Source: Chrysophaeum taylorii
Taxonomy: Eukaryota > Sar > Pelagophyceae > Pelagomonadales > Pelagomonadaceae
DNA: 64,000 nt
Assembly: GCA_029834535.1 (NCBI GenBank)
Contig: JAQMWT010000454.1
Location: 1-64,000, forward strand
Reading direction: 5' to 3'
Shown: positions 1 to 64,000 of the stretch, in pieces
How positions within the stretch are numbered: the stretch's first letter is position 1
Layout of the letters: the number at the start of each line of letters is the position of its first letter
Notes under the pieces: model-generated
Databases searched by the model: none
The model's input: only the letters and a program-made list of their open reading frames with translations
Told to the model about the DNA's origin: nothing
Translations under genes and position numbers: made by a program

Positions 1-236
1 TGAGGAGGAGGAGGAGGAGGACAGCAACTCGCCGGGCTCCGAGCTGAGATCTGTCACGATCGTCGCCGCCCGCCGTCGGCGACCCCAGCCACGAACCAAC
101 CAGGTACTCGAGACCCGCCCAAAGCAGCGACCAGGCCACCGACACTCCGGGAGCTACGGTCATAATGCTTCTTTCGATACTAGTGTGGTGGCTCGCCATC
201 CTCCCTTCCTCACGCCTGGTATTTTTTCTAGTGTCG
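1..236 (+). mobile_element. 3' end of a DDE transposon, cut by the window edge
   Basis: Matches the reverse complement of about 14990-15226, the 3' part of the DDE element described at 14990-16710. It begins in the GAG-repeat acidic tail and ends at TTTTTTCTAGTGTCGGGTAC, the terminal repeat of that element. No complete gene is visible here. Confidence 0.6.
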
Positions 237-950
237 GGTACTGCTAGACATTACACACCACGCCACGATTAAAACACGCTAAACTGGGGTATGGCGTGCC
301 CAGTCTGTCTGTCTGTCTGTTCGTCCGGGAGAGTGGTCAGGAGTACTCCTGAGCGTCTCACATCGCTCGTCGAGTTTGGTCCATGGAACAGCCCTTGCAA
401 CGAAACAGTTATTTTTAGTGTCGACCCGCAAGTACCATTTACGAATGGTATGAGGCGTTAGACTAACGATAAGAGAGGAAGACAAGGATACTGGATACGT
501 GATGCAGGGGTAAGTGTCATAGCTTCCTCACACAGGTGCTGGAAAAGAAAAGGGAAAAAGGGTAAGTGAGGTCCTCACACAGGTGCTGGAAAAAGAAAGA
601 AAAGGGAAAAGGGGTAAGTGAGATCGCTCACAGAGGAGGCTTGAAGGAAGACGTCACAGAGGCATTGTGGCAGAAAACAGCAGAGATCAGGGCGAAGTCA
701 CGAAGTGAGGTAAAGAGCGCGAAGCCGGAGGAAGGAAGGAGCTTCCGTACTCCGGTGAAAATATCGCTAAGGGTGTCAAGACGAGTAATGTTTGGAGATT
801 AATGATGTGGTTGCGATGATGATATTCGGTGCTGTAAAGCGAATGTCAATATGGCGAATGCGCCGTGTGAGACATTGGAGATGGACTTGGGTGACGGTGG
901 TGCTATTATCGACATACATTGGTACGGTGTGACGAGGGAGATCAAAGTCA

Positions 951-1831
951 TCACAAAAGTTTGAGAAACCAAGAGAGCTCAGCAGTAGCAGCGTAAAGAG
1001 CGAGCAATTCAGCTTCAAAAGAAGAGCGAGCAAGTAAGTACTGCGAGCGGGAGCAGTAGGCGATCATAGAGCCAGCAAAACCAGTTGTAGAGTGGCGGTC
1101 ATCAGGGTCGTCGGCCCAGCTGGAGTCGGAATAACCACAGAGACGAAGGGTAGAATCGCGACCAAGAACAAGGGCAAAATCCGTGAGACCATTGAGATAA
1201 CGCAGAGTGGGAGATAAAGCGTGCCAAGCGTGCCAGTGGGGTTTATTTACAGGATTGTGGGAAAAACGCGCACACTGATTGACGGACCAAGTGATATCAG
1301 GGCGAGTCATGATGGAGATGAAGAGGACACAGCCAACAATACGGCGAAAAGGGATGCGTGCCATGAAGATGTGATCTGGAGAACCAGGAGCCGGACAATC
1401 AGCCGCAGAAGATGAAGACCTTTGGGAGCAGGTGTGAGTTCAGGTTTACTGTTGATGAAGCGATGTTCGGTAAGGATTTCACGGATAGCATGGGATTGGT
1501 CAAGAGTGAGGGTTCTCCGAGGGCGATGGCGCGTAATGCGAAGACCAACGTAAGAGGTGAGATCAAGTTCGTTGACGTCAGCGAAAGCGCGGAAACGGAG
1601 GAAAAACTTGTAATGGCCAATGCAACGAGGAGGGTGCGCCACAAGAAGATCATCAAAGACCAGAACGAGACGTAGAACGACGGTAGAATTGAGCACGAGC
1701 TTGTAATGGCAAGTGTCACCAGATCCGCGGACGAAGCCACAATCATTGAGAAGGAACGCAGTGCACTGGTGAAAACGTGAGGCAAGGGCGCAAAACGCTA
1801 ACCCCAAAACACGGCTCGACCCCAGGGTCAC
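951..1831 (-). pseudogene. Ty1/copia reverse transcriptase-RNase H relic (left arm)
   Basis: Read on the minus strand this encodes the 3' part of a copia polyprotein: an RT segment with LVFDDLLVAHP (catalytic aspartates), the connecting segment RPDITWSVNQCARFSHNP, and RNase H motifs GYSDSSWADDPDDRHSTTG, SFEAELLALYAATAE and YVDNSTTVTQVH. Several frame changes break it (ORFs 951-1364, 1307-1831 and 1399-1785 overlap in different frames). It is nearly the same sequence as 13438-14515 and as the RT/RNase H part of the full copia element at 39205-44509. The gag, protease and integrase parts are missing. Confidence 0.88.
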
Positions 1832-2195
1832 GAGTCTGAGACTCGTCGCAAAGCAATTCGCTAAAGCTCAATGGATTGAAGATTTTCCCCCTTTACAACC
1901 TCAACATCCCGAAAACTGAGCTCAACGACCTACAAGCTCCGCTCGACAGAACTCAATGCCCGGCTCACCGCGCGAGAAGCCCCAAAATTCCAAGTACGGG
2001 CCACTCGACCATATGGAAGGTTATCGACGAGTTGGTTGTCAGTCACATCGCGGTCTCCTCGTCGCATGGCGACAAGCTTGATGGTCACTCTCCGCCGACC
2101 GACCTTTCGGCGCTCCTCGTCTACAGGCCCGTGATTCCGGGCTGGCTCCTGTCGGTCCGGCCTGGCTCCATGCTCGGGAGAGGTCTGAGATTGGT

Positions 2196-2450
2196 TTGTT
2201 AGTTAGATTGGCTTCGTCCGCGGATCTGGTGACACTTGCAATTACAAGCTCGTGCTTAATTCTACCGTTGTCCTACGTCTCGTTCTTGTCGTTGATGATC
2301 TTCTTGTGGCGCACCCTCGTCATTGCCTTGGCCATTACCAAGGCCTTCTTCCTCCGTTCCCAGACCTTCACTGAGACGAACTACCTGGACAAGACTGCAT
2401 TCCAGCCGTTCTTACGGAAACTCCCTTCGATTTGCAACCCAAAACCCGAC
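2196..2450 (+). pseudogene. Copia RT fragment in opposite orientation
   Basis: The plus strand reads SGDTCNYKLVLNSTVVLRL followed by VLVVDDLLVAHPRHCLGHYQ, the RT active-site region of the same copia family that lies on the minus strand at 1660-1800. The match ends near GACTGCATTCCAGCCG. The two pieces are therefore inverted relative to each other inside the left arm, and the arrangement is mirrored at 12840-13010 in the right arm. Confidence 0.7.
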
Positions 2451-3080
2451 CACCTCGACGGTCACAACCCCCTCTGTGTTCTCGAACACGGACAACAACC
2501 ACCTCATGCCGTCCACCCCGCCGCCAAGCCCTAAGCTCCTACGGCCCTTTCGTCTCCCACATCCATCCGACAACCCCTGCGATTTCCATCCCGCGTAATT
2601 ACGCTCGACCCTTCTCCTAAATTTCCACACCTCTACTCCAAGTTCCACGCGTCCGCCCGCGCGTTCCAACAACAACAACAACAGCAAATGTTGGCGCAAC
2701 GCGCGTTGCACTCGACTCAACACCCGACTTGGCCTCAAAGGCCGCGCTCACCCCCGCCACCGCCAAGCTCGCCATCCAATCCGGCGAACTACCAAGGCCC
2801 AGCTCCATCTCGAGAACACCCAGCTCGCGGCACCGCAGCATCCACCCAACTCCCGCCGTCCTCAACACCATCCTTGCCTCCTTCTGACGCTGCCTTGCAT
2901 CTTTCTCCTCCTCCCGCCCGTCACCCTACCTTCCTTTTCCGCGCGCTTACCCTCTCGGATGAATCTCGCCGCACTTACCCCCGCGTCCATTTCTTCAACT
3001 AGTACGACGTGCTGATATCCTTGAATTTTTTCGTACGATACATCTAGATACGGCAATTACAAGCAGGGTCATGTTTTCTA
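2451..3080. other. Proline-rich low-complexity DNA, no gene identified
   Basis: All three plus frames are rich in Pro, Ser, Thr and Arg. A short (CAA)n tract lies near 2670-2690. One frame carries a coding-like stretch (SKAALTPATAKLAIQSGEL) that recurs in the right arm, perhaps from a gag-like region, but no domain is recognisable and stops interrupt it. The inverted-repeat match ends at about 2990. Confidence 0.4.
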
Positions 3081-3086
3081 GTGTGA

Positions 3087-5230
3087 TTGCACTCTCAGTA
3101 CGCTCGTTTTCGTGATATGTTAGAGCACCAACAACGTCGAGCTCCTACTGCTCTGTCAGCTTTCTTGCAGTTTGTTTCTAGTCAAACGAGTCGAGTGCAT
3201 ATCTATATATTGATCGGGCTGGCGAGAGTATTAGCTGGCGAATGGCAACAAATCTGCAATCAGAACGGCATTGCCTCGCGTCGTTCTCCTGCTGCCCATA
3301 TTAAAGGCATGCATATGGAATGCAAGAACCGCACTGATGATGATGGTGAAAAAAAATTGTCGTGCCACTACTCACCTTTTTGCACAGCGACCCATCGAGC
3401 TGTGGCCGCTTGATACGCGCGCACTTATGTCTGTCTCAAATCGCTCTCCTACGTCTACTAATCCTGGCTTCATCACTCCACAGAAAGCATTCACTGGTGA
3501 GCGTCGAAGAACGTACTATTTTCGTGTTTGGGGATGTCCCGCATATCTCGTCACGCGCATGAGAAAGCTGGTGAAAACCCTCGTATACTACGTTGCAGTG
3601 GCATTTTTATTGGCTATGTTCGTGATGGCCCAGGCTACTACATCATGGATGCCGTCGCTGGATCTTTACCTCATGGTCTGGCAATACTATCGTTGATGAG
3701 CGCTTTGCTCTCAGGAGTCCTCCCTCTCGGACTCAGATACGCGACGTTATGCAGATATTTTTGTATATTCGCCTTCTACAACGGTCGCGTCTCGCCCTCC
3801 TACTGCGGACGATCATCTAAAGGGCAATGACTTGGCGGTTTCCAATTCGCAGGCATCAGCTTCAGCTCCTGCACCGGCCGCTGATTCAGTGATTGCCACC
3901 ACCGTGCCTCATTCTGACGTGGCTTCTTGTGATTCTGTCTCTTCAGCAATGGACGTTGAGTCCATGCAAGATGATCTTATACCGCCACGTCACCATCTGT
4001 TCCTAATTTTTGCCGCAACTGACGTTGCAAACCGATCCGCGGGGGGACGCCTCTGGAATCCATGAGTCAGCTTTCTCTTTTATGGTACCACACTGACTCA
4101 TGGACGTTCACTTTCCTCAAACGTCCCAAGTGTCACAATTTGCTGACACGAGGCACACGCGTCGTGTTGCCACTCGTGCGGAGCAACGGCAACTTACTGC
4201 GCATTATATGCGCCTGCCTTTGTCTAGTAATCAAACGATCATGACTCCAGCTACAAATGTTCTTCGTTCGTTCTGTTATTTTGTTACTGTTGGTTTATGT
4301 TTCCCGTCTCCCCTTGATGAATCTGACATCATTCAAGTTGATGTCCGCGAAGCTTTTGGATCCCCTGAACGCGAGTCATGAATCAATGCGATGAATGATG
4401 AATATCGCACGCTTGAGCGTGTCTTGGTATTTGGGATGTTGTTCGGCTCCCACCTAATTTTTTAGTGGCAATATTTTTTTGTGGCACCGACCAAGTGGCT
4501 TTTGAAGAAGAAGAAGAAGTATGCGGAGTCTGGTGAATTTGACAGATATAATGCTCGTCTTGTGGTATTGGGTTATACCCAAGTAAGTAAGTGTGTGGCG
4601 TCGATTATTTTGCCACTAATTCCCCAGTTGCTACGGCAACTATAGTAAGAGAGTATTTTTGTGTCGTGTCGCTCATCTCAATTGGGGAACTTGTCAAACT
4701 TGATGATATCAAGAATGCGTTCACACAAGCTACAGACGTCACTATCGGGCTTGTATCATGTTCTGAAACTCAAACGCTCATGGTATCGTGCTCATATTTG
4801 TTTTACGTTCAAATGCAGTGATCGCGATTGTAGATGATATGCTCTTTTGATAGAGCAAACTCTCATCATTACCAGCGTCTTGTTGTGTTCCTTCGGACAC
4901 GTGTTCATTCACCTCCTTTGGATGTTAACGAAGAATTGGGTCCAGCTTCTGGCTTTATTGGTTTTGAGATCTTTCGCAACCGCCAAACACGATTCAATTA
5001 CGGCAGACCAAAGCTATCAACGATCTGCTTGAGGTTGCGCGTCTGGGCCCTTCTCAAGTCGCTTCAACAACACCAGGACAGCCAGGTGTTCTCTCTCATC
5101 TGCCAGCTGATTCTTGTCCGCAAATCAACTCTCCGGAATGGCAATTATATGCAGCGCTTACCTTCTTATCGAGGAGGCACTGTTGGAGTTTTACTGTTCA
5201 TTCGTTATTCTGATGACGAGACCTGATTTT
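3087..5230 (+). pseudogene. Decayed Ty1/copia polyprotein, second family
   Basis: Plus-strand fragments in several frames follow copia order. The integrase C-terminal part is at about 3270-3700 (NPGFITPQKAFTGE, YYFRVWGCPAYLV, then GIFIGYVRDGPGYYIMD). A Ser/Ala-rich linker follows at 3832-4065. RT pieces are at 4540-4830 (YNARLVVLGYTQV, VDYFATNSPVA, then an IVDDML active-site remnant) and further fragments run to 5226. The base composition is more AT-rich than the flanks and it differs from the copia elements elsewhere in the window. Many stops and frame changes show it is dead. The 5' part (gag, protease) and any LTRs were not found. Confidence 0.8.
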
Positions 5231-5403
5231 TTTTGTTTCAAGTCGTTCAAGCTCGCCGTTTTGGTAATATAATCCTGGTCGCAAGCACGGGGACATATGT
5301 TCGTCATATTCTGAAGTAATTGCATGCAGGCCTATCTGTGGGTGGATCTTCCAAAAAAAGGTGTCCAAGCGAAACCAGAGATCACTGATCTATATTCCGG
5401 CAG

Positions 5404-6526
5404 ATGAATCCAAAAGGCAAAATCGCCTTCCGACTGATCAAAGCCCTCTATCGACTCGAGTCATCACCCGCCCTGTTCTCAAAACACCTGAACAAGATCA
5501 TGACGGACCCTGGCTTCACCTGCAGCAGGAATGACACCACACTGTTCACGAGGCATGATCCTAGCACTGACAAGTGGTGTGCAATCACTGCCTTCGTCGA
5601 CGACCTGCTCATAACAGCACACAGCGCTCATCCAACGAGCCAAAGACGCACTCTTCAAAACATTCGGAGATGGTGTGAAATGGGCAGAAACCGTCAAGTC
5701 TTTCTTGGTCTCTACGACTCGGTCAAGGGGGTGTTCACCACTATGAGCGCTGGACTCAAAGTCAAAGAGCTCCTCTCCAAACTCAATCTGGGACAGCTCT
5801 CGCCCAACCGCATCCCGCACACTTCAAGAATCTGCCAAAGAAGAACAACATACTACAAACTCCTCTGCAAGCAAAGATCAGGGATGCGTTTCAAACAGTG
5901 TGTGGTGGTTCCCTCGTGTATACCTGAGCATCACAGTCAGACGGGACATAACCACCATACTCAACCACCGCGCTTGCAAAGAGGCATGCACTCGCCTGAA
6001 CGCCTGCATGTAGTTTGGTTGGATGTCGCTAGGTATTTGCACGCAAAAACCCAGACCGTGGATTAGTCTACAAAGCAGCAGACGGCTCTCACCTTTGTCA
6101 TCTGACATCGTCAAGCTGCTGTCCTCCAAGTACCCCGAACTGAAGAGCATCTCATCTTGCCCTATCATCGTCTTTAGCGACGCCGCCGATTTCGCAGACT
6201 CTCAAGACTCTCGACGACGACGACGGGTTACTGCGTATATTCGGCTGCCTGGCACAGCCAAATCAACACTGCACGCAGAGAGAATATTGCCGCCGATGCA
6301 ACTACCGCTGATGAAGCAGTATGGGGTTCCATACACTCATGGAATCAGTACACCTTTCACGACACGAGACAATACCCGCTGCTGATTGATTGACAATGAG
6401 GGAGCTGTATCAACAGGCAACCATCCAAAGACAATACCGCAAACAAAACATGTTGAGGCAGGGCGATCAAGGTCGCCCACGTCGCGTACGCTGTTTCTGG
6501 TGTCCCACCAAGACCACCAACGTTGC

Positions 6527-6582
<56 letters not shown>

Positions 6583-6655
6583 TTCTTCTCGAAGGAAACT
6601 CCTGTCAACCGTGGATTTTTTTCCCACGACTCGCACGATACCTGGTGGATTAAAA
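5404..6655 (+). pseudogene. Ty1/copia RT-RNase H relic, third family
   Basis: The 5404-6066 frame starts inside RT (FRLIKALYRLESSPALFSKH), carries the active site ITAFVDDLLITAHS, and continues through the RT thumb (VFLGLYDSVKGVFTTMS). RNase H follows in other frames: VFSDAADFADSQDSRRRR at about 6160-6230, RLPGTAKSTLHAERI, and the conserved LIDNEGAV step near 6380. The 3' end runs into a CAGA microsatellite at 6526-6582. It differs clearly from the copia family of 39-44 kb. No LTR was recognised. Frame changes near 5800-6100 make it non-functional. Confidence 0.82.
6526..6582. repeat. (CAGA)n microsatellite
   Basis: About 14 perfect CAGA/GACA units. The same tetranucleotide occurs as about 4 units at 300-320 and 14903-14926 and as 43 units at 16386-16557, in each case inside or beside transposon sequence. 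Confidence 0.95.
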
Positions 6656-6779
6656 TGAACGAAAGGACATCATCACACATAAAGTGTACGTGAGTTCTTA
6701 CCTCGTTACTTCGCGAAAGCTGACTGACTTACCTCCGTTCTTGGACACCTTAACCTGCTCCTCCCGGAAGCGCGCTACA

Positions 6780-7650
6780 TGGTCAGCGAACGAAACACCA
6801 TAGCTTCACTCGGGGGGGGTGTTCAGTGCTCCTAACCCAAGCTTCGGCGTATGATCGAAAAGAGACGGGATGGGCCCAACGAATCAAATTCAGGACGAGT
6901 ACCAGCGCGCCCCCTACCTGAGGTGGGAAGAGGAGCGGAAGACCATGTGGGAACAGTACCGACGGGGGCTTATTACGAGATCTACGCCGGCACGACGAAG
7001 AGTATTGAGGAAGCCCTGCTGCTGCCTTGTCGGTCCACTTCAGAGGAGTTGGGGAAGGACCGGTACCTGATAAAGCAGGGCAACCTCTCATTGTTTTTCG
7101 AAGTATATCAGCAGATGATGGATTCAAAATTTTGGAAAATGGCGAGCTTCTTCGTCTGGACAACAAACCATACATCCCTCCGCGTTTCGTTTCGTTTCGG
7201 ATGCGCATTTTATATTCGGGCTACAGTAATCCCCAGCCAAAAGCTGCGACGCGAAGTGTGGACTGCGCTAAAATCTCATCATCAAAGCGCAAGGAATTCA
7301 AGAAAGAACGAGCGGCGCAAGGAATGGTTCCAACAGCTGGCCGGATATGTTACCACCGCCGAAGCGCCACACTCGCGTCAAGCAGTGACGACGTGCTCGG
7401 GACGGAACAAAGATTACGGACCTGCCCTCGACCTCACAATCCTCAGAGGAAAAAACACGCGCCACCCCTCACGTTTGAGAGAGTCCCTCCGACCGTTCAG
7501 GGTCAGGAGCAGTATCGGCGTTGTCGCGAGCTTAGTCGACGAGCCACCGCAGCAGATGGTCTAGACGCACAGGTGATCGCCGGCGCCCAGCAACCGGCGG
7601 TTCATCATCAGCAGCTGCACCACCGCAGGTCGCGCACACCTCATTGATCT
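6780..7650 (+). other. Unidentified coding-like region
   Basis: Two overlapping frames (6851-7564 and 7027-7647) look partly protein-coding: a charged stretch DEYQRAPYLRWEEERKTMW near 6890, then in another frame PLIVFRSISADDGFKILENG near 7080. A frame change near 7070 would be needed to join them. The downstream part is Arg/Ser-rich and proline-rich, reminiscent of a retrotransposon gag tail, but no zinc knuckle or other domain is visible. I do not recognise the product. Confidence 0.3.
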
Positions 7651-9160
7651 TGATCAGCTCTGAACGCGATGAGATACGTCGAGAAAAACACCTAGTGCAG
7701 TACGACAGCAGAAGAAGGTCGGCGCAATGATGGATGACAAAGTGACAAAGTGTCCAAGGTTCCGACGGCTCGCGTTCCTTCTATCCATTCGATAAAGGGT
7801 CAACCATCATCGCCGCCAACAGGGAGGCACTCAGACCCTTTCGAGAGGAGGAGACCTTTGTGACGCTATCTCCTGATCACCCCTGGAGTGCGACGCGGAT
7901 GAGAGGTACCGAGCGCATATTGGGGATGGACCCGTCGGGAGATCGAGGGTCGACGTTCAGCTTGAAGCCGGCGAAGAGGAGACTGACCGAAACTACTCGA
8001 GTAAGAAGAGGAGGTACCATCAAAGTTGCAAAGTTTGCCAAGTCCAGTTTTTTGCAACTTTCGCGAACCAGTTCTCCACTCTACCGGGGAGGCCGCGCCG
8101 CTGCCTGTTGTCCACCTAAATCCGCCTAAACACGTGCATAGCTTTACACATTTTTTTTTCTGGTCGGGAACGGGAGTTCAGAGGGGCGCAGAGGTCAAGC
8201 CGGCGCATCTGAGCGGCGCGCAGAGGTCGTCGTCGGCAAACTTTTTTCTTGATCGTCGTGGCGCTGGCGACATGGCCAGGGCTGGGGAACGGGGTGAGAT
8301 CCTCGGGGGGGTTGGCCGTCTTCTTGCTAAAGAAGAGCTTCGTGTCGACCTCGGCGTCGTCGTCGTCGGGCGTGTTGAAGCTAGCGGCCGCCTGTTTTTT
8401 TCCAGAACCAGGTGGTGTCCTTAGCCCGAGTCGCCGCCGTCTGGTCCCTTATGAGAAAGTCTGCCCGAAGCTTGAGACTTAAAGACGTTGACCATATATC
8501 CGCGGGCGGCTGTGTGCTGGCTGGCGGGTCCAGTGCTGAGTCGGTGGTGGCGGCGAATTTTTTTTTGGGCTGATCTGAGCGCCAACGACGGCTGCGTCCG
8601 TACCGGCGTCGCAGGAACAACACCGAGGGCAGCAGCTGGTCCCCGGGGTATGATGACCGCGTGGTTCGCGGTGCCCCGGCTTCGTTCCAGTGGTCGTCCT
8701 TGTCGTTCGGTGATTCAAGCCTCGCCAACTAATGCCTGCCAGTTTTTAACCAATTCGAGGCGCGCGGCGCTTCCTTTCCGAGAATGAATGAATGAATGAA
8801 TTTTAGCCCGCCGCGCCATCTCCGTCTTCAAGGAAGTGAAGTGTTTGTTTTCGGGGCACGTACCAAGCGGATTATTACCAGGCCTGCTTGATCGTGGGGG
8901 TCCACAACCCGGGCGCGATAATTTCGACCGCAACGCCGACCGCTTCTGCCCTTCCGAGCCATCAACTTGGCGTTTGAAACAACTTCGATCGACTTTGAGG
9001 GGTGCCTCGCTACAGCTCGAAAATAAGTGCCTGAAAATCAAAGTTGACAAAATCGAACTTCATATTGCTAAACATGCTTGGTCTGGATACCAATCACGTA
9101 CACCTTTTGTCGTTTATTTCGCCGTGGGTATTCGTCGATATATATGAGGTCTATGGGACT
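7651..9160. other. No confident gene; weak minus-strand coding signal
   Basis: Between the ORFs above and hAT-1a there is no recognisable domain. On the minus strand at about 8250-8400 one frame reads an acidic stretch (FNTPDDDDAEVDTKLFF) that looks coding, but flanking frames are broken. Homopolymers of 8-9 T at 8150 and 8565 and a (GAAT)n tract at about 8784-8803 are present. It may be a decayed mobile element. Confidence 0.35.
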
Positions 9161-9169
9161 TCTTCTTTT

Positions 9170-11437
9170 CAGCGTTCACTGGGCTCACTTCACTTCACGT
9201 CCGAAGTCCAATGTTCACTTCACGTTCATTCACTTTGGCTGACGGCCTGACCCTGACACCGTGTGCTGATGAGCCAGGTCGAGCCGCGCTACCTCGAGGT
9301 GGAGGATAATGTTGATGATGAGGAGGAATTTAAACGCGGTGTTAACAGAAGGAGGAAGTTCACAAGAACGAGCCGATGTCGATGTTGTGACGTGGATAAC
9401 ACGCCCGGCAACAAGAGTGGACGATCAACCAGGTTTTTCCAAGGTGTGGTGGTGGGACTGCGTGCGTCGACTGAAGGAACATCATCCTGACTACCGCGTT
9501 GACCAGTGGGAAGGCGACGACGCATGCGTGTATCCGGTGCTGGGAGCGCCTGAAGGTGGTGACGAGAGACTTCAAGAAAGGCACGTGGCAGACAGACGAC
9601 CAAGCCCTCTTGGGGCCGGCCCACTTCAAGGCTGCGCATCCGGAGGAGGAGGATTCGACGAGCTGGGACGTCAACAGCACACCAAGAAACAGAAGACAGA
9701 CCAAGAAAAGGAGGGCGTTTTTTATGACGGCCGTGGGCGTTGTGGCAGCAGCCTCGAAGGGTAAATCGAATATTACGAGATACTTCATGGCCATGCCCAG
9801 CCAGGCAAAGCACTCTTCCCTGATGATGGCGTTCTCGGCTCGGCACTACGTGTACACGTCGCAGCGGATTTTTTTTCCAAGCGCACCTTTGACGACGAAG
9901 ATCATCGCATCCTAATTGAGGCGTAGTATTACCGCGGCGGTGGCAAAGGGAAAGGCAAGCGCCCTCGTTCATGACTCGAAAGGCGCTGTTTGATGAATGG
10001 GTGGACGCTGAATATTTTTGCTTTGTTCTTCGAATCTTGAAGCACGTCATCAAGGAGTGTTATGAAGCGGCTTTCGGCAATCCATTCGCCCAGGTGCTGC
10101 ACGACGGCGGCGGGACACTCAAGGATAAGAAGTTCAAGCGACGGGCCATTGGCCTATCCTTCATCTGGCCCGATTGGAGTGGCGTTGAGACGGTGTGCCT
10201 CGTTCCAGCTGACGACGGAACCGATTCCGGCACGGCTTCTCTGCTCCGTTCTGTGGTCGTCGAGCGTGCGGGAATCGATATCGATTTGGCGGCCGCAACC
10301 ATTGTTCAAGACCGGGCTGCAACTGGCGTCGCCGAAGAATCTTTTGTTGAGGTCAAAGCGTGTGACATGTGCATGATATCTCAAAAATCTCGGCAGCGGC
10401 ATGCGGCGACTTGACACGATCCAGAGGCAAGCAGGTGATCAATCCATTCCCAGCTGGCCAGGAGCTGCTGAACAGTGCCCACGATGGAGCCAAGTTCTTT
10501 TCTTACGGTACACGTTTGAAGGATCTGCATGCGCTTTTGCACTTACAGCCGGGGAAATCGAAATCGCCGAAGCTCAAGCTCGACCTCAATAAGACGAGGT
10601 TCCGGGTGCGATACCAACTTATTCGTTCCTTGCTGCGTATGCACCACGTGCTCAAACTGTGCACGGCTACCAGCATTGGACTCCCCTGGACAATCAGTGA
10701 TGAGCAAAGGGTGGCGTTGGCTGAATTCGAGGCGATTTTTGCTATAACGGATGAGGCCGTTGTTTTCGTGCAGCATGAACACTTATACCATAAGGGGGCG
10801 TGCGCCGCATTGATCAAGCACAACATGATCGAGTCTCTGCGAGCTGGGACGCTAGAAGTCTTTGATCTCCCGAACATAACTGCGAAATCCATGCCACGTA
10901 AGACTGTCGATGTTGACGACCTCAGCGAGACCGGAAAAAATCTGTCTTGAACGGGCTATTATTCTCGTATGTGAGCGTCGTTTTTTTTGCGGGAATAATG
11001 AAAACAACTACGTGCGTCACTTCGACTACGAATTCAACGATCGCGAGCTGATTGCCTTCCTTCTTGACTTTCGGACTATCAACTGCCGACACCTGTCGCT
11101 CCAGATCAGAGAGCTCGGGCCAGGAAGTTGCTTGCTCAAGGAAGAATATGTGATTTACGCACGGACTGCATTCCACCCCGAAAAGGCAAAGACTTCCTCC
11201 GAGCCTGCGCCTGCCCGCAGTCTCTTGGCGGCACTCGACGCACCCGACGACGCTTGGGACGACGACATTAGTGGCGACGTGCCTTATTTTGATATGCCTG
11301 AGAAGAACCAGATGCCCGATTTTTTCAATGTGGAGGAGTTTGAACAGGTCACTCACTCTATGGATCACCATGCTGTCGAGATCGCTCAACTGGAAACAGC
11401 ATTATCCCGAGCTTGAGAAGAAGGATGAAGTCGGCTA
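9170..11437 (+). mobile_element. hAT-1a transposon, 3' end lost
   Basis: The left end is CAGCGTTCACTGGGCTCAC, closely related to the terminal inverted repeat of the complete copy at 48060-50698. Copies of TTCACTTCACG sit just inside it (about 9178-9240). The body matches the reverse complement of 48590-50600 until about 11437, where it switches abruptly to sequence shared with the gypsy gag-like region. The right terminal repeat is therefore missing and no target duplication can be scored; the 8 bases before the left end are CTTCTTTT. Confidence 0.85.
9303..11416 (+). pseudogene. hAT-1a transposase, frameshifted
   Basis: The reading order over several frames is: an N-terminal BED-like zinc-binding region (WWWDCVRRLKEHHPDYRV, then HACIRCWERLKVVTRDF and two His, 9440-9640); the segment FIWPDWSGVETVCLVPADDG (10150-10220), likely the DDE/RNase H-like core; CDM-xx-DISKISAAACGDL with INPFPAGQELL and GAKFFSYGTRLKDLHALL (10365-10540), typical of hAT-like transposases in oomycetes and algae; then an acidic tail. 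Frame changes fall at T homopolymers, for example T8 at 9869 and T8 at 10983. The encoded enzyme would cut and paste the element. The family assignment comes from motifs and from the 8-bp target site duplication of copy 1b. Confidence 0.75.
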
Positions 11438-11870
11438 TAGCATCGCACCTCGGAATTCGTGTGTTCGCGCCTACTTGCGTGTTCGCTTGTCGCTATTGAC
11501 ACGGGTGCTACCCAACTTGCAGGATCGTTTTGGGCCAGCGTTAGGATTTACGAGTGGTCACCCGTTGATCGTGGTTAATAGCTTTTCGTTTACGCGACCA
11601 GCCATTGGACGAGCCTTTACAGTAAGCTGCAGATGGGCGGCCCTCATTTACGCGACCAGGAAATCATGACCGTCCCATCTACATGGCAATGGCGCGAGAT
11701 ATCGCAGACGGCAGCTATGAGGAAGGATGCGCCACCAGCGACTATGACGCGGATTGCTCTGGCAGTACACGACTCTCTTGATCTTTCGATCCGAAATCTT
11801 GGTAAGCTACGGAATATAGCGAGTCCACAGTTTGCGGCTGATCGGAGCGTTCATCATAACTCTCGCGAAA
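11438..11870 (+). pseudogene. Gypsy gag-like fragment
   Basis: Matches 22870-23310 within the gypsy element: both encode NLxDRFGPALGFTxGHPLI followed by TMTRIALAVH and LRNLGKLRNIA. In this copy the frame shifts near 11620. It abuts the truncated end of hAT-1a, so the gypsy-derived DNA either inserted into it or replaced its right end. Confidence 0.7.
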
Positions 11871-12189
11871 TCTGTGTGTGCGGCCATGGTGGAGGAGGCT
11901 TGCCAAAGACTTGGTCGCGGTGAGACATAAGGGTCGGCGCGGTTGAGCCTATGCTGCGAAATCCATCGAGTCGTAAGTCTGTGGGTTCGTCTGGGCAGTG
12001 TCATCCAGTGCATCCGACCGGGAAGGTGGATGGTGGTTTGCAGCAGTGAGCGTTGGTGGGCGTCAGCGTGCGTGCCTGTCTACTGTGGGAAAGGGGAACA
12101 GTGGGTGCCGGGGAGGCGTGGAGGAGGATGCGGAGGGGCAGCCAGAGATGGCCGGGGGTGGAGGACAGAAAGGGGTGGTGGGAGATAGT
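11871..12189. other. No gene seen
   Basis: GC-rich, G-rich on the plus strand, with no recognisable domain in any frame. It separates the gypsy fragment from the right inverted arm. Confidence 0.5.
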
Positions 12190-12839
12190 GATGGAACGCG
12201 GGGGGTAAGAGCGGGCGAGATTCATCCGAGAGGGTGTCGTGCGCGGAAAAGGAAGGTAGGGTGACGGGCGGGAGGAGGAGAAAGATGCAAGGCAGCGTCA
12301 GAAGGAGGCAAGGATGGTGTTGAGGACGGCGTGGGAGTTGCGGATGTCAGCGCGGTGCCGCGAGCTGGGTGTTCTCGAGATGGAGTTGGGCTCGGTAGTT
12401 CGCCGGATTGGATGGCGAGCTTGGCGGTGGCGGGGTGAGCGCGGCCTTTTGGTTGCGGCCAAGTCGGGGGTGTTGGAGTCGAGTGCAACGCGCGTTGCGC
12501 CAACATTTGTTGTTGTTGTTGTTGTTGGAGCGCGGGCGGAGGTGCGTGGGAACTTGGAGTAGAGGTGTTGGAAATTTAGGAGAAGGGTCGAGCGTAATTA
12601 CGCGGGTGGAAATCGCAGGGGTTGTCGGATGGTGTGGGAGACGAAAGGGCGGTAGGAGCTTAGGGGCTTGGCGGCGGGGTGGACGGCATGAGGTGGTTGT
12701 TGTCCGTGTTCGAGAACACAGCAGGGGGGGTTGTGACCGTCGAGGTGGTCGGGTTTTGGGTTGCAACTCGATGGGAGTTTCCGTAAGAACGGCTGGAATG
12801 CAGTCTTGTCCAGGTAGTTCGTCTCAGTGAAGGTTCGGG

Positions 12840-13010
12840 AACGGAGGAAGAAGGCTTGGTAATGGCCAAGGCAATGACGAGGGTGCGCCACAAGAAGATC
12901 ATCAACGACAAGAACGAGACGTAGGACAACGGTAGAATTAAGCACGAGCTTGTAATTGCAAGTGTCACCAGATCCGCGGACGAAGCCACAATCTAACTAA
13001 CAAACTAACT
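12840..13010 (-). pseudogene. Copia RT active-site fragment (right arm)
   Basis: The minus strand carries SGDTCNYKLVLNSTVVLRL then VVDDLLVAHPRHCLGHYQ, mirroring 2196-2370. It lies opposite in sense to the copia relic that follows it at 13438. Confidence 0.7.
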
Positions 13011-13343
13011 TCAGACCTCTCCCGAGCATGGGAGCCAGGCCGGACCGACAGGAGCCAGCCCGGAATCACGGGCCTGTAGACGAGGAGCGCCGAAAGGTCG
13101 GTCGGCGGAGAGTGACCATCAAGCTTGTCGCCATGCGACGAGGAGACCGCGATGTGACTGACAACCAACTCGTCGATAACCTTCCATATGGTCGAGTGGC
13201 CCGTACTTGGAATTTTGGGGCTTCTCGCGCGGTGAGCCGGGCATTGAGTTCGTCGAGCGGAGCTTGTAGGTCGTTGAGCTCAGTTTTCGGGATGTTGAGG
13301 TTGTAAAGGGGGAAAATCTTCAATCCATTGAGCTTTTAGCGAA

Positions 13344-14515
13344 TTGCTTTGCGACGAGTTCCAGACTCGTGACCCTGGGGTCGCCGTGTTTTTGGGGTTA
13401 GCGTTTTGCGCCCTTTGTCTCACGTTTTCACCAGTACTTGCGTTCCTTCTCAATGATTGTGGCTTCGTCCGCGGATCTGGTGACACTTGCCATTACAAGC
13501 TCGTGCTCAATTCTACCGTCGTTCTACGTCTCGTTCTGGTCTTTGATGATCTTCTTGTGGCGCACCCTCCTCGTTGCATTGGCCATTACCAAGCCTTTTT
13601 CCTCCGTTTCCGCGCTTTCGCTGACGTCAACGAACTTGATCTCACCTCTTACGTTGGTCTTCGCATTACGCGCCATCGCCCTCGGAGAACCCTCACTCTT
13701 GACCAATCCCATGCTATCCGTGAAATCCTTACCGAACATCGCTTCATCAACAGTAAACCCGAACTCACACCCGCTCCCAAAGGTCTTCATCTTTCTGCGG
13801 CTGATTGTCCGGCTCCTGGTTCTCCAGATCACATCTTCATGGCACGCATCCCTTTTCGCCGTATTGTTGGCTGTGTCCTCTTCATCTCCATCATGACTCG
13901 CCCTGATATCACTTGGTCCGTCAATCAGTGTGCGCGTTTTTCCCACAATCCTGGTAAATAAACCCCACTGGCACGCTTGGCACGCTTTATCTCCCACTCT
14001 GCGTTATCTCAATGGCTCTCACGATTTTGCCCTTGTTCTTGGTCGCGATTCTACCCTTCGTCTCTGTGGTTATTCCGACTCCAGCTGGGCCGACGACCCT
14101 GATGACCGCCACTCTACAACTGGTTTTTGCTGGCTCTATGATCGCCTACTGCTCCCGCTCGCAGTACTTACTTGCTCGCTCTTCTTTTGAAGCTGAATTG
14201 CTCGCTCTTTACGCCGCTACTGCTGAGCTCTCTTGGTTTCTCAAACTTTTGTGATGACTTTGATCTCCCTCGTCACACCGTACCAATGTATGTCGATAAT
14301 AGCACCACCGTCACCCAAGTCCATCTCCAATGTCTCACACGGCGCATTCGCCATATTGACATTCGCTTTTACAGCACCGCCGAATATCATCATCGCAACC
14401 ACATCATTAATCTCCAACACATTACTCGTCTTGACACCCTTAGCGATACTTTCACCCGGAGTACGGAAGCTCCTTCCTTCCTCCGGCTTCGCGCTCTTTA
14501 CCTCACTTCGTGATC
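13344..14515 (+). pseudogene. Ty1/copia RT-RNase H relic (right arm)
   Basis: Encodes LNDCGFVRGSGDTCHYKLV, the RT active site VLVFDDLLVAHPPRC, LRITRHRPRRTLTLDQSHAI, the connection RPDITWSVNQCARFSHNP and RNase H pieces GYSDSSWADDPDDRHS and SFEAELLALYAATAE, ending at FLRLRALYLTS*. Two or three frame changes break it. The 3' flank (14683-14760) contains the short terminal repeat of the copia family, TGAGGAAGCTATGACACTTA, showing that the relic keeps the element's 3' end. Upstream of 13344 the copia sequence is lost. Confidence 0.88.
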
Positions 14516-14682
14516 TTCGCCCTGATCTCTGCTGTTTTCTTGCCACAATGCCTCTGTGACGTCTTCCTTCAAGCTTCTCCTCTGTGAGGATCTCACTTAC
14601 CCCTTTTTCCTTTTCTTTCTTTTTCCAGCACCTGTGTGAGGACCTCACTTACCCCTTTTTCCTTTTCTTTCTTTTCCAGCAC

Positions 14683-14760
14683 CTGTGTGAGGAAGCTATG
14701 ACACTTACCCCTGCATCACGTATCCAGTATCCTTACGTCTTTCTCTTATCGCTAGTCTAA
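14683..14760 (+). repeat. Short copia terminal repeat (right arm)
   Basis: Starts TGAGGAAGCTATGACACTTA and ends CTTATCGCTAGTCTAACG. It is related to 39205-39279 and 44441-44509, and to about 450-530 in the left arm. It follows a strongly pyrimidine-rich tract with TTTTCCAG. Confidence 0.65.
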
Positions 14761-15297
14761 CGCCTCATACCATTCGTAAAATGGTACTTGCGGGTCGACA
14801 CTAAAAAATAACTGTTTCGTTGCAAGGGCCGTTCCATGGACCAAACTCGACGAGCGATGTGAGACGCTCAGGAGTACTCCCGACCACTCTCCTTTCGGAC
14901 GAACAGACAGACAGACAGACCTGGGGCACGCCATACCCCAGTTTAGCGTGTTTTAATCGTGGCGTGGTGTGGGGTAATGTCTAGCAGTACCCGACACTAG
15001 AAAAAATACCAGGCGTGAGGAAGGGGAGGATGGCGAGCCACCACACTAGGTATCGAAAGAAGCATTATGACCGTAGCTCCCGGAGTGTCGGTGGCCTGGT
15101 CGCTGCTTTGGGCGGGTCTCGAGTACCTGGTTGGTTCGTGGCTGGGGTCGCCGACGGCGGGCGGCGACGATCGTGACAGATCTCGCGCTCGAGTTCGGCG
15201 AGTTGCTGTCCTCCTCCTCCTCCTCCTCATCTTCAGCATCCGCATCATCCGGCACGGCAAATACAAGATCCTCCAGCGCTTCTTTTTCCACGCCTTC

Positions 15298-16600
<1,303 letters not shown>

Positions 16601-16710
16601 ACACCCACCTTCGGCTTGGCTCTGGTGGCCTTCCTACAACTGCGGAAGCTGAGTTTCGAAAGAGCGGGTAATTTATTTTTAGTGTCGTGTGATTTCTAGT
16701 GTCGACCCGC

Positions 16711-17698
16711 CTGTAGCAACCGAAAACTAGGGTCTTAGAAACTTCAGTAGATTACTCGTGTCCGAGACGTCGAGCGAAGTCGATGTCTACGTCGGAGGGA
16801 CGTTTCTCTACCAGTACCGCACTGGGTCCTATACCTAGATGGATTATCCGCATGACCGAATTTCGTTTTACCGACTTCAAGTCGCTTATGGGCGTCGAAT
16901 GTCGAGGCAAAGCCCGTCGATGCTGTGACGTACAAGCAGCTGTCGTCGCTATCTTCAGCGATCAGCACTCGACCAAAGTCTCATCGATGTGGACGTATCT
17001 TCCCGCAGATCAGATCTGCGGCCGCCGCCGCCCGAGCGTCAAACTGCATCTAGGACGATTCGAGTACTGCCGAATCTAAGAGGTCGCTAAATTCAGATGC
17101 CGCCGCACGATGGCACAACTTGCCCCTTTGATTTCTGGTCAAGTTTTCTGGTTACGAACGGTACTCAATCCTTTTCAGTGGCAATTCGTGCGATGTCCAG
17201 GCATGATGCGAGGCGAAGCCCTTGTTCGGTTACGAGCATGGCGGACGACATCGGAGCTGGTTGTGACAAGGAATGCTTTCACTGTGTCCGCGGGAGTCTC
17301 CACCGCCGACAACAGGCCGTTCCCGTTTATCTGGTCAGTCCTGATGTCCTCCCCTGACGAATCTTCGTCGATCCGAAGAGGACGAGATATGTCGATACTT
17401 TGCCGAGTGCGAGATTCGTTATGCAAAGGCCCAACGGCTCGCGTGCATGAACGCGCTGTTTAGTTGGAGGCAGTCCTTTGGGAACGAAACATTTCGAGTC
17501 GTCGTCTTCGCGCTGGATTCTCCCGCACGACGACGCGAACAAGATTCGTATTACCCAAGAATGGTCGTCGTCTATGTTGTGCTGCAGCACAAGCACACGC
17601 CAGACTTTACTCGGGGAGGGTGGTCGCCCTTGAGGCGCTTGGTCCCTAGCACGGAGGCGTTGCCGTCGTCATCAGCACCACATCCTCCGCGTTGTGAC
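16711..17698. other. No recognised gene
   Basis: Short overlapping frames on both strands (for example 17110-17463 plus, 16744-16968 minus) have no domain I can name. No repeat structure was seen apart from the flanking element ends. Confidence 0.5.
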
Positions 17699-17755
17699 CC
17701 GCCACCTAAAGATGCTCGCGGACACTTTACCCGCATCCGAGACGTGTTCGTATCC

Positions 17756-17945
17756 GCTCGTCATCCGCGTCCGTGTGTTATCCGCATCCGTTCGTGGCGG
17801 GGCGTGTCCGCATCCGCGACGTTGTCCGCGTCCGCGGCGTGTCCGCATCCGCGGCGTGTCCGCATCCGCGACATGTCCGCATCTGCTACGGAGCTGCGTC
17901 CGCAGCCGTATCCGCTGTCTAACCGCACTCGTTGGGACGTCCGTG
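17756..17945. repeat. Sub-terminal minisatellite TCCGCATCCGCGGCGTG
   Basis: Irregular tandem array of 10-18 bp units around the core GTCCGCATCC or GTCCGCGGC, just inside the left end of hAT-2a. The right end carries a sparser cluster in inverted sense. Such sub-terminal motifs are binding sites for hAT transposases in known elements; that role here is inference. Confidence 0.8.
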
Positions 17946-18489
17946 CCTGCTGACTAGCTGTATCTGCGTATGTCGGCGTCCAAGGCACACTTGCGCCTGC
18001 GGCTGCTCCGAGTCTGCAGGGTGTCCGCGGTTGTTGCAGGGAAAAAGAGGCTAGTTGGAGTTTATGCCGCCCTTGCCATGAAACACGTCCAATTACACGT
18101 AACTGTGCCCTCGCCCGTTTGATCGGAAGTTTGTTTACGTGCATAGTGCGCGATCGTGAAGCCCACCGGGACCGGGGTGGGGAGCCAGGAAAGGCTCGGC
18201 GGTATTGGGTTTGCGGCTCAAGGCTGCGAGATGGACACGCAACAGGCTTTGCGAACAGGAAGAAGGCGGCGACAAGGGCAAGGCAGGGTGAGAGCTGCCG
18301 ACGAGAAGATGGCGTAGAAGCCACGGGCCGGGAGTTGGTATTCGTGCGAGGAGAAGAGGCGCGGGCCGCAGGAAGCGGAGACACGTCATAAGAGGCGGCG
18401 AAAAAAAAAAGAAGGGCGTCATCAAGGGCAGAGCGAGAGGATACCCCAGAGGAGGTGCGAAGACTACATGCGATCAAGTGTTTTCAAAA

Positions 18490-20520
18490 GGCGCCGGACT
18501 CGTCATCATCAACCTCGAAGTCGTCGTACTCGGGATTGTCGTGCTCACCAGTGGTGTTTGGCGTTTCTTTGAACAACGCCCAAAGCCGGTCGTAGTCGAT
18601 GCCGCCGTCGAGTTTCTTCTAGAAAAATGGGGAAGTTATGTTTGATGATTACGAAGGCCTGGAGCAGCCTGGGCCTGAGGCGAGAGCGAAGCGGCATTTT
18701 GGTTAGCTTCGTGAACCCGAAGACCCGCTCCTTGTGAGCTTCAGTGAACTGTGCGCAGCCCTTACTCTCAAACAGTAAGGTCGCCGTCGGATATTCGTCG
18801 CGGATCATCGAGTTCGCATACACTTTTGTCATATCGAGACGCTTGCCGCGAACTCCATCTTCGACCACGAATTGCTGGTATGTATCATGAGTCATCGCCC
18901 GGAACTTAGCCAGCTCGATGTGAGCGTCCTGTTTCTGCGGCGTAGCGACTGGATCATCCGCCGATTCATCGTCATCGCCGAGGTCGAGAAGATCGTCGAC
19001 GGAGTCGGAATCGGAGTCGGCAGTACGACGCTTCTTCTTATTATAGGGCGAAGGCTGCGTCGGTTCTGGCTGAAGCGAAGCGAGTCTCTCTGCTGCTTCC
19101 TCCCAAGCTGCCTCGAACGTGACAGTCGCGAGCTTGGCATGTGCCTGCGGCAGAATCTGGTTGAGCTTGAGCGTTGGATTCAGCAGCATCAAATCATCAC
19201 CGCTTCCGCCGGCGCGCGGCACAGGTGGCGCGGCTTCAGTTTTTCGACAAGCACCTAACTGAAAGTTTGAAAGGACTGGTCAGCATCATCCCACGGAACA
19301 TCGTCTAAATAATTTGCGATTCGGGCCAGTGGCGGTGTGCCGTCTTGGGACACGCAGCTCCCGTTTCTCAGGCGACTTGATGCAACGATAAACGTACACT
19401 CGCTCCATGTCGGCGGCCACTGGAACGTCGCCTTCGGTCTGGAGAGTGAGTTTCATGGGTGGCTGCATGGCCGCCTCGAGCTGCGAGTTGACGCTCCATT
19501 CGAAGTCAGTAAATGGCCGAGGAACCTTGCCGAAAGACGCGGAGTAAGAAGCGGACTCGACGGCTCTAGACGGGGCGTCGGTCTCTGTAGTCGCATCTGT
19601 ATCAGAACCTAAGCTCTCGTACTGGTCGCGCAACATGTCCTCGCGCAACATGTCCTCGATCTCTAGCGCGACATCATCCTTGTTGGCTTCTCTGACGGAC
19701 CTCGCCGGTGACAATCTGCGAACGGCGACTTGCCTAGGATAAATTCGTCGTAGATGGCGGGATAGTGTGTGTCCCTTTAATTAAACGCAGTCACCCGTCC
19801 CGGGTGTTCGATGACTCTTTGATTTTATCCTTTCTCTTGCAAGCCTGCCGAACCAGTGGCAGCTTGTTGATGCCGCCCGGTAGGACGCATCTCATTTGAA
19901 ACGCGACGCTCTTCTCTGAAACGCCGCCGTCGGTGGACATGCAGGCCAGGGGGGCCGTTCGCCATTCCGAAGAACGACTTGCGAATTGACTTGTACAAGC
20001 GAGACAGGCTAGCCATCTCATCGACGTCGGGATCAGAGACACCCCCTTCGTCCGTCCGTCCTCGGTAGTAGTTCCATCAGTGGCATGCGGCATTCTCGAT
20101 AGGCGTTGAAAAGGCTCTGATCCGTCACACGCTCATCGTTCTCTTTCTTCATCTTCTCGTATCGCGCCTTCATACTCATAAACGAATGAAACGGCCTCGA
20201 ACTCCGGCATTCAACCCAGAAAAAACTCGCGCTCGCTGTTGTCGTGGACTTCGTACTCCGGACACGAGATCTTTACCGCCTCTTTCCGCACTCCGCTCGG
20301 AAATTTGTGCTTTGGTTGGTGCTCAACGACAAATGCCTGCCATTGTCTTCGACGTTCAGCAGCGGCAGTCAGTCCACCCTTCCACCAGGTGCCAGGCATG
20401 GAAAAAAATTGGTACCCGACGTCCTTCGAAAAGTCTTCGAACACCACGAGCTTCCTCTGCGCAGCACCTTCCTTCTGAACCCGCGCGCTCCCCTCCCGAT
20501 GCTGATGTCATGACCGCTTC
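18490..20520 (-). pseudogene. hAT-2a transposase, frameshifted
   Basis: Minus-strand order: SKDVGYQFFSMPGTWWKGG and FVVEHQPKHKFPSGVRKEAV (20211-20447); MASLSRLYKSIRKSFFGMA (about 20000); an acidic stretch with DFEWSVNSQLEAAM and LTLQTEGDVPVAADMERVY (19286-19714); AELAKFRAMTHDTYQQFV-like segment; then EYPTATLLFESKGCAQFTEA, HKERVFGFTKLT and AFVIIKHNFP (18620-18830), which resembles the C-terminal hAT dimerisation region, with IDYDRLW near 18580. At least five frame breaks separate these blocks, some at A homopolymers. An apparently complete set of blocks is shared with copy 2b. Confidence 0.72.
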
Positions 20521-20856
20521 TTGGTCGCTGCGTCGCGAGACGAGGAGGATAAAAAGTAAAGGATTGAGTGGGGTTGGACCCATTGTTTCACGCAGCGGAG
20601 ACGCGACACGGAGAGACGCGACGCTCCGACACCGCAGGCGTCCGCATTTGCTGGCTATCCGTGTCCGCAGGTCCCCTGGTCGCGGTCACGGTCCAAATCC
20701 GCGAGTCGGATGCGGACACGATCCGTTCGCTTCGCTTCTTTGCCGCCACCGGAGGCGACTGACTGACCGCTTCGCGCTTTTGCGGGGTCCGTAACGTCTA
20801 GAGGCTTGGCTTGGGTGAGGTACCGGACGGATAATGTAATAATAGACCATCGCTCT

Positions 20857-20886
20857 TTTTGTAAAGTAAAGTAAAGTAAAGTGAAG
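20857..20886. repeat. (TAAAG)n microsatellite
   Basis: Four to five units of TAAAG end 5 bases before the ATG of the zinc-ribbon gene, so they are part of its 5' leader. Confidence 0.85.
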
Positions 20887-20890
20887 ATTT

Positions 20891-21625
20891 ATGTACGAAG
20901 GTCTGAGTAACCACCCTGTCAGACCGACGATGGACTACGCGGCGGCGGCGGAAATGAGACGGCTGCTCGGGTGTGGATGGCGGGCCACGGGCGAGGCGTG
21001 TCCGAGGTGCGGTACGACAATTCTCGAAGGGGCTGGCGAGACTGTGTGCGTCAAGTGCGATCCGCAGGATGGCGGGGGAAAGAGTGGCGGGGGAAAGAGT
21101 CCCGACGCGTCAGAGCGCATCGGCGCCAAGCTGCTGCTGGGGTGGGTGCTGCTGGGCGATGCGTGTCCGAGGTGCGGCGTGCCCCTCATGCGGTCGCCCG
21201 ACGGGGTCACCCAGTGCGTCGCGTGCGCCGGGAGGGCGCCGTCCGAGTCAGCTCCCGGAGGCTGGGTTTTGCTCGAAGAACCTTGCGGGTGCGGCGTGCC
21301 CCTGATAAGGACAGATGGCGTCACGCGATGCGTCGCGTGCAAGACCGAGAGCATCGTTGGCGACAAGCTCCTCGCGTTAGTATGTCAACTGGGATCGACC
21401 GAAAACAAGTCGAGGACTTCGGCCGCGATATCGACGCTCGCTCGGGCGCTCGTCGCGTGCGGGGAGCAGGTGCCTCGTGCGGTGCGGCCTCTCATTTCCT
21501 ACGAAATTTCCCGTCACGCGGGCCTCCTCGACCCCACCGAGCCGGGCGATGATCTTTTGGACGTCGTCGCGAATCTCTCCGACGCCCTGACCCGCCTGAA
21601 GGAGGGATTCTCCGGAGTGGGGTAG
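20891..21625 (+). CDS. Triple zinc-ribbon protein of the ZNRD2/SSSCA1 (autoantigen p27) type
   Basis: An intact 244-residue frame. It has three repeats of one unit: a hydrophobic-glycine lead (MRRLLGCGW, KLLLGWVLLG, PGGWVLLE) followed by a zinc ribbon. In repeats 1 and 2 the cysteines are CPRCGTTI...CVKC and CPRCGVPL...CVAC; in repeat 3 CPRCG is reduced to CGCG, so that finger may bind differently. The C-terminal ~90 residues (ISTLARALVACGEQ..., LLDVVANLSDALTRLKEG) look helical. The lead plus CPxCG ribbon is the hallmark of SSSCA1/ZNRD2 family proteins, small zinc proteins implicated in mitosis or protein interaction; members with several ribbons are known in microalgae. The first ATG is used here; Met15 (MDYAAAAEMRRLL) is an alternative. 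Composition and intactness suggest a living host gene. Confidence 0.85.
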   Translation: MYEGLSNHPVRPTMDYAAAAEMRRLLGCGWRATGEACPRCGTTILEGAGETVCVKCDPQDGGGKSGGGKSPDASERIGAKLLLGWVLLGDACPRCGVPLMRSPDGVTQCVACAGRAPSESAPGGWVLLEEPCGCGVPLIRTDGVTRCVACKTESIVGDKLLALVCQLGSTENKSRTSAAISTLARALVACGEQVPRAVRPLISYEISRHAGLLDPTEPGDDLLDVVANLSDALTRLKEGFSGVG

Positions 21626-21958
21626 TAGTCTTAAGGAGAGCAGCGGGCGCTTGCATGTCAACCCTGTTTAGACAGCACGTCAACCCTGTTTGGCAAGGGG
21701 GAACAGACCATGATCGGGACGTACCAGATGCCTGTTCTTTCTGGGCACGCTAGGGATGCCCTCGTCGAAATCCTGGAAAAAACAACGACCGTTTACACCC
21801 TGGATCAGCTACTGGATACCACCACAACGGACAGGCTGGGCGCCCCGGACACCCTGGATGGGCTGGATAGACTATCTGGACCGCCGACCCTACCCCCCCA
21901 CCCTGGATAGCCTGGGTAGGCCGGATGGAGCGCGCGGCGGCCTGGGTCGCCTGGCCAC
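21626..21958. other. Spacer with GGATAG-type short repeats
   Basis: Contains a doubled GTCAACCCTGTTT (21656-21695) and a degenerate array around CCTGGAT and GGCTGGATAG (21800-21930). A 66-residue frame at 21710 is not recognisable. It ends at the gypsy 5' LTR. Confidence 0.5.
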
Positions 21959-22314
21959 TGGGGCAGCAGTAACGCCCATCCCCCCACTTGCCTACCTGAC
22001 TTCCCCTGATTGTTGCTCTGGTACTACTGACCTTGCAATTATGGGTTGGTGGTGGTGGTGTCATCTTGACACCCTCACCTGCGCTTCCACTGAACCCAAC
22101 TGAAGAACCCAATGTACCAGCCATTTGTATTGCTTTCTTGCTGTCTTCTTGCTGCTATTACGGTTTGACTGTCCGATTTTCGAGGTGGTTGCGCCGAGAT
22201 CGGGCGCGCGTGGCGGTTTCACTTCACCAGCCGCGGTTCGGGTTGGGAGAAAGGGCTTGTTGAGGCCTCTGGTCCGGCCAAGAGGGGCGGGTATATGAGA
22301 GAGAAACCACTACA
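21959..22314 (+). repeat. 5' LTR of the gypsy element
   Basis: About 356 bp, starting TGGGGCAGCAGTAACGCCC and ending AAACCACTACA. It matches 28388-28731 over its length, with substitutions and small indels. Both copies share the internal segments TGACACCCTCACCTGCGCTT and TTGTTGAGGCCTCTGGTCC. Confidence 0.9.
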
Positions 22315-22331
22315 GTGGTCTCAGAAACGGG
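22315..22331 (+). promoter_or_regulatory. Candidate primer-binding site
   Basis: Directly after the LTR, GTGGTCTCAGAAACGGG resembles the TGGTATCAGAGC pattern complementary to the 3' end of initiator tRNA-Met, used by many LTR retrotransposons to prime reverse transcription. The match is partial. Confidence 0.5.
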
Positions 22332-22874
22332 AATCGATAGTCCAACAACTCCCGGAATATCGATCGATCTCCTGTTTTTCGGCGGCGGCGAGCCGGTTCG
22401 TAACCGTCGAGTGAGTGCGAAGCCGACGCATTTGCGGGTGAAGATCCAGGGGATCACGGGTACTTCTTCAGAGTTCATTACGTGATTCGGATCGGACGGG
22501 GAGCGGACGGGGAGCGGAGTCATTACGACACAACCAGGCAAAACATTTATAAGACCTAACCAGGCTAAGAAAGAGTAAGACCTAAAACCTAGCTCGCGCG
22601 AGGCAGACCACCACCTCTCTGACGGCGAGCGACAGCACCGGGAAGGCCGTCCATAGCCTTCACGCGCAAGGCAAACACTTCCGTAAGACCCGCGCACCGG
22701 TTCAGCGCGCAGCAGTCAGCGCGCACCGCCGGCAATTTGTCGTCTGACGTACAACAAGCGAGTTGTGAGCGTTCGGGCTAATCCTATTATCCGGGCAGAG
22801 CGCGGTCATGGCAGAAAGGCCAATGACAGAACGACCGCAGTGGTTTCGGGACGCACAATAGTATTACACCCGAA

Positions 22875-23499
22875 TTGCTGTGCTCGCGCACGCGCCTACT
22901 TGCTTGCAATGTTCGCTTGGAACTGCTGTTATTATCGCGTGTACTACCGAATTTACGGGACCGTTTTGGGCCAGCGTTGGGATTTACAGGTGGTCACCCG
23001 CTCATTATAGTGAACAGTTTCTCATCTACGCGCCCGGCTACCGGCCCTGCCTTCACGGTGACGCGCAGCAAATTGCAGATGGGACCTCATTTCTCGAACA
23101 CCCGTCCACTCACGTTGCATATGCACCAGGAAATTATGACCGTTCCTGCTACGTGGCGATGGGGTGAGAAAGTTTCAGAGACAGGAGCTATGAAGATGCT
23201 TGGCAGTATGGCGCCACCCGCGACTATGACGCGGATCGCGCTAGCAGTGCACAATTCGTTCGACCCTTCACTTCGAAATTTGGGTAAGTTGCGGAATATT
23301 GCGACGACTACGATAGCCCAACCCGATCACCATATTCTACGGTTTTCACCTTTTGCTGTCGAGTCGCGCATTCCAACGCTCGACCCTGCCACTCGAAGTG
23401 TGTCATGGATCTCGCCCGATGACCTCTACTCTCCTGCGAGTCCTGCACCATCAGCTGCTGCCGCCACCACCCTGCCACCACCTTCGGTTACATCGCCTG
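22875..23499 (+). pseudogene. Gag-like frame of the gypsy element
   Basis: An open frame containing NLRDRFGPALGFTGGHPL, ALAVHNSFDPSLRNLGKLR, SWISPDDLYSPASPAPS and a Pro/Ala-rich tail. No zinc knuckle or protease DTG/DSG is seen. Its position between the primer-binding site and RT fits gag; its sequence is shared with the fragment at 11438-11870. The frame is cut by the R1a insertion at 23500; taking out R1a and one copy of the target duplication puts it in phase with the RT frame at 24605. Confidence 0.6.
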
Positions 23500-24552
23500 T
23501 TTGACTCGCGTATGTCCGGAAAAGTAAAGGCTGTCGTCGATGCGGCGGCGCTGGCGAGGAGTCTCGTCGACGTCGGCACCATCTAGGATAAGCGGCCGGC
23601 GGGAAGAGGCAGCAGAGGCAGAAGAGAGTGTCTTCTTCTAGCACCAGCAACCAGCCTTAACAGTCGGAGTTCGACTGTCGTCCACATTGTTGTCGAGTTT
23701 AAGCCCCTGCAGACAAGGGGCGTCGCTGTCCCACTGAACGTCGTAGTTGTAGACCCGGGCCCGCGGCTTGAATTTGAAAACCCTCCCGAACCACCATGAT
23801 GGCTCTCAGAGGTCGTCGTCGTCGAGGTGTCCACGCAGCAAAGTAGAACGTAAAGCGGGATCTTTTCGTCCTCGCGGAGAAAGGAAGCCGTCTTGTCGAT
23901 GAACAAGAAGCCTGGAGGATCTTCAAACTCATCGAAGTAGACCGTACCATCTTGCTCTTCGTCTCTCCCGTCATCGTCGTCTTCCAAATCAAGATCTTCG
24001 TCGTCCTTGCGGCCGCCATTGTCGTCATCGTGGCTCTCACCCGGCAGATAGTCCCTCCCCGATGTTCGCGCGTTGAAACTCTAGACCACAATGGGTCCTT
24101 CGCCTTGAGCGCCAGCTTTGTCTTGACGTTCGCCGCGACCGTCAACTTCGACGGGGTCGTCCGTGTAAAGGTTCCTGGGGCGTCCAGCACCGCCTCTTCT
24201 TCACTAAAGAATGCCAACACTTTCAGCCCTTTGTCTCTGAAAGGCTGACCCCCGTAAGGTTCACTCAGCGCCTTGTGAACCGCGGGGGGGACCACCCCTC
24301 CCGCCCATCCCACTCGAGCGTGTGGCCCATGACACCAACACGAACGTGCACGCCGGCGCTCTCACTAAGCGGTCTGTCTCACAGTCGGCGAGCATGGAGG
24401 GGGCCTTGCGCGCGCACTACATGCTGAATATAAATGATTTGACGCACGCACTTTTTTTTCCAGCCTCTGATGAGAGGCCTTCGGAAAGTTCTAGAAATTT
24501 CTGGAGGTATCCATTTCCAGAAATTTCCATTTTCTTTTCCGCGCGAGTCATA
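23500..24552 (-). mobile_element. R1a: small hAT-like element nested in gypsy
   Basis: Ends TTTGACTCGCG at the left and TATGACTCGCG (reverse complement) at the right, flanked by an exact 8-bp direct repeat ATCGCCTG (23492-23499, 24553-24560). Next to the ends are GGAAAAG and clusters of TTTCCAGAAATTTCC-like motifs. The 1053-bp element has no complete transposase. On the minus strand it encodes an acidic segment (DGTVYFDEFEDPPGFLF, ASFLREDEKIPLYV) preceded by SGRDYLPGES. It is related to R1b at 29230-30697 and, over part of its length, to 54113-54420. Confidence 0.85.
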
Positions 24553-24604
24553 ATCGCCTGGGACGGCTCAATCTTTTGCAGGGGGCACCGTCGCCACTGC
24601 TGTT

Positions 24605-27600
24605 ATGCAGAGCAACCAAGTTGATAACCAGCCCTCTGCAACTGCTGAAGAAGAAGGCACCGCGAAGGAGCGACCTGCGTATTTCAATAAGTACGACGTT
24701 CCGTGGGCGGACGCGCCTCACGACGAACATGGTCAACCTTTGCCAGTGATGCCTCCTCATTTAGCGGATCAGGAGAGCATGCAGGTCATCCCTCCGACCG
24801 TCGCGCAGGTCGAAGAGGTGATGGCTGAATTGGGTATTACAGAGCATCCTGCTTTGGATGATGACGAGAAGCTGATGATGAAGCATCTAATCTCGTATTC
24901 GTGGGCATTTTTCGATGATGTGATGAGACCTGTTGATTTACCTGAAGTGACGCTCCAAAGGCTCAAAGAAGAGAACCCGACTCCCGTCAAACTCTCGCCA
25001 TATCGGTTGTCGAAAGAAAAGATTGAATGCTTGCGGATGCAGATTGAAGAATGGACCCGAGACGGAGCTATTATTCGTCCCGCGAATTCTCCATGGGGTT
25101 TCCCTATTTTGATGTTGCCTAAGAAAGGTGCTGAGCCTGGCACTTCCAATGCTTACAGGGCAGCTGTCGACTACGGCGCCTCAATGCAGTATTGCTCAAG
25201 CATGGAAGCCGGCCGAGTGTGAGCATGGCTGACGCGTTGATTTTTTTTCTCATCGACAAGGTCTGTCGTTCCAGTTTGGATATTCGTTGGGGCTATCTCA
25301 ATTTACGATTGTCGCTAGATGCACAAGATGTGGTAACCTTCACTAGTCCTCTGGGAGCGTACAGCTACATGCGTCTACCTTTGGGAGTCAAACCAGCCGG
25401 AAGTTTGTGTTGCAAGCAGTTGACCACTGACTTGTCGAAGTGGCTATATCGTGATCTCGTGGCATATATCGATGATATTCTCGCCGGTCACGCGGATACA
25501 AAGAATCATATATCGATGATATTCTCGCCGGTCACGCGGATACAAAGAATCACTTGCAGTGCCTTGTGCAAGTTGTTTTCCCCATCTCGCCTTGAAAGGG
25601 TACAGCGCCAAGATCAAGAAGATCCATTTTATGCAAGAAGTCATTGAGTTTTTGGGGTCATTTATCCACCGCGAACGGACTTCTTCCATCACCGAGGTCT
25701 TTAGAAGCCATTAGACACATGCCAATCCCTGGCACTTTGTCGGATGCTGACCCTAAGAAGCAAGTACGGTCTTTTCTTGGAATGGGGAGTTTTTGCCGGC
25801 GTTATGCAAGGAATTTTGCGAAGGTTGCAGAGCCATTAAGACAACCGACGTTGCCGGACGTAAAATTCGAGTGGACGAAAGAGTGTCAGGAAGCTCGGGA
25901 TGCCATCATCGAGGCTATTGTCACTTCGAAGGGTGTCTACCATCCTGACTACTCGTTGCCTTTCTGCATTCGAACTGATGATGCTTCCGCGCATGGGTTG
26001 GGAGGAGCTTACCTATTTCAAAAAGTACCAGTCGCTGACGACGATGGAAGAGAAAGCATAGAAGAGAGAGTTATTGAGTACTGGAGTCGAACCGTGCCTT
26101 AGTCGATGAGGAAGTATGATCCTCGGCTCTTAGAACTCCTCGCAGTACTCTCCGCTCTTGAGAATTTCCGATTTTATATCGAAGGTCATCATCAGACGAA
26201 ATTAGAGACGGATCATCGTAATCTAACGTTTCTTCGGGATTCGAATCATACGTCTGGACAGTTAGCGCGATCGGCTATGCGGCTTGCTGCGTTCGACCGG
26301 GAGCTCGGATACAAGCCTGGAAATTCCCCTGGCACGCGTATCCCGGATTGTCTGTCGCGCAACCCTATCGACAAGTTGATCGAGAAAGACGAAGACAGGG
26401 AACCGATCAATGAAGCTTATGTGATCTTCCAAGAAATCCCCACCGATGTACCTGACACAGCCTGTTTTACCTTCTCTTCGGTGACGATGCCTATACGGAC
26501 GGACAGCGGACCCACCGCAGCTATGGCAGCAGTTAGTACGCGACAGAACGTACAACCGCCTCAATTCTCGTACGAGTCTGAGCCAGTTGACTCCGTCGAA
26601 CGTCTTCCTTTTGCGGATCAAGCGGAGGATGAGATCACTCTCGATGAGATAGCGAAAGAACAGGCTGAAGATGCCACATGCAAGCGAATCAAACGAAATC
26701 TCGATTCTGAGCAGAAAGATCAAGACGAGCAGTCATCCGTACCGTATGAAGTTGATAACAACGTGTTGTATAAGGTCGATGATTCGGATTCGCAACGTCT
26801 TCTTGTGGTCCCTCAGTCTATGCGAAAGCGTGTAATCGCCATGCATCACCGAGGATTATTCGGAGGCCATGGAGGACGAGACTCCACAGCGAATCAAATC
26901 TAAGAACGGTATTGGTGGCCAAACGTCTCATCGTCAGTTAATAATGAGTTCGTCAATGCCTGTATTGTTTGCCAGAAGATTCGATCCGCCATGCCTAGTC
27001 GTCATGGCTTGCTCTGTCAACCGAATCGCGTCGGAGATTGCTATGTCCTAGGTATGGATCTGATTGGACCTCTGCGAGGCGCTGACCTGTACACGCACAT
27101 ACTCGCGATGTACGATGCAACGTCGCATTTCTTGAAATTGGCTCTGATCAACACCAAGCATGATTATTCAATTTTGAAAACGCGTTTGTGGACAAGATTT
27201 TACTTGAGGGATGTCGTCTCCCACGGTGCATAGTCACGGATAATGGAAATGAGTTCGCGAAGAGGTTATTTCGCACGTTTGTTCGTCAATTCAACGCAAG
27301 TTATCGTACTACTACCCTTCCATATCACCCTCAGAGTAACCACACTGAACGTGTCAACCGATTTATCAAAGCCTTCTTGCGAGCTGCGATCGATGAACAG
27401 CGTCAGCCAGATTGGTCGAATTTCATCCCATACGTGGCATTCATGTACAATAGGATGTACATTCCGAGAACGAAGATTTTACCTTTCATGATGCGTACTG
27501 GCAAGCAACCCATGTTACCACCCGATTGCAATCTTTTGAGTGAAGAGCGTGATCTATACCGCAATCACGTCATCAGATTTTGATGGACTTTAAGAACAAG

Positions 27601-28352
27601 TTTGAATTTTATAATCGACTCGTTACACGAGCTCACCGCAAAGCACAGGAGAGCCAAAAAACTCAACTATGATGCCCACCAAATTGACATCCAGTTTTTC
27701 CCAGGTGATTATGTTCTGCGTTTCGTGCCTAAGACGCGCCACAAGCTACGGCCCATTTGGCGCGGACCTTACAAGGTTACTAGAAACATCTCCCCCGTCG
27801 TTTATGAAATTCAAGACGTTCACGACGATGATGCTGAATCGGTTGTAGTATCTGTACAACAACAGATTGTGCCTTTGAAAAGTGCCAACCATCGACACTT
27901 CTTCAGTCCATCTGCATTTACCTTCGGACCGCGACCGGTTCAAACATGGAAGTTCGTGATTTTTTTCAGGGTGAAAGGACGATCCAACGCGTGGAAGAAG
28001 CGTATTTATGTTGCCGAAGTCTACGAAGAATATGACCACGACAACGACACTGTTGCGCTTCACTACTATACCGATTTGGGACTGCGGGATCGATGATCCT
28101 CGTGTTTTTGATCCTACTAAGCCTCTGGCTGAGCGACGCTTAAGACCAGAATACAAAGATCCTGACGGAGGTAGCTTCACACGTTTACGACCAAACATGG
28201 AGGGCTGTGAACCCTGTGTGACTGATTTTCGCCCGGATGAAATCGATGTCCTCGTCAGTAACTTCGGCCTTCACAGCAACAAAGTAGTTCCTGCTGATGT
28301 AGCTGACCGAGCTTATCGTACCATTCGTGAGCGTGACCTTCGTCACCCTTGA
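24605..28352 (+). pseudogene. Gypsy pol polyprotein (RT-RNase H-integrase), broken
   Basis: 24605-25222: RT N-terminal part (WTRDGAIIRPANSPWGFPI, LPKKG, AVDYGAS). 25192-25500: LDIRWGYLNLRLSLDA, GAYSYMRLPLGVKPAG and the catalytic YIDDILAGHADTKNH. 25644-26102: RT thumb and start of RNase H (VRSFLGMGSFCRRYARNF, FCIRTDDASAHGLGGAY). 26106-26903: RNase H end (TDHRNLTFLRD) and the integrase zinc region (MHHRGLFGGHGG). 26990-27583: integrase core (VLGMDLIGPLRG, IVTDNGNEFAKRLF, LPYHPQSNHTERVNRFIKA). 27602-28096: C-terminal chromo-like/GPY part (LRPIWRGPYKVTRNISPVVYE). Breaks: a run of T near 25240, a 44-bp tandem duplication at 25463-25550, a stop at 26101, and shifts near 26890, 27190 and 27585. Confidence 0.9.
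25463..25550 (+). repeat. 44-bp tandem duplication in the RT active site
   Basis: Two perfect 44-bp units (25463-25506 and 25507-25550), each encoding the catalytic Y-I-D-D-I-L-A-G-H-A-D segment. Since 44 is not a multiple of 3, the second unit is out of frame and the enzyme is inactivated. Confidence 0.97.
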
Positions 28353-28387
28353 AGTCGAGGACGACTTCGTCTCAAGTAGGGGGCTCC

Positions 28388-28731
28388 TGTGGCAGTAACG
28401 CCCATCCCCCCACTTGCCTGCCTGCCACCTGACTTACCCTGATTGTTGCCCTGGTATTGACCTTGCATTTATGGGGGGGGGTGTCATCTTGACACCCTCA
28501 CCTGCGCTTCCACTGAACCCAACGCGTACCGGGCATTTGTATTGCTTTCTTGCTGTCTTCTTGCTATTACCCTCATTTTTGATTGTCCGATTTTCGTGAT
28601 GGCGTGTGAGGTGGTTGCGCTGAGATCGGGAGCGTGTGGTGGTTTCACCCGCGGTTCGGGTTGGGAGAAAGGGCTTGTTGAGGCCTCTGGTCCGGCCAAG
28701 AGGGGCGGGTATCTAAGAGAAAAACCACTAC
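28388..28731 (+). repeat. 3' LTR of the gypsy element
   Basis: About 344 bp, starting TGTGGCAGTAACGCCC and ending AAAAACCACTAC; matches the 5' LTR at 21959-22314. It is preceded by a purine-rich tract AGTAGGGGGCTCC. Confidence 0.9.
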
Positions 28732-28740
28732 GCCATTATT

Positions 28741-28960
28741 AAAAAGGATCGGTCAAGTTTGACTCGTCAGTTTCTTTGAAGTTTGATCAATTTGGTGTAT
28801 GTTTGTGGGAAAATTTGCAAGTTTGGTCACTTAAGCTAAAGTTTGATCAGTTAAGTTTGGCCGCTCCGAAATTGCATCAAGTTTGATCAATCGACCCTTC
28901 AAGTTTGATTAATGACCTTGTAAGCTTAGTCATTCTCTTTTCAGTGATATCAACCTTGAC
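28741..28960. repeat. Cluster of AAGTTTGATCA motifs
   Basis: At least six copies of (C)AAGTTTGAT(C/T)A or close variants (AAGTTTGACTC, AAGTTTGGTC) in AT-rich DNA directly beyond the gypsy LTR. This resembles the sub-terminal motif clusters of the hAT elements in this window, but no matching partner cluster or transposase was found, so it may be one end of an element otherwise lost. Confidence 0.6.
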
Positions 28961-29229
28961 CCTTACCCTATGTGCCCTATTATTCTCTACTAACGCCATT
29001 CATACGAACCATATGGAACATAACGCTCCACACCATCTATAGATCAACCACACCATCTCGTGGAAGATTCCACTTTCTCGAAGGTTATGGGCACCTCCGG
29101 TCCTGCAGGCCCTCACCGTGAAGTGGGAGGACGACTCGACACCTCGCTCTCAGGCCGACGCAAATCCGTGTTCCGGAGTCACCCAGTCAAATCCTTACGC
29201 AAATTAAGACGACATTACGGCCCTCAAGG
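28961..29229. other. No gene seen
   Basis: Moderately AT-rich DNA with the near repeat CACACCATCT around 29030-29055. No recognisable coding sequence. Confidence 0.5.
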
Positions 29230-30697
29230 TATGACTCGCGTATTTTTTTTTTCCCGGAAAAGTGAACAGCCAACCTGGAAACTTCCGGAAGCTTCCATAT
29301 TTTCCCATTTCCGTGGAAATATATTTCCGGAAACTGGAGAGGAGGTTTTCGGCCACCTGGGGGACGGACTGAGCCCAAATTGGATATAACGCTCAATAGA
29401 GACACTTGGGTGGGTGTCCACCGAGGTGTCTGCTGCGACCGCCACCAGCGCGCGGGTGGTGGTGTGAGCACGCACGGCGTTCAGTGGTTTTAGGACAGTC
29501 TTTGAAGGTCGACTGTTGTAAGAGGGGGGGGGGGTGAGCATGCGGGGCGCTCGGTGGCTAACTTGATTATTTCGTTTAACTTTGATGGCAACGCTAGCAG
29601 CGTTTTTTCAGTCGCAACGCTAGAGGCTTTGAGAACCTCGGACGTCGTCGTCGAAGAAAAAGCTGTCTGTCGTCGATGCGGCTGTGCTGGCGAGGAGTCT
29701 CGTCGACGTCGGCACCATCTTTCGGATAAGCGGCCGGCGGGAAGAGGCAGCAGAGGCAGAGGGGAGTGTCTTCTTCAGATAGCACCAGCAACCTTAGCCT
29801 TAACAACAGTCGGAGTTCGACTATCGTTTTCTTCGAGTTTAAGCCCTGTTGATTGTCAAGGCGCGTTGCTGTCCCACTGACCGTCGTAGTTGTAGACCCG
29901 GGCCCGCGGCTTGAACTTGACAACCCTCCCGAACCACCACCACCACCACCACAGATGGCTCTCAAAGGTCGTCGTCGAGGTGTCGTAGAAGCAAAAACGG
30001 AGAGCGGGATCTATTTTCGTCCTCGCGGAGAGAGAAAAAAAGGAAGCCGGCTTGTCGACGACGAACGAGAGAAGCCTGTGGAGGAACTTCAAACTCATCG
30101 AAGTAGACCGTACTACCATCTTGCTCTTCGCCCGTCATCGTCGTCTTCCAAATCAAGGTCTTCGTCGTCCTTGCGGCGGCCATTAAAGTCGGCATCGTGG
30201 CTCTCGCCCGGCAGATAGTCCCTCCCCGGTGTTTGCGCGTTGAAACTCTATTCCACAATGGGCCCTTCGCCTTGAGCGTCAGCTTTGTCTCGACGTTCGC
30301 CGCGACCTTCAACTTCGACGGGGTTTTCCATGCAAAGGCTCCATTGGCGTCCAGCACCGCCTCTTCACTACCTACTAAAGAACGCCAACACTTTCAACAA
30401 CCCTTTGTCACTCAGCGCCTTGTGAACTGCGGGGGGGGACCTCCCCTCCCCTCCCGCCCATCCCGCTCGAGCGTGTGGCCCATGACACCAACACGAACGT
30501 GCACGCCGGCGCTCTCACTAAGCGGTCTGTCTCACAGTCGGCGAGCATGGAGGGGGCCTGCCTTGCGCGCGCACTACATGCTGATTATTTATGATTTGAC
30601 GCACGCACTTTTTTTTCCAGCCTCTGATGAGAGGCCTTCGGAAAGTTTTAGAAATTTCTGGAGGTATCCATTTCCAGAAGTTCTTTTCCGAGTCATA
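29230..30697 (-). mobile_element. R1b: second copy of the R1 element
   Basis: Begins TATGACTCGCG with GGAAAAG after a T11 tract and ends CTTTTCCGAGTCATA. TTTCCGGAAA-type motifs cluster near 29285-29335 and 30650-30690. From about 29640 to 30690 it is homologous in the same orientation to R1a; the 29260-29600 part is extra. The coding-like minus-strand segment (DGSTVYFDEFEVPPQ, acidic lead, ARVYNYDGQWDSNAP) is frameshifted relative to R1a. The flanking 8-mers CCTCAAGG and TCTTCAAA are not a clean target duplication. Confidence 0.75.
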
Positions 30698-31380
30698 TCT
30701 TCAAAGTTTATCGCAGTTCAAATGTCCTAGCACACGGTCCTTCTAGGTCAATCACTCTCAGGAGTGACTGGTTTTTGTTCCTTTAAATGTCATTGCGGCT
30801 TCTGGGCATCGAGGAGGCCCTCGATACGTCACCGAGGAGGTCCGTGGCCGAGGCTCGTTGCGAGGAGGTCGGCGGAGACCCCTTTCCCTCGTCGATGCAA
30901 ATGTCGAAGGTGTCTGCGACGTGGACGACGTTGGCGCCCCCGTCTCGTTGCCGCACTCATTGCATTCAAAAGACTATGGTTGGCCATTATTTTGAGATGT
31001 CCTTTCGAGCCATTTATCACGTACTGTGTCATTATACTGCGGTTGATCGCTTATGTGACGAGACGTATCTTGTCCTTCCGGATACCAAACACTTATTATT
31101 TCGGGACATATCTCGCTGCCGAAACGATCGAAGATTAGTCCCCAACTCCCGACGTATAGCTAGTGCTCTTGTCTGACCGAACGTGGAAATAAAAAGGAGC
31201 CAGAATTTTGATTGATGAGCTCGCAGCACAAAGATGTACCCTCTGCGATAAAATCCATTAGCAGCATTTTTGCTGCTGCTGCTGCGAATTTAATTTACAG
31301 CCATTTGTACCCCCCTCCCCCTGGGAATCAGTCGGCATTTTAAAATCCATACGTAGCTTCGGTTGTGTTACGAAAGCGCC
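30698..31380. other. Unidentified frames only
   Basis: A plus-strand frame at 30787-31176 (129 residues, with LCDETYLVLPDTKHLLFRDI) could be a fragment of a gene but has no domain I recognise. An overlapping frame (30764-31138) has a hydrophobic stretch, which may be fortuitous. Confidence 0.3.
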
Positions 31381-31389
31381 GTTGCGAAC

Positions 31390-32260
31390 AGTCGCAGCCT
31401 ACTCAGGAGGTAAGAGTCCTGTTCTTGCTCGCCGTCGAGCGCATCCCAATCAAAAAAAGGAATGTGGACAACATCCCAGCCAAGCCGCCGCAACAGTCGG
31501 GACTTGAAGCGCGTAGAGCCGTTCTCAACCCTCGTTCTCTTGAGATAGTGGTACGGCCCGTCAACTTCGACCGCTTGGTTTCAGGTTGTGCCGTGTCGAG
31601 CGTCAATCCCTCTTCCGTCGCGTGCTCGAAGACGTGGATCCAGCCAACTCGGTCGAGCGCGGTCGCAACATTGCGTTGCTGAAGTCGACACGGTGATAGG
31701 TCTTGACGTTGAAAACGCAGCCTCCAGGAGCATCTGCTGATGGTTCGACAGCGGGCAATTTCGGTCAGGCCACTCGAGCTGAAAGTGCAGCGACGCAAGC
31801 TGGAGCTGCGACAAGTGACGATCATCGAGGGCATCCAGATTTTCCAGTCGACGCAGGCAAATTCCCACGCCGTGTTGGCGAGGTTCTGCGGATTGAACTC
31901 GCCCAACCGCGATGAAGCCGCGTCAGCGATCGCCGCGAAGAGCTCGGGAGCCTGCATGCCCGCCGTCGCGAAGGCCCATGGCGAGCGCCTGCGCGCCGAA
32001 CTCTCGAATGCAGCGCCGACAAGCGTCCGCGAGGGCCATCACACGGCGATCGCGTCGTACGTCGCGGCGTCGGCCTCCAAACTTGGCAGCAACACGGTGC
32101 ACGGCAGTCGACAAGTTTCGAGCGCTGAATTTGTCGCCACGAACCGCAAAGAGCGAAAGAATCGTGTCGGGATTCGCACCGCGGCCCGTCATCCCTACTT
32201 TATTTGTTGCCATCGCGGTGGTGCCTCGGCAACACTGCTGGCAAGCGCGTGGCTCGGGAC
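31390..32260 (-). pseudogene. RAP-domain protein (octotricopeptide-like repeats), frameshifted
   Basis: The minus strand begins with helical-repeat units typical of algal RAP proteins: TILSLFAVRGDKFSARNLST (32150), a unit with EFGAQALA (31990), then after a frame break WAFATAGMQAPELFAAIADA and GEFNPQNLANTAWEFA (31870-31970). The C-terminal RAP domain follows in further frames: HVFEHATEEGLTLDTAQPE, then VDGPYHYLKRTRVENG, RLLRRLGWDVVHIPFFDWD and QDSYLLSRLR (31390-31570). RAP/OPR proteins bind organelle RNAs and act in chloroplast or mitochondrial RNA processing and translation. At least four frame changes are needed; introns are possible but no clear GT-AG pairs restore the frame, so I call it a relic. 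Confidence 0.8.
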
Positions 32261-32480
32261 GCGCAGCGTCTCGCCGACGTCCTCGGCGGCGACCTGGTCG
32301 TCCTGTCCGAATAGTAGTCTCGATCGTCGCGCCGCGCGGTGTTCGTCTTCGTTTCTCCTTTTGTCGTAGTTTGCCGCCGGGAAATCGTCGCGTCCCGATC
32401 CCCTCCTCGTGGACGGGTGTCTTCGCTGCGCCAGTCCACCATACGTCGGCGGCGAGGCGATGGCCCGTCGACGCGCCGAT
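32261..32480. other. GC-rich spacer upstream of hAT-3
   Basis: All frames are Arg-rich and open by composition only. It may hold further degraded upstream exons of the RAP relic; nothing definite is seen. Confidence 0.35.
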
Positions 32481-32485
32481 TCCGT

Positions 32486-34397
32486 CGATCCATCCGTTGC
32501 GAGTTCGACGCGCGAACTCGGTCCGCGTTCGCTGTGGTTCGCATCCCAACAGCCCGCGAACGCGAACTCGAAGCGAACCCGTAGGGAACGCGAACTCACC
32601 GCGCAGCCAGCAGGCACGCAGTGATGGACTATGTGAAGTCACACGGGGTATACACACTAAGTTTCGTGCGTGCACAAAAAAAAAAAATCTTGTGACGTGT
32701 CCGAGGATGACGAGGAGAAGAAGCCATTCAAGCCATCATCATCATTCAGCTCGAATCCGCCATCACAACCCCGAGTCCCTGCGATGTCGTCAAGAGACTG
32801 GCGATGTAGTGCTCAAGAGGAAAGGCTTCATGAAGCCTCTGTGCATGTGCTGACACTCCAAACCGAAGGCGACGTCCCGGTCGTCGTCGATATGGTTCGC
32901 GCCATAAACACTGTCCGCCCACTCAACAAGCTGAAACGAGTGAGACACACTTCATGTACCGATGATGCGCAAGACGGGCCTCGTGAACAAGCGCAAGTTC
33001 CATGAGGTGGAATGGGGGGAATGCGATGGATTGGTCTCAACTGCTCGGGATTTTTGCATAAAAGATCCGGAGAGGCGCTGCACGCAGTTCGCCCCACCGA
33101 GAAGGCTGTCGGCGGCAATCTGATGATGCTGAGCCCTTCGATCAATATTGAAAAAAAAGTGCTCCCTGTTGCGGCGCAGGCTGCTATTTTAGTAGTCAAG
33201 GGACTCGGTTCGACAGTACATGGAGAGAGAGGCAGCGCGCGCGGTGGACTTGATGCAAGCAGCGGAGCCAACGCTGCTGCTGCCTTCCCCAACGAAGCGA
33301 CGCAAAACGAATCATGGTGATGACAACAACGACGACGACGACGAGAATCTGCTAGATTTAGGTGACGACAACTCTCGAAGAAGAAGAAGGTCGCAACTGC
33401 TCCGCAAGCCCACGACGCACAAGTAGAAAAGGCAAAGAAGTTCCTCTCTATGCCCAGGACAGAATGATCACGTTTCGTCAAAGAAGAGAGACGGCATTCT
33501 TCGAGGCAAAAGAAGTGGACCTGCCTCAAACGTACGCTGATCCCAAGATCCGGGCAGATTACCCGCCTGCGACGCTCATGTTCGAAAGTAAAGGCAGCGC
33601 GACTCAAACTGGGGAGGAGGCGCACGAGGAACGTGTGTTCCGATTTTTTTGGGGAAACTGACTGACGAAAAGCGCGCTCCGTTTTTATTCTTCAAGTGTA
33701 TCGCCTCGATAATTATAATTCTTGGTTCGTTTGTCGTCATCAAACACGACTACCCCATCATCTGGAAGTACGTGCATGGAGACATTGATTATGACCGCCT
33801 GTGGGAAATCTACAAAAAGACGCCAAACACACTAGGCCGCGATCATGATTTTCCAGGCGAAGAAACTGACGTCGATGATGATGATGATGATGATGACGGC
33901 GAAGATACGGAGGAAGAGAACGACGACGACTTCTGACGACGACGACCGAGAGGCATCAAAACAACAACACGGTATATTCATATGACCGCCATGTTCTTCT
34001 CACGTGCACCTGGTGCCGCCGCGTCTCGGAACGTCGAAGACTCTCGGACATGCCGCAGCTTCTCTCACCACCACCACCACCCTCCCTACTACCCCCTCCC
34101 CTTTACTCCCAATCCCCCCTCCCCTCGCTCTGCTCTCGCCTCGCTCAACGCTCTGGCTTTGATCTCCCCCTCCCCCCTTCCTTCTTTGCCAGCCCCGCCT
34201 TATCCTTAGAGTTCTTAACTCTGTAACCAACCCCTCCCCTCTTAGCACACCCCTCCCCAAAACCGCCGCGTCCACAAATTGCGGCCTGCGGCAACGCAGT
34301 TGTACTATCAAAAAGTGAGTGAGACATAATGCAGCAGAGGGCAGACAATCGCGAACGCGGACCGACTAATCGAAGGCGAACTCGCCGCGAACGCGAA
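32486..34397 (+). mobile_element. hAT-3 element (approximate ends)
   Basis: Clusters of CGCGAACTCG, GCGAACGCGAACTC and TCGGTCCGCGTTCGC lie at 32505-32600 and in inverted sense at 34345-34397, bracketing a transposase relic related to hAT-2. TCGGTCCGCGTTCGC occurs at both ends in inverted orientation, supporting this as one element. Exact terminal repeats and target duplication could not be fixed. Confidence 0.6.
32850..33936 (+). pseudogene. hAT-3 transposase C-terminal half, frameshifted
   Basis: Blocks homologous to hAT-2 in order: LTLQTEGDVPVVVDMVRAI (32850), acidic DDDDENLLDLGDD (33330), YADPKIRADYPPATLMFESK followed by AHEERVFRF (33530-33650), FVVIKHDYPIIWKYVHG, then IDYDRLWEIYKKTPNT and a poly-Asp/Glu tail (33700-33936). 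The FESKG...ERVF...IKH pattern resembles the hAT C-terminal dimerisation region. The frame breaks at T7 (33643) and elsewhere. The N-terminal blocks of hAT-2 are absent, so this copy is internally deleted. Confidence 0.68.
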
Positions 34398-34790
34398 CCC
34401 TGGGTTCGTTGCTTCCTTTCGCTGGTGCTGCATCTCTCGTTGTTGCGCACGATCTCCTCGCCCACAGCGTTTCTGACGGTAGGCAACGACCAGTCGCGAT
34501 ATGCTTGGCAGCCGCTTACATCGAATACGACCACCCGAGAAGAGCCTTGGCTCGGCGGCTCAAAACCACCAGGTTGCAGCCTCCGCGCCGCACTCTCTCC
34601 CCGGGAGTTTGAAAAGGAGAACAACGCCACTCGCCTGCTTTGGTGTCGCGTCGCAAATCCTACGTGCAGAGGACGTGCCCCGAAAACCATCAGAAGAGGA
34701 GGTTATCGTCGCATGTCCCAAGACTCATGACCACGTCTGGTCAGGGAAGTCTTTCGCGATGCGTGTCTGCCTCGAGCGTCAACGAGTGTG
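34398..34790. other. No gene identified
   Basis: Overlapping frames on both strands without a recognisable domain. It may hold the degraded 3' end of the LRR-Roc relic. Confidence 0.4.
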
Positions 34791-35730
34791 ATGTTCACCA
34801 CAAACGACAAAGAACGCGGCAGCACGGTCATCGTGCCGCGCGATTTCAAACCGCCGAATTGCCTGCCCAACACTCGGGATTGAAGAGCGTCTGGACGATG
34901 GACTCGCGCGCGAACGTCGATCGGTCGACCGTCGCTGCGATCACCTCGCACTTTCAACATCTCGCGGATGGAACCGTTTTCTTCGCCTCGCGCCACTTTT
35001 TGTTGAGCTCCTTCTCATCGCGCAACCACTTCTTACGCGCGGAGACCGCACTTGCCGACCAGGTCCGTCTTGGTGAGTTGCACGTCGACGCAACAACGTA
35101 CACCATCCTGGAAGTTCTTGTCGTCTGCCTTGTCTATGGGGAGCAGGTAGAGCGCCGAGGGCGTGACGAACAGCGCCTGGGCATACGTGAGCGTGGGCTG
35201 CCCACCCGAGTCGCCGATCTCAACTTTTCCGAGGTACGGCGAACGATCGCGACCGGCGATGCTCTGGCGAAGTACGATGGCTTGGAGGCCCTGCACGGCG
35301 ATCTTCTCGAGGGATGGCTTCTGGAGCGGGGTGCTGCCCACGGGAACAAGGTCTTCTAAGTTCGTCAGCTTCACGACCGATTGCGGGAGCTCCCTGTTGT
35401 ATATAACGCTGGAGCTCGCCAATTTTTTCCGGCAGTGAAGTTGCAATTCAACGCTATGAGCGACACAAAAAGCCGCATATCGCCACGAGCGCCTCGTCCG
35501 TCAAATTCCTGCACCCCCGGCCGTTGAGGTCCGCGAGGTTCGAGCATTTGGCGGCAATCGCCTTAAGCGCGTCGTCCGTGTCGAGAGAAGGTGTTTCGCG
35601 CATCCGCCAGACCTCTTTTCTACTGAGAATTCCTTGGCGACCGCACAAGGTTGATCGACCGGCCGTCGGCGACTTTCGCTCCTCCGAAAATGCTTCGACA
35701 ACATCGTCGTATCCCGTCGTTCTCAAAATC
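34790..35730 (-). pseudogene. LRR-Roc (Roco-type) GTPase relic
   Basis: Minus-strand order: AMN1-type leucine-rich repeat ALKAIAAKCSNLADLNGRGC then NLTDEALVAI (35470-35600); after a frame break, QSVVKLTNLEDL and PLQKPSLEKIAVQGLQAI (35280-35400), the linker that usually joins LRRs to a Roc domain; then GKVEIGDSGGQ (Roc G3, D-x-G-G-Q) with ALFVTPSALYLLPID, and VDVQLTKTDLVGK (G4, T-K-x-D) at 35040-35230; then SARKKWLRDEKELNKKWREA. The P-loop (G1) and switch region between linker and G3 are missing. Roco proteins are GTP-regulated scaffolds or kinases; this copy cannot work as such. Confidence 0.78.
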
Positions 35731-35985
35731 TGACGACGTATCAGGGATTTGATCGAGGCCTAACGTCCGAAGTCGTCGAGTGCCAACAAGTGCTCGAACA
35801 ACATCGCGTTTATTGTCAGATCCTGCTCGCAATAACGTAGAAAGCAGCCCGACGGTCTTGGTTTGGCGAACTGTAACCCCCAACCTCAAAAGTCTTCGAC
35901 GTCGGAAACGTCGTGAATTCAAAATCGACTCGCAATGCGTTACGCTCATCTAGAAGCTTCTGGACCTCTTCCAAATTACGTTGTT
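35731..35985. other. No gene identified
   Basis: Could contain upstream LRRs of the Roc relic on the minus strand (YDDVVEAF is open) but no repeat is clear. It ends at the hAT-2b target duplication. Confidence 0.4.
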
Positions 35986-36294
35986 CATCAATGTAAAGAA
36001 CCTCACGGACGCGGATCGAGTCCGCATCCGACCCGCGGATTTGGACCGTGACCGCAAGTGTCCGCGACCAGGGGACCTGAGGACACGGATAGCCAGGAAA
36101 TGCGGACGCCTGCGGTGTGGGAGCGTCGCGTCTCTCCGTGTCACCGCTGCGTGAAACAATGGGTCCAACCCCACTCAATCCTTAACTTTTTAACCTCCTC
36201 GTCTCGCGACGCAGCGACCAAGAAGCGGTCATGACATCAGCATCGGGAGGGGAGCGCGCGGGTTCAGAAGGAAGGTGCTGCGCAGAGGAAGCTC

Positions 36295-38262
36295 GTGGTG
36301 TTCGAAGACTTTTCGAAGGACGTCGGGTACCAATTTTTTTCCATGCCTGGCACCTGGTGGAAGGGTGGACTGACTGCCGCTGCTGAACGTCGAAGACAAT
36401 GGCAGGCATTTGTCGTTGAGCACCAACCAAAGCACAAATTTCCGAGCGGAGTGCGGAAAGAGGCGGTAAAGATCTCGTGTCCGGAGTACGAAGTCCACGA
36501 CAACAGCGAGCGCGAGTTTTTTCTGGGTTGAATGCCGGAGTTCGAGGCCGTTTCATTCGTTTGTGAGTATGAAGGCGCGATACGAGAAGATGAAGAAAGA
36601 GAACGATGAGCGTGTGACGGATCAGAGCCTTTTCAACGCCTATCGAGAATGCCGCATGCCACTGATGGAACTACTACCGAGGACGGACGGACGAAGGGGG
36701 TGTCTCTGATCCCGACGTCGATGAGATGGCTAGCCTGTCTCGCTTGTACAAGTCAATTCGCAAGTCGTTCTTCGGAATGGCGAACGGCCCCCCTGGCCTG
36801 CACGTCCACCGACGGCGGCGTTTCAGAGAAGAGCGTCGCGTTTCAAATGAGATGCGTCCTACCGGGCGGCATCAACAAGCTGCCACTGGTTCGGCGGGCT
36901 TGCAAGAGAAAGGATAAAATCAAGGAGCCATCGAACACCCGGGACGGGTGACTGCATTTAATTAAAGGGACACACACTATCCGGCCATCTACGACGAATT
37001 TATCCAAGGCAAGTCGCCGTTCGCAGATTGTCACCGGCGAGGTCCATCAAAGAAAGTCAACAAGGATGATGTCGCGCTAGAGATCGAGGGCATGTTGCGC
37101 GAGGACATGTTGCGCGACCAGTACGAGAGCCTAGGTTCTGATACAGATGCGACTACAGAGACCGACGCCCCGTCTAGAGCCGTCGAGTCCGCTTCTTACT
37201 CCGCGTCTTTCGGCAAGGTTCCTCGGCCATTTACTGACTTCGAATGGAGCGTCAACTCGCAGCTCGAGGCGGCCATGCAGCCACCCACGAAACTCACTCT
37301 CCAGACCGAAGGCGACGTTCCAGTGGCCGCCGACATGGAGCGAGTGTACGTTTATCGTTGCATCAAGTCGCTTGAGAAACGGGAGCTGCGTGTCCCAAGA
37401 CGGCACACCGGCACTGGCCCAAATCGCAAATTAATTAGACGATGTTCCGTGGGATGATGTTGACCAGTCCTTTCAAACTTTCAGTTAGGTGCTTGTCGAA
37501 AAACTGAAGCCGCGCCACCTGTGCCGCGCGCCGGCGGAAGCGGTGATGATTTGATGCTGTTGAATCCAATACCCTCAAGCTCAACCAGAAGATTCTGCCG
37601 CAGGCACAAGCCAAGCTCGGAACTGTCACGTTCGAGGCAGCTTGGGAGGAAGCAGCAGAGAGACTCGCTTCGCTTCAGCCAGAACCGACGCAGCCTTCGC
37701 CCTATAATAAGAAGAAGCGTCGTACTGCCGACTCCGATTCCGACTCCGTCGACGATCTTCTCGACCTCGGCGATGACGATGAATCGGCGGATGATCCAGT
37801 CGCTACGCCGCAGAAACAGGACGCTCACATCGAGCTGGCTAAGTTCCGGGCGATGACTCATGATACATACCAGCAATTCGTTGTCGAAGATGGAGTTCGC
37901 GGCAAGCGTCTCGATATGACAAAGATGTATGCGAGCTCGATGATCCGCGACGAATACCCGACGACGACCTTACTGTTTGAGAGTAAGGGCTGCGCACAGT
38001 TCACTGAAGCTCACAAGGAGCGGGTCTTCGGGTTCACGAAGCTGACCAAAATGCCGCTTCGCTCTCGCCTCAGGCCCAGGCTGCTCCAGGCCTTCGTAAT
38101 CATCAAACATAACTTCCCCATTTTTCTGGAAGAAACTCGACGGCGGCATCGACTACGACCGGCTTTGGGCGTTGTTCAAAGAAACGCCAAACACCACTGG
38201 TGAGCACGACAATCCCGAGTACGACGACACCGAGGTTGATGATGACGAGTCCGGCGCCTTTT
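36295..38262 (+). pseudogene. hAT-2b transposase, frameshifted
   Basis: Blocks, with the same order as in 2a: FEDFSKDVGYQFFSMPGTWW and FVVEHQPKHKFPSGVRK (36295-36531); LFNAYRECRMPLMELLP (36630); MASLSRLYKSIRKSFFGMA (36726); DFEWSVNSQLEAAM and LTLQTEGDVPVAADMERVY (37092-37457); acidic SDSDSVDDLLDLGDDDES (37740); MTHDTYQQFVVEDGVRGK, EYPTTTLLFESKG, HKERVFGFTKLT, AFVIIKHNFP (37853-38110); then IDYDRLW-like end GEHDNPEYDDTEVDDDESG before the stop near 38263. The conserved FESKG...ERVF...IIKH part resembles the hAT dimerisation domain. Frame breaks occur between blocks. Confidence 0.72.
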
Positions 38263-38849
38263 GAAAACACTTGATCGCATGTAGTCCTCGCACCTCCGCT
38301 GGGCATCCTCTCGCTCTGCCCTTGATGACGCCCTTCTTTTTTTTTTCGCCGCCTCTTATGACGTGTCTCCGCTTCCTGCGGCCCGCGCCTCTTCTCCTCG
38401 CACGAATACCAACTCCCGGCCCGTGGCTTCTACGCCATCTTCTCGTCGGCAGCTCTCACCCTGCCTTGCCCTTGTCGCCGCCTCCTTCCTGTTCGCAAAG
38501 CCTGTTGCGTGTCCATCTCGCAGCCTTGAGCCGCAAGCCCAATACCGCCGAGCCTTTCCTGGCTCCCCACCCCGCCCGGGTCCCGGCGGGCTTCACGATC
38601 GCGCACTATGCACGTAAACAAACTTCCGATCAAACGGGCGAGGGCACGGTTACGTGTAATTGGACGTGTTTCATGGCAAGGGCGGCATAAACTCCAACTA
38701 GCCTCTTTTTCCCTGCAACAACCGCGGACACCCTGCTGACTCGGAGCAGCCGCGGGCGCAAGTGTGCCTTGGACGCCGACATACGCAGATACAGTTAGAC
38801 AGCAGGCACGGACGTCCCAACGAGTGCGGTTAGACAGCGGATACGGCTG

Positions 38850-39170
38850 CGGACGCAGCTCCGTAGCAGATGCGGACACGCCGCGGATGCGGACACGCCG
38901 CGGACGCGGACAACGTCGCGGATGCGGACACGCCGCGAATGCGGACAACGTCGCGGATGCAGACACGCCGCGGATGCGGACATGTCGCGGATGCGGACAC
39001 GCCCCGTCACGAGCGGATGCGGATAACGCGCGGATGCGGACCCGAGCGGATGCGGACAACGTCGCGGATACGGATAGCCCAGCCACGAGCGGATGCGGAT
39101 AACACGCGGACGCGGATGACGAGCGGATACACAGGACACGCCTCGGGAATGCGGACAAAGTGTCCGTGAG
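38850..39170. repeat. GCGGATGCGGACAC minisatellite at hAT-2b right end
   Basis: Roughly 25 units of a 10-14 bp motif (GGATGCGGACA and variants CGCGGACGCGGAC), with higher-order groups such as ACACGCCGCGGATGCGGAC. Much denser than the corresponding end of hAT-2a, so the array has expanded or contracted between copies. Confidence 0.9.
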
Positions 39171-39204
39171 CATCTTTGCATCAATTGTGACAACTGGAAT
39201 GGGG

Positions 39205-39279
39205 CGTTACACTAGCGATAAGGGAATGACGTAGGGATACTGGATACGTGGTGCAGGGGTAAGTGTCATAGCTTCCTCA
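39205..39279 (-). repeat. 3' terminal repeat of the copia element
   Basis: 75 bp, TGAGGAAGCTATGACACTTA to CTTATCGCTAGTGTAACG on the element's sense strand. No longer match between the two ends exists, so the LTR would be unusually short. Confidence 0.7.
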
Positions 39280-39402
39280 CACAGGTGCTGGAAAAGAAAG
39301 AAAAGGAAAAAGGGGTAAGTGAAACGCTCACAGAGGAGAAGTTTGAAGGAAGACGTCAGGAAAGGCATTGTGGCAGAAAGAGACAGGAGATGTCGGGCGA
39401 AG

Positions 39403-40870
39403 TCACGAGGTGAGGTAACGAGCACGAAGCCGGAGGAAGGGAGGAGCTTCCGTACCACGGGTGAAAATATCGCTAAGGTTGTCAAGGCGGGGTATGTGTT
39501 GGAGATCAATGATTTGGTTGCGGTGATATTCGGCGGTGCTGTAAAAGCGAATATCAATATGACGGGTGCGCCGCGTGAGACATTGGAGACGGACTTGGGT
39601 GACGGTGGTTCTGTTATCGACATACATTGGTACCGTGTGACGAGGGAGATCAAAGTCATCAAAAAGTTTGAGAAGCCAAGAGAGCTCAGCAGTAGCGGCG
39701 TAAAGAGCGAGCAATTCAGCTTCAAAAGAGGAGCGGGCGAGGAGGTGCTGCGAGCGTGAGCAGTAGGCTATCATAGAGCCAGCAAGGAGAAAACAAAGCC
39801 CAGTAGTGGAGTGGCGGTCATCAGGGTCGTCGGCCCAGCTGGAGTCGGAATAACCACAGAGACGAAGGGTAGAATCGCGACCAAGAACAAGGGCAAGATC
39901 GTGAGAACCATTGAGGTAACGAAGAGTGTGGGATAAAGCGTGCCAGTGGGGTTTACCAGGATCGTGTGAAAAACGCGCACACTGGTTGACGGACCAAGTG
40001 ATATCAGGACGAGTCATGACGGAAACAAACAAGACACAGCCAACAATACGACGAAAAGGGATGCGTGCCATGAAGACGCGAGCAGGGGAGCCAGGTGCAG
40101 GAGAAGCAGCCGCAGAAAGAGGAAGGACTTTGGGAGCGGGAGTCAAGTCTGGTTTGCTGTGGATGAAGCGATGGTCGGATGAAGCGATGGTCGGGGAGGA
40201 TTTCACGGATAGCATGGGATTGGTCGATAGCGAGCGTGCGACGTGCGCGATCACGCGTAATGCGAAGACCAACGTAAGTGGTGAGATCAAGCTCGTTGAC
40301 GTCAGTGAAGGTTCGGAAACGTAGGAAGAAGGCTTGGTAATGGCCAAGGCAATGACGAGGGTGCGCCACAAGAAGATCATCAACGACAAGAACGAGACGT
40401 AGAACAACGATAGAATTAAGCACGAGCTTGTAAATGCAAGTGTCACCAGATCCGCGGACGAAGCCACAATCATTGACAAGGAAGCGTTCCAAATAAAGCC
40501 ACCAATTACGACAAGCTTGTTTGCAACCATACCAAGAGCGACGGAGCTTGTAAACGATCTTGGAACCATCGGTGGATTGACGAGGAGCATAGCCTTCGGG
40601 TGGCCAGACATAGATGTCTTCGTCAATGGGAGCTTGGATAAAAGCGGAGCTGACATCCAACTTGTGCAAATCCCAGTCATGAACAGCAACAAAAGTTAGA
40701 AAGAAACGGATGGTGACGATGTTGGCAACTGGGGAATAGGTGTCGTGATAATCAATGCCGTAAACCTGGGTGTAACCGCGGACAACGAGGCGAGCCTTGT
40801 ACGATTTGAAGCGGCCAGATTCATACTTCTTGCGGAGGATCCACTTGAGGGTACAGATGTTACCAGAAAA
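39403..40870 (-). pseudogene. Copia reverse transcriptase-RNase H
   Basis: The RT frame begins LKWILRKKYESGRFKSYKAR, LVVRGYTQVYGIDYHDTYSP, HKLDVSSAFIQAPIDEDIYV, KLRRSWYGCKQACRNWW and the active site LVLVVDDLLVAHP (V-V-D-D where copia usually has Y-V-D-D). After a 16-bp tandem duplication at about 40164-40195 the frame changes to PDITWSVNQCARFSHDPG, GYSDSSWADDPDDRHSTTG, SFEAELLALYAATAE and YVDNRTTVTQV, ending FLRLRARYLTS and a stop at 39403. All RNase H acidic residues seem present. Confidence 0.9.
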
Positions 40871-42627
40871 GTCGAAGGAACGCGAACAGCATCCCAGCAA
40901 CCAAGCTGACCGAGGGAATGATATTCTTTGGCGATGGCGTGCAACCAGCCAGGACGCTCAGGATTTGTCTGAGCTAAAGCTTCGCATAAATGGGTGGAAG
41001 TGATAGCCCCATCGTAAATGTATGAATACTGAGAGGTTTCTTCAGAAGCAGAGTAATGAACATGGACAGCATGGGGATCAACAATGGTATGAGCTAGACA
41101 AAGGGGAAGGAACACATAATGAACTAACAAACGAAAGCTAGAATAAGAGACATACAGAGAGTGACAGGAGGAAACAGAATCGACATTATGACAGGAGGAA
41201 ACAGAATCGACATTACGTTGGGGACAAACAGAATTGACGTTGCGTAGTGGACAAAAGCTAGAACGAAAGTTCGATGGTTTGTTTGAGTTAGTTGGTAATG
41301 CGCTTTGGTCGACTTTGCGCGGTCGGCCCCGTTTGGCTCGACGTAATGGTGTACTTTTCGTATTGCCCGTTGACGGTTGTGGTATTGTTTCTGGGGTGAT
41401 CAGTCCCGATAAGGCCGGCTCCTGAGCATCAAAAACAGAAGACAAGGGAGCAACAGCGGAAGACAAACGAGGGTCATAATAAAATAAGTCAGGGAAACGA
41501 GAACCCACGAGAGGAGGAGGAAGGGGTTGGGAGGACAGAGACTTACGCGTGGCAAAATTTTCGTCAAAAACAACGTCAATAGATGTATGGATGACGGGAC
41601 CAGTGGTGCGTTGAAGCAATATACGATAGCCAGGTCCGGCAGAGGGATACCCAATGAAGATACCGGTTATAGCTTTGGTAGGCCATTTGTCGCCAGTAAG
41701 AATAGCAGCAGGACAGCCCCAAACACGAAGAAAATCGACACGGGGCAGAGCCTCGTGTAGCATTTCATATGGCGTCATGTAACCAGGGTTAGAGGCGTTT
41801 GGCATGCGCTCGGAGATGAAGTCAGCCGTTTCCATGGCCCAACGCCAAAAATCAGGTGGACGGTGCGCATGCACCAAAAGAGTGCGAGTAATATCAGCAG
41901 TTGCGCGATGAGAGCGTTCCACAACACCAGAAAAAGCGTGCGCCTGTGAAGTTTTGGACTGAGCAGCAGGAGCCCGTTTGAGGGCGATGTTGTTGCCCAG
42001 ACAGAAGGTTTCGAATTGGCCCATAAGAGAGCGGTCACGATCGGTGTAGATGAGGGCGATGCGATATCCAAATGAGCGAAATACGGTAGGCAGAAAAAGT
42101 TCGAGTTGACGAGCGTTCGTAAGTGCATCGTGGCGGGGGGCGAAGTAACGTGTGCGGCGGCGCGTATGATCATCAACAAACGTAAGGATGGCGCGGTCTT
42201 GGTAGATGAAAGAAGGAATACCTGTAAACATGAGATCTGCGTGGATAATAAGATAAGGAGCAACGGCACGTGGACGGGACAAAGGCTCGGTGGCAGGAAC
42301 AGAGGTGGAAATGGAGGCATGTGCTTTACGTTGGCCAACGTGCGCAGCATGCATTTTACCTAGAGCACAAGCAGGACAAAAAGAAAGAGACGCGGAGCTG
42401 GGGAAAAGCGGTGCGCCAACAGCGAGAGAAGACAAACGTCGGATATAAGAGGGACTATAGTGACCAAGACGAGCATGCCAAAGGTCGAAGGTAAGTTGGG
42501 TGCGTTGAGACACAACGGGAAACGCACAAGGGTCATGTACGCGAGGGCAAGAAGAAAATGCCACAAACGGAGAAACGAAGTCCGCTTTGGGCGCAGCGGT
42601 CGTATTGCCGATCCAACAAACGATCAA
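40860..42627 (-). pseudogene. Copia integrase
   Basis: Open for ~590 residues. The N-terminal HHCC-like zinc region is LWHARLGHYSPSYIRRLSSL with CPACALGKMHAAH. The core includes LIIHADLMFTGIP (first catalytic Asp), ALIYTDRDRSLMGQFETF (second Asp), and SGVVERSHRATADITRTLL (Glu). Then FLRVWGCPAAILTGDKWPTK, GIFIGYPSAGPGYRILL and DVVFDENFATRKSL, the usual copia C-terminal part, and a low-complexity linker with a repeated NVDSVSSCH. The catalytic residues appear preserved. The frame is lost at about 40870, just before RT. Confidence 0.88.
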
Positions 42628-43075
42628 AAGAAGACCACAGCGACGAAGCAGGGGAATAACGTGATGCGTTTGTCGGTGACGTAAAATGCGTTGCGGATGA
42701 GCAGGGCCAACAGCCTGAATTGCGTGGCAATCGTAACCAGCTTGCTCAAGGGCATGATCCGAAAGAATCCGTTTGTCACCAAGGCCAGGAGAGATGAGGG
42801 TATGCGGGAACGCGACATGGATGCCATGAGGGGCGGAAAAAGTGCGTGCAGGAGAAGGAAGACCACGATTGTCAAGGGGGCCAATTGAAGGGAACGTTAA
42901 GGGAGCAGTGCCAGAACCAGAAACAGAGCCAGTGCCGATAGCAGAAGTGATTGAGTGCTGTTGAGTGTTGTCGAGGTCGGTGAAACCAGCAGGGGAATTG
43001 AAGAGATTGACGTTGGCACCGGTATCGTAGACGACGAGGCGAAGATTGTTGCTGTGTAGGTAGTCGCGCTCACGG
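42628..43075 (-). pseudogene. Copia protease region
   Basis: Between gag and integrase one frame reads YLHSNNLRLVVYDTGANVNL, with the DTGA active-site motif of an aspartic protease (about 43030), followed by SITSAIGTGSVSGSGTAPL and a Leu/His-rich segment. It continues in phase to about the integrase N-terminus. This protease would cut the polyprotein. Confidence 0.7.
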
Positions 43076-44352
43076 GCGGTGAGCAGAGCGGTCAGGGCAT
43101 TGGTAGAAGAATTTGGTGAATGGAGGCGGAGATGGAAAGAATATGGAAATTGAAAGGCGGATAGGTGGGTGTAGAAAGAGACGGGTCAGGAGGGGAGATG
43201 ACGGTGGAATTCTGGGACAGAGGGTGTGGTGGAGGGTGGCAACGCAAGAAGCGGCGGAGGGTGTTGAGAGGGGGGCAAGAGTGGGATGGGGGGGCGGAAA
43301 GATAGTTTTGGTAGAATGGTGGATTGGGTCGAGGTGGGTATGGGGGCCGAGGGCGAGAGCGGGCTGCGGCTTGGGAGAGGAGATAGCGCTGGCGCTTACG
43401 ACAATCCTTCTGGTGATGGCCAGGAATACCACAAAAGTGACAAAGGTCAGTAGGGCGTGGGCGCTTGCGATGGAAAGAGCCACGGGAAAATGGAGGCGAA
43501 GGCCTGGAACGGAAAGGTGGGCGAGGGCGTGAACGTTGTTGGAAGTGCAAAGCATTGAGACGATGAAGGCATTTATCCGAAGGATGGTTGGTACGACCGC
43601 AAAAAAAGTTGCAACGTTCACGACGGCGGGGACCCTCACGGAGCGTAGCATGGACAAGCGCAGACTTGGTCTGAAGATAATCGAAGACTTTACTGTTGAG
43701 GCGATCAACGAAACCATCATATGTGCGCAGTTTAGGGTCAAGTGCAATGAGATCCTTAGGCAAGATCGAGTCGGGGATTTTTTTTGTCTCAAGCAATTGC
43801 AATGCAAGAGTGTCAGGGAAATCTTGATGATGATGCCGAGCAACTTGAACACCGGTGATGAACTTGTTAAGAAAAGACTCTCAAGTTTATCATATATTGT
43901 TGCATACCAAGGAATGCAAGGAAGCAATTGCAGACTGAGCGACACGATCCCCATGGCCCATGTAAACATCGGTAATGCGCTTGTCAAGCCGCGTGAAGTT
44001 CATATCGCGGTTTTCACGGATATCCGCACGATCAGTATCATGCATTGGGAGCGCCATGAACAGTAGTGCAGAGTACCAAGGTTGCTGCTTGACACCAAAT
44101 TTTTCTTCTTCAGAGCAGCCAAATTCTTCTTCTTCAGAGCAGCAGCAGCCAGAGGTTAAAATGCGGGTCCAAGTGTCGTTGGTCAAAATAATGAATGCGA
44201 TCGCCGGTGGAAATGATCATGTTTTCAAGGCGCCGTGTCCATTGGTGGAAAAGATGTCGGTCACAGCTGAAGGCATCAAGTTTTGTTTTTTGCGAAAGCT
44301 TGCTATCTTTCATTTCGATCGAGGACATGATAGACGAGAACGAACCGAACAC
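43070..44352 (-). pseudogene. Copia gag with two zinc knuckles
   Basis: Starts near MSSIEMKDSKLSQKTKLDAF, followed by a gag helical region (FHQWTRRLENMIISTGDRIH). After two frame breaks (near 44130 and 43900) comes LLETKKIPDSILPKDLIALD, LRTYDGFVDRLNSKVFDYL, then two CCHC-like knuckles: CNFFCGRTNHPSDKC (43600, slightly irregular) and CHFCGIPGHHQKDC (43440, canonical CX2CX4HX4C). A Pro/Ser-rich tail follows. Gag would package the element RNA. Confidence 0.8.
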
Positions 44353-44440
44353 GTAGCAATGAACTGAAGCCGAGGAGGAGTCGCCACGAAGTCAAGCACA
44401 GGCTCGACCGTGGTGCTGTCATGTGACAACAGGAGTGGTT

Positions 44441-44509
44441 CGTTACTCTAGCGATAAGGGAATGACGTACTGGATACGTGGTGCAGGGGTAAGTGTCATA
44501 GCTTCCTCA
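44441..44509 (-). repeat. 5' terminal repeat of the copia element
   Basis: 69 bp. On the element's sense strand it runs TGAGGAAGCTATGACACTTA to CTTATCGCTAGAGTAACG. Compared with the 3' copy it lacks 6 bases around CAGTACGTC. Confidence 0.7.
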
Positions 44510-45280
44510 GAAAACTAGTATATCTGGTGTTGCAGGCATCTTTCGCGCCTCCAATCGATCTCAAGGCACGAGGGCAGCTGCTTTCTGCTTGGCGACTCAT
44601 GACACGGGCACTCGACGACTGCTTGGCGGCGGCTGCGCGCGTTTTGGTAGTTTTCGAGGTTCTCCAGCATTTCATCAAAGCTAGCGGCGAGGAGCTTCGC
44701 TCGCACAGCAGCTTACCTCGAACCCGCGTTTCAGTTTGTTGCCGACGGCGTCGGGCCTTCTGCGTCGCTCCGTTGTTACGGACTACGACATCGCTCAGCA
44801 TTGCTACCGTGTCGCGCTTCGACGGCAGTCTTCGCTGGAGGCCTTCGGCGCCCTCCAGCGTCTTGTATCCGCCGCCGACCTCAGCCTCGCTGCCGGTACG
44901 GAAGCCCTCCCGGTCTGCCTCGTCGCACACACTGTTGTGGTGCCGCAGCTCGCTTTCGTGCTGGGCGCCGATAATTCACGAGTTGTGCCGTTAGCACTAT
45001 CGGCTATCGCCTCGAGGGTACGTAGCCTTCGCGACGACGATGGCCTCTCTGCCAGCGTCGTCGACTGCCCGGTCTCCACGGGCTGTCCCGGAGATCAGCA
45101 CCGAGGTCAGCGCGGAGGATGATGGATGTGGCTTGAATTGACGCAGCGAAGATGGGTCGGCATCTGCGTCGTTGTGCTTGGCGAAAAAAGACAGGCAGCC
45201 ACCGCGGGTGGTTTGCGGAGGGCAAAGGCCGTGGCGGTCGACGTGTAGGGGCCCTGGACGTCAGTCAGTCTCGACGACGC
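44510..45280. other. Host-like DNA, no gene assigned
   Basis: Overlapping frames on both strands are Ala/Arg/Ser-rich. The plus frame 44736-45122 (LEAFGALQRLVSAADLSLAA, PLALSAIASRVRSLRDDDG) has helical-repeat character but no family match. GC and codon use resemble the downstream host genes rather than the copia element. Confidence 0.35.
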
Positions 45281-45289
45281 GGTGTTAGT

Positions 45290-45627
45290 TAGTTGGTATC
45301 CGCAGCCGTCGCCCAGGCTGCGCCGTTCCGAGCGGCAATCGCAGCCGGGACGGGGTCAGATCTCCTTGACGATCTCCTTGGATCCATGCTGCGGTGGAAA
45401 AAGACCTCGCGCCGGACGTTGCCTATAGGGTCATCGCAAAGCCGCGGGGCAGGAGGACGCGGAAGTGCGACGCCCTGCTGGGCGCAACAGACAGGCCGGC
45501 CTGGGCGGGGCTGTTTTCGCCCGATGCGTTCGCGATCCCCCGCCTACTCGCGGTAGGCAAATGCGGCGAGTTTATTTTGGGCCGGCCGCCTTGTGTGTTC
45601 GTTCAAAGTTGGCAGTTTAGCTACTAA
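45290..45627 (+). other. Unidentified short coding-like frame
   Basis: Frames 45293-45556 and 45394-45627 share DLLGSMLRWKKDLAPDVAYR, KPRGRRTRKCDALLGATDRP and a C-terminal FAIPRLLAVGKCGEFILGRP, joined by one frame change. It looks coding but I do not recognise the family. Confidence 0.35.
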
Positions 45628-45830
45628 CACTTTCCACCCAGGTTCGCGCAGGCAGCGATGCGCTCTGCGCATGCCCTAGACGAGGAGGTGCGTAGTAGTA
45701 GTTAGTTCCTCTACTGGGTGGTTGGTTGTCGAGAAAGAAAGAGCATAACACGACGTTTTTTAGTAGTAGTTGCAGAATAAATAAATAAATAAATAGGTCG
45801 TTGAAAAAGAATTTGAAATTACGAAATAAG

Positions 45831-46985
45831 ATGAAAGATTATTATTTGCGAACCGGACAGCAGGTCGACGCGAATCGATGGGTCGTGCGCGCTTGCGGCG
45901 CCGGGTACGAAGTAATGAGGCTCCCGGGGGGGCACCGCGAATTTCTAACCTTCGACACGTCGCGCGCGGATATTCTGTTGCGCGCTGGACGCCATCCAAA
46001 CATTTGCGGCCTTCGCGCTGTGGTCCGCGTCGATGGCGTGCCGTGTCTCATCACAGACTTTCCCGAACCCCGCGAGCCCCGCGAGGTCGCGGCGGGGCTC
46101 GCGCATCTCTTCGACCGCGGAATTTTCCCAACGGCGCAGTCGCGACTGCGGCGCGTCGTTGTTCTCGACGTCGTTCCGGAAGAAGAGTCGCGGCGCCGGT
46201 GGGATGCGATGGGCGTTGCGCCGACGATGATTCCGTCAAAAGCCGAGCCCTGGGACGAGGCCGTGTTTAAGGGGAACGTCGGGGTCGTGCTGCGGCGCGA
46301 GGATCTTGTTCGCGAAAGTTTAGAATTGGGGGCCGACCGCGCGATCGGATTGAACAACCTCGCGACGATATTGGAAGGCCGCGGTCAGTTAAGGGAAGCG
46401 AAGGAACTGTACGAGGAGGCGATCGGAATCCGCCCGCACCCGGAATTTGTTCGGAACTTGACTTGTCTTTTGAACGGTATGTCTTTATTGCAGAGCGCGA
46501 AAGGAGAATACGAAAGTGCTCTTCTCCTCCGCCGTAAGTGCCTCGATCTCGAGCGCCGGCACGGACTACCCGTTGGCGCGTCCCTGAACAATCTGGGTCT
46601 CCTTTTTGCGGCGCAGGGTCGCTTCGAAGAAGCGATTCCATTTTGTCGCGAAGCGATGGCAGAAAACCCGAAAATGGAATCCAGAATCGAAACGACGGCG
46701 TCGCTTCTCCTCCACCTCGGTCGCGCTAAAGAGGCTTTCGACCTCCGACCCTCCCTTCACCCCGAAGCCCTCGGTGCGGCGTTGGCGGAGGAGGGCGACT
46801 ACGAAAAAGCGGCAGACGTCTATACGAATGCGTTACGCGAAAATGAAAGTCCGAGACTCCTCCACGCCCTCGCCCTCCTCTTCAGACGCGCGGGCCGGGA
46901 CGACGACGCGAGACCCCTCCTCGAGCGCGCCCTCGAAATCAAGAGATCCCCCATCGTCACCCCCGATCACACTCCCTCCAAGTAG
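45831..46985 (+). CDS. TPR-repeat protein with a novel N-terminal domain
   Basis: 384 residues from the first ATG (45831); the upstream in-frame codons start with TTG and are probably not used. Residues ~10-165 form a globular domain (VVRACGAGYEVMRLPGGH, LLRAGRHPNICGLRAVVRVD, VAAGLAHLFDRGIFPTAQS) with faint likeness to a protein-kinase N-lobe, but no HRD or DFG is present; this likeness is only suggestive. Residues ~170-375 are TPR-like helix pairs: IGLNNLATILEGRGQLREAK, YESALLLRRKCLDLERRHG, SLNNLGLLFAAQGRFEEAIP, EALGAALAEEGDYEKAADVY and LHALALLFRRAGRDDDARPL. TPRs bind peptides. Degraded copies lie at 56490 and 62030, each tail to tail with a NACHT-WD40 gene, hinting at a functional or evolutionary link. 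Confidence 0.82.
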   Translation: MKDYYLRTGQQVDANRWVVRACGAGYEVMRLPGGHREFLTFDTSRADILLRAGRHPNICGLRAVVRVDGVPCLITDFPEPREPREVAAGLAHLFDRGIFPTAQSRLRRVVVLDVVPEEESRRRWDAMGVAPTMIPSKAEPWDEAVFKGNVGVVLRREDLVRESLELGADRAIGLNNLATILEGRGQLREAKELYEEAIGIRPHPEFVRNLTCLLNGMSLLQSAKGEYESALLLRRKCLDLERRHGLPVGASLNNLGLLFAAQGRFEEAIPFCREAMAENPKMESRIETTASLLLHLGRAKEAFDLRPSLHPEALGAALAEEGDYEKAADVYTNALRENESPRLLHALALLFRRAGRDDDARPLLERALEIKRSPIVTPDHTPSK

Positions 46986-47063
46986 TGTGATCGGGTCCTT
47001 AGTTCATTAATGACGTACCCACAACATTTCTTTCGGGAGGGGCAGTCCTTTTCATATCCGATC

Positions 47064-47620
47064 TCAGGAGGTAAACATTGAGAAAGAAGGAGCGTCTCGG
47101 CGACGACCTGACCTCGCTCGCGGGGACGTCGGACGTGAGCTCTTCAGCACGTATGGGAGCTCAGGCGTGTCTGCGACGATGGCGATTTTTTTGTTCGAAG
47201 GAAGAGGTAAGGGGCGCTCCCGGGGGGGGACCAAATCGATGATGCGAAAGTCGTCGTCGATATCCAAGTTCGGATGGGGGTCGCGTTGACTTCGGCTCGA
47301 AGCAAGTCGAGGAGCGAAGCAAATCGAGGAGCGAAGCAAATCGAGGAGCCTGTTCCCCGTCGTGGTTTGCCCATCTCGAAGACGCGATCGAGCTGCGGGC
47401 GGTCGTCCGCATCGCGGCGAAGGACGCAAGCAACGCCAACCCACGTGCCGTCGCCCCGCAGGTCGAATACGTTGAAGAAGACGCGGCTTTCGGGCCACGC
47501 CCGCGCGAGGTCGAAAAAGCGCTCGATGCCGTCGAGGAGGTTGTTGATGATCTTCGCCTCGATTTCCAAGATGACAACCGTCAGGAAAATTACCAAGCTT
47601 AATGCCCACGGTTTTGTCAC
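47064..47620 (-). other. Unidentified protein, frameshifted
   Basis: The minus strand reads ILEIEAKIINNLLDGIERFF, FDLRGDGTWVGVACVLRRDA, LDRVFEMG, then after a frame change DIDDDFRIIDLVPPRERPLP and KKIAIVADTPELPYVLKSSR. It is clearly coding-like but not a family I can name. Near the frame change lies a small tandem repeat (GAGGAGCGAAGCAAATC, three copies, 47310-47350), whose expansion may have broken the frame. Confidence 0.5.
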
Positions 47621-48051
47621 CTCGAGCCGAGGACTCGGACTTCGCGGCCGTCGTTGTGTCGTTCGTTATTCAAGTTCGTCTGCCCAGAAGAGCCTTGCGC
47701 ACCCGCGACGGCCGCGCGCTCGTGCTCCTTCGCGTGCAGGGGGTCAGGGCCTCGGCGAACATCGAGTCCGGGAAGTAGGCACGAAGCTGCTGGTCGGTCT
47801 CTCCCAGCCGTGAGAACAACAACAACAACAACAACAACGCCATTTTGCATCACGAAAAAAGGGGTAAGGATTGTGCCTCGGCGAATTTACCAGAGTTGGC
47901 TGAGAGCAATTCGTTTTACAACAGACAGTCCTCGCATCTTGGCGCACTTTCCGACAATGCGCTGTCAAGTCTTTGCCCGCAATTAAGACGTCGGTCTGGA
48001 TTGAGAACCCAGCATGCCACTCGCGACCGTGGGAGACAGACAACACCTTAC
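47621..48051. other. No gene; CAA microsatellite
   Basis: Contains an (CAA)n tract at about 47816-47840 and ends at the hAT-1b target duplication. No coding domain is seen. Confidence 0.5.
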
Positions 48052-48059
48052 ATTATTTT

Positions 48060-50698
48060 CAGCGTTTGGAATTCACTTCAGCAAGCGAACGTGAACCACC
48101 TCGGTGAAGTGCGATTTGAAGTGAACACGTCGCCCTACGTGGTTAAAGTGAACCTTTGTGAAGTGAACGCCACTTTTTTTTTAAAAAATCGACAGCGCCC
48201 CGGTCCCCGTCAGTTCCGTGCCCCCCGCGGGGGGAATCATGGTGCCCCCGGCGTTTTTTGAAAAACTCGGTCCCTGTACTACTTAACCCGGGCCGCCGCC
48301 GCCGCAATGAAGAAATTCTTGTTGTTCGTGCGCAGTATCACTAACTTTTTTTGTGTCGTCCGCGCCGAGCATGACCGCGTTTCTTTCCCTCGGTCAGGAG
48401 ACAAGATTTTTCAATGCTCAGGCAGCGCTCACAGTAGTAGTAGCTCTGCGCGCCATGTGTACCAATTGAAAAAAAAACCTTAGAGGAAAAGGCTCTCGCC
48501 ATGTCCGGAAGGAAGGAACCCATACTGCTCCTTGGTGAGAAGTCGATACAGCTTTCCAACGTCGAGCACAGCAGCCAGATCTGTGAAGCCGACTTCATTC
48601 ATCCTTCTTCTCAAGTTCAGGATAATGCTCTTTCCAGATGTATCTCGAGAGCCCCTGATCCATTGAGTGAGTGACCTGTTCAAACTCCTCCACGTTGAAA
48701 TCGGGCATCTGGTTCTTCTCAGGCATAGCAAAAGAAGGCACGTCGCCACTAATGTCGTCGTCCCAAGCATCGGGTGCGCTCGCGATCGTTGAATTCGTAG
48801 TCCAAGTGACTCACGTAGTTGTTTTCATTATTCCCGCAAAACCAACGACGCTCACATTCGAGAATAATAGCCCGTTCGAGACAGATTTTGCAGGTCTCGC
48901 TGAGATCGTCAACAGTCTTACGTGGCATGGATTTCGCAGTTATTTATGTTCGAGAGATCAATGACTCTTCTAGCGTCCCAGAGACTCGATCATGTTGTGC
49001 TTGATCAATGCGGCGCACGCCCCCTTATGGTATAAGTGTTCATGTTGCACGAAAACAACGGCCTCATCCGTTAAAGCAAAAATCGCCTCGAATTCAGCCA
49101 ACGCCACCCATTGCTCATCACTGATTGATTGTCCAGGGGAGTCCAATGTTGGTAGCCGTGCACAGTTTGAGCACTTGGTGCATACGCAGCAAGGAACGAA
49201 TAAGTTAGTATCGCGCCCGGAACCTCGTCATATTGAGGTCGAGCTTGAGCTTCGGCGATTTCGATTTCCCCGGCTGTAATGGCAAAAGCGCGTGCAGATC
49301 CTTCAAACGTGTGCTGCCGTAAGAAGAAAAGTACTTGGCTCCATCGTGGCCACCACGGTTCAGCAGCTCCTGGCCAGCTGGGAATGGATTGATCACCTGC
49401 TTGCCTCTGGATCGTGTCAAGTCGCCGCATGCCGCTGCCGAGATTTTTGAGATATCATGCACATGTCACACGCTTCGTGACCTCAACAAAAATTCTTCGG
49501 CGATGCCAATTTGGGAGCCCGGTCTTGAACGATGGTTGCGGCCGCCAAATCGATATTGATTCCCGCACGCTTCGCGACCACAGAACGGAGCAGAGAAGCC
49601 GTGCCGGAATCGGTTCCGTCGTCAGCTGGAACGAGGCACACCGTCTCAACGCCACTCCAATCGGGCCAGATGAAGGATAGGCCAATGGCCCGTCGCTTGA
49701 ACTTCTTATCCTTGAGTGTCCCGCCGCCGTCGTGCAGCACCTGGGCGAATGGATTGCCGAAAGCCGCTTCATAACACTCCTTGATGACGTGCTTCAAGAT
49801 TCGAAGAACAAAGTCCACCCATTCATCAAACAGCGCCTTTCGAGTCATGAACGAGGGCGCTTGCCTTTCCCTTTGCCACCGCCGCGGTAATACTACGCCT
49901 CAATTATTTGGTTGCGATGATCTTCGTCGTCAGTCAAAGGTGCGCTTGGAAAAAATCCGCTGCGACGTATACACGTAGTGCCGAGCCGAGAACGCCATCA
50001 TCAGGGAAGAGTGCTTTGCCTGGCTGGGCATGGCCATGAAGTATCTCGCAATATCCGATTTACCCTTCGAGGCTGCTGCCACAACGCCCACGGCCGTCAT
50101 AAAAAACGCCCTCCTTTTCTTGGTCTGTCTTCTGTTTCTTGGTGAGCTGTTGCCGTCCCAGCTCGTCGAATCCTCCTCCGGATGCGCAGCCTTGAAGTGG
50201 GCCGGCCCCAAGAGGGCTTGGTCGTCTGTCTGCCACTTGCCTTTCTTGAAGTCTCTCGTCACCACCTTCAGGCGCTCCCAGCACCGGATACGCACATGCG
50301 TCGTCGCCTTCCCACTGGTCAGTCAACGCGGTAGTCAGGATGATGTTCCTTCAGTCGACGCACGCAGTCCCACCACCACACCTTGGAAAAAAAACCTGGT
50401 TGTTGATCGTCCACTTTCGTTGCCGAGCGTGTTATCCACGTCACAACATCGACATCGGCTCGTTCTTGTGAACTTCCTCCTTCTGTTAACACCGCGTTTA
50501 AATTCCTCCTCATCATCAGCATTATGCTCCACCTCCGGGTAGCGCGGCTCGACTTGGCTCATCAGCAGACAGAGGCCGTCAGCCAAAGTGAATGAACGTG
50601 AAGTGAACATTGGACTTCTGACGAAAACTTTCGGTGAAGTGAAGTGAAGTGAACCTAGTAGAACCTAGTGAAGTGAGCCCAGTGAATTCCCAACGCTG
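48060..50698 (-). mobile_element. hAT-1b transposon, complete
   Basis: Terminal inverted repeats CAGCGTTTGGAATTCACT (left) and CAGCGTTGGGAATTCACT (right, reverse complement) agree at 17 of 18 positions. The flanking 8-bp direct repeat ATTATTTT (48052-48059 and 50699-50706) is exact. Copies of GTGAAGTGAAC cluster at both ends (48085-48180 and 50590-50680). The 2639-bp element encodes a decayed transposase on the minus strand, homologous to hAT-1a. Confidence 0.95.
48341..50560 (-). pseudogene. hAT-1b transposase, frameshifted
   Basis: Order on the minus strand: WWWDCVRRLKEHHPDYRV and RIRCWERLKVVTRDFKKGKW (BED-like, 50200-50420); MPSQAKHSSLMMAFSARHYV (50010); LSFIWPDWSGVETVCLVPAD (49640); then MHDISKISAAACGDL, INPFPAGQELL and FSSYGSTRLKDLHALL (49205-49462); YLIRSLLAAYAPS-like segment; EFEQVTHSM near 48690; and a Cys-bearing end (GAQSYYYCERCLSIEKSC) at about 48430. 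It keeps a longer 3' part than hAT-1a. Frame breaks are at different sites from copy 1a in several places, so the copies decayed separately. Confidence 0.75.
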
Positions 50699-50954
50699 AT
50701 TATTTTGGCTTTTTTGTTGCAAAAAAACTTCGTGCTGATACCGCTCTGGGACATAGTTCTTAAATTTGCCGTATTGGACACACAGCAATACCGGATCGCA
50801 TCGCCGGCACGCTCGGCCTGGCATTCAGACACTTCAAAAGTGTCATTTCTGGTCATACCCTCCACTTCGGAAGCCTCCCAGTATTGTTCGTACGCGACCA
50901 CCTCCTTTCTCCGCTTTCATCGCTGCCGCACCTCAGCATCTCAAGTTTGAATCG

Positions 50955-52412
50955 GGAAAATTCCCTTGGGGGATAATGGTTTACGTACCCAGGGATAATA
51001 AATTTTGGGTATGGCACTATAAGAAGTCTTGAAGTCGTGACGTCACTCCTGATGATGCGATGAACAAAATCTGCGTTCAGCATGGCCGAGCGACCGCGCT
51101 GCGACCACTCAACGAGATATTTGTGGCTGCTTTGAAAATGCTCACTGGGAACGAGTGCGACGGAACGTCCTGTGTGCTGCGAGATGGAGCAAATTAGCGT
51201 CGTCGTCGTCGTCACGATCGGCGGCGGTCTGTCTCGACAAGGTACTCCTGCGTCGTCGCTTCGCGGACGAGTGGACCGAGAAGTGCCCCGCATTCACATC
51301 CAAGTCTCTGGTGCTCGTCGAGTCACGGTCTGGCGAAGTATGAGAAAAAAATTGCCGGCTGGATCTCGAACGGGTGCTCCCGGTACGCCGCGCGACAACA
51401 ACGGCAACAACGAATCCTGCAACAACCTCATCATCAAGGGGGATGGCACTGCCCGCGAGGTCGTCGGCGTAGTAGGTTCCAGCCTCTGGAGAAGCATCGT
51501 CCGGTACCTCGAGACTCGGAGGAGCCAAAACGATGGCTATTTTGCTCAGCACCCGCAGATAGATCAACGGCAGGGATTGGAAGGAGGCGCAGGAGTACAT
51601 TCACGCCGGCAAGCTCATGATGGCGACTTCCTCAAGAAAGTCAAGTCCGACTCCTTCGTCTTACTTTCGTGTCCGCCGGACACGAAGCAGCCAAGGGGGG
51701 CATTTTTTCTGTCGAGGCGACCAAGAGCGAGCAGACCCTTCGATTTATCCGTGACTTTGTTGTCGTCGTCGCAGAAAACGGCGGCTTGTGTCGCACCACC
51801 CTGGACGGGAAGTCCCTGGACACGAGGCTCTGAGCATCGTCGGGGCGGCCCACGTCCTCAAAAAGGCTGGACCCGGGGAACATCAATCGCATATACACGT
51901 TCTACACGTGCAGCTAGCTGCCCCAAATTCAGGCACTATTATTACAAGTGCAAGCACGTTCCCGCTCTCGCCATCAAGCACGCTCAAGTCCCGGCGGAAA
52001 AACACGATTATCCTCTACCCTTCCGCAAGCGCGGCCGTGGTCGCGGTGCCAAAGCGCACGGCGGAGAGGCGCCGTTGAGCGCGAAGAAGCCCGCTCGACA
52101 TCGCGGCCGCAACTAAGCACGCTGCCATTCCAGGCTCGGCTGCCACACCATCCCACCCCACACCAGACCACCTCTGTGCGCGTGCCTACACACCACACCA
52201 AAACCTTCAAGCACCCGCACCGCCACGACACTGTGCGCGTCCCTCTTTCTTTCTAGAGCGGTTTGAAGCGACGAGTCAGGGCAGGGTTGCAGCCCACGTA
52301 GCAACACTTGATCCCAAGATTGACACTTCTTATAGTAGTGCCATGGGGGTTTTTACCCAAAATTTATTTATTATCCCTGGGTACGTACGTAAACCAATAT
52401 CCCAAGAGCGAC
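50955..52412. mobile_element. Unidentified terminal-inverted-repeat element
   Basis: 50966-51030 and 52318-52408 are inverted copies: both read (from outside in) CTTGGG, ATAaTGGTTTACG, TACCCAGGGATAATAAA, TTTTGGGTA, ATGGCAC and TATAAGAAGT. The right copy has extra short duplications (ACGTACGT, AAATAAAT, TAGTAG). Ends are about 65-90 bp long. No clear target duplication was found, so the superfamily is unknown. The interior carries overlapping coding-like frames. Confidence 0.8.
51172..52116 (+). other. Cargo frame of the terminal-inverted-repeat element
   Basis: A 314-codon plus-strand frame, partly out of phase with the likely ancestral one. In neighbouring phase one reads VEATKSEQTLRFIRDFVVVV then AENGGLCRTTLDGKSLDTRL (51710-51830). 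The C-terminus of the open frame has FRHYYYKCKHVPALAIKHAQ and basic GRGRGAKAHGG. No transposase motif was identified. It may be a degraded transposase or cargo gene. Confidence 0.4.
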
Positions 52413-52483
52413 CCGGTCCTGTTTGAATCGCTCGCTTTTGGATTTGGCGGCAATGACGCGAATATATCCCTAGCCGTCTTGTC

Positions 52484-53170
52484 GTGTACCAGGTTGTAGA
52501 CCCACCGGGACAGTTTGCGGACGAACCAGAGAAAAAAAGGCAATCACGGACTCGTACCCCGCAAACGAAAGTACAGCAACACACTGTGATATGTTATTCG
52601 TCCATTGGATATACCTTACCCGAAATCGCGCACACCCCCTATGACCCCGCTTTACTGCAGCTATTCACCCACCAGCTTTCGTCTTTTTTAAGGCACCACT
52701 ACCGCTGTATCGCACAAGATGCAATTAAGTACTGGGCCGCCCTACAGCTCCACGCGTCACGTAGCACCATATCGAAGAGGATGGATGACCTACGTAGGTC
52801 AAAGGGTGACCTGATCTATGTGGTCTCCAGAAAAGTCAACAGCGGCGAAGAAGACGCAGGGTTCTCTGGTTCCGACTACTCTAGTTTATTCCAAATCTCA
52901 GTCACAAAAATTAGTCACCACCACGATGTTCACACTGCCGTGTTGCCCCCGTTGCCACCGTTAGAGACAGGATGTGCGGAGACAGCCCACTTCCGCTGTG
53001 GGAAGCAGCCTCAAGAGGTCGGCACGTGGAAGACGGGTCATCGCCGAGCCCCGCGGGGCAAGCGAAGGGTGGTGGGCTCTTCCCCGCAGGACGTACGCGC
53101 CCTGCGTACGGCGGCGAGGTTATGTTTTTTTTTGCGTTCCTCGCCTTTGACCGCGAGGCAGGGGGGGGGG
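52484..53170 (+). other. Unidentified frame between element and NACHT relic
   Basis: The frame at 52484-53425 reads MYQVVDPPGQFADEPEKKRQ, YDPALLQLFTHQLSSFLRHH and HASRSTISKRMDDLRRSKGD. The first ~150 codons have more even composition than the surroundings and could be part of a gene. It has no domain I recognise. From about 53190 the frame is antisense to the DAC-like relic and is meaningless there. Confidence 0.35.
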
Positions 53171-53189
53171 TTGATTTCGCTGACAGTAC

Positions 53190-53560
53190 GCGGGGACTCT
53201 CTCGGGTTAGTAACCTCCACCCGGAACACTTCGAAGTCCGGCGCTACCGGGCTCGGCGCCGCAAAACGTCTTCATTTCTCGAGACGCAGCCTCCGGCTCT
53301 TAGAGAAGATTCCGTGCGTCGTCGTCGTCGTACGGTGTTGTAAGGTCGCGATTCGCAGACCTGAAGTCGATCGCGCTGTCGCTTTGAAAGGACCGCTTTT
53401 CGGCTCTCGCAACACCATTGGATGAGAATCATAAAAAGTAGGCGGTCGAGGCCCTTTTGGGGGATACGTATTTCGAACAGACGGTGTAGGTCTGGATCGA
53501 GGAGCGAGTCGCCGACGCCGATACCCTCGGTCGCGGTCATGAGGGTCGCGACCTCCTCGC
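53190..53560 (-). pseudogene. Truncated DisA_N-like N-terminus of a third NACHT-WD40 paralogue
   Basis: Minus-strand blocks match the N-terminus of the protein at 61135-56984: MTATEGIG (cf. MIATEGTG), LLDPDL (cf. LLDPDPEL), ILIQWCCES (cf. ILIQKCCEN) and, in another frame, PVAPDFEVFR (cf. PVAPDAKLEVFR). The DAC core with both catalytic motifs is scrambled and NACHT and WD40 parts are absent. It marks an old partial copy of the array unit. Confidence 0.72.
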
Positions 53561-53599
53561 TATGCTCTCACGTTTGAAAATATCCTGTCGGGTGCGGAA

Positions 53600-54870
53600 A
53601 ACATTATTCCCAGAAACTTGAACGTCTGTTCCCCAACGTAAGGGTGACTGTCAGGGTTTTCTGCTTGGGCTGCTCGCGACGCCGCGGTGTCGTCGTCCGC
53701 GCATCCATACTCTCGAACATGATCGTATTAAGTGACGTCAAGGATTCGCAACGCCTGATCGGAGCTTGGGCTCGAGTTGTGGCAGGACCACTCGCGTCCA
53801 GCCTAGCGACGAGAAACAAACCCTTCATCCAGATGCAAGCTCGAGTGCCTAGCATCATCACAGGGTTGACTTCCCTAGTAAAACGAAAGAGGAGATTTTC
53901 GAGATGCGTGGCGGCTGCGGTCAAAAGTGTTCGAAATGATGTCGTCGTTGGGTGCGGCGTTAGGATTGACAGCAACGCACGGTCGAACCTAGATGTCATC
54001 GTCGAGAATTTAAGAGGGCAGTCGTTATCGTCATCAGTAGAATGGCGGTCAAGCTCCGGAGGAGTGACGCGACGATCCTCTTAAGATAGATAACACCAGA
54101 CCAATTGAGGTATTGAGGGTAAACTTTTGCGTCCCCTGTTGCGCGGTGTTGTCCCGTAGGAAACTCGCGCTCTTGACTTATGAATTTTGCCGAACCACCA
54201 CAGCTGGCTCCTGGAGCTCGGTATCTTTGCGAACACGCAGAGAGGCTCGCGTTCGTTCTCGCGGAGGAAGGCAGCCAGTTTCTCGACAAACGTGAAACCC
54301 GGCTGGACTTTTTGCTCCTCGTCGAAGTACAGGAGACCGTCTCTGTCGTCATCATCTTCGCCACGGGAGTGTTCTCGATCGCCTGGTTCTCGGCCGGTAG
54401 ATAGTAGTAGTCCTTGATGTCCGTGCGCTCTAGATCATTCGGTCAGAATCTCGTCGGCATGCTGCTCGCTCATGGAAGCGTTGACGAAGTTTTCGACGAC
54501 GACCGTACTCTCCGAGTTGTAGAGAAGGACCATGCTGTCTTGACGCCAGCCTCGTGGGGGTCCGTCCAACGATGGAAAGAACGTCGCCAAGCCCATCTCG
54601 CAGAAGAAGCAGGACTGGTCTTCTGTCAGGTTCCTCTGGTTTCCCAGGCCTTTGAAGATGACGAGCCCAGTGCCGATTGAGTCGTAGTCCTTCAGGCAGG
54701 CGACGAGCAAGGATGTCGGGTCTCTCTTCACTTCGTCGTCGAGTCTTTCGATGATGATGCGACCAACAACCTTGGGCCCAGAGCGGATGGCCTCCCATTT
54801 CCGGCCGTAGATCGACCGACTCCTTGGCTTGGAATGTTGCTAGCTCGCTCGCTCGCTGGCTCACTCACTC
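53600..54870 (-). pseudogene. Broken gene related to the R1 insert
   Basis: Minus-strand blocks in changing frames: RIIIERLDDEVKRDPTSLLV, ACLKDYDSIGTGLVIFKGLG, CEMGLATFFPSLDG, DSMVLLYNSESTVVVENFVN (54435-54770); ERTDIKDYYYLPAEN (54400); DGLLYFDEEQKVQPGFTF and KLAAFLRENERASL (54220-54330). The last blocks resemble the R1 segment (DGTVYFDEFEDPPGFLF, ASFLREDEKIPL), and DYYYLPAEN resembles DYLPGES. Further downstream (53604-53999) one frame carries EVNPVMMLGTRACIWMKGLF. The function is unknown. This locus has no R1 terminal repeats, so it may be the source gene or an older copy. Confidence 0.6.
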
Positions 54871-56200
54871 ACTCAGAGAGAAGCATGAATGTATTTGCCG
54901 TTACGCTCGAACCGGACAGCGAGGTCGAGCTCGAAGGCGCGAGGCAGTGCGCGACGTGGCGGACGCCAACGCGTTTGCCGGTGCCGAGCCAGCGTTCACG
55001 GGTGGCGCGATGATGATGATGTCGACGACCCTACGTCGAGCTCGCTCGTCGGTGGCTTTTTTCGGGCAGGACTTGGACTTGTTGGCGGAGGACGACGAAG
55101 ACGGGGAGCACGTGCGACATCCTCGTCGCCGAGTGGAGCCCCGCCCGCTTGAGAGGGGTTGGAAGAGGCAGGCGACAGCGTCGCCGCGGCGTTTGGGGTT
55201 GAAGCCGCCGACTGGGCGAGATCCTCGTCTTAATTTCGCGGCGCGGGGGGCCTTGGTGGTGTTGTTGTTGTTGTGCCGCTCGAGCAGCTCGTACTACGCG
55301 GGAGTGTCAACGAGCGAGCCCACGATCGACGACCACAGTTCTTCGGGGTGATGGACAGGAGCACGAGTCCTGTAGGCGAATCGAATCGCGCGTCCGGAAA
55401 CGTCTTGATGTTAAACATTGCTAGCCGACGAGTCAACGCGCCGGTGCTCCTGCTTCTGCAGGCAACGTCTCGCGGAGAATCTCCGCAGAAAGGAAAGACG
55501 ACGTGGAATTCAAAGTTCCTCGCTTCTTCATCTCGGCGAGCTTAGCGATGTCCTCACGGAGCAGCTGATCGAACACATGAACGACGCAACAGCCGATAAG
55601 ATACAACCTTGTCCTCCTCCTTGACGTATCCGAAGAGCGACATCGAACCCGTGTTGTCGGCCACCATCGCGATGAATTCCTTTTTGTTGCCCATATCCGC
55701 GATGAGCATCGAAGCCGTCCGTCCACGATCGCCGTCTTCTTCTTCTTCTTAAAGGGGAGTTTGCTCATCTTGGCATCGACCCTCTCTCTCGTCTCGGGCT
55801 TGCATTCGGTCCAGGTATGCGTCGTGCGCAGCGCGTTAGCCCTTCGCACGTCAAGTGCATACGCGGGGTGTAGGGCCTTGTGACAGCTCGACGAAAACTC
55901 TAACGACGAAGAACGGAATGCGGCAGACAAAGAAGAAGGCCGCGAAGATAAAGTGTGTAAGCGATTTGCACCGACGATGGAACTTCATCTTGAAGTCAAA
56001 GGTTTGTTGGCACTCGTCGATCTTTCGCTCGCTACACACGAGCAGAATCCTGCTCCGGCGCCGTGACCTGCTTCTTGTTCGAACGCAATCAGCCTGTCCT
56101 TGGGCTCGCTGCAGAGCACGGACTTGCCGTATTCAGAGACGCTGACAGAGAAAAAAAAGGAGCAACGGAACTCCAAACTACGATCGTTGAGCAATTAAGA
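54871..56200 (-). pseudogene. Unidentified gene, several frames
   Basis: Coding-like minus-strand blocks: FDFKMKFHRRCKSLTHFIFA with a hydrophobic FFFVCRIPFFVVRVFV (55890-56000, possible membrane segment); ERVDAKMSKLPFKKKKKTAI; SMLIADMGNKKEFIAMVADN and TGSMSLFGYVKEEDKVVSYR (55600-55720); VFDQLLREDIAKLAEMKKRG (55510-55580); FDSPTGLVLLSITPKNC (55340-55390); TPAYYELLERHNNNN (55270-55300). The blocks are coherent and in order, separated by frame changes, and may belong to one gene with the blocks at 53600-54870. I do not recognise the family. Confidence 0.45.
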
Positions 56201-56490
56201 CTTGCGCAAAAATGGTGTGGGGTTGGGAAGTTACAGAGTCCCTCTGGAGAGTGGCTTGCCCGTGCGAATCTAGCCGGGGACTGACGTAATACGCATGTCT
56301 AGGCCACCAACAATTTTTTAGTTAGTTAATGCGCAGGAGTCACTTCCCTCCCGCAGCTCTTTGAATTAAGATCATCATCCTCTTTAAGGGTCGAAGAAGA
56401 TGAACCGCTGGCAGAGGATGTCGTCGCGGTCGGTCGTCTCTTCTTTGAGTTTTATACTTTGCGCAGTCATAGCATGCAACTCTCCCTCAC
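56201..56490. other. No gene seen
   Basis: AT-richer spacer between the unidentified minus-strand gene and the TPR relic, with no recognisable coding sequence. Confidence 0.45.
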
Positions 56491-56823
56491 TTTTCAAAGG
56501 CCTCCACCTCGTCGGCACGGGCAACCCATAGGAGCGTCCCGGAACAACCTCCTTTTCCCGGCGCGGGGTTTGTAGCGACGCTATGGCAGAAAAAAATGGA
56601 ATCTAGAATCGGAATCTCCTCCTCCACCTAAGGCCGCGCTAAAGAGGTTTTCGACCTCCAACCCTAACCCTTCACCCCGAAGGCGTTGGCGGCCGAATAC
56701 GAAAAAGCGGCAGACGTCTATACGAGTGCGTCGCAAAAAGCCGGGACGACGACGCCAAGCCCCTCCTCGAGCGCGCCCTCAAAATCAAGAGATCCCACCC
56801 CCGTGCCGCTCGCTCCAAGTAGT
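56491..56823 (+). pseudogene. TPR gene relic 1
   Basis: A degraded copy of 46545-46985: remnants of HGLPVGASLNNL, the KMESRIET segment, RAKEVFDLQP, EYEKAADVYTSAS and ARPLLERALKIKR are recognisable at DNA level, with deletions and frame changes. Its 3' end lies 160 bp from the 3' end of the NACHT-WD40 gene, tail to tail. Confidence 0.75.
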
Positions 56824-56983
56824 AGTGGATTCCTTAATTACTACTACAGTATACCTACTTTCGGGCGGTCAAAGGCGCATACTCTGGCGATCCCGTCAAA
56901 TACATACAGTCGAGCGGCAGCAAAAATTGGTTCTTCGGCTATTTATCTTCATAAACGTCTCGAGTCCGTTTCGTCGGCGAAAC

Positions 56984-59900
56984 TCAGAACCGCACGTCCC
57001 AGTACGTGATCGTGCCGTTCAGGTGGCCAAACGCGCAGACCATATCATCATTCTGGTCGTCGCCGCCTGTCGCCGTCATCTCAAACACGGTCATGCATCG
57101 CACTGTGCTCTCCATGGGAAGCACGAACAGCGCTATTTTGCCAGCGATCGCTGGGTCCCAGACGCGAACCGTCTTGTCGTCGGAGGAGCTCGCCAACCGC
57201 GGGGTCTTGTTGGTCGGATCGAAGGCCACCACGCACCGCACCCGAGCCTGATGGCCTTGGAGTTTGTGGAGTTGGCGGGCTGTGGTCAGGTCCCAGACGC
57301 GGACCGTTTTGTCGTCGGAACAGCTCGCGAGGCACAGAGTGTCGTTCATCTTGAACGCCACTACACCATTCACCGTATCCTCGTGGCCCTCGAGAACGTA
57401 TAGTTGGTGGCCTGTGGTCGGGTCCCAAACACGTACCGTCGTATCCTTGGAACAGGTTGCGAGGCGCACCTCGTCATTCATCTCGAATGCCACGACGCCA
57501 ATTACCGCATCCCGGTGGCCCTCCAATGTGTTGATTTCACGGCCCTCGGTGAGGTCCCACACGCGTAACGTCTTATCGCCAGAACAGCTCGCGAGCCTTA
57601 CCTCTTCGTTCATCTTCAAGACCGTCACGCCATTTACCGAACTCCGGTGGCCCTCGAGCTCGTGGAGTTCGCGGCCTGAGGTCGGGTCCCACACGCGCAC
57701 CGTACAGTCGATGGAGCAGCTCGCAAGGCATATGGCATCGTTCAATTTGAATACCACGACGCCATAAACCTTATCCTCATGGCCCTCGAGTTTCTGGAGT
57801 TCGGAGCGAGAGCTCGGATCCCAGACGCGCACCGTCCCGTCCTCAGAGCAGCTCGCCAACCGCGGCTCGCCATCCCGAGTCATGCTGAAAGCCGCCAGAC
57901 CACGCACTTTTTTTTTGTGGGTCTCGAGCTCAGACGTTCTACCGCTCGCGATCGGGTCCCAGATACGCACCGTCCCGTCGGCTGAGCAGCTCGCAAGCCG
58001 CAGCACGCCTTCGCTCAGCTCGAACGCCACCAGGCCATAAACCAAACCATCGTGGCCCTCGAGTTTGTTGAGTTGCTGGCCTTCGATCGGGTTCCAGATC
58101 CGCACCGTCTTGTTGATAGACCCACTCGCCAGTAACCACGTGCCCTCGCTCGTCGAGAACGCCGCCAAGGACAGTACCGAATCCCGGTGGCCCTCGAGTT
58201 TGTGGAGTTCGCAGCGGTCGATCGGGTTCCATATGCGCACCGTTTTGTCAAAGGAGCCGCTCGCCAGCCGCGGGCCATCGCTCGCCCCAAATGCCACCAC
58301 GCTGTTCACCGGATACTGGTGACCTTCGAGTCTAAGGAGTTGGCGTTCCTCGATCGGGTTCCAGACGCGCACTGTGGTGTCACCGGAGCAGCTCGCGAGG
58401 CACATGGCGTTGTTCATCTTGAACGCCACTACACCATTCACCCACTTCTGGTGGCCCTTGAGTTTGTGGAGTTCGCGGCCTGTCATCGGGTCCCACACGC
58501 GCACCGTCTTATCATGAGAGCAGCTCGCGAGGCACGTGGCGTTGTTCATCTCGAACGCCGTCACGCCGACCACCCTATCCTCGTGTCCCACTATTTTTCG
58601 GATTTGGACTCCTGCATTCGGGTCCCAGACGCGCAGTGACTTGTCGGCAGAACAGCTCGCCAACAGTTGCGTGCCGTCGCTCGTCTTAAACGCGACCACA
58701 CCAAGCACGTGATGCTGGTGCCCCTCGAGTTTCAAGAGCTCACGGCCCGCCATTGGGTCCCACACACGCACTGTGTGGTCAAAAGAGCAGCTCGCCACTC
58801 GCGTTTCGCCATCGCTCTTCTTAAAAGCCGTCACACCCTTCACACCACCCTCATGGCCCTCGAGAACGCACTGGAGTGGCGCATTGGCAGGCGTGAGGCT
58901 CGCGTGGCGTGCCGTGATTATTCGCATTCCCCGAGCCATCCGCCGCGCGTCTCGTGCCAATCGAGAAACCGACATCATATGCCATTTCTTGGCAGGTTCC
59001 AGCAAGCGCTGCCAGAGCTCTTCTGCGAGGACCTCGAACCCCCAAACCCCCACGTGATTTTGCGAAAGGACCAGAGCCCGACGCAGGAGCGTCGCCTCCG
59101 CCCCCGGAACTTTGGTCGTGTCGGCGATGAGTTCGGCCATCTGGCCCGCCCCAACTCGCAAAGTCACGAAGCGCAGCGAGCACAGCAGCGCCAGTGCGAC
59201 GTCTTGCTGCTTCGCCGCGACGAGATGCGTGATCGCCCATGGCAAAGCATAATCATCCGGAGCCAAGAGGTCGCGCTCGTCGTCACCCGCACCGCTCCAC
59301 TCCTCGCGAATCACCGCCGCCGCGTGAACGTCGCTCTCGTTAACGTTCCTCCGAACATCGGGTTCACGAAGGAGCGCGGCGACGCACGCGGCCGCGGCAC
59401 GGCGGTGCACAGCGACGCGGTCGATGAAGTACGGATCCTCGTCACTGCGGTCTTCGTATGGGAACTCACCCATTAGCCAGTCAGGGATGGACTTGTGAAA
59501 GCTGTAGACGCACCCGTCGTCGCCGACGGGAAAGAGCTGCGATAGCAACCCAACGATATCCTTGCACCTGGGAACGCCGCTCAAACCCGGCAGGGTGTTT
59601 GCCGTGTGCGGCGGCACAGGAGCAGCGAGGATGGCTTCGAGGACTTTCCGGCAGTCGATGGAAAACCCACCGGGGAAGACGCGAGTAAATTGGGCGAGGT
59701 ACGCGCCGGCGAGACCGTCGGGGAGTGCCTCGATATTAGCATGGGGCTGATCTTCTTCGAGCCGTTTTCGGAGCCAGTAGAGATACAAGAAGACACCCTG
59801 TGCCTTTGCGGCAGCGGTGGTGATGGTGGCTTCGAGGTGCTCGGGCTCGACAACGGGAGCGAGGATGGCTCGGAGAAACTTGTGGACGTCATTGGCACAC

Positions 59901-61135
59901 TCCTCGGCGTTCTCCTCAGAATCGAGGACTTTAGGTCGAAGCGTGGATAACTTGGTTCGCGCTTTGAGCTCTCGTCTAGAGGTAACGAGCACCGCGATCC
60001 GGGTTGGGAGCTTGGGGAATTCGCGCGCAACGAGATCGAGGAGGTCGTTCTTGGTCGCGTGCTCGGCCTCGTCGAGGGCGTCTATCACGATGAGAAGGCG
60101 ACCTTCCTCGGGAAGTTCGATGCTGGCGAGCGGCTCGAGGATCAGGCAGTCGAACAGCTGCGCGATATCGTTCAGGTCGCAACTTCCGGCCGCGAGAATC
60201 TCCTCGACTAGTTGCCGGTACTCCGGCAGCGCTCGAGCGATTTGGTACGAGAACGACTTGATCATGCGGCACGGGTCTCGCTTGGCGGCGTTGTTGTGTT
60301 GGACCAGGTGGACAGCGATTAGAATGTCGTTTTCAAGCAGCGCACACAGTTTGGCGACTATGGCCGTCTTGCCAAAGCCCGGCCCGGCGAACAACACGCA
60401 GCATCGCGGGCCGTCGGTGTTGCGAACCCAAGAAATGAGGAAATCGAGAATCCAGTCGCGCGTGCCAGGGACGAATTGCTCGACGTGCCACTTGAGTTCG
60501 CGTTCGAACGGGAGAGGGTGCAGCTCCGACTCGAGCGACGGAGGGACGACGGGGACTTGCTTGGGGTAGTAGTTGCGTCGGAACACTTCGAGTTTCGCGT
60601 CCGGTGCTACCGGGTTCGCTCGCGTGCCGCAGATGTCCTCCGAGGCCTTGATTGAGACGCAGGTCGCGTTGACGGCGATAGCCGATGCCGCTGTGGTGCG
60701 CGCGCCCGTGCCGTACGGCGATGTAAGGTCGCGATTCAAAAACCCCCCGCAGCAGACCTGGCCCGAGGCTCCGTCGACGACAATCGCGTTGTCGTGGGTG
60801 CAGAGGGTTTGCAACGCCCGTTTTTCGGCGTCGTTCTCGCAACACTTTTGGATGAGAATCGGGTCGCCTCCGCGGCTCGGGTCGCCTCCGCGGCGGTCGA
60901 GGTCCTTGGGGAACTTACCGTATTTCGAACAGACTTTTAACTTGGGCTGTGCGAACGGTAGTTCGGGATCTGGATCGAGGAGCTCTTTCGAGTCTCCGAT
61001 GATGAACAAAAGGCCGTGCGCAGGCTGCTTCTCGCCGGTGCCCTCGGTCGCGATCATGCGCGCGGCCTTGAGGGTCGCGGCGACGACCTCCTCGCGGATG
61101 TTTGCGGTCATCTTCCCGTCGCCCTGCGGCAACAT
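56984..61135 (-). CDS. DisA_N-like/NACHT/WD40 STAND protein
   Basis: One intact frame of 1383 residues. Residues ~10-187 resemble the DisA_N diadenylate cyclase fold: AATLKAARMIATEGTGEK and HGLLFIIGDS, then HDNAIVVDGASGQVCCGGFL (position of the DGA motif is D115-N-A), GTGARTTAASAIAVNATCVS (position of the RHR motif is R146-T-T) and KLEVFR. Residues ~245-450 are a NACHT ATPase: P-loop GPGFGKT (251-257), Walker B LLIVIDALDEAE (347-358) and VLVTSRRE. ~450-750 is helical (winged-helix/arm part of STAND proteins). 756-1383 holds 14 WD40 repeats, each LEGH...VxGVxAF...LASCSxDxTVRVWDP, enough for two 7-blade propellers. By family, such proteins oligomerise on ligand binding and signal through the N-terminal domain. 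Here that domain would make or sense a cyclic nucleotide; both motifs are altered, so sensing is as likely as synthesis. Function is inference. Confidence 0.88.
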   Translation of the reverse strand: MLPQGDGKMTANIREEVVAATLKAARMIATEGTGEKQPAHGLLFIIGDSKELLDPDPELPFAQPKLKVCSKYGKFPKDLDRRGGDPSRGGDPILIQKCCENDAEKRALQTLCTHDNAIVVDGASGQVCCGGFLNRDLTSPYGTGARTTAASAIAVNATCVSIKASEDICGTRANPVAPDAKLEVFRRNYYPKQVPVVPPSLESELHPLPFERELKWHVEQFVPGTRDWILDFLISWVRNTDGPRCCVLFAGPGFGKTAIVAKLCALLENDILIAVHLVQHNNAAKRDPCRMIKSFSYQIARALPEYRQLVEEILAAGSCDLNDIAQLFDCLILEPLASIELPEEGRLLIVIDALDEAEHATKNDLLDLVAREFPKLPTRIAVLVTSRRELKARTKLSTLRPKVLDSEENAEECANDVHKFLRAILAPVVEPEHLEATITTAAAKAQGVFLYLYWLRKRLEEDQPHANIEALPDGLAGAYLAQFTRVFPGGFSIDCRKVLEAILAAPVPPHTANTLPGLSGVPRCKDIVGLLSQLFPVGDDGCVYSFHKSIPDWLMGEFPYEDRSDEDPYFIDRVAVHRRAAAACVAALLREPDVRRNVNESDVHAAAVIREEWSGAGDDERDLLAPDDYALPWAITHLVAAKQQDVALALLCSLRFVTLRVGAGQMAELIADTTKVPGAEATLLRRALVLSQNHVGVWGFEVLAEELWQRLLEPAKKWHMMSVSRLARDARRMARGMRIITARHASLTPANAPLQCVLEGHEGGVKGVTAFKKSDGETRVASCSFDHTVRVWDPMAGRELLKLEGHQHHVLGVVAFKTSDGTQLLASCSADKSLRVWDPNAGVQIRKIVGHEDRVVGVTAFEMNNATCLASCSHDKTVRVWDPMTGRELHKLKGHQKWVNGVVAFKMNNAMCLASCSGDTTVRVWNPIEERQLLRLEGHQYPVNSVVAFGASDGPRLASGSFDKTVRIWNPIDRCELHKLEGHRDSVLSLAAFSTSEGTWLLASGSINKTVRIWNPIEGQQLNKLEGHDGLVYGLVAFELSEGVLRLASCSADGTVRIWDPIASGRTSELETHKKKVRGLAAFSMTRDGEPRLASCSEDGTVRVWDPSSRSELQKLEGHEDKVYGVVVFKLNDAICLASCSIDCTVRVWDPTSGRELHELEGHRSSVNGVTVLKMNEEVRLASCSGDKTLRVWDLTEGREINTLEGHRDAVIGVVAFEMNDEVRLATCSKDTTVRVWDPTTGHQLYVLEGHEDTVNGVVAFKMNDTLCLASCSDDKTVRVWDLTTARQLHKLQGHQARVRCVVAFDPTNKTPRLASSSDDKTVRVWDPAIAGKIALFVLPMESTVRCMTVFEMTATGGDDQNDDMVCAFGHLNGTITYWDVRF

Positions 61136-62029
61136 CGACGAATTGGCGAAAAGTCCGTTGAGTGCCCGTTCGTCTCATCAGTGCGGGGTTTAAGGTTCAC
61201 GAGCAGAAGATGTACGTCCCTAGACCTAACAGTTACAACTCACTTTTGGCCCAACAAAAAATCCAGAGTTGAACGGCAACGGCCAGCGTCTGTGCGGTTG
61301 CCAAGCCCTCGGTGGACCTCGATAAGGTCCTGGCGAAGACGGAGACTTGCGATCATGTCGGTGCCGGCGACCGGCGAAGTCGATCCGCCGCTTGCCCCGG
61401 AACTTAAGGCCCCAAGCGAAGCGAAGTGCTTACCGGGCTCGTCGGGGCGATGCTGCAATGTGGCGGCCAGCTCGACTGTGTGCCGCTTCCCGCTTCGAAG
61501 GATGCGAGAGAACGCTCCCCACCCGCGGCGTTTTCGCGCTCTTCTCTCCAGTGGACGCGGCCGCGCGGCGCGCACCGCTCGGAATCTCGACGCACCGCCC
61601 TCACGGTAAAACGGCTGGCTTCCCCGCGGCGTGCGCCCGGTGCGCGATGAGCTTGTCGTAATTCGACCCGCACAATCGCGCGATGCACTCCAGCAGCTGC
61701 CTCCGTTTGAGCTCCTTGATGACCTTCGAGTCGGTCCCGAGTCGCCGCCGAGTCCTTTACTGTTTTCTATCATCAAGCTGGCTTGGGCACGGGAGCAGGA
61801 ATAGGAGTCCCGTCTGCTGCTGCTTCTTCTTCTTCTTCGGAGGAGGAGGAGGAGGAAGGGGGAGCAGCGCAGCAGAAGCGGAGGAGCCGACGAACTGGTC
61901 GTACCTCGGGCTTGAAGTGGCGCTGGCCGAGGAGTTTGTCGATGTTGAACGTTTCTTCTTTGATGGGGTTTTAAACGTCGACTGCGAAGAGGGGTTTCTT
62001 CTTTGATGAGTCATTTTTTCTTCTGGAAA
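61136..62029. other. Upstream region of the NACHT-WD40 gene with unidentified minus-strand fragments
   Basis: Contains the presumed promoter of the minus-strand gene. Minus-strand fragments such as RLGTDSKVIKELKRRQLLE and IARLCGSNYDKLIAHRAHAA (61610-61750), and a frame at 61240-61776, look partly coding but match no family. A (TTC)n/(GAG)n tract at about 61818-61860 encodes a Lys- or Glu-rich run. No TATA box or other promoter element could be singled out. Confidence 0.4.
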
Positions 62030-62484
62030 ATTGCGCCGTCGTAGAAGGCCAGTCGCCCTCCCTTTTCAGAAGCCTCCACTCGAACGCCGGCACGGTTTAC
62101 CCATTGGAGCGTCCCAGAACAACCTGGGTCGCATTGAAGAAGCGATTCCATTTTGTCGCGAAGCGATGGCAGAAAACCCGAAAATGGAATCCAGAATCGA
62201 AACGACGGCGTCGCTTCTCCGCCACCTCAGCCGCGCTAAAGAGGCTTTCGACCTCCGCCCCGAAGCCCTCGGGTGGGGCTTTGGCGGAGGAGGGCGAATA
62301 CGAAAGAGCGGCAGGCGTCTTCGCGAGTGGGCTACGAAAAAAAAGAAAATTCAAGACTCCTCCTCCATGCCCTCCTCTTCAGACACATATGGGCCGGGAC
62401 GACGACGCGAGACCCCTCCTCGAGCGCGCCCTCGAATTCAAGAGATCCCACGTCGTCACCCTTGTCGCAACTCCCTCCAAGTAG
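62030..62484 (+). pseudogene. TPR gene relic 2
   Basis: Closely related to 46555-46985: RRHGLPIGASQNNLGRIEEA, IPFCREAMAENPKMESRIET and TASLLRHLSRAKEAFDLRPE are still readable in one frame, but the middle of the LNNLG repeat is deleted and the 3' half is frameshifted. The final ARPLLERALEFKRSH is in another frame. It lies 147 bp from, and tail to tail with, the second NACHT-WD40 gene. Confidence 0.82.
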
Positions 62485-62630
62485 GGATTTTTTGAACAGC
62501 ACCGTACCCAACCCTTTCGGGCCAACCGTGTATACCCCGGCGATCCGACCCCGTCAAATGTATACACACGGGCGGCAACCAAATCGCCAAACCGGCACTT
62601 TGTTATCATAGACTGTTTCGTCGGCGAAAC

Positions 62631-64000
62631 TCAGAACCGCACGTCCCAATACGTGATCGTGCCGTTATGGTGGCCAAAAGCACAGACTATATCTTTCTGG
62701 TCGTCGCCGCCTGTCGCCTTCATCTCGAACACTGTCATGCTCTTCACTATTTTCTCCATAGAAAGCACGAACAGCGCTGCGCCAGCGATTGGGTCCCAGA
62801 GGCGAACCGTCACGTCGTAGGAGGAGCTCGCCAGCCGCGGGGTCTTGTTGGTCGCTGCTAAGGCCCCCACACTACACACCCAACTCTGGTGGCCCTCGAG
62901 TTTGAGGAGTTGGCGGGCTGTTGTCATGTCCCAGACGCGCACCGTTTTGTCGAAGGAGCAACTCGCGAGGCGCACGACGTCGTTCATCTCGAACGCCACC
63001 ACGCCAAACACGAAATGCTCGTGATCATCGAGAGTGTGGAGTTGGCGGCCTGTGGTCGGGTCCCAAACGCGTACCGTCTTATCATCGGAGCAGCTCGCAA
63101 GGCGCACCTCGTCATTCATCTCGAAAGCCACAACGCCACGTACCCAAGCCTGGTGGCCCTCAACTTTGAGGAGTTCGCAGCCCTCGGTGAGGTCCCACAC
63201 GCGTAACGTCTTATCGTAAGAACAGCTCGCTAGTCTTACCTCTTCGTTCATCTTGAAGACCGTCACGCCATCTACCGGACCCGAATGGCCCTCGAGCTTG
63301 TGGAGTTCGCGGCCTGAGGTTGGGTCCCACACGCGCACTGTCCCGTCGTAGGAGCAGCTCGCTAGGCATATGGCATCGTTCAATTTGAATGCCACGACGC
63401 CACAAACCGGATCCCGATGGCCCTCGAGTTTCTGGAGTTCGGAGCGAGAGCTCGGATCCCAGACGCGCACCGTCCTGTCCAGAGAGCAGCTCGCCAACCG
63501 CGGCTCGTCATCCCTCGTGCTGAAAGCTGCCAGACCATACACTTCGTTTTCGTGGGTCTCGAGCTCAGACGTTCTACCGCTCGCGATCGGGTCCCAGATA
63601 CGCACCGTCCCGTCCAATGAGCAGCTCGCCAGCCGCAGCACGCCTTCGCTCAGTTCAAACGCCACCAGGCCACAAACCGAACCATCGTGGCCCTCGAGTT
63701 TGTTGAGTTCCTGGCCTTCGAAGGGGTTCCAGATCCGTACCGTCCATTCGTAAGAGCCAATCGCCAGCAACCACGTGCCGTCGCTCGTCGCGAATGCCGC
63801 TACACACATTCCCGGACTCAAACCGCAATCGATTTCGTGAACTTGGCATGCGTCGATTGGGTTCCAAATGCGCACCATTCCGAGCTCAGAGCCGCTCGCC
63901 AGCCTTGGGCCATCGCTCGCCTCGAATGCAACCACGCTTTTCACCGAATTCTGATGGCCTTCCAGTGTACAGAGCTGGCAGACCTCGATCGGGTTCCAGA
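62631..64000 (-). CDS. Second NACHT-WD40 paralogue, 3' part
   Basis: The minus-strand frame is open from the window edge to a stop at 62631. It holds about 10 WD40 repeats corresponding to repeats 5-14 of the neighbouring protein, plus the end of repeat 4 (WNPIE-VCQL). It ends with the same GTITYWDVRF. One repeat (CQVHEIDCGLSPGMCVAAF) has lost the LEGH start, so that blade is degenerate. Differences from the neighbour concentrate in the three residues after LEGH (for example QNSV, DGSV, RDPV, SGPV, QAWV, QSWV). The upstream DisA_N-like and NACHT parts, if present, lie beyond the window. Confidence 0.85.
   Translation of the reverse strand, partial: WNPIEVCQLCTLEGHQNSVKSVVAFEASDGPRLASGSELGMVRIWNPIDACQVHEIDCGLSPGMCVAAFATSDGTWLLAIGSYEWTVRIWNPFEGQELNKLEGHDGSVCGLVAFELSEGVLRLASCSLDGTVRIWDPIASGRTSELETHENEVYGLAAFSTRDDEPRLASCSLDRTVRVWDPSSRSELQKLEGHRDPVCGVVAFKLNDAICLASCSYDGTVRVWDPTSGRELHKLEGHSGPVDGVTVFKMNEEVRLASCSYDKTLRVWDLTEGCELLKVEGHQAWVRGVVAFEMNDEVRLASCSDDKTVRVWDPTTGRQLHTLDDHEHFVFGVVAFEMNDVVRLASCSFDKTVRVWDMTTARQLLKLEGHQSWVCSVGALAATNKTPRLASSSYDVTVRLWDPIAGAALFVLSMEKIVKSMTVFEMKATGGDDQKDIVCAFGHHNGTITYWDVRF

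Follow-up and report, generated by a model that had tools for sequence, protein, structure and literature searches.

A predicted DAC-fold domain ahead of NACHT and WD40 modules in a receptor-like protein family of the alga Chrysophaeum taylorii

What would a domain resembling the diadenylate cyclases, whose DAC fold has been described from bacteria and archaea (PMC5575661), be doing at the head of a NACHT-WD40 protein in a eukaryote? The question is raised by a gene of the stramenopile alga Chrysophaeum taylorii, which lies in the window, i.e. the whole stretch of 64,000 nucleotides that was analysed. The features on which the argument depends are the following.

56984..61135, reverse strand: whole gene, an unbroken frame of 1383 residues; the database protein has 1375, with Met9 (61109-61111) as probable start
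60542..61093, reverse strand: predicted DAC-fold N-terminal domain, residues 15-198
60770..60793, reverse strand: DGA-equivalent motif DNAIVVDG, residues 115-122, from alignments
60683..60706, reverse strand: RHR-equivalent motif GARTTAAS (RHR changed to RTT), residues 144-151, from alignments
60626..60646, reverse strand: SEETG-equivalent stretch ASEDICG, residues 164-170, from alignments
59975..60466, reverse strand: NACHT (NPHP3_N), residues 224-387
60365-60385, reverse strand: Walker A, GPGFGKT, from motif coordinates
60062-60097, reverse strand: Walker B, LLIVIDALDEAE, from motif coordinates
57155..58885, reverse strand: 13 WD40 repeats, residues 751-1327, from Pfam and anchored repeats; the fast positions flank V in GHxxxVx and D in SxDxT
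56987..57154, reverse strand: degenerate 14th WD40 unit, residues 1328-1383, read by eye
62631..64000, reverse strand: WD40 end of the tandem paralogue C454b, running beyond the window end

Retroelement domains lie in the same window. The intact frame and its motif series are as originally proposed: LLFIIGD (residues 42-48), DNAIVVDG, GARTTAAS, LEVFR (182-186), GPGFGKT (251-257) and LLIVIDALDEAE (347-358) each occur once and in that order. Frame and motifs are more than chance, since the 1375-residue protein from this contig is present in the protein collection, the dN/dS of the N-terminal domain against the tandem copy is 0.43, and the DAC-like domain has 20 matches in the genome at E<=1e-3 (about 17 loci, some of them partial or broken). 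The tandem copy itself (C454:62634-66815) is a 1394-residue frame with DAC-like, NACHT and WD40 parts.

The middle and C-terminal parts of the protein are readily assigned. The NACHT with P-loop and Walker B is confirmed by PF24883 (79.7 bits against a cut-off of 24.8), NPHP3_N being a NACHT-type NTPase model of Pfam, and the predicted 14 WD40 units are recovered as 13 Pfam stretches, matching 13 anchored repeats, plus the degenerate last unit, which would together form two seven-bladed propellers. As in STAND/NLR proteins, the N-terminal domain varies over related NACHT modules: three related NACHT genes, 41-44% identical, carry PNP_UDP_1 in one case (34.5 bits, cut-off 25.1) and MLKL_N-like N-termini in the other two (24.1 and 22.3 bits, below the cut-off of 27), a reading confined, in the NACHT genes of C359 (second gene), C44 and C28, to what precedes the C-terminal parts and, in the first gene of C359, to what follows its N-terminus.

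The propeller carries a further sign of recognition. In fungal NWD genes the selected codons are 7, 9 and 25, 27, paired around two conserved repeat residues (PMC1805685); at the four corresponding positions, mapped by motif to the C. taylorii repeat in our own mapping, diversifying selection was found in both gene pairs compared. Divided by dS over the remainder of the propeller, dN at these positions gives 4.06 against the tandem copy (95% bootstrap 2.84-6.25) and 3.65 (1.92-8.43) against the paralogue C396; against a third paralogue, C165a, dN/dS at six propeller positions is 0.56, in an alignment that is only 42% identical and with dS saturated. Concerted evolution of the repeats is not seen in the one gene pair considered, where 12 of the 13 repeats find their nearest counterpart at the corresponding position of the tandem copy and repeat 12 alone departs from this. 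The NACHT and WD40 parts, the differing N-termini on related NACHT genes and the selection on the propeller all support a receptor-type logic, and the window protein is very probably an NLR-type (STAND) receptor.

The identity of the N-terminal domain is a more delicate matter. Its predicted structure matches DisA_N/DAC chains of the PDB (chains ranked by Foldseek, then re-aligned), as does the model of the paralogue C418, so that the DisA_N-like domain of the original prediction is borne out by modelling. Against PF02457 the window copy scores 14.6 bits, below the gathering cut-off of 27, whereas C418 exceeds it with 30.2 bits in the protein scan and 31.0 in a separate one. Among eight paralogous proteins scanned with Pfam, C418 is the one that passes, three reach 12.8-15.2 bits and four have no DAC match in their lists. 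When the window domain is scanned alone at E<=10, Pfam returns only DAC and a weak rival, Rieske (12.0 bits, cut-off 20.3), and NCBIfam gives 13.7 bits for a Rieske-type ferredoxin subunit (cut-off 150) and 14.7 for DacZ (cut-off 430).

Profile-profile comparison (hhalign) of 14 family rows with 39 bacterial DACs gives a score of 30.9 (P 3.5e-4) at an hhalign probability of only 37%; the DGA and RHR motifs fall in register, and none of 200 column shuffles reaches that score. On removal of C418 and P0002 the score drops to 23.2, about equal to that of the best shuffle (23.1), and the sequence evidence therefore hangs on the intermediate paralogue. In sequence searches of the PDB, the window domain alone finds only a nanobody (E 1.4); the family profile has seven matches, none significant, with DAC 7l8n first (E 0.18), DisA fourth (E 0.54) and ribosomal S12 between them; C418 as query ranks 7l8n first at E 0.018. 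Kinship to the DACs, as suggested by sequence, thus depends on an intermediate paralogue and, as suggested by fold, on predicted structure, and a DAC fold for the N-terminal domain is supported at the level of the model.

The domain belongs to an expanded family in this genome. Its matches are spread over 12 contigs, some with kinase, ankyrin, leucine-rich repeat (LRR) or WD40 parts, and it also heads non-NACHT proteins, among them one (C309) with MLKL_N-like, ankyrin and kinase parts. In two further paralogues, C454c and C454d, no family above cut-off follows the DAC-like domain; the region might, at a guess, be a degenerate CHAT-like domain. A third DAC match in the genome, on C553, is weak (15.5 bits, below cut-off). 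Elsewhere, two short peptide patterns from the family alignment yielded no confirmed relative in 84,980 prokaryotic species genomes or in viral contigs, the 14 and 21 pattern matches on genome and viral contigs, respectively, failing tblastn. In the protein collection, one search at E<=0.01 recovered, among 5525 candidates, P0001 and a 101-residue MMETSP transcript, a second recovered six full-length proteins among 916 candidates (four C. taylorii by name, the other two on the window's contig), and P0001 as query found only itself among 615; as a match in such a search requires 5-residue words in common, more distant relatives could escape it. STING families have no match in the genome, which is uninformative because the control genomes had none either. 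The literature gave nothing related under DACNV, a name of DAC-related sensor families.

Whether the domain could act as its bacterial counterparts do depends on two motifs. The window copy reads DNA in place of DGA and RTT in place of RHR, whereas C418 retains both; DGA is complete in 4 of 14 family rows and RHR in one, which is also compatible with a dead scaffold. All 14 rows nevertheless share Gly144, Arg146, Ser151 and Ser165, which lie in the motifs that correspond to RHR and SEETG, and three cysteines are invariant within the family. In CdaS, changing either motif to AAA abolishes c-di-AMP synthesis, and with both destroyed AMP is still produced without c-di-AMP (PMC4568413). Both motifs being required for cyclase activity, synthesis of c-di-AMP is less likely, and a role of the window protein as a canonical synthase is held unlikely. 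Thus, from the original suggestion of a domain that makes or binds c-di-AMP the fold survives and the synthesis part is weakened; likewise, the receptor reading keeps its logic and loses ground on the cyclase output.

The explanation that we prefer, and consider evenly poised as a whole, is an intracellular NLR-type recognition receptor with a DAC-fold proximity switch and an adenine-nucleotide-linked output other than canonical c-di-AMP synthesis. The WD40 part, with its fast-diversifying contact face, would bind a ligand that is most probably proteinaceous, upon which the NACHT module would swap nucleotide and oligomerise, bringing the DAC-fold domains face to face. Since bacterial DAC domains require DAC-DAC contact to produce c-di-AMP (PMC5575661), induced proximity would be a natural on-switch. 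The output may be binding of adenine nucleotides or their altered processing, e.g. ATP/ADP breakdown, and such a nucleotide link is itself somewhat doubtful. More tentatively, the family may owe its effector to the recruitment of a diadenylate cyclase domain from bacteria: oligomerisation would build dimers that alter adenine nucleotides, either generating a new dinucleotide signal or depleting ATP/ADP, and the motif-complete C418 would be an active partner. We rate this possibility as rather unlikely.

Since the domain is shared between receptors and non-NACHT proteins, the data are also compatible with an adaptor, in which an enzyme-dead DAC-fold domain self-associates like TIR or CARD and recruits DAC-fold proteins such as C309, which would execute the response. 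The loss of RHR in 12 and of DGA in 10 of 13 genomic rows fits this, as do the mutual contact of bacterial DAC domains (PMC5575661) and a domain tree that departs from the architectures (the NACHT label needs three changes, starred branches forcing at least two, although only 3 of 11 inner branches have good support and as few changes suffice in 85 of 500 label shuffles). The family-wide invariance of Gly144, Arg146 and Ser165, however, suggests that a ligand is still bound, and an enzyme-type N-terminus, PNP_UDP, occupies the same slot in a related gene; we hold the adaptor to be unlikely. Distinctly less probable is a sensor that binds c-di-AMP or another nucleotide from associated bacteria and gates the NACHT, giving two inputs and no enzymatic output. 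Binding can survive a DGA change, as a crystal structure of the D75N mutant of DisA contains c-di-AMP (4yxm, one of the fold matches), a CdaA-type cyclase is encoded on a co-assembled Bacteroidota contig, and the colonies are embedded in mucilage, with Bacteroidetes among the dominant bacteria (PMC10366177); against it stand the altered RHR motif and the NLR N-terminal slot, which usually carries the output and holds output-type domains in the three related NACHT genes. A true cyclase effector, whose oligomers would raise the alarm by making c-di-AMP or another cyclic dinucleotide related to it, has the fold and the motif-complete C418, possibly the active form, in its favour, but the DNA and RTT of the window copy, set beside the CdaS mutants (PMC4568413), make it very improbable. 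Artefact or contamination can practically be dismissed: bacterial sequence does exist in the assembly, and the strongest DAC match of the genome (C301, 133.2 bits; beside a frame that we take to be folP-like) was excluded as a contaminant because it shares 97% identity with a Cytophagaceae MAG, but the family's spread over 12 contigs, in part together with kinase, ankyrin, LRR or WD40 regions, the lack of a confirmed prokaryotic relative by the two short patterns and the retroelement domains of the window all speak against it.

Known systems provide partial parallels. APAF-1 differs in having an AP-ATPase and a CARD where the window protein has NACHT and the DAC fold; both are of the STAND type, and in APAF-1 the C-terminal WD40 repeats sense the ligand and trigger assembly (PMC7159879). 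The NWD/HNWD receptors of Podospora anserina (HET-E, HET-D, HET-R) share NACHT and WD40 repeats, an N-terminal domain that differs between genes and diversifying selection at paired positions round two conserved repeat residues (PMC1805685); unlike these fungal genes, the algal one models as a DAC fold where they have a HET domain, HET being absent from its Pfam matches, and its tandem copies keep positional orthologues for 12 of 13 repeats, whereas the fungal genes generally exchange theirs. From DisA, CdaA and CdaS (PF02457), with which it shares the fold and the DGA and RHR register, the window copy differs in both altered catalytic motifs, its fusion to NACHT-WD40, its eukaryotic setting and the three invariant cysteines of its family. 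Fungal RelA_SpoT-NACHT-WD40 and PNP_UDP-NACHT NLRs also have a nucleotide-enzyme domain ahead of NACHT, the former being a close conceptual precedent (PMC4986451), and PNP_UDP before NACHT is found in C. taylorii as well; the domain considered here is a DAC fold rather than a (p)ppGpp synthetase or nucleosidase. The statement that no eukaryotic system of this composition had been described holds among the matches listed in the literature searched, with that precedent beside it.

The finding puts a predicted DAC fold where the NLR-type receptors of a stramenopile alga would carry their output, and the same family shows, at equivalent repeat positions, the kind of selection seen in the propellers of fungal allorecognition. 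It raises concrete questions, namely whether the domain binds or processes adenine nucleotides and whether the propeller is polymorphic among strains of this colony-forming, bloom-forming alga. Should effector recruitment prove true, the protein would correspond, within one polypeptide, to the nucleotide-signal defence of bacteria and would be, as far as is known from the literature searched, the first case of a eukaryote using the DAC fold.

The gene under study lies in an assembly of 70.8 Mb and 697 contigs (G000) from the pelagophyte alga Chrysophaeum taylorii, whose published genome pairs a core algal contig set of 71 Mbp with a microbiome in which at least 13 bacterial species are counted (PMC10366177). 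The window corresponds to C454:1-64000. The protein database holds a 1375-aa protein of this contig that shows 100% identity across 96% of residues 1-200 of the frame and probably begins at Met9 of that frame. Each quoted motif that was looked up occurs exactly once in the protein, and the original prediction of a NACHT module and 14 WD40 units is borne out by the domains listed here with the other features of the window.

Features of the window and of the window protein
56984-61135, minus strand: window gene, uninterrupted frame of 1383 aa
Window protein, residues 224-387: NPHP3_N (Pfam), the NACHT module
Window protein: WD40, 13 stretches (Pfam)
Window protein, C-terminal end: degenerate 14th WD40 unit
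26106-26900, plus strand: RNase H-like domain (retroelement frame)
40699-42627, minus strand: gag_pre-integrase and retroviral SH3-like domains (retroelement frames)
45801-46982: tetratricopeptide-repeat array, 394-aa frame

The N-terminal DAC-like domain (diadenylate cyclase, DisA_N) belongs to a family found, whole or in part, in 20 matches of a genome search at about 17 loci (counted by hand) on 12 contigs, four of these loci being inside approximately 33 kb of the window's own contig, C454. The domain is combined with different partners, as follows.

Architectures of DAC-like proteins (C, contigs, with letters for loci; P0005, a collection protein)
DAC-like, then NACHT-WD40: window gene, C454b (its tandem paralogue), C165a, C396, C599
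DAC-like, then LRR: P0005 (Pfam accessions, which we take to be those of LRR families; repeats visible in the sequence)
DAC-like, MLKL_N-like, ankyrin repeats and protein kinase in one frame: C309 (L011:4866-9998)
DAC-like, then short tail: C677a, C677b, C418

The C309 frame is open for 3406 aa, its architecture being taken from the first 1711 aa, and its MLKL_N-like region scores 26.0 bits, below the cut-off of 27. The tree of DAC-like domains, poorly resolved with good support for 3 of its 11 inner branches, disagrees with the architectures. In C454c, C454d, C309 and C575 the domain is followed by an aligned conserved region of about 330 aa, which gave no family above cut-off when the C454c and C454d copies were scanned separately. 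A DAC-like and NACHT copy at C528:41969-44907 (L014), broken across several frames with stops and an insert, is either a pseudogene or an intron-containing gene, and a weak DAC match (15.5 bits, below cut-off) is present at C553:121817-121951. The CdaA-type DAC at C301:23500-23850 (L024), on a 31-kb contig and 97% identical to a Cytophagaceae MAG, is bacterial contamination of the algal assembly.

Related NACHT modules, 41-44% identical to that of the window, carry other N-termini in C28, C44 and the second gene of C359, the reading of these three genes covering their N-terminal parts. In C28 (L117, C28:9103-10842) PNP_UDP_1 (34.5 bits; cut-off 25.1) shares a 1855-aa frame with NACHT, and it is found also within long frames on C324 and C398; the C359 and C44 genes begin with regions near MLKL_N (24.1 and 22.3 bits, both below the cut-off of 27). 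This variety resembles the combinatorial exchange of fungal NLRs, in which PNP_UDP, HeLo-like and RelA_SpoT domains occupy the N-terminal slot (PMC4986451) and the pairing of PNP_UDP with NACHT is likewise known.

DAC enzymes bear DGA and RHR motifs (PMC5575661), and replacement of either by AAA in CdaS abolished c-di-AMP synthesis, AMP still being made (PMC4568413). In the window copy these motifs read DNA and RTT; across 14 aligned rows (13 genomic, one transcript) DGA is complete in four and RHR in one, C418, which has both. Gly144, Arg146, Ser151 and Ser165 are invariant in all 14 rows, as are cysteines 129, 159 and 169 of the window gene, which might form a metal site or disulphide. The family has therefore shifted from canonical catalysis, keeping residues of the motif region and conserving others of its own. 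Within the domain, a perfect 18-bp tandem duplication (60859-60894) adjoins a six-residue insert absent from all other rows spanning the site.

The WD40 propeller, judging from sequence comparison, evolves in the manner of a recognition surface. Alignment of 13 repeats reveals a conserved scaffold with hypervariable sites at GH[xxx]V[x] and S[x]D[x]T, which by our own motif-based mapping would be the strongly diversifying codons 7, 9, 25 and 27 of Podospora NWD genes; the latter flank conserved codons 8 and 26, on the face by which the propeller interacts (PMC1805685). In amino acids, the window gene differs from C454b at these four columns in 12, 11, 13 and 8 of the 13 repeats. The six columns picked initially, from within-gene repeat variation and prior to any between-gene test, hold 58 differences against C454b and 62 against C396, and none of 100,000 random six-column sets reaches either value. 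Against C454b, the four positions have a dN of 0.867 and the rest of the propeller a dS of 0.214, a ratio of 4.06 (2.84-6.25, bootstrap over repeats), vs a dN/dS of 0.45 (0.36-0.58) at the remaining propeller positions; against C396 the four-position ratio is 3.65 (1.92-8.43). Against C165a, where the propeller is 42% identical and dS saturated, the six positions give a dN/dS of 0.56. Unlike fungal NWD genes, which show repeat exchange, the window gene and C454b have 12 of 13 repeats as positional orthologues, and therefore no general exchange is seen in this one gene pair.

To our knowledge, NLR-type receptors have been little studied in the lineage of C. taylorii. The supposition that no eukaryotic system of this composition has been described holds among the open-licence literature matches listed (titles and abstract openings), none of which joins DAC or DisA with NACHT/NLR or places them in eukaryotes. 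DisA, DAC, cyclase and c-di-AMP are absent as whole words from the main text of a fungal effector survey (PMC9815663), as are NACHT, NLR and immune from the C. taylorii genome paper (PMC10366177), and DisA, diadenylate and c-di-AMP from an article on eukaryotic CD-NTases and STING (PMC10732462). As far as found, the window gene probably encodes an NLR-type receptor with a putative output fold unreported in the open-licence literature searched.

In the most likely course, the propeller would contact a variable ligand, NACHT would then exchange nucleotide and oligomerize, and the resulting cluster of DAC-fold domains would be the output. Such a cluster may, as the second-ranked explanation, be an adaptor recruiting other DAC-fold proteins such as that of C309, a candidate downstream partner, or it may sense adenine nucleotides. 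Ranked first, albeit tentatively, is an output linked to nucleotides, in which the cluster may alter adenine nucleotides. DAC catalysis requires DAC-DAC contact (PMC5575661), so that proximity would be a plausible switch.
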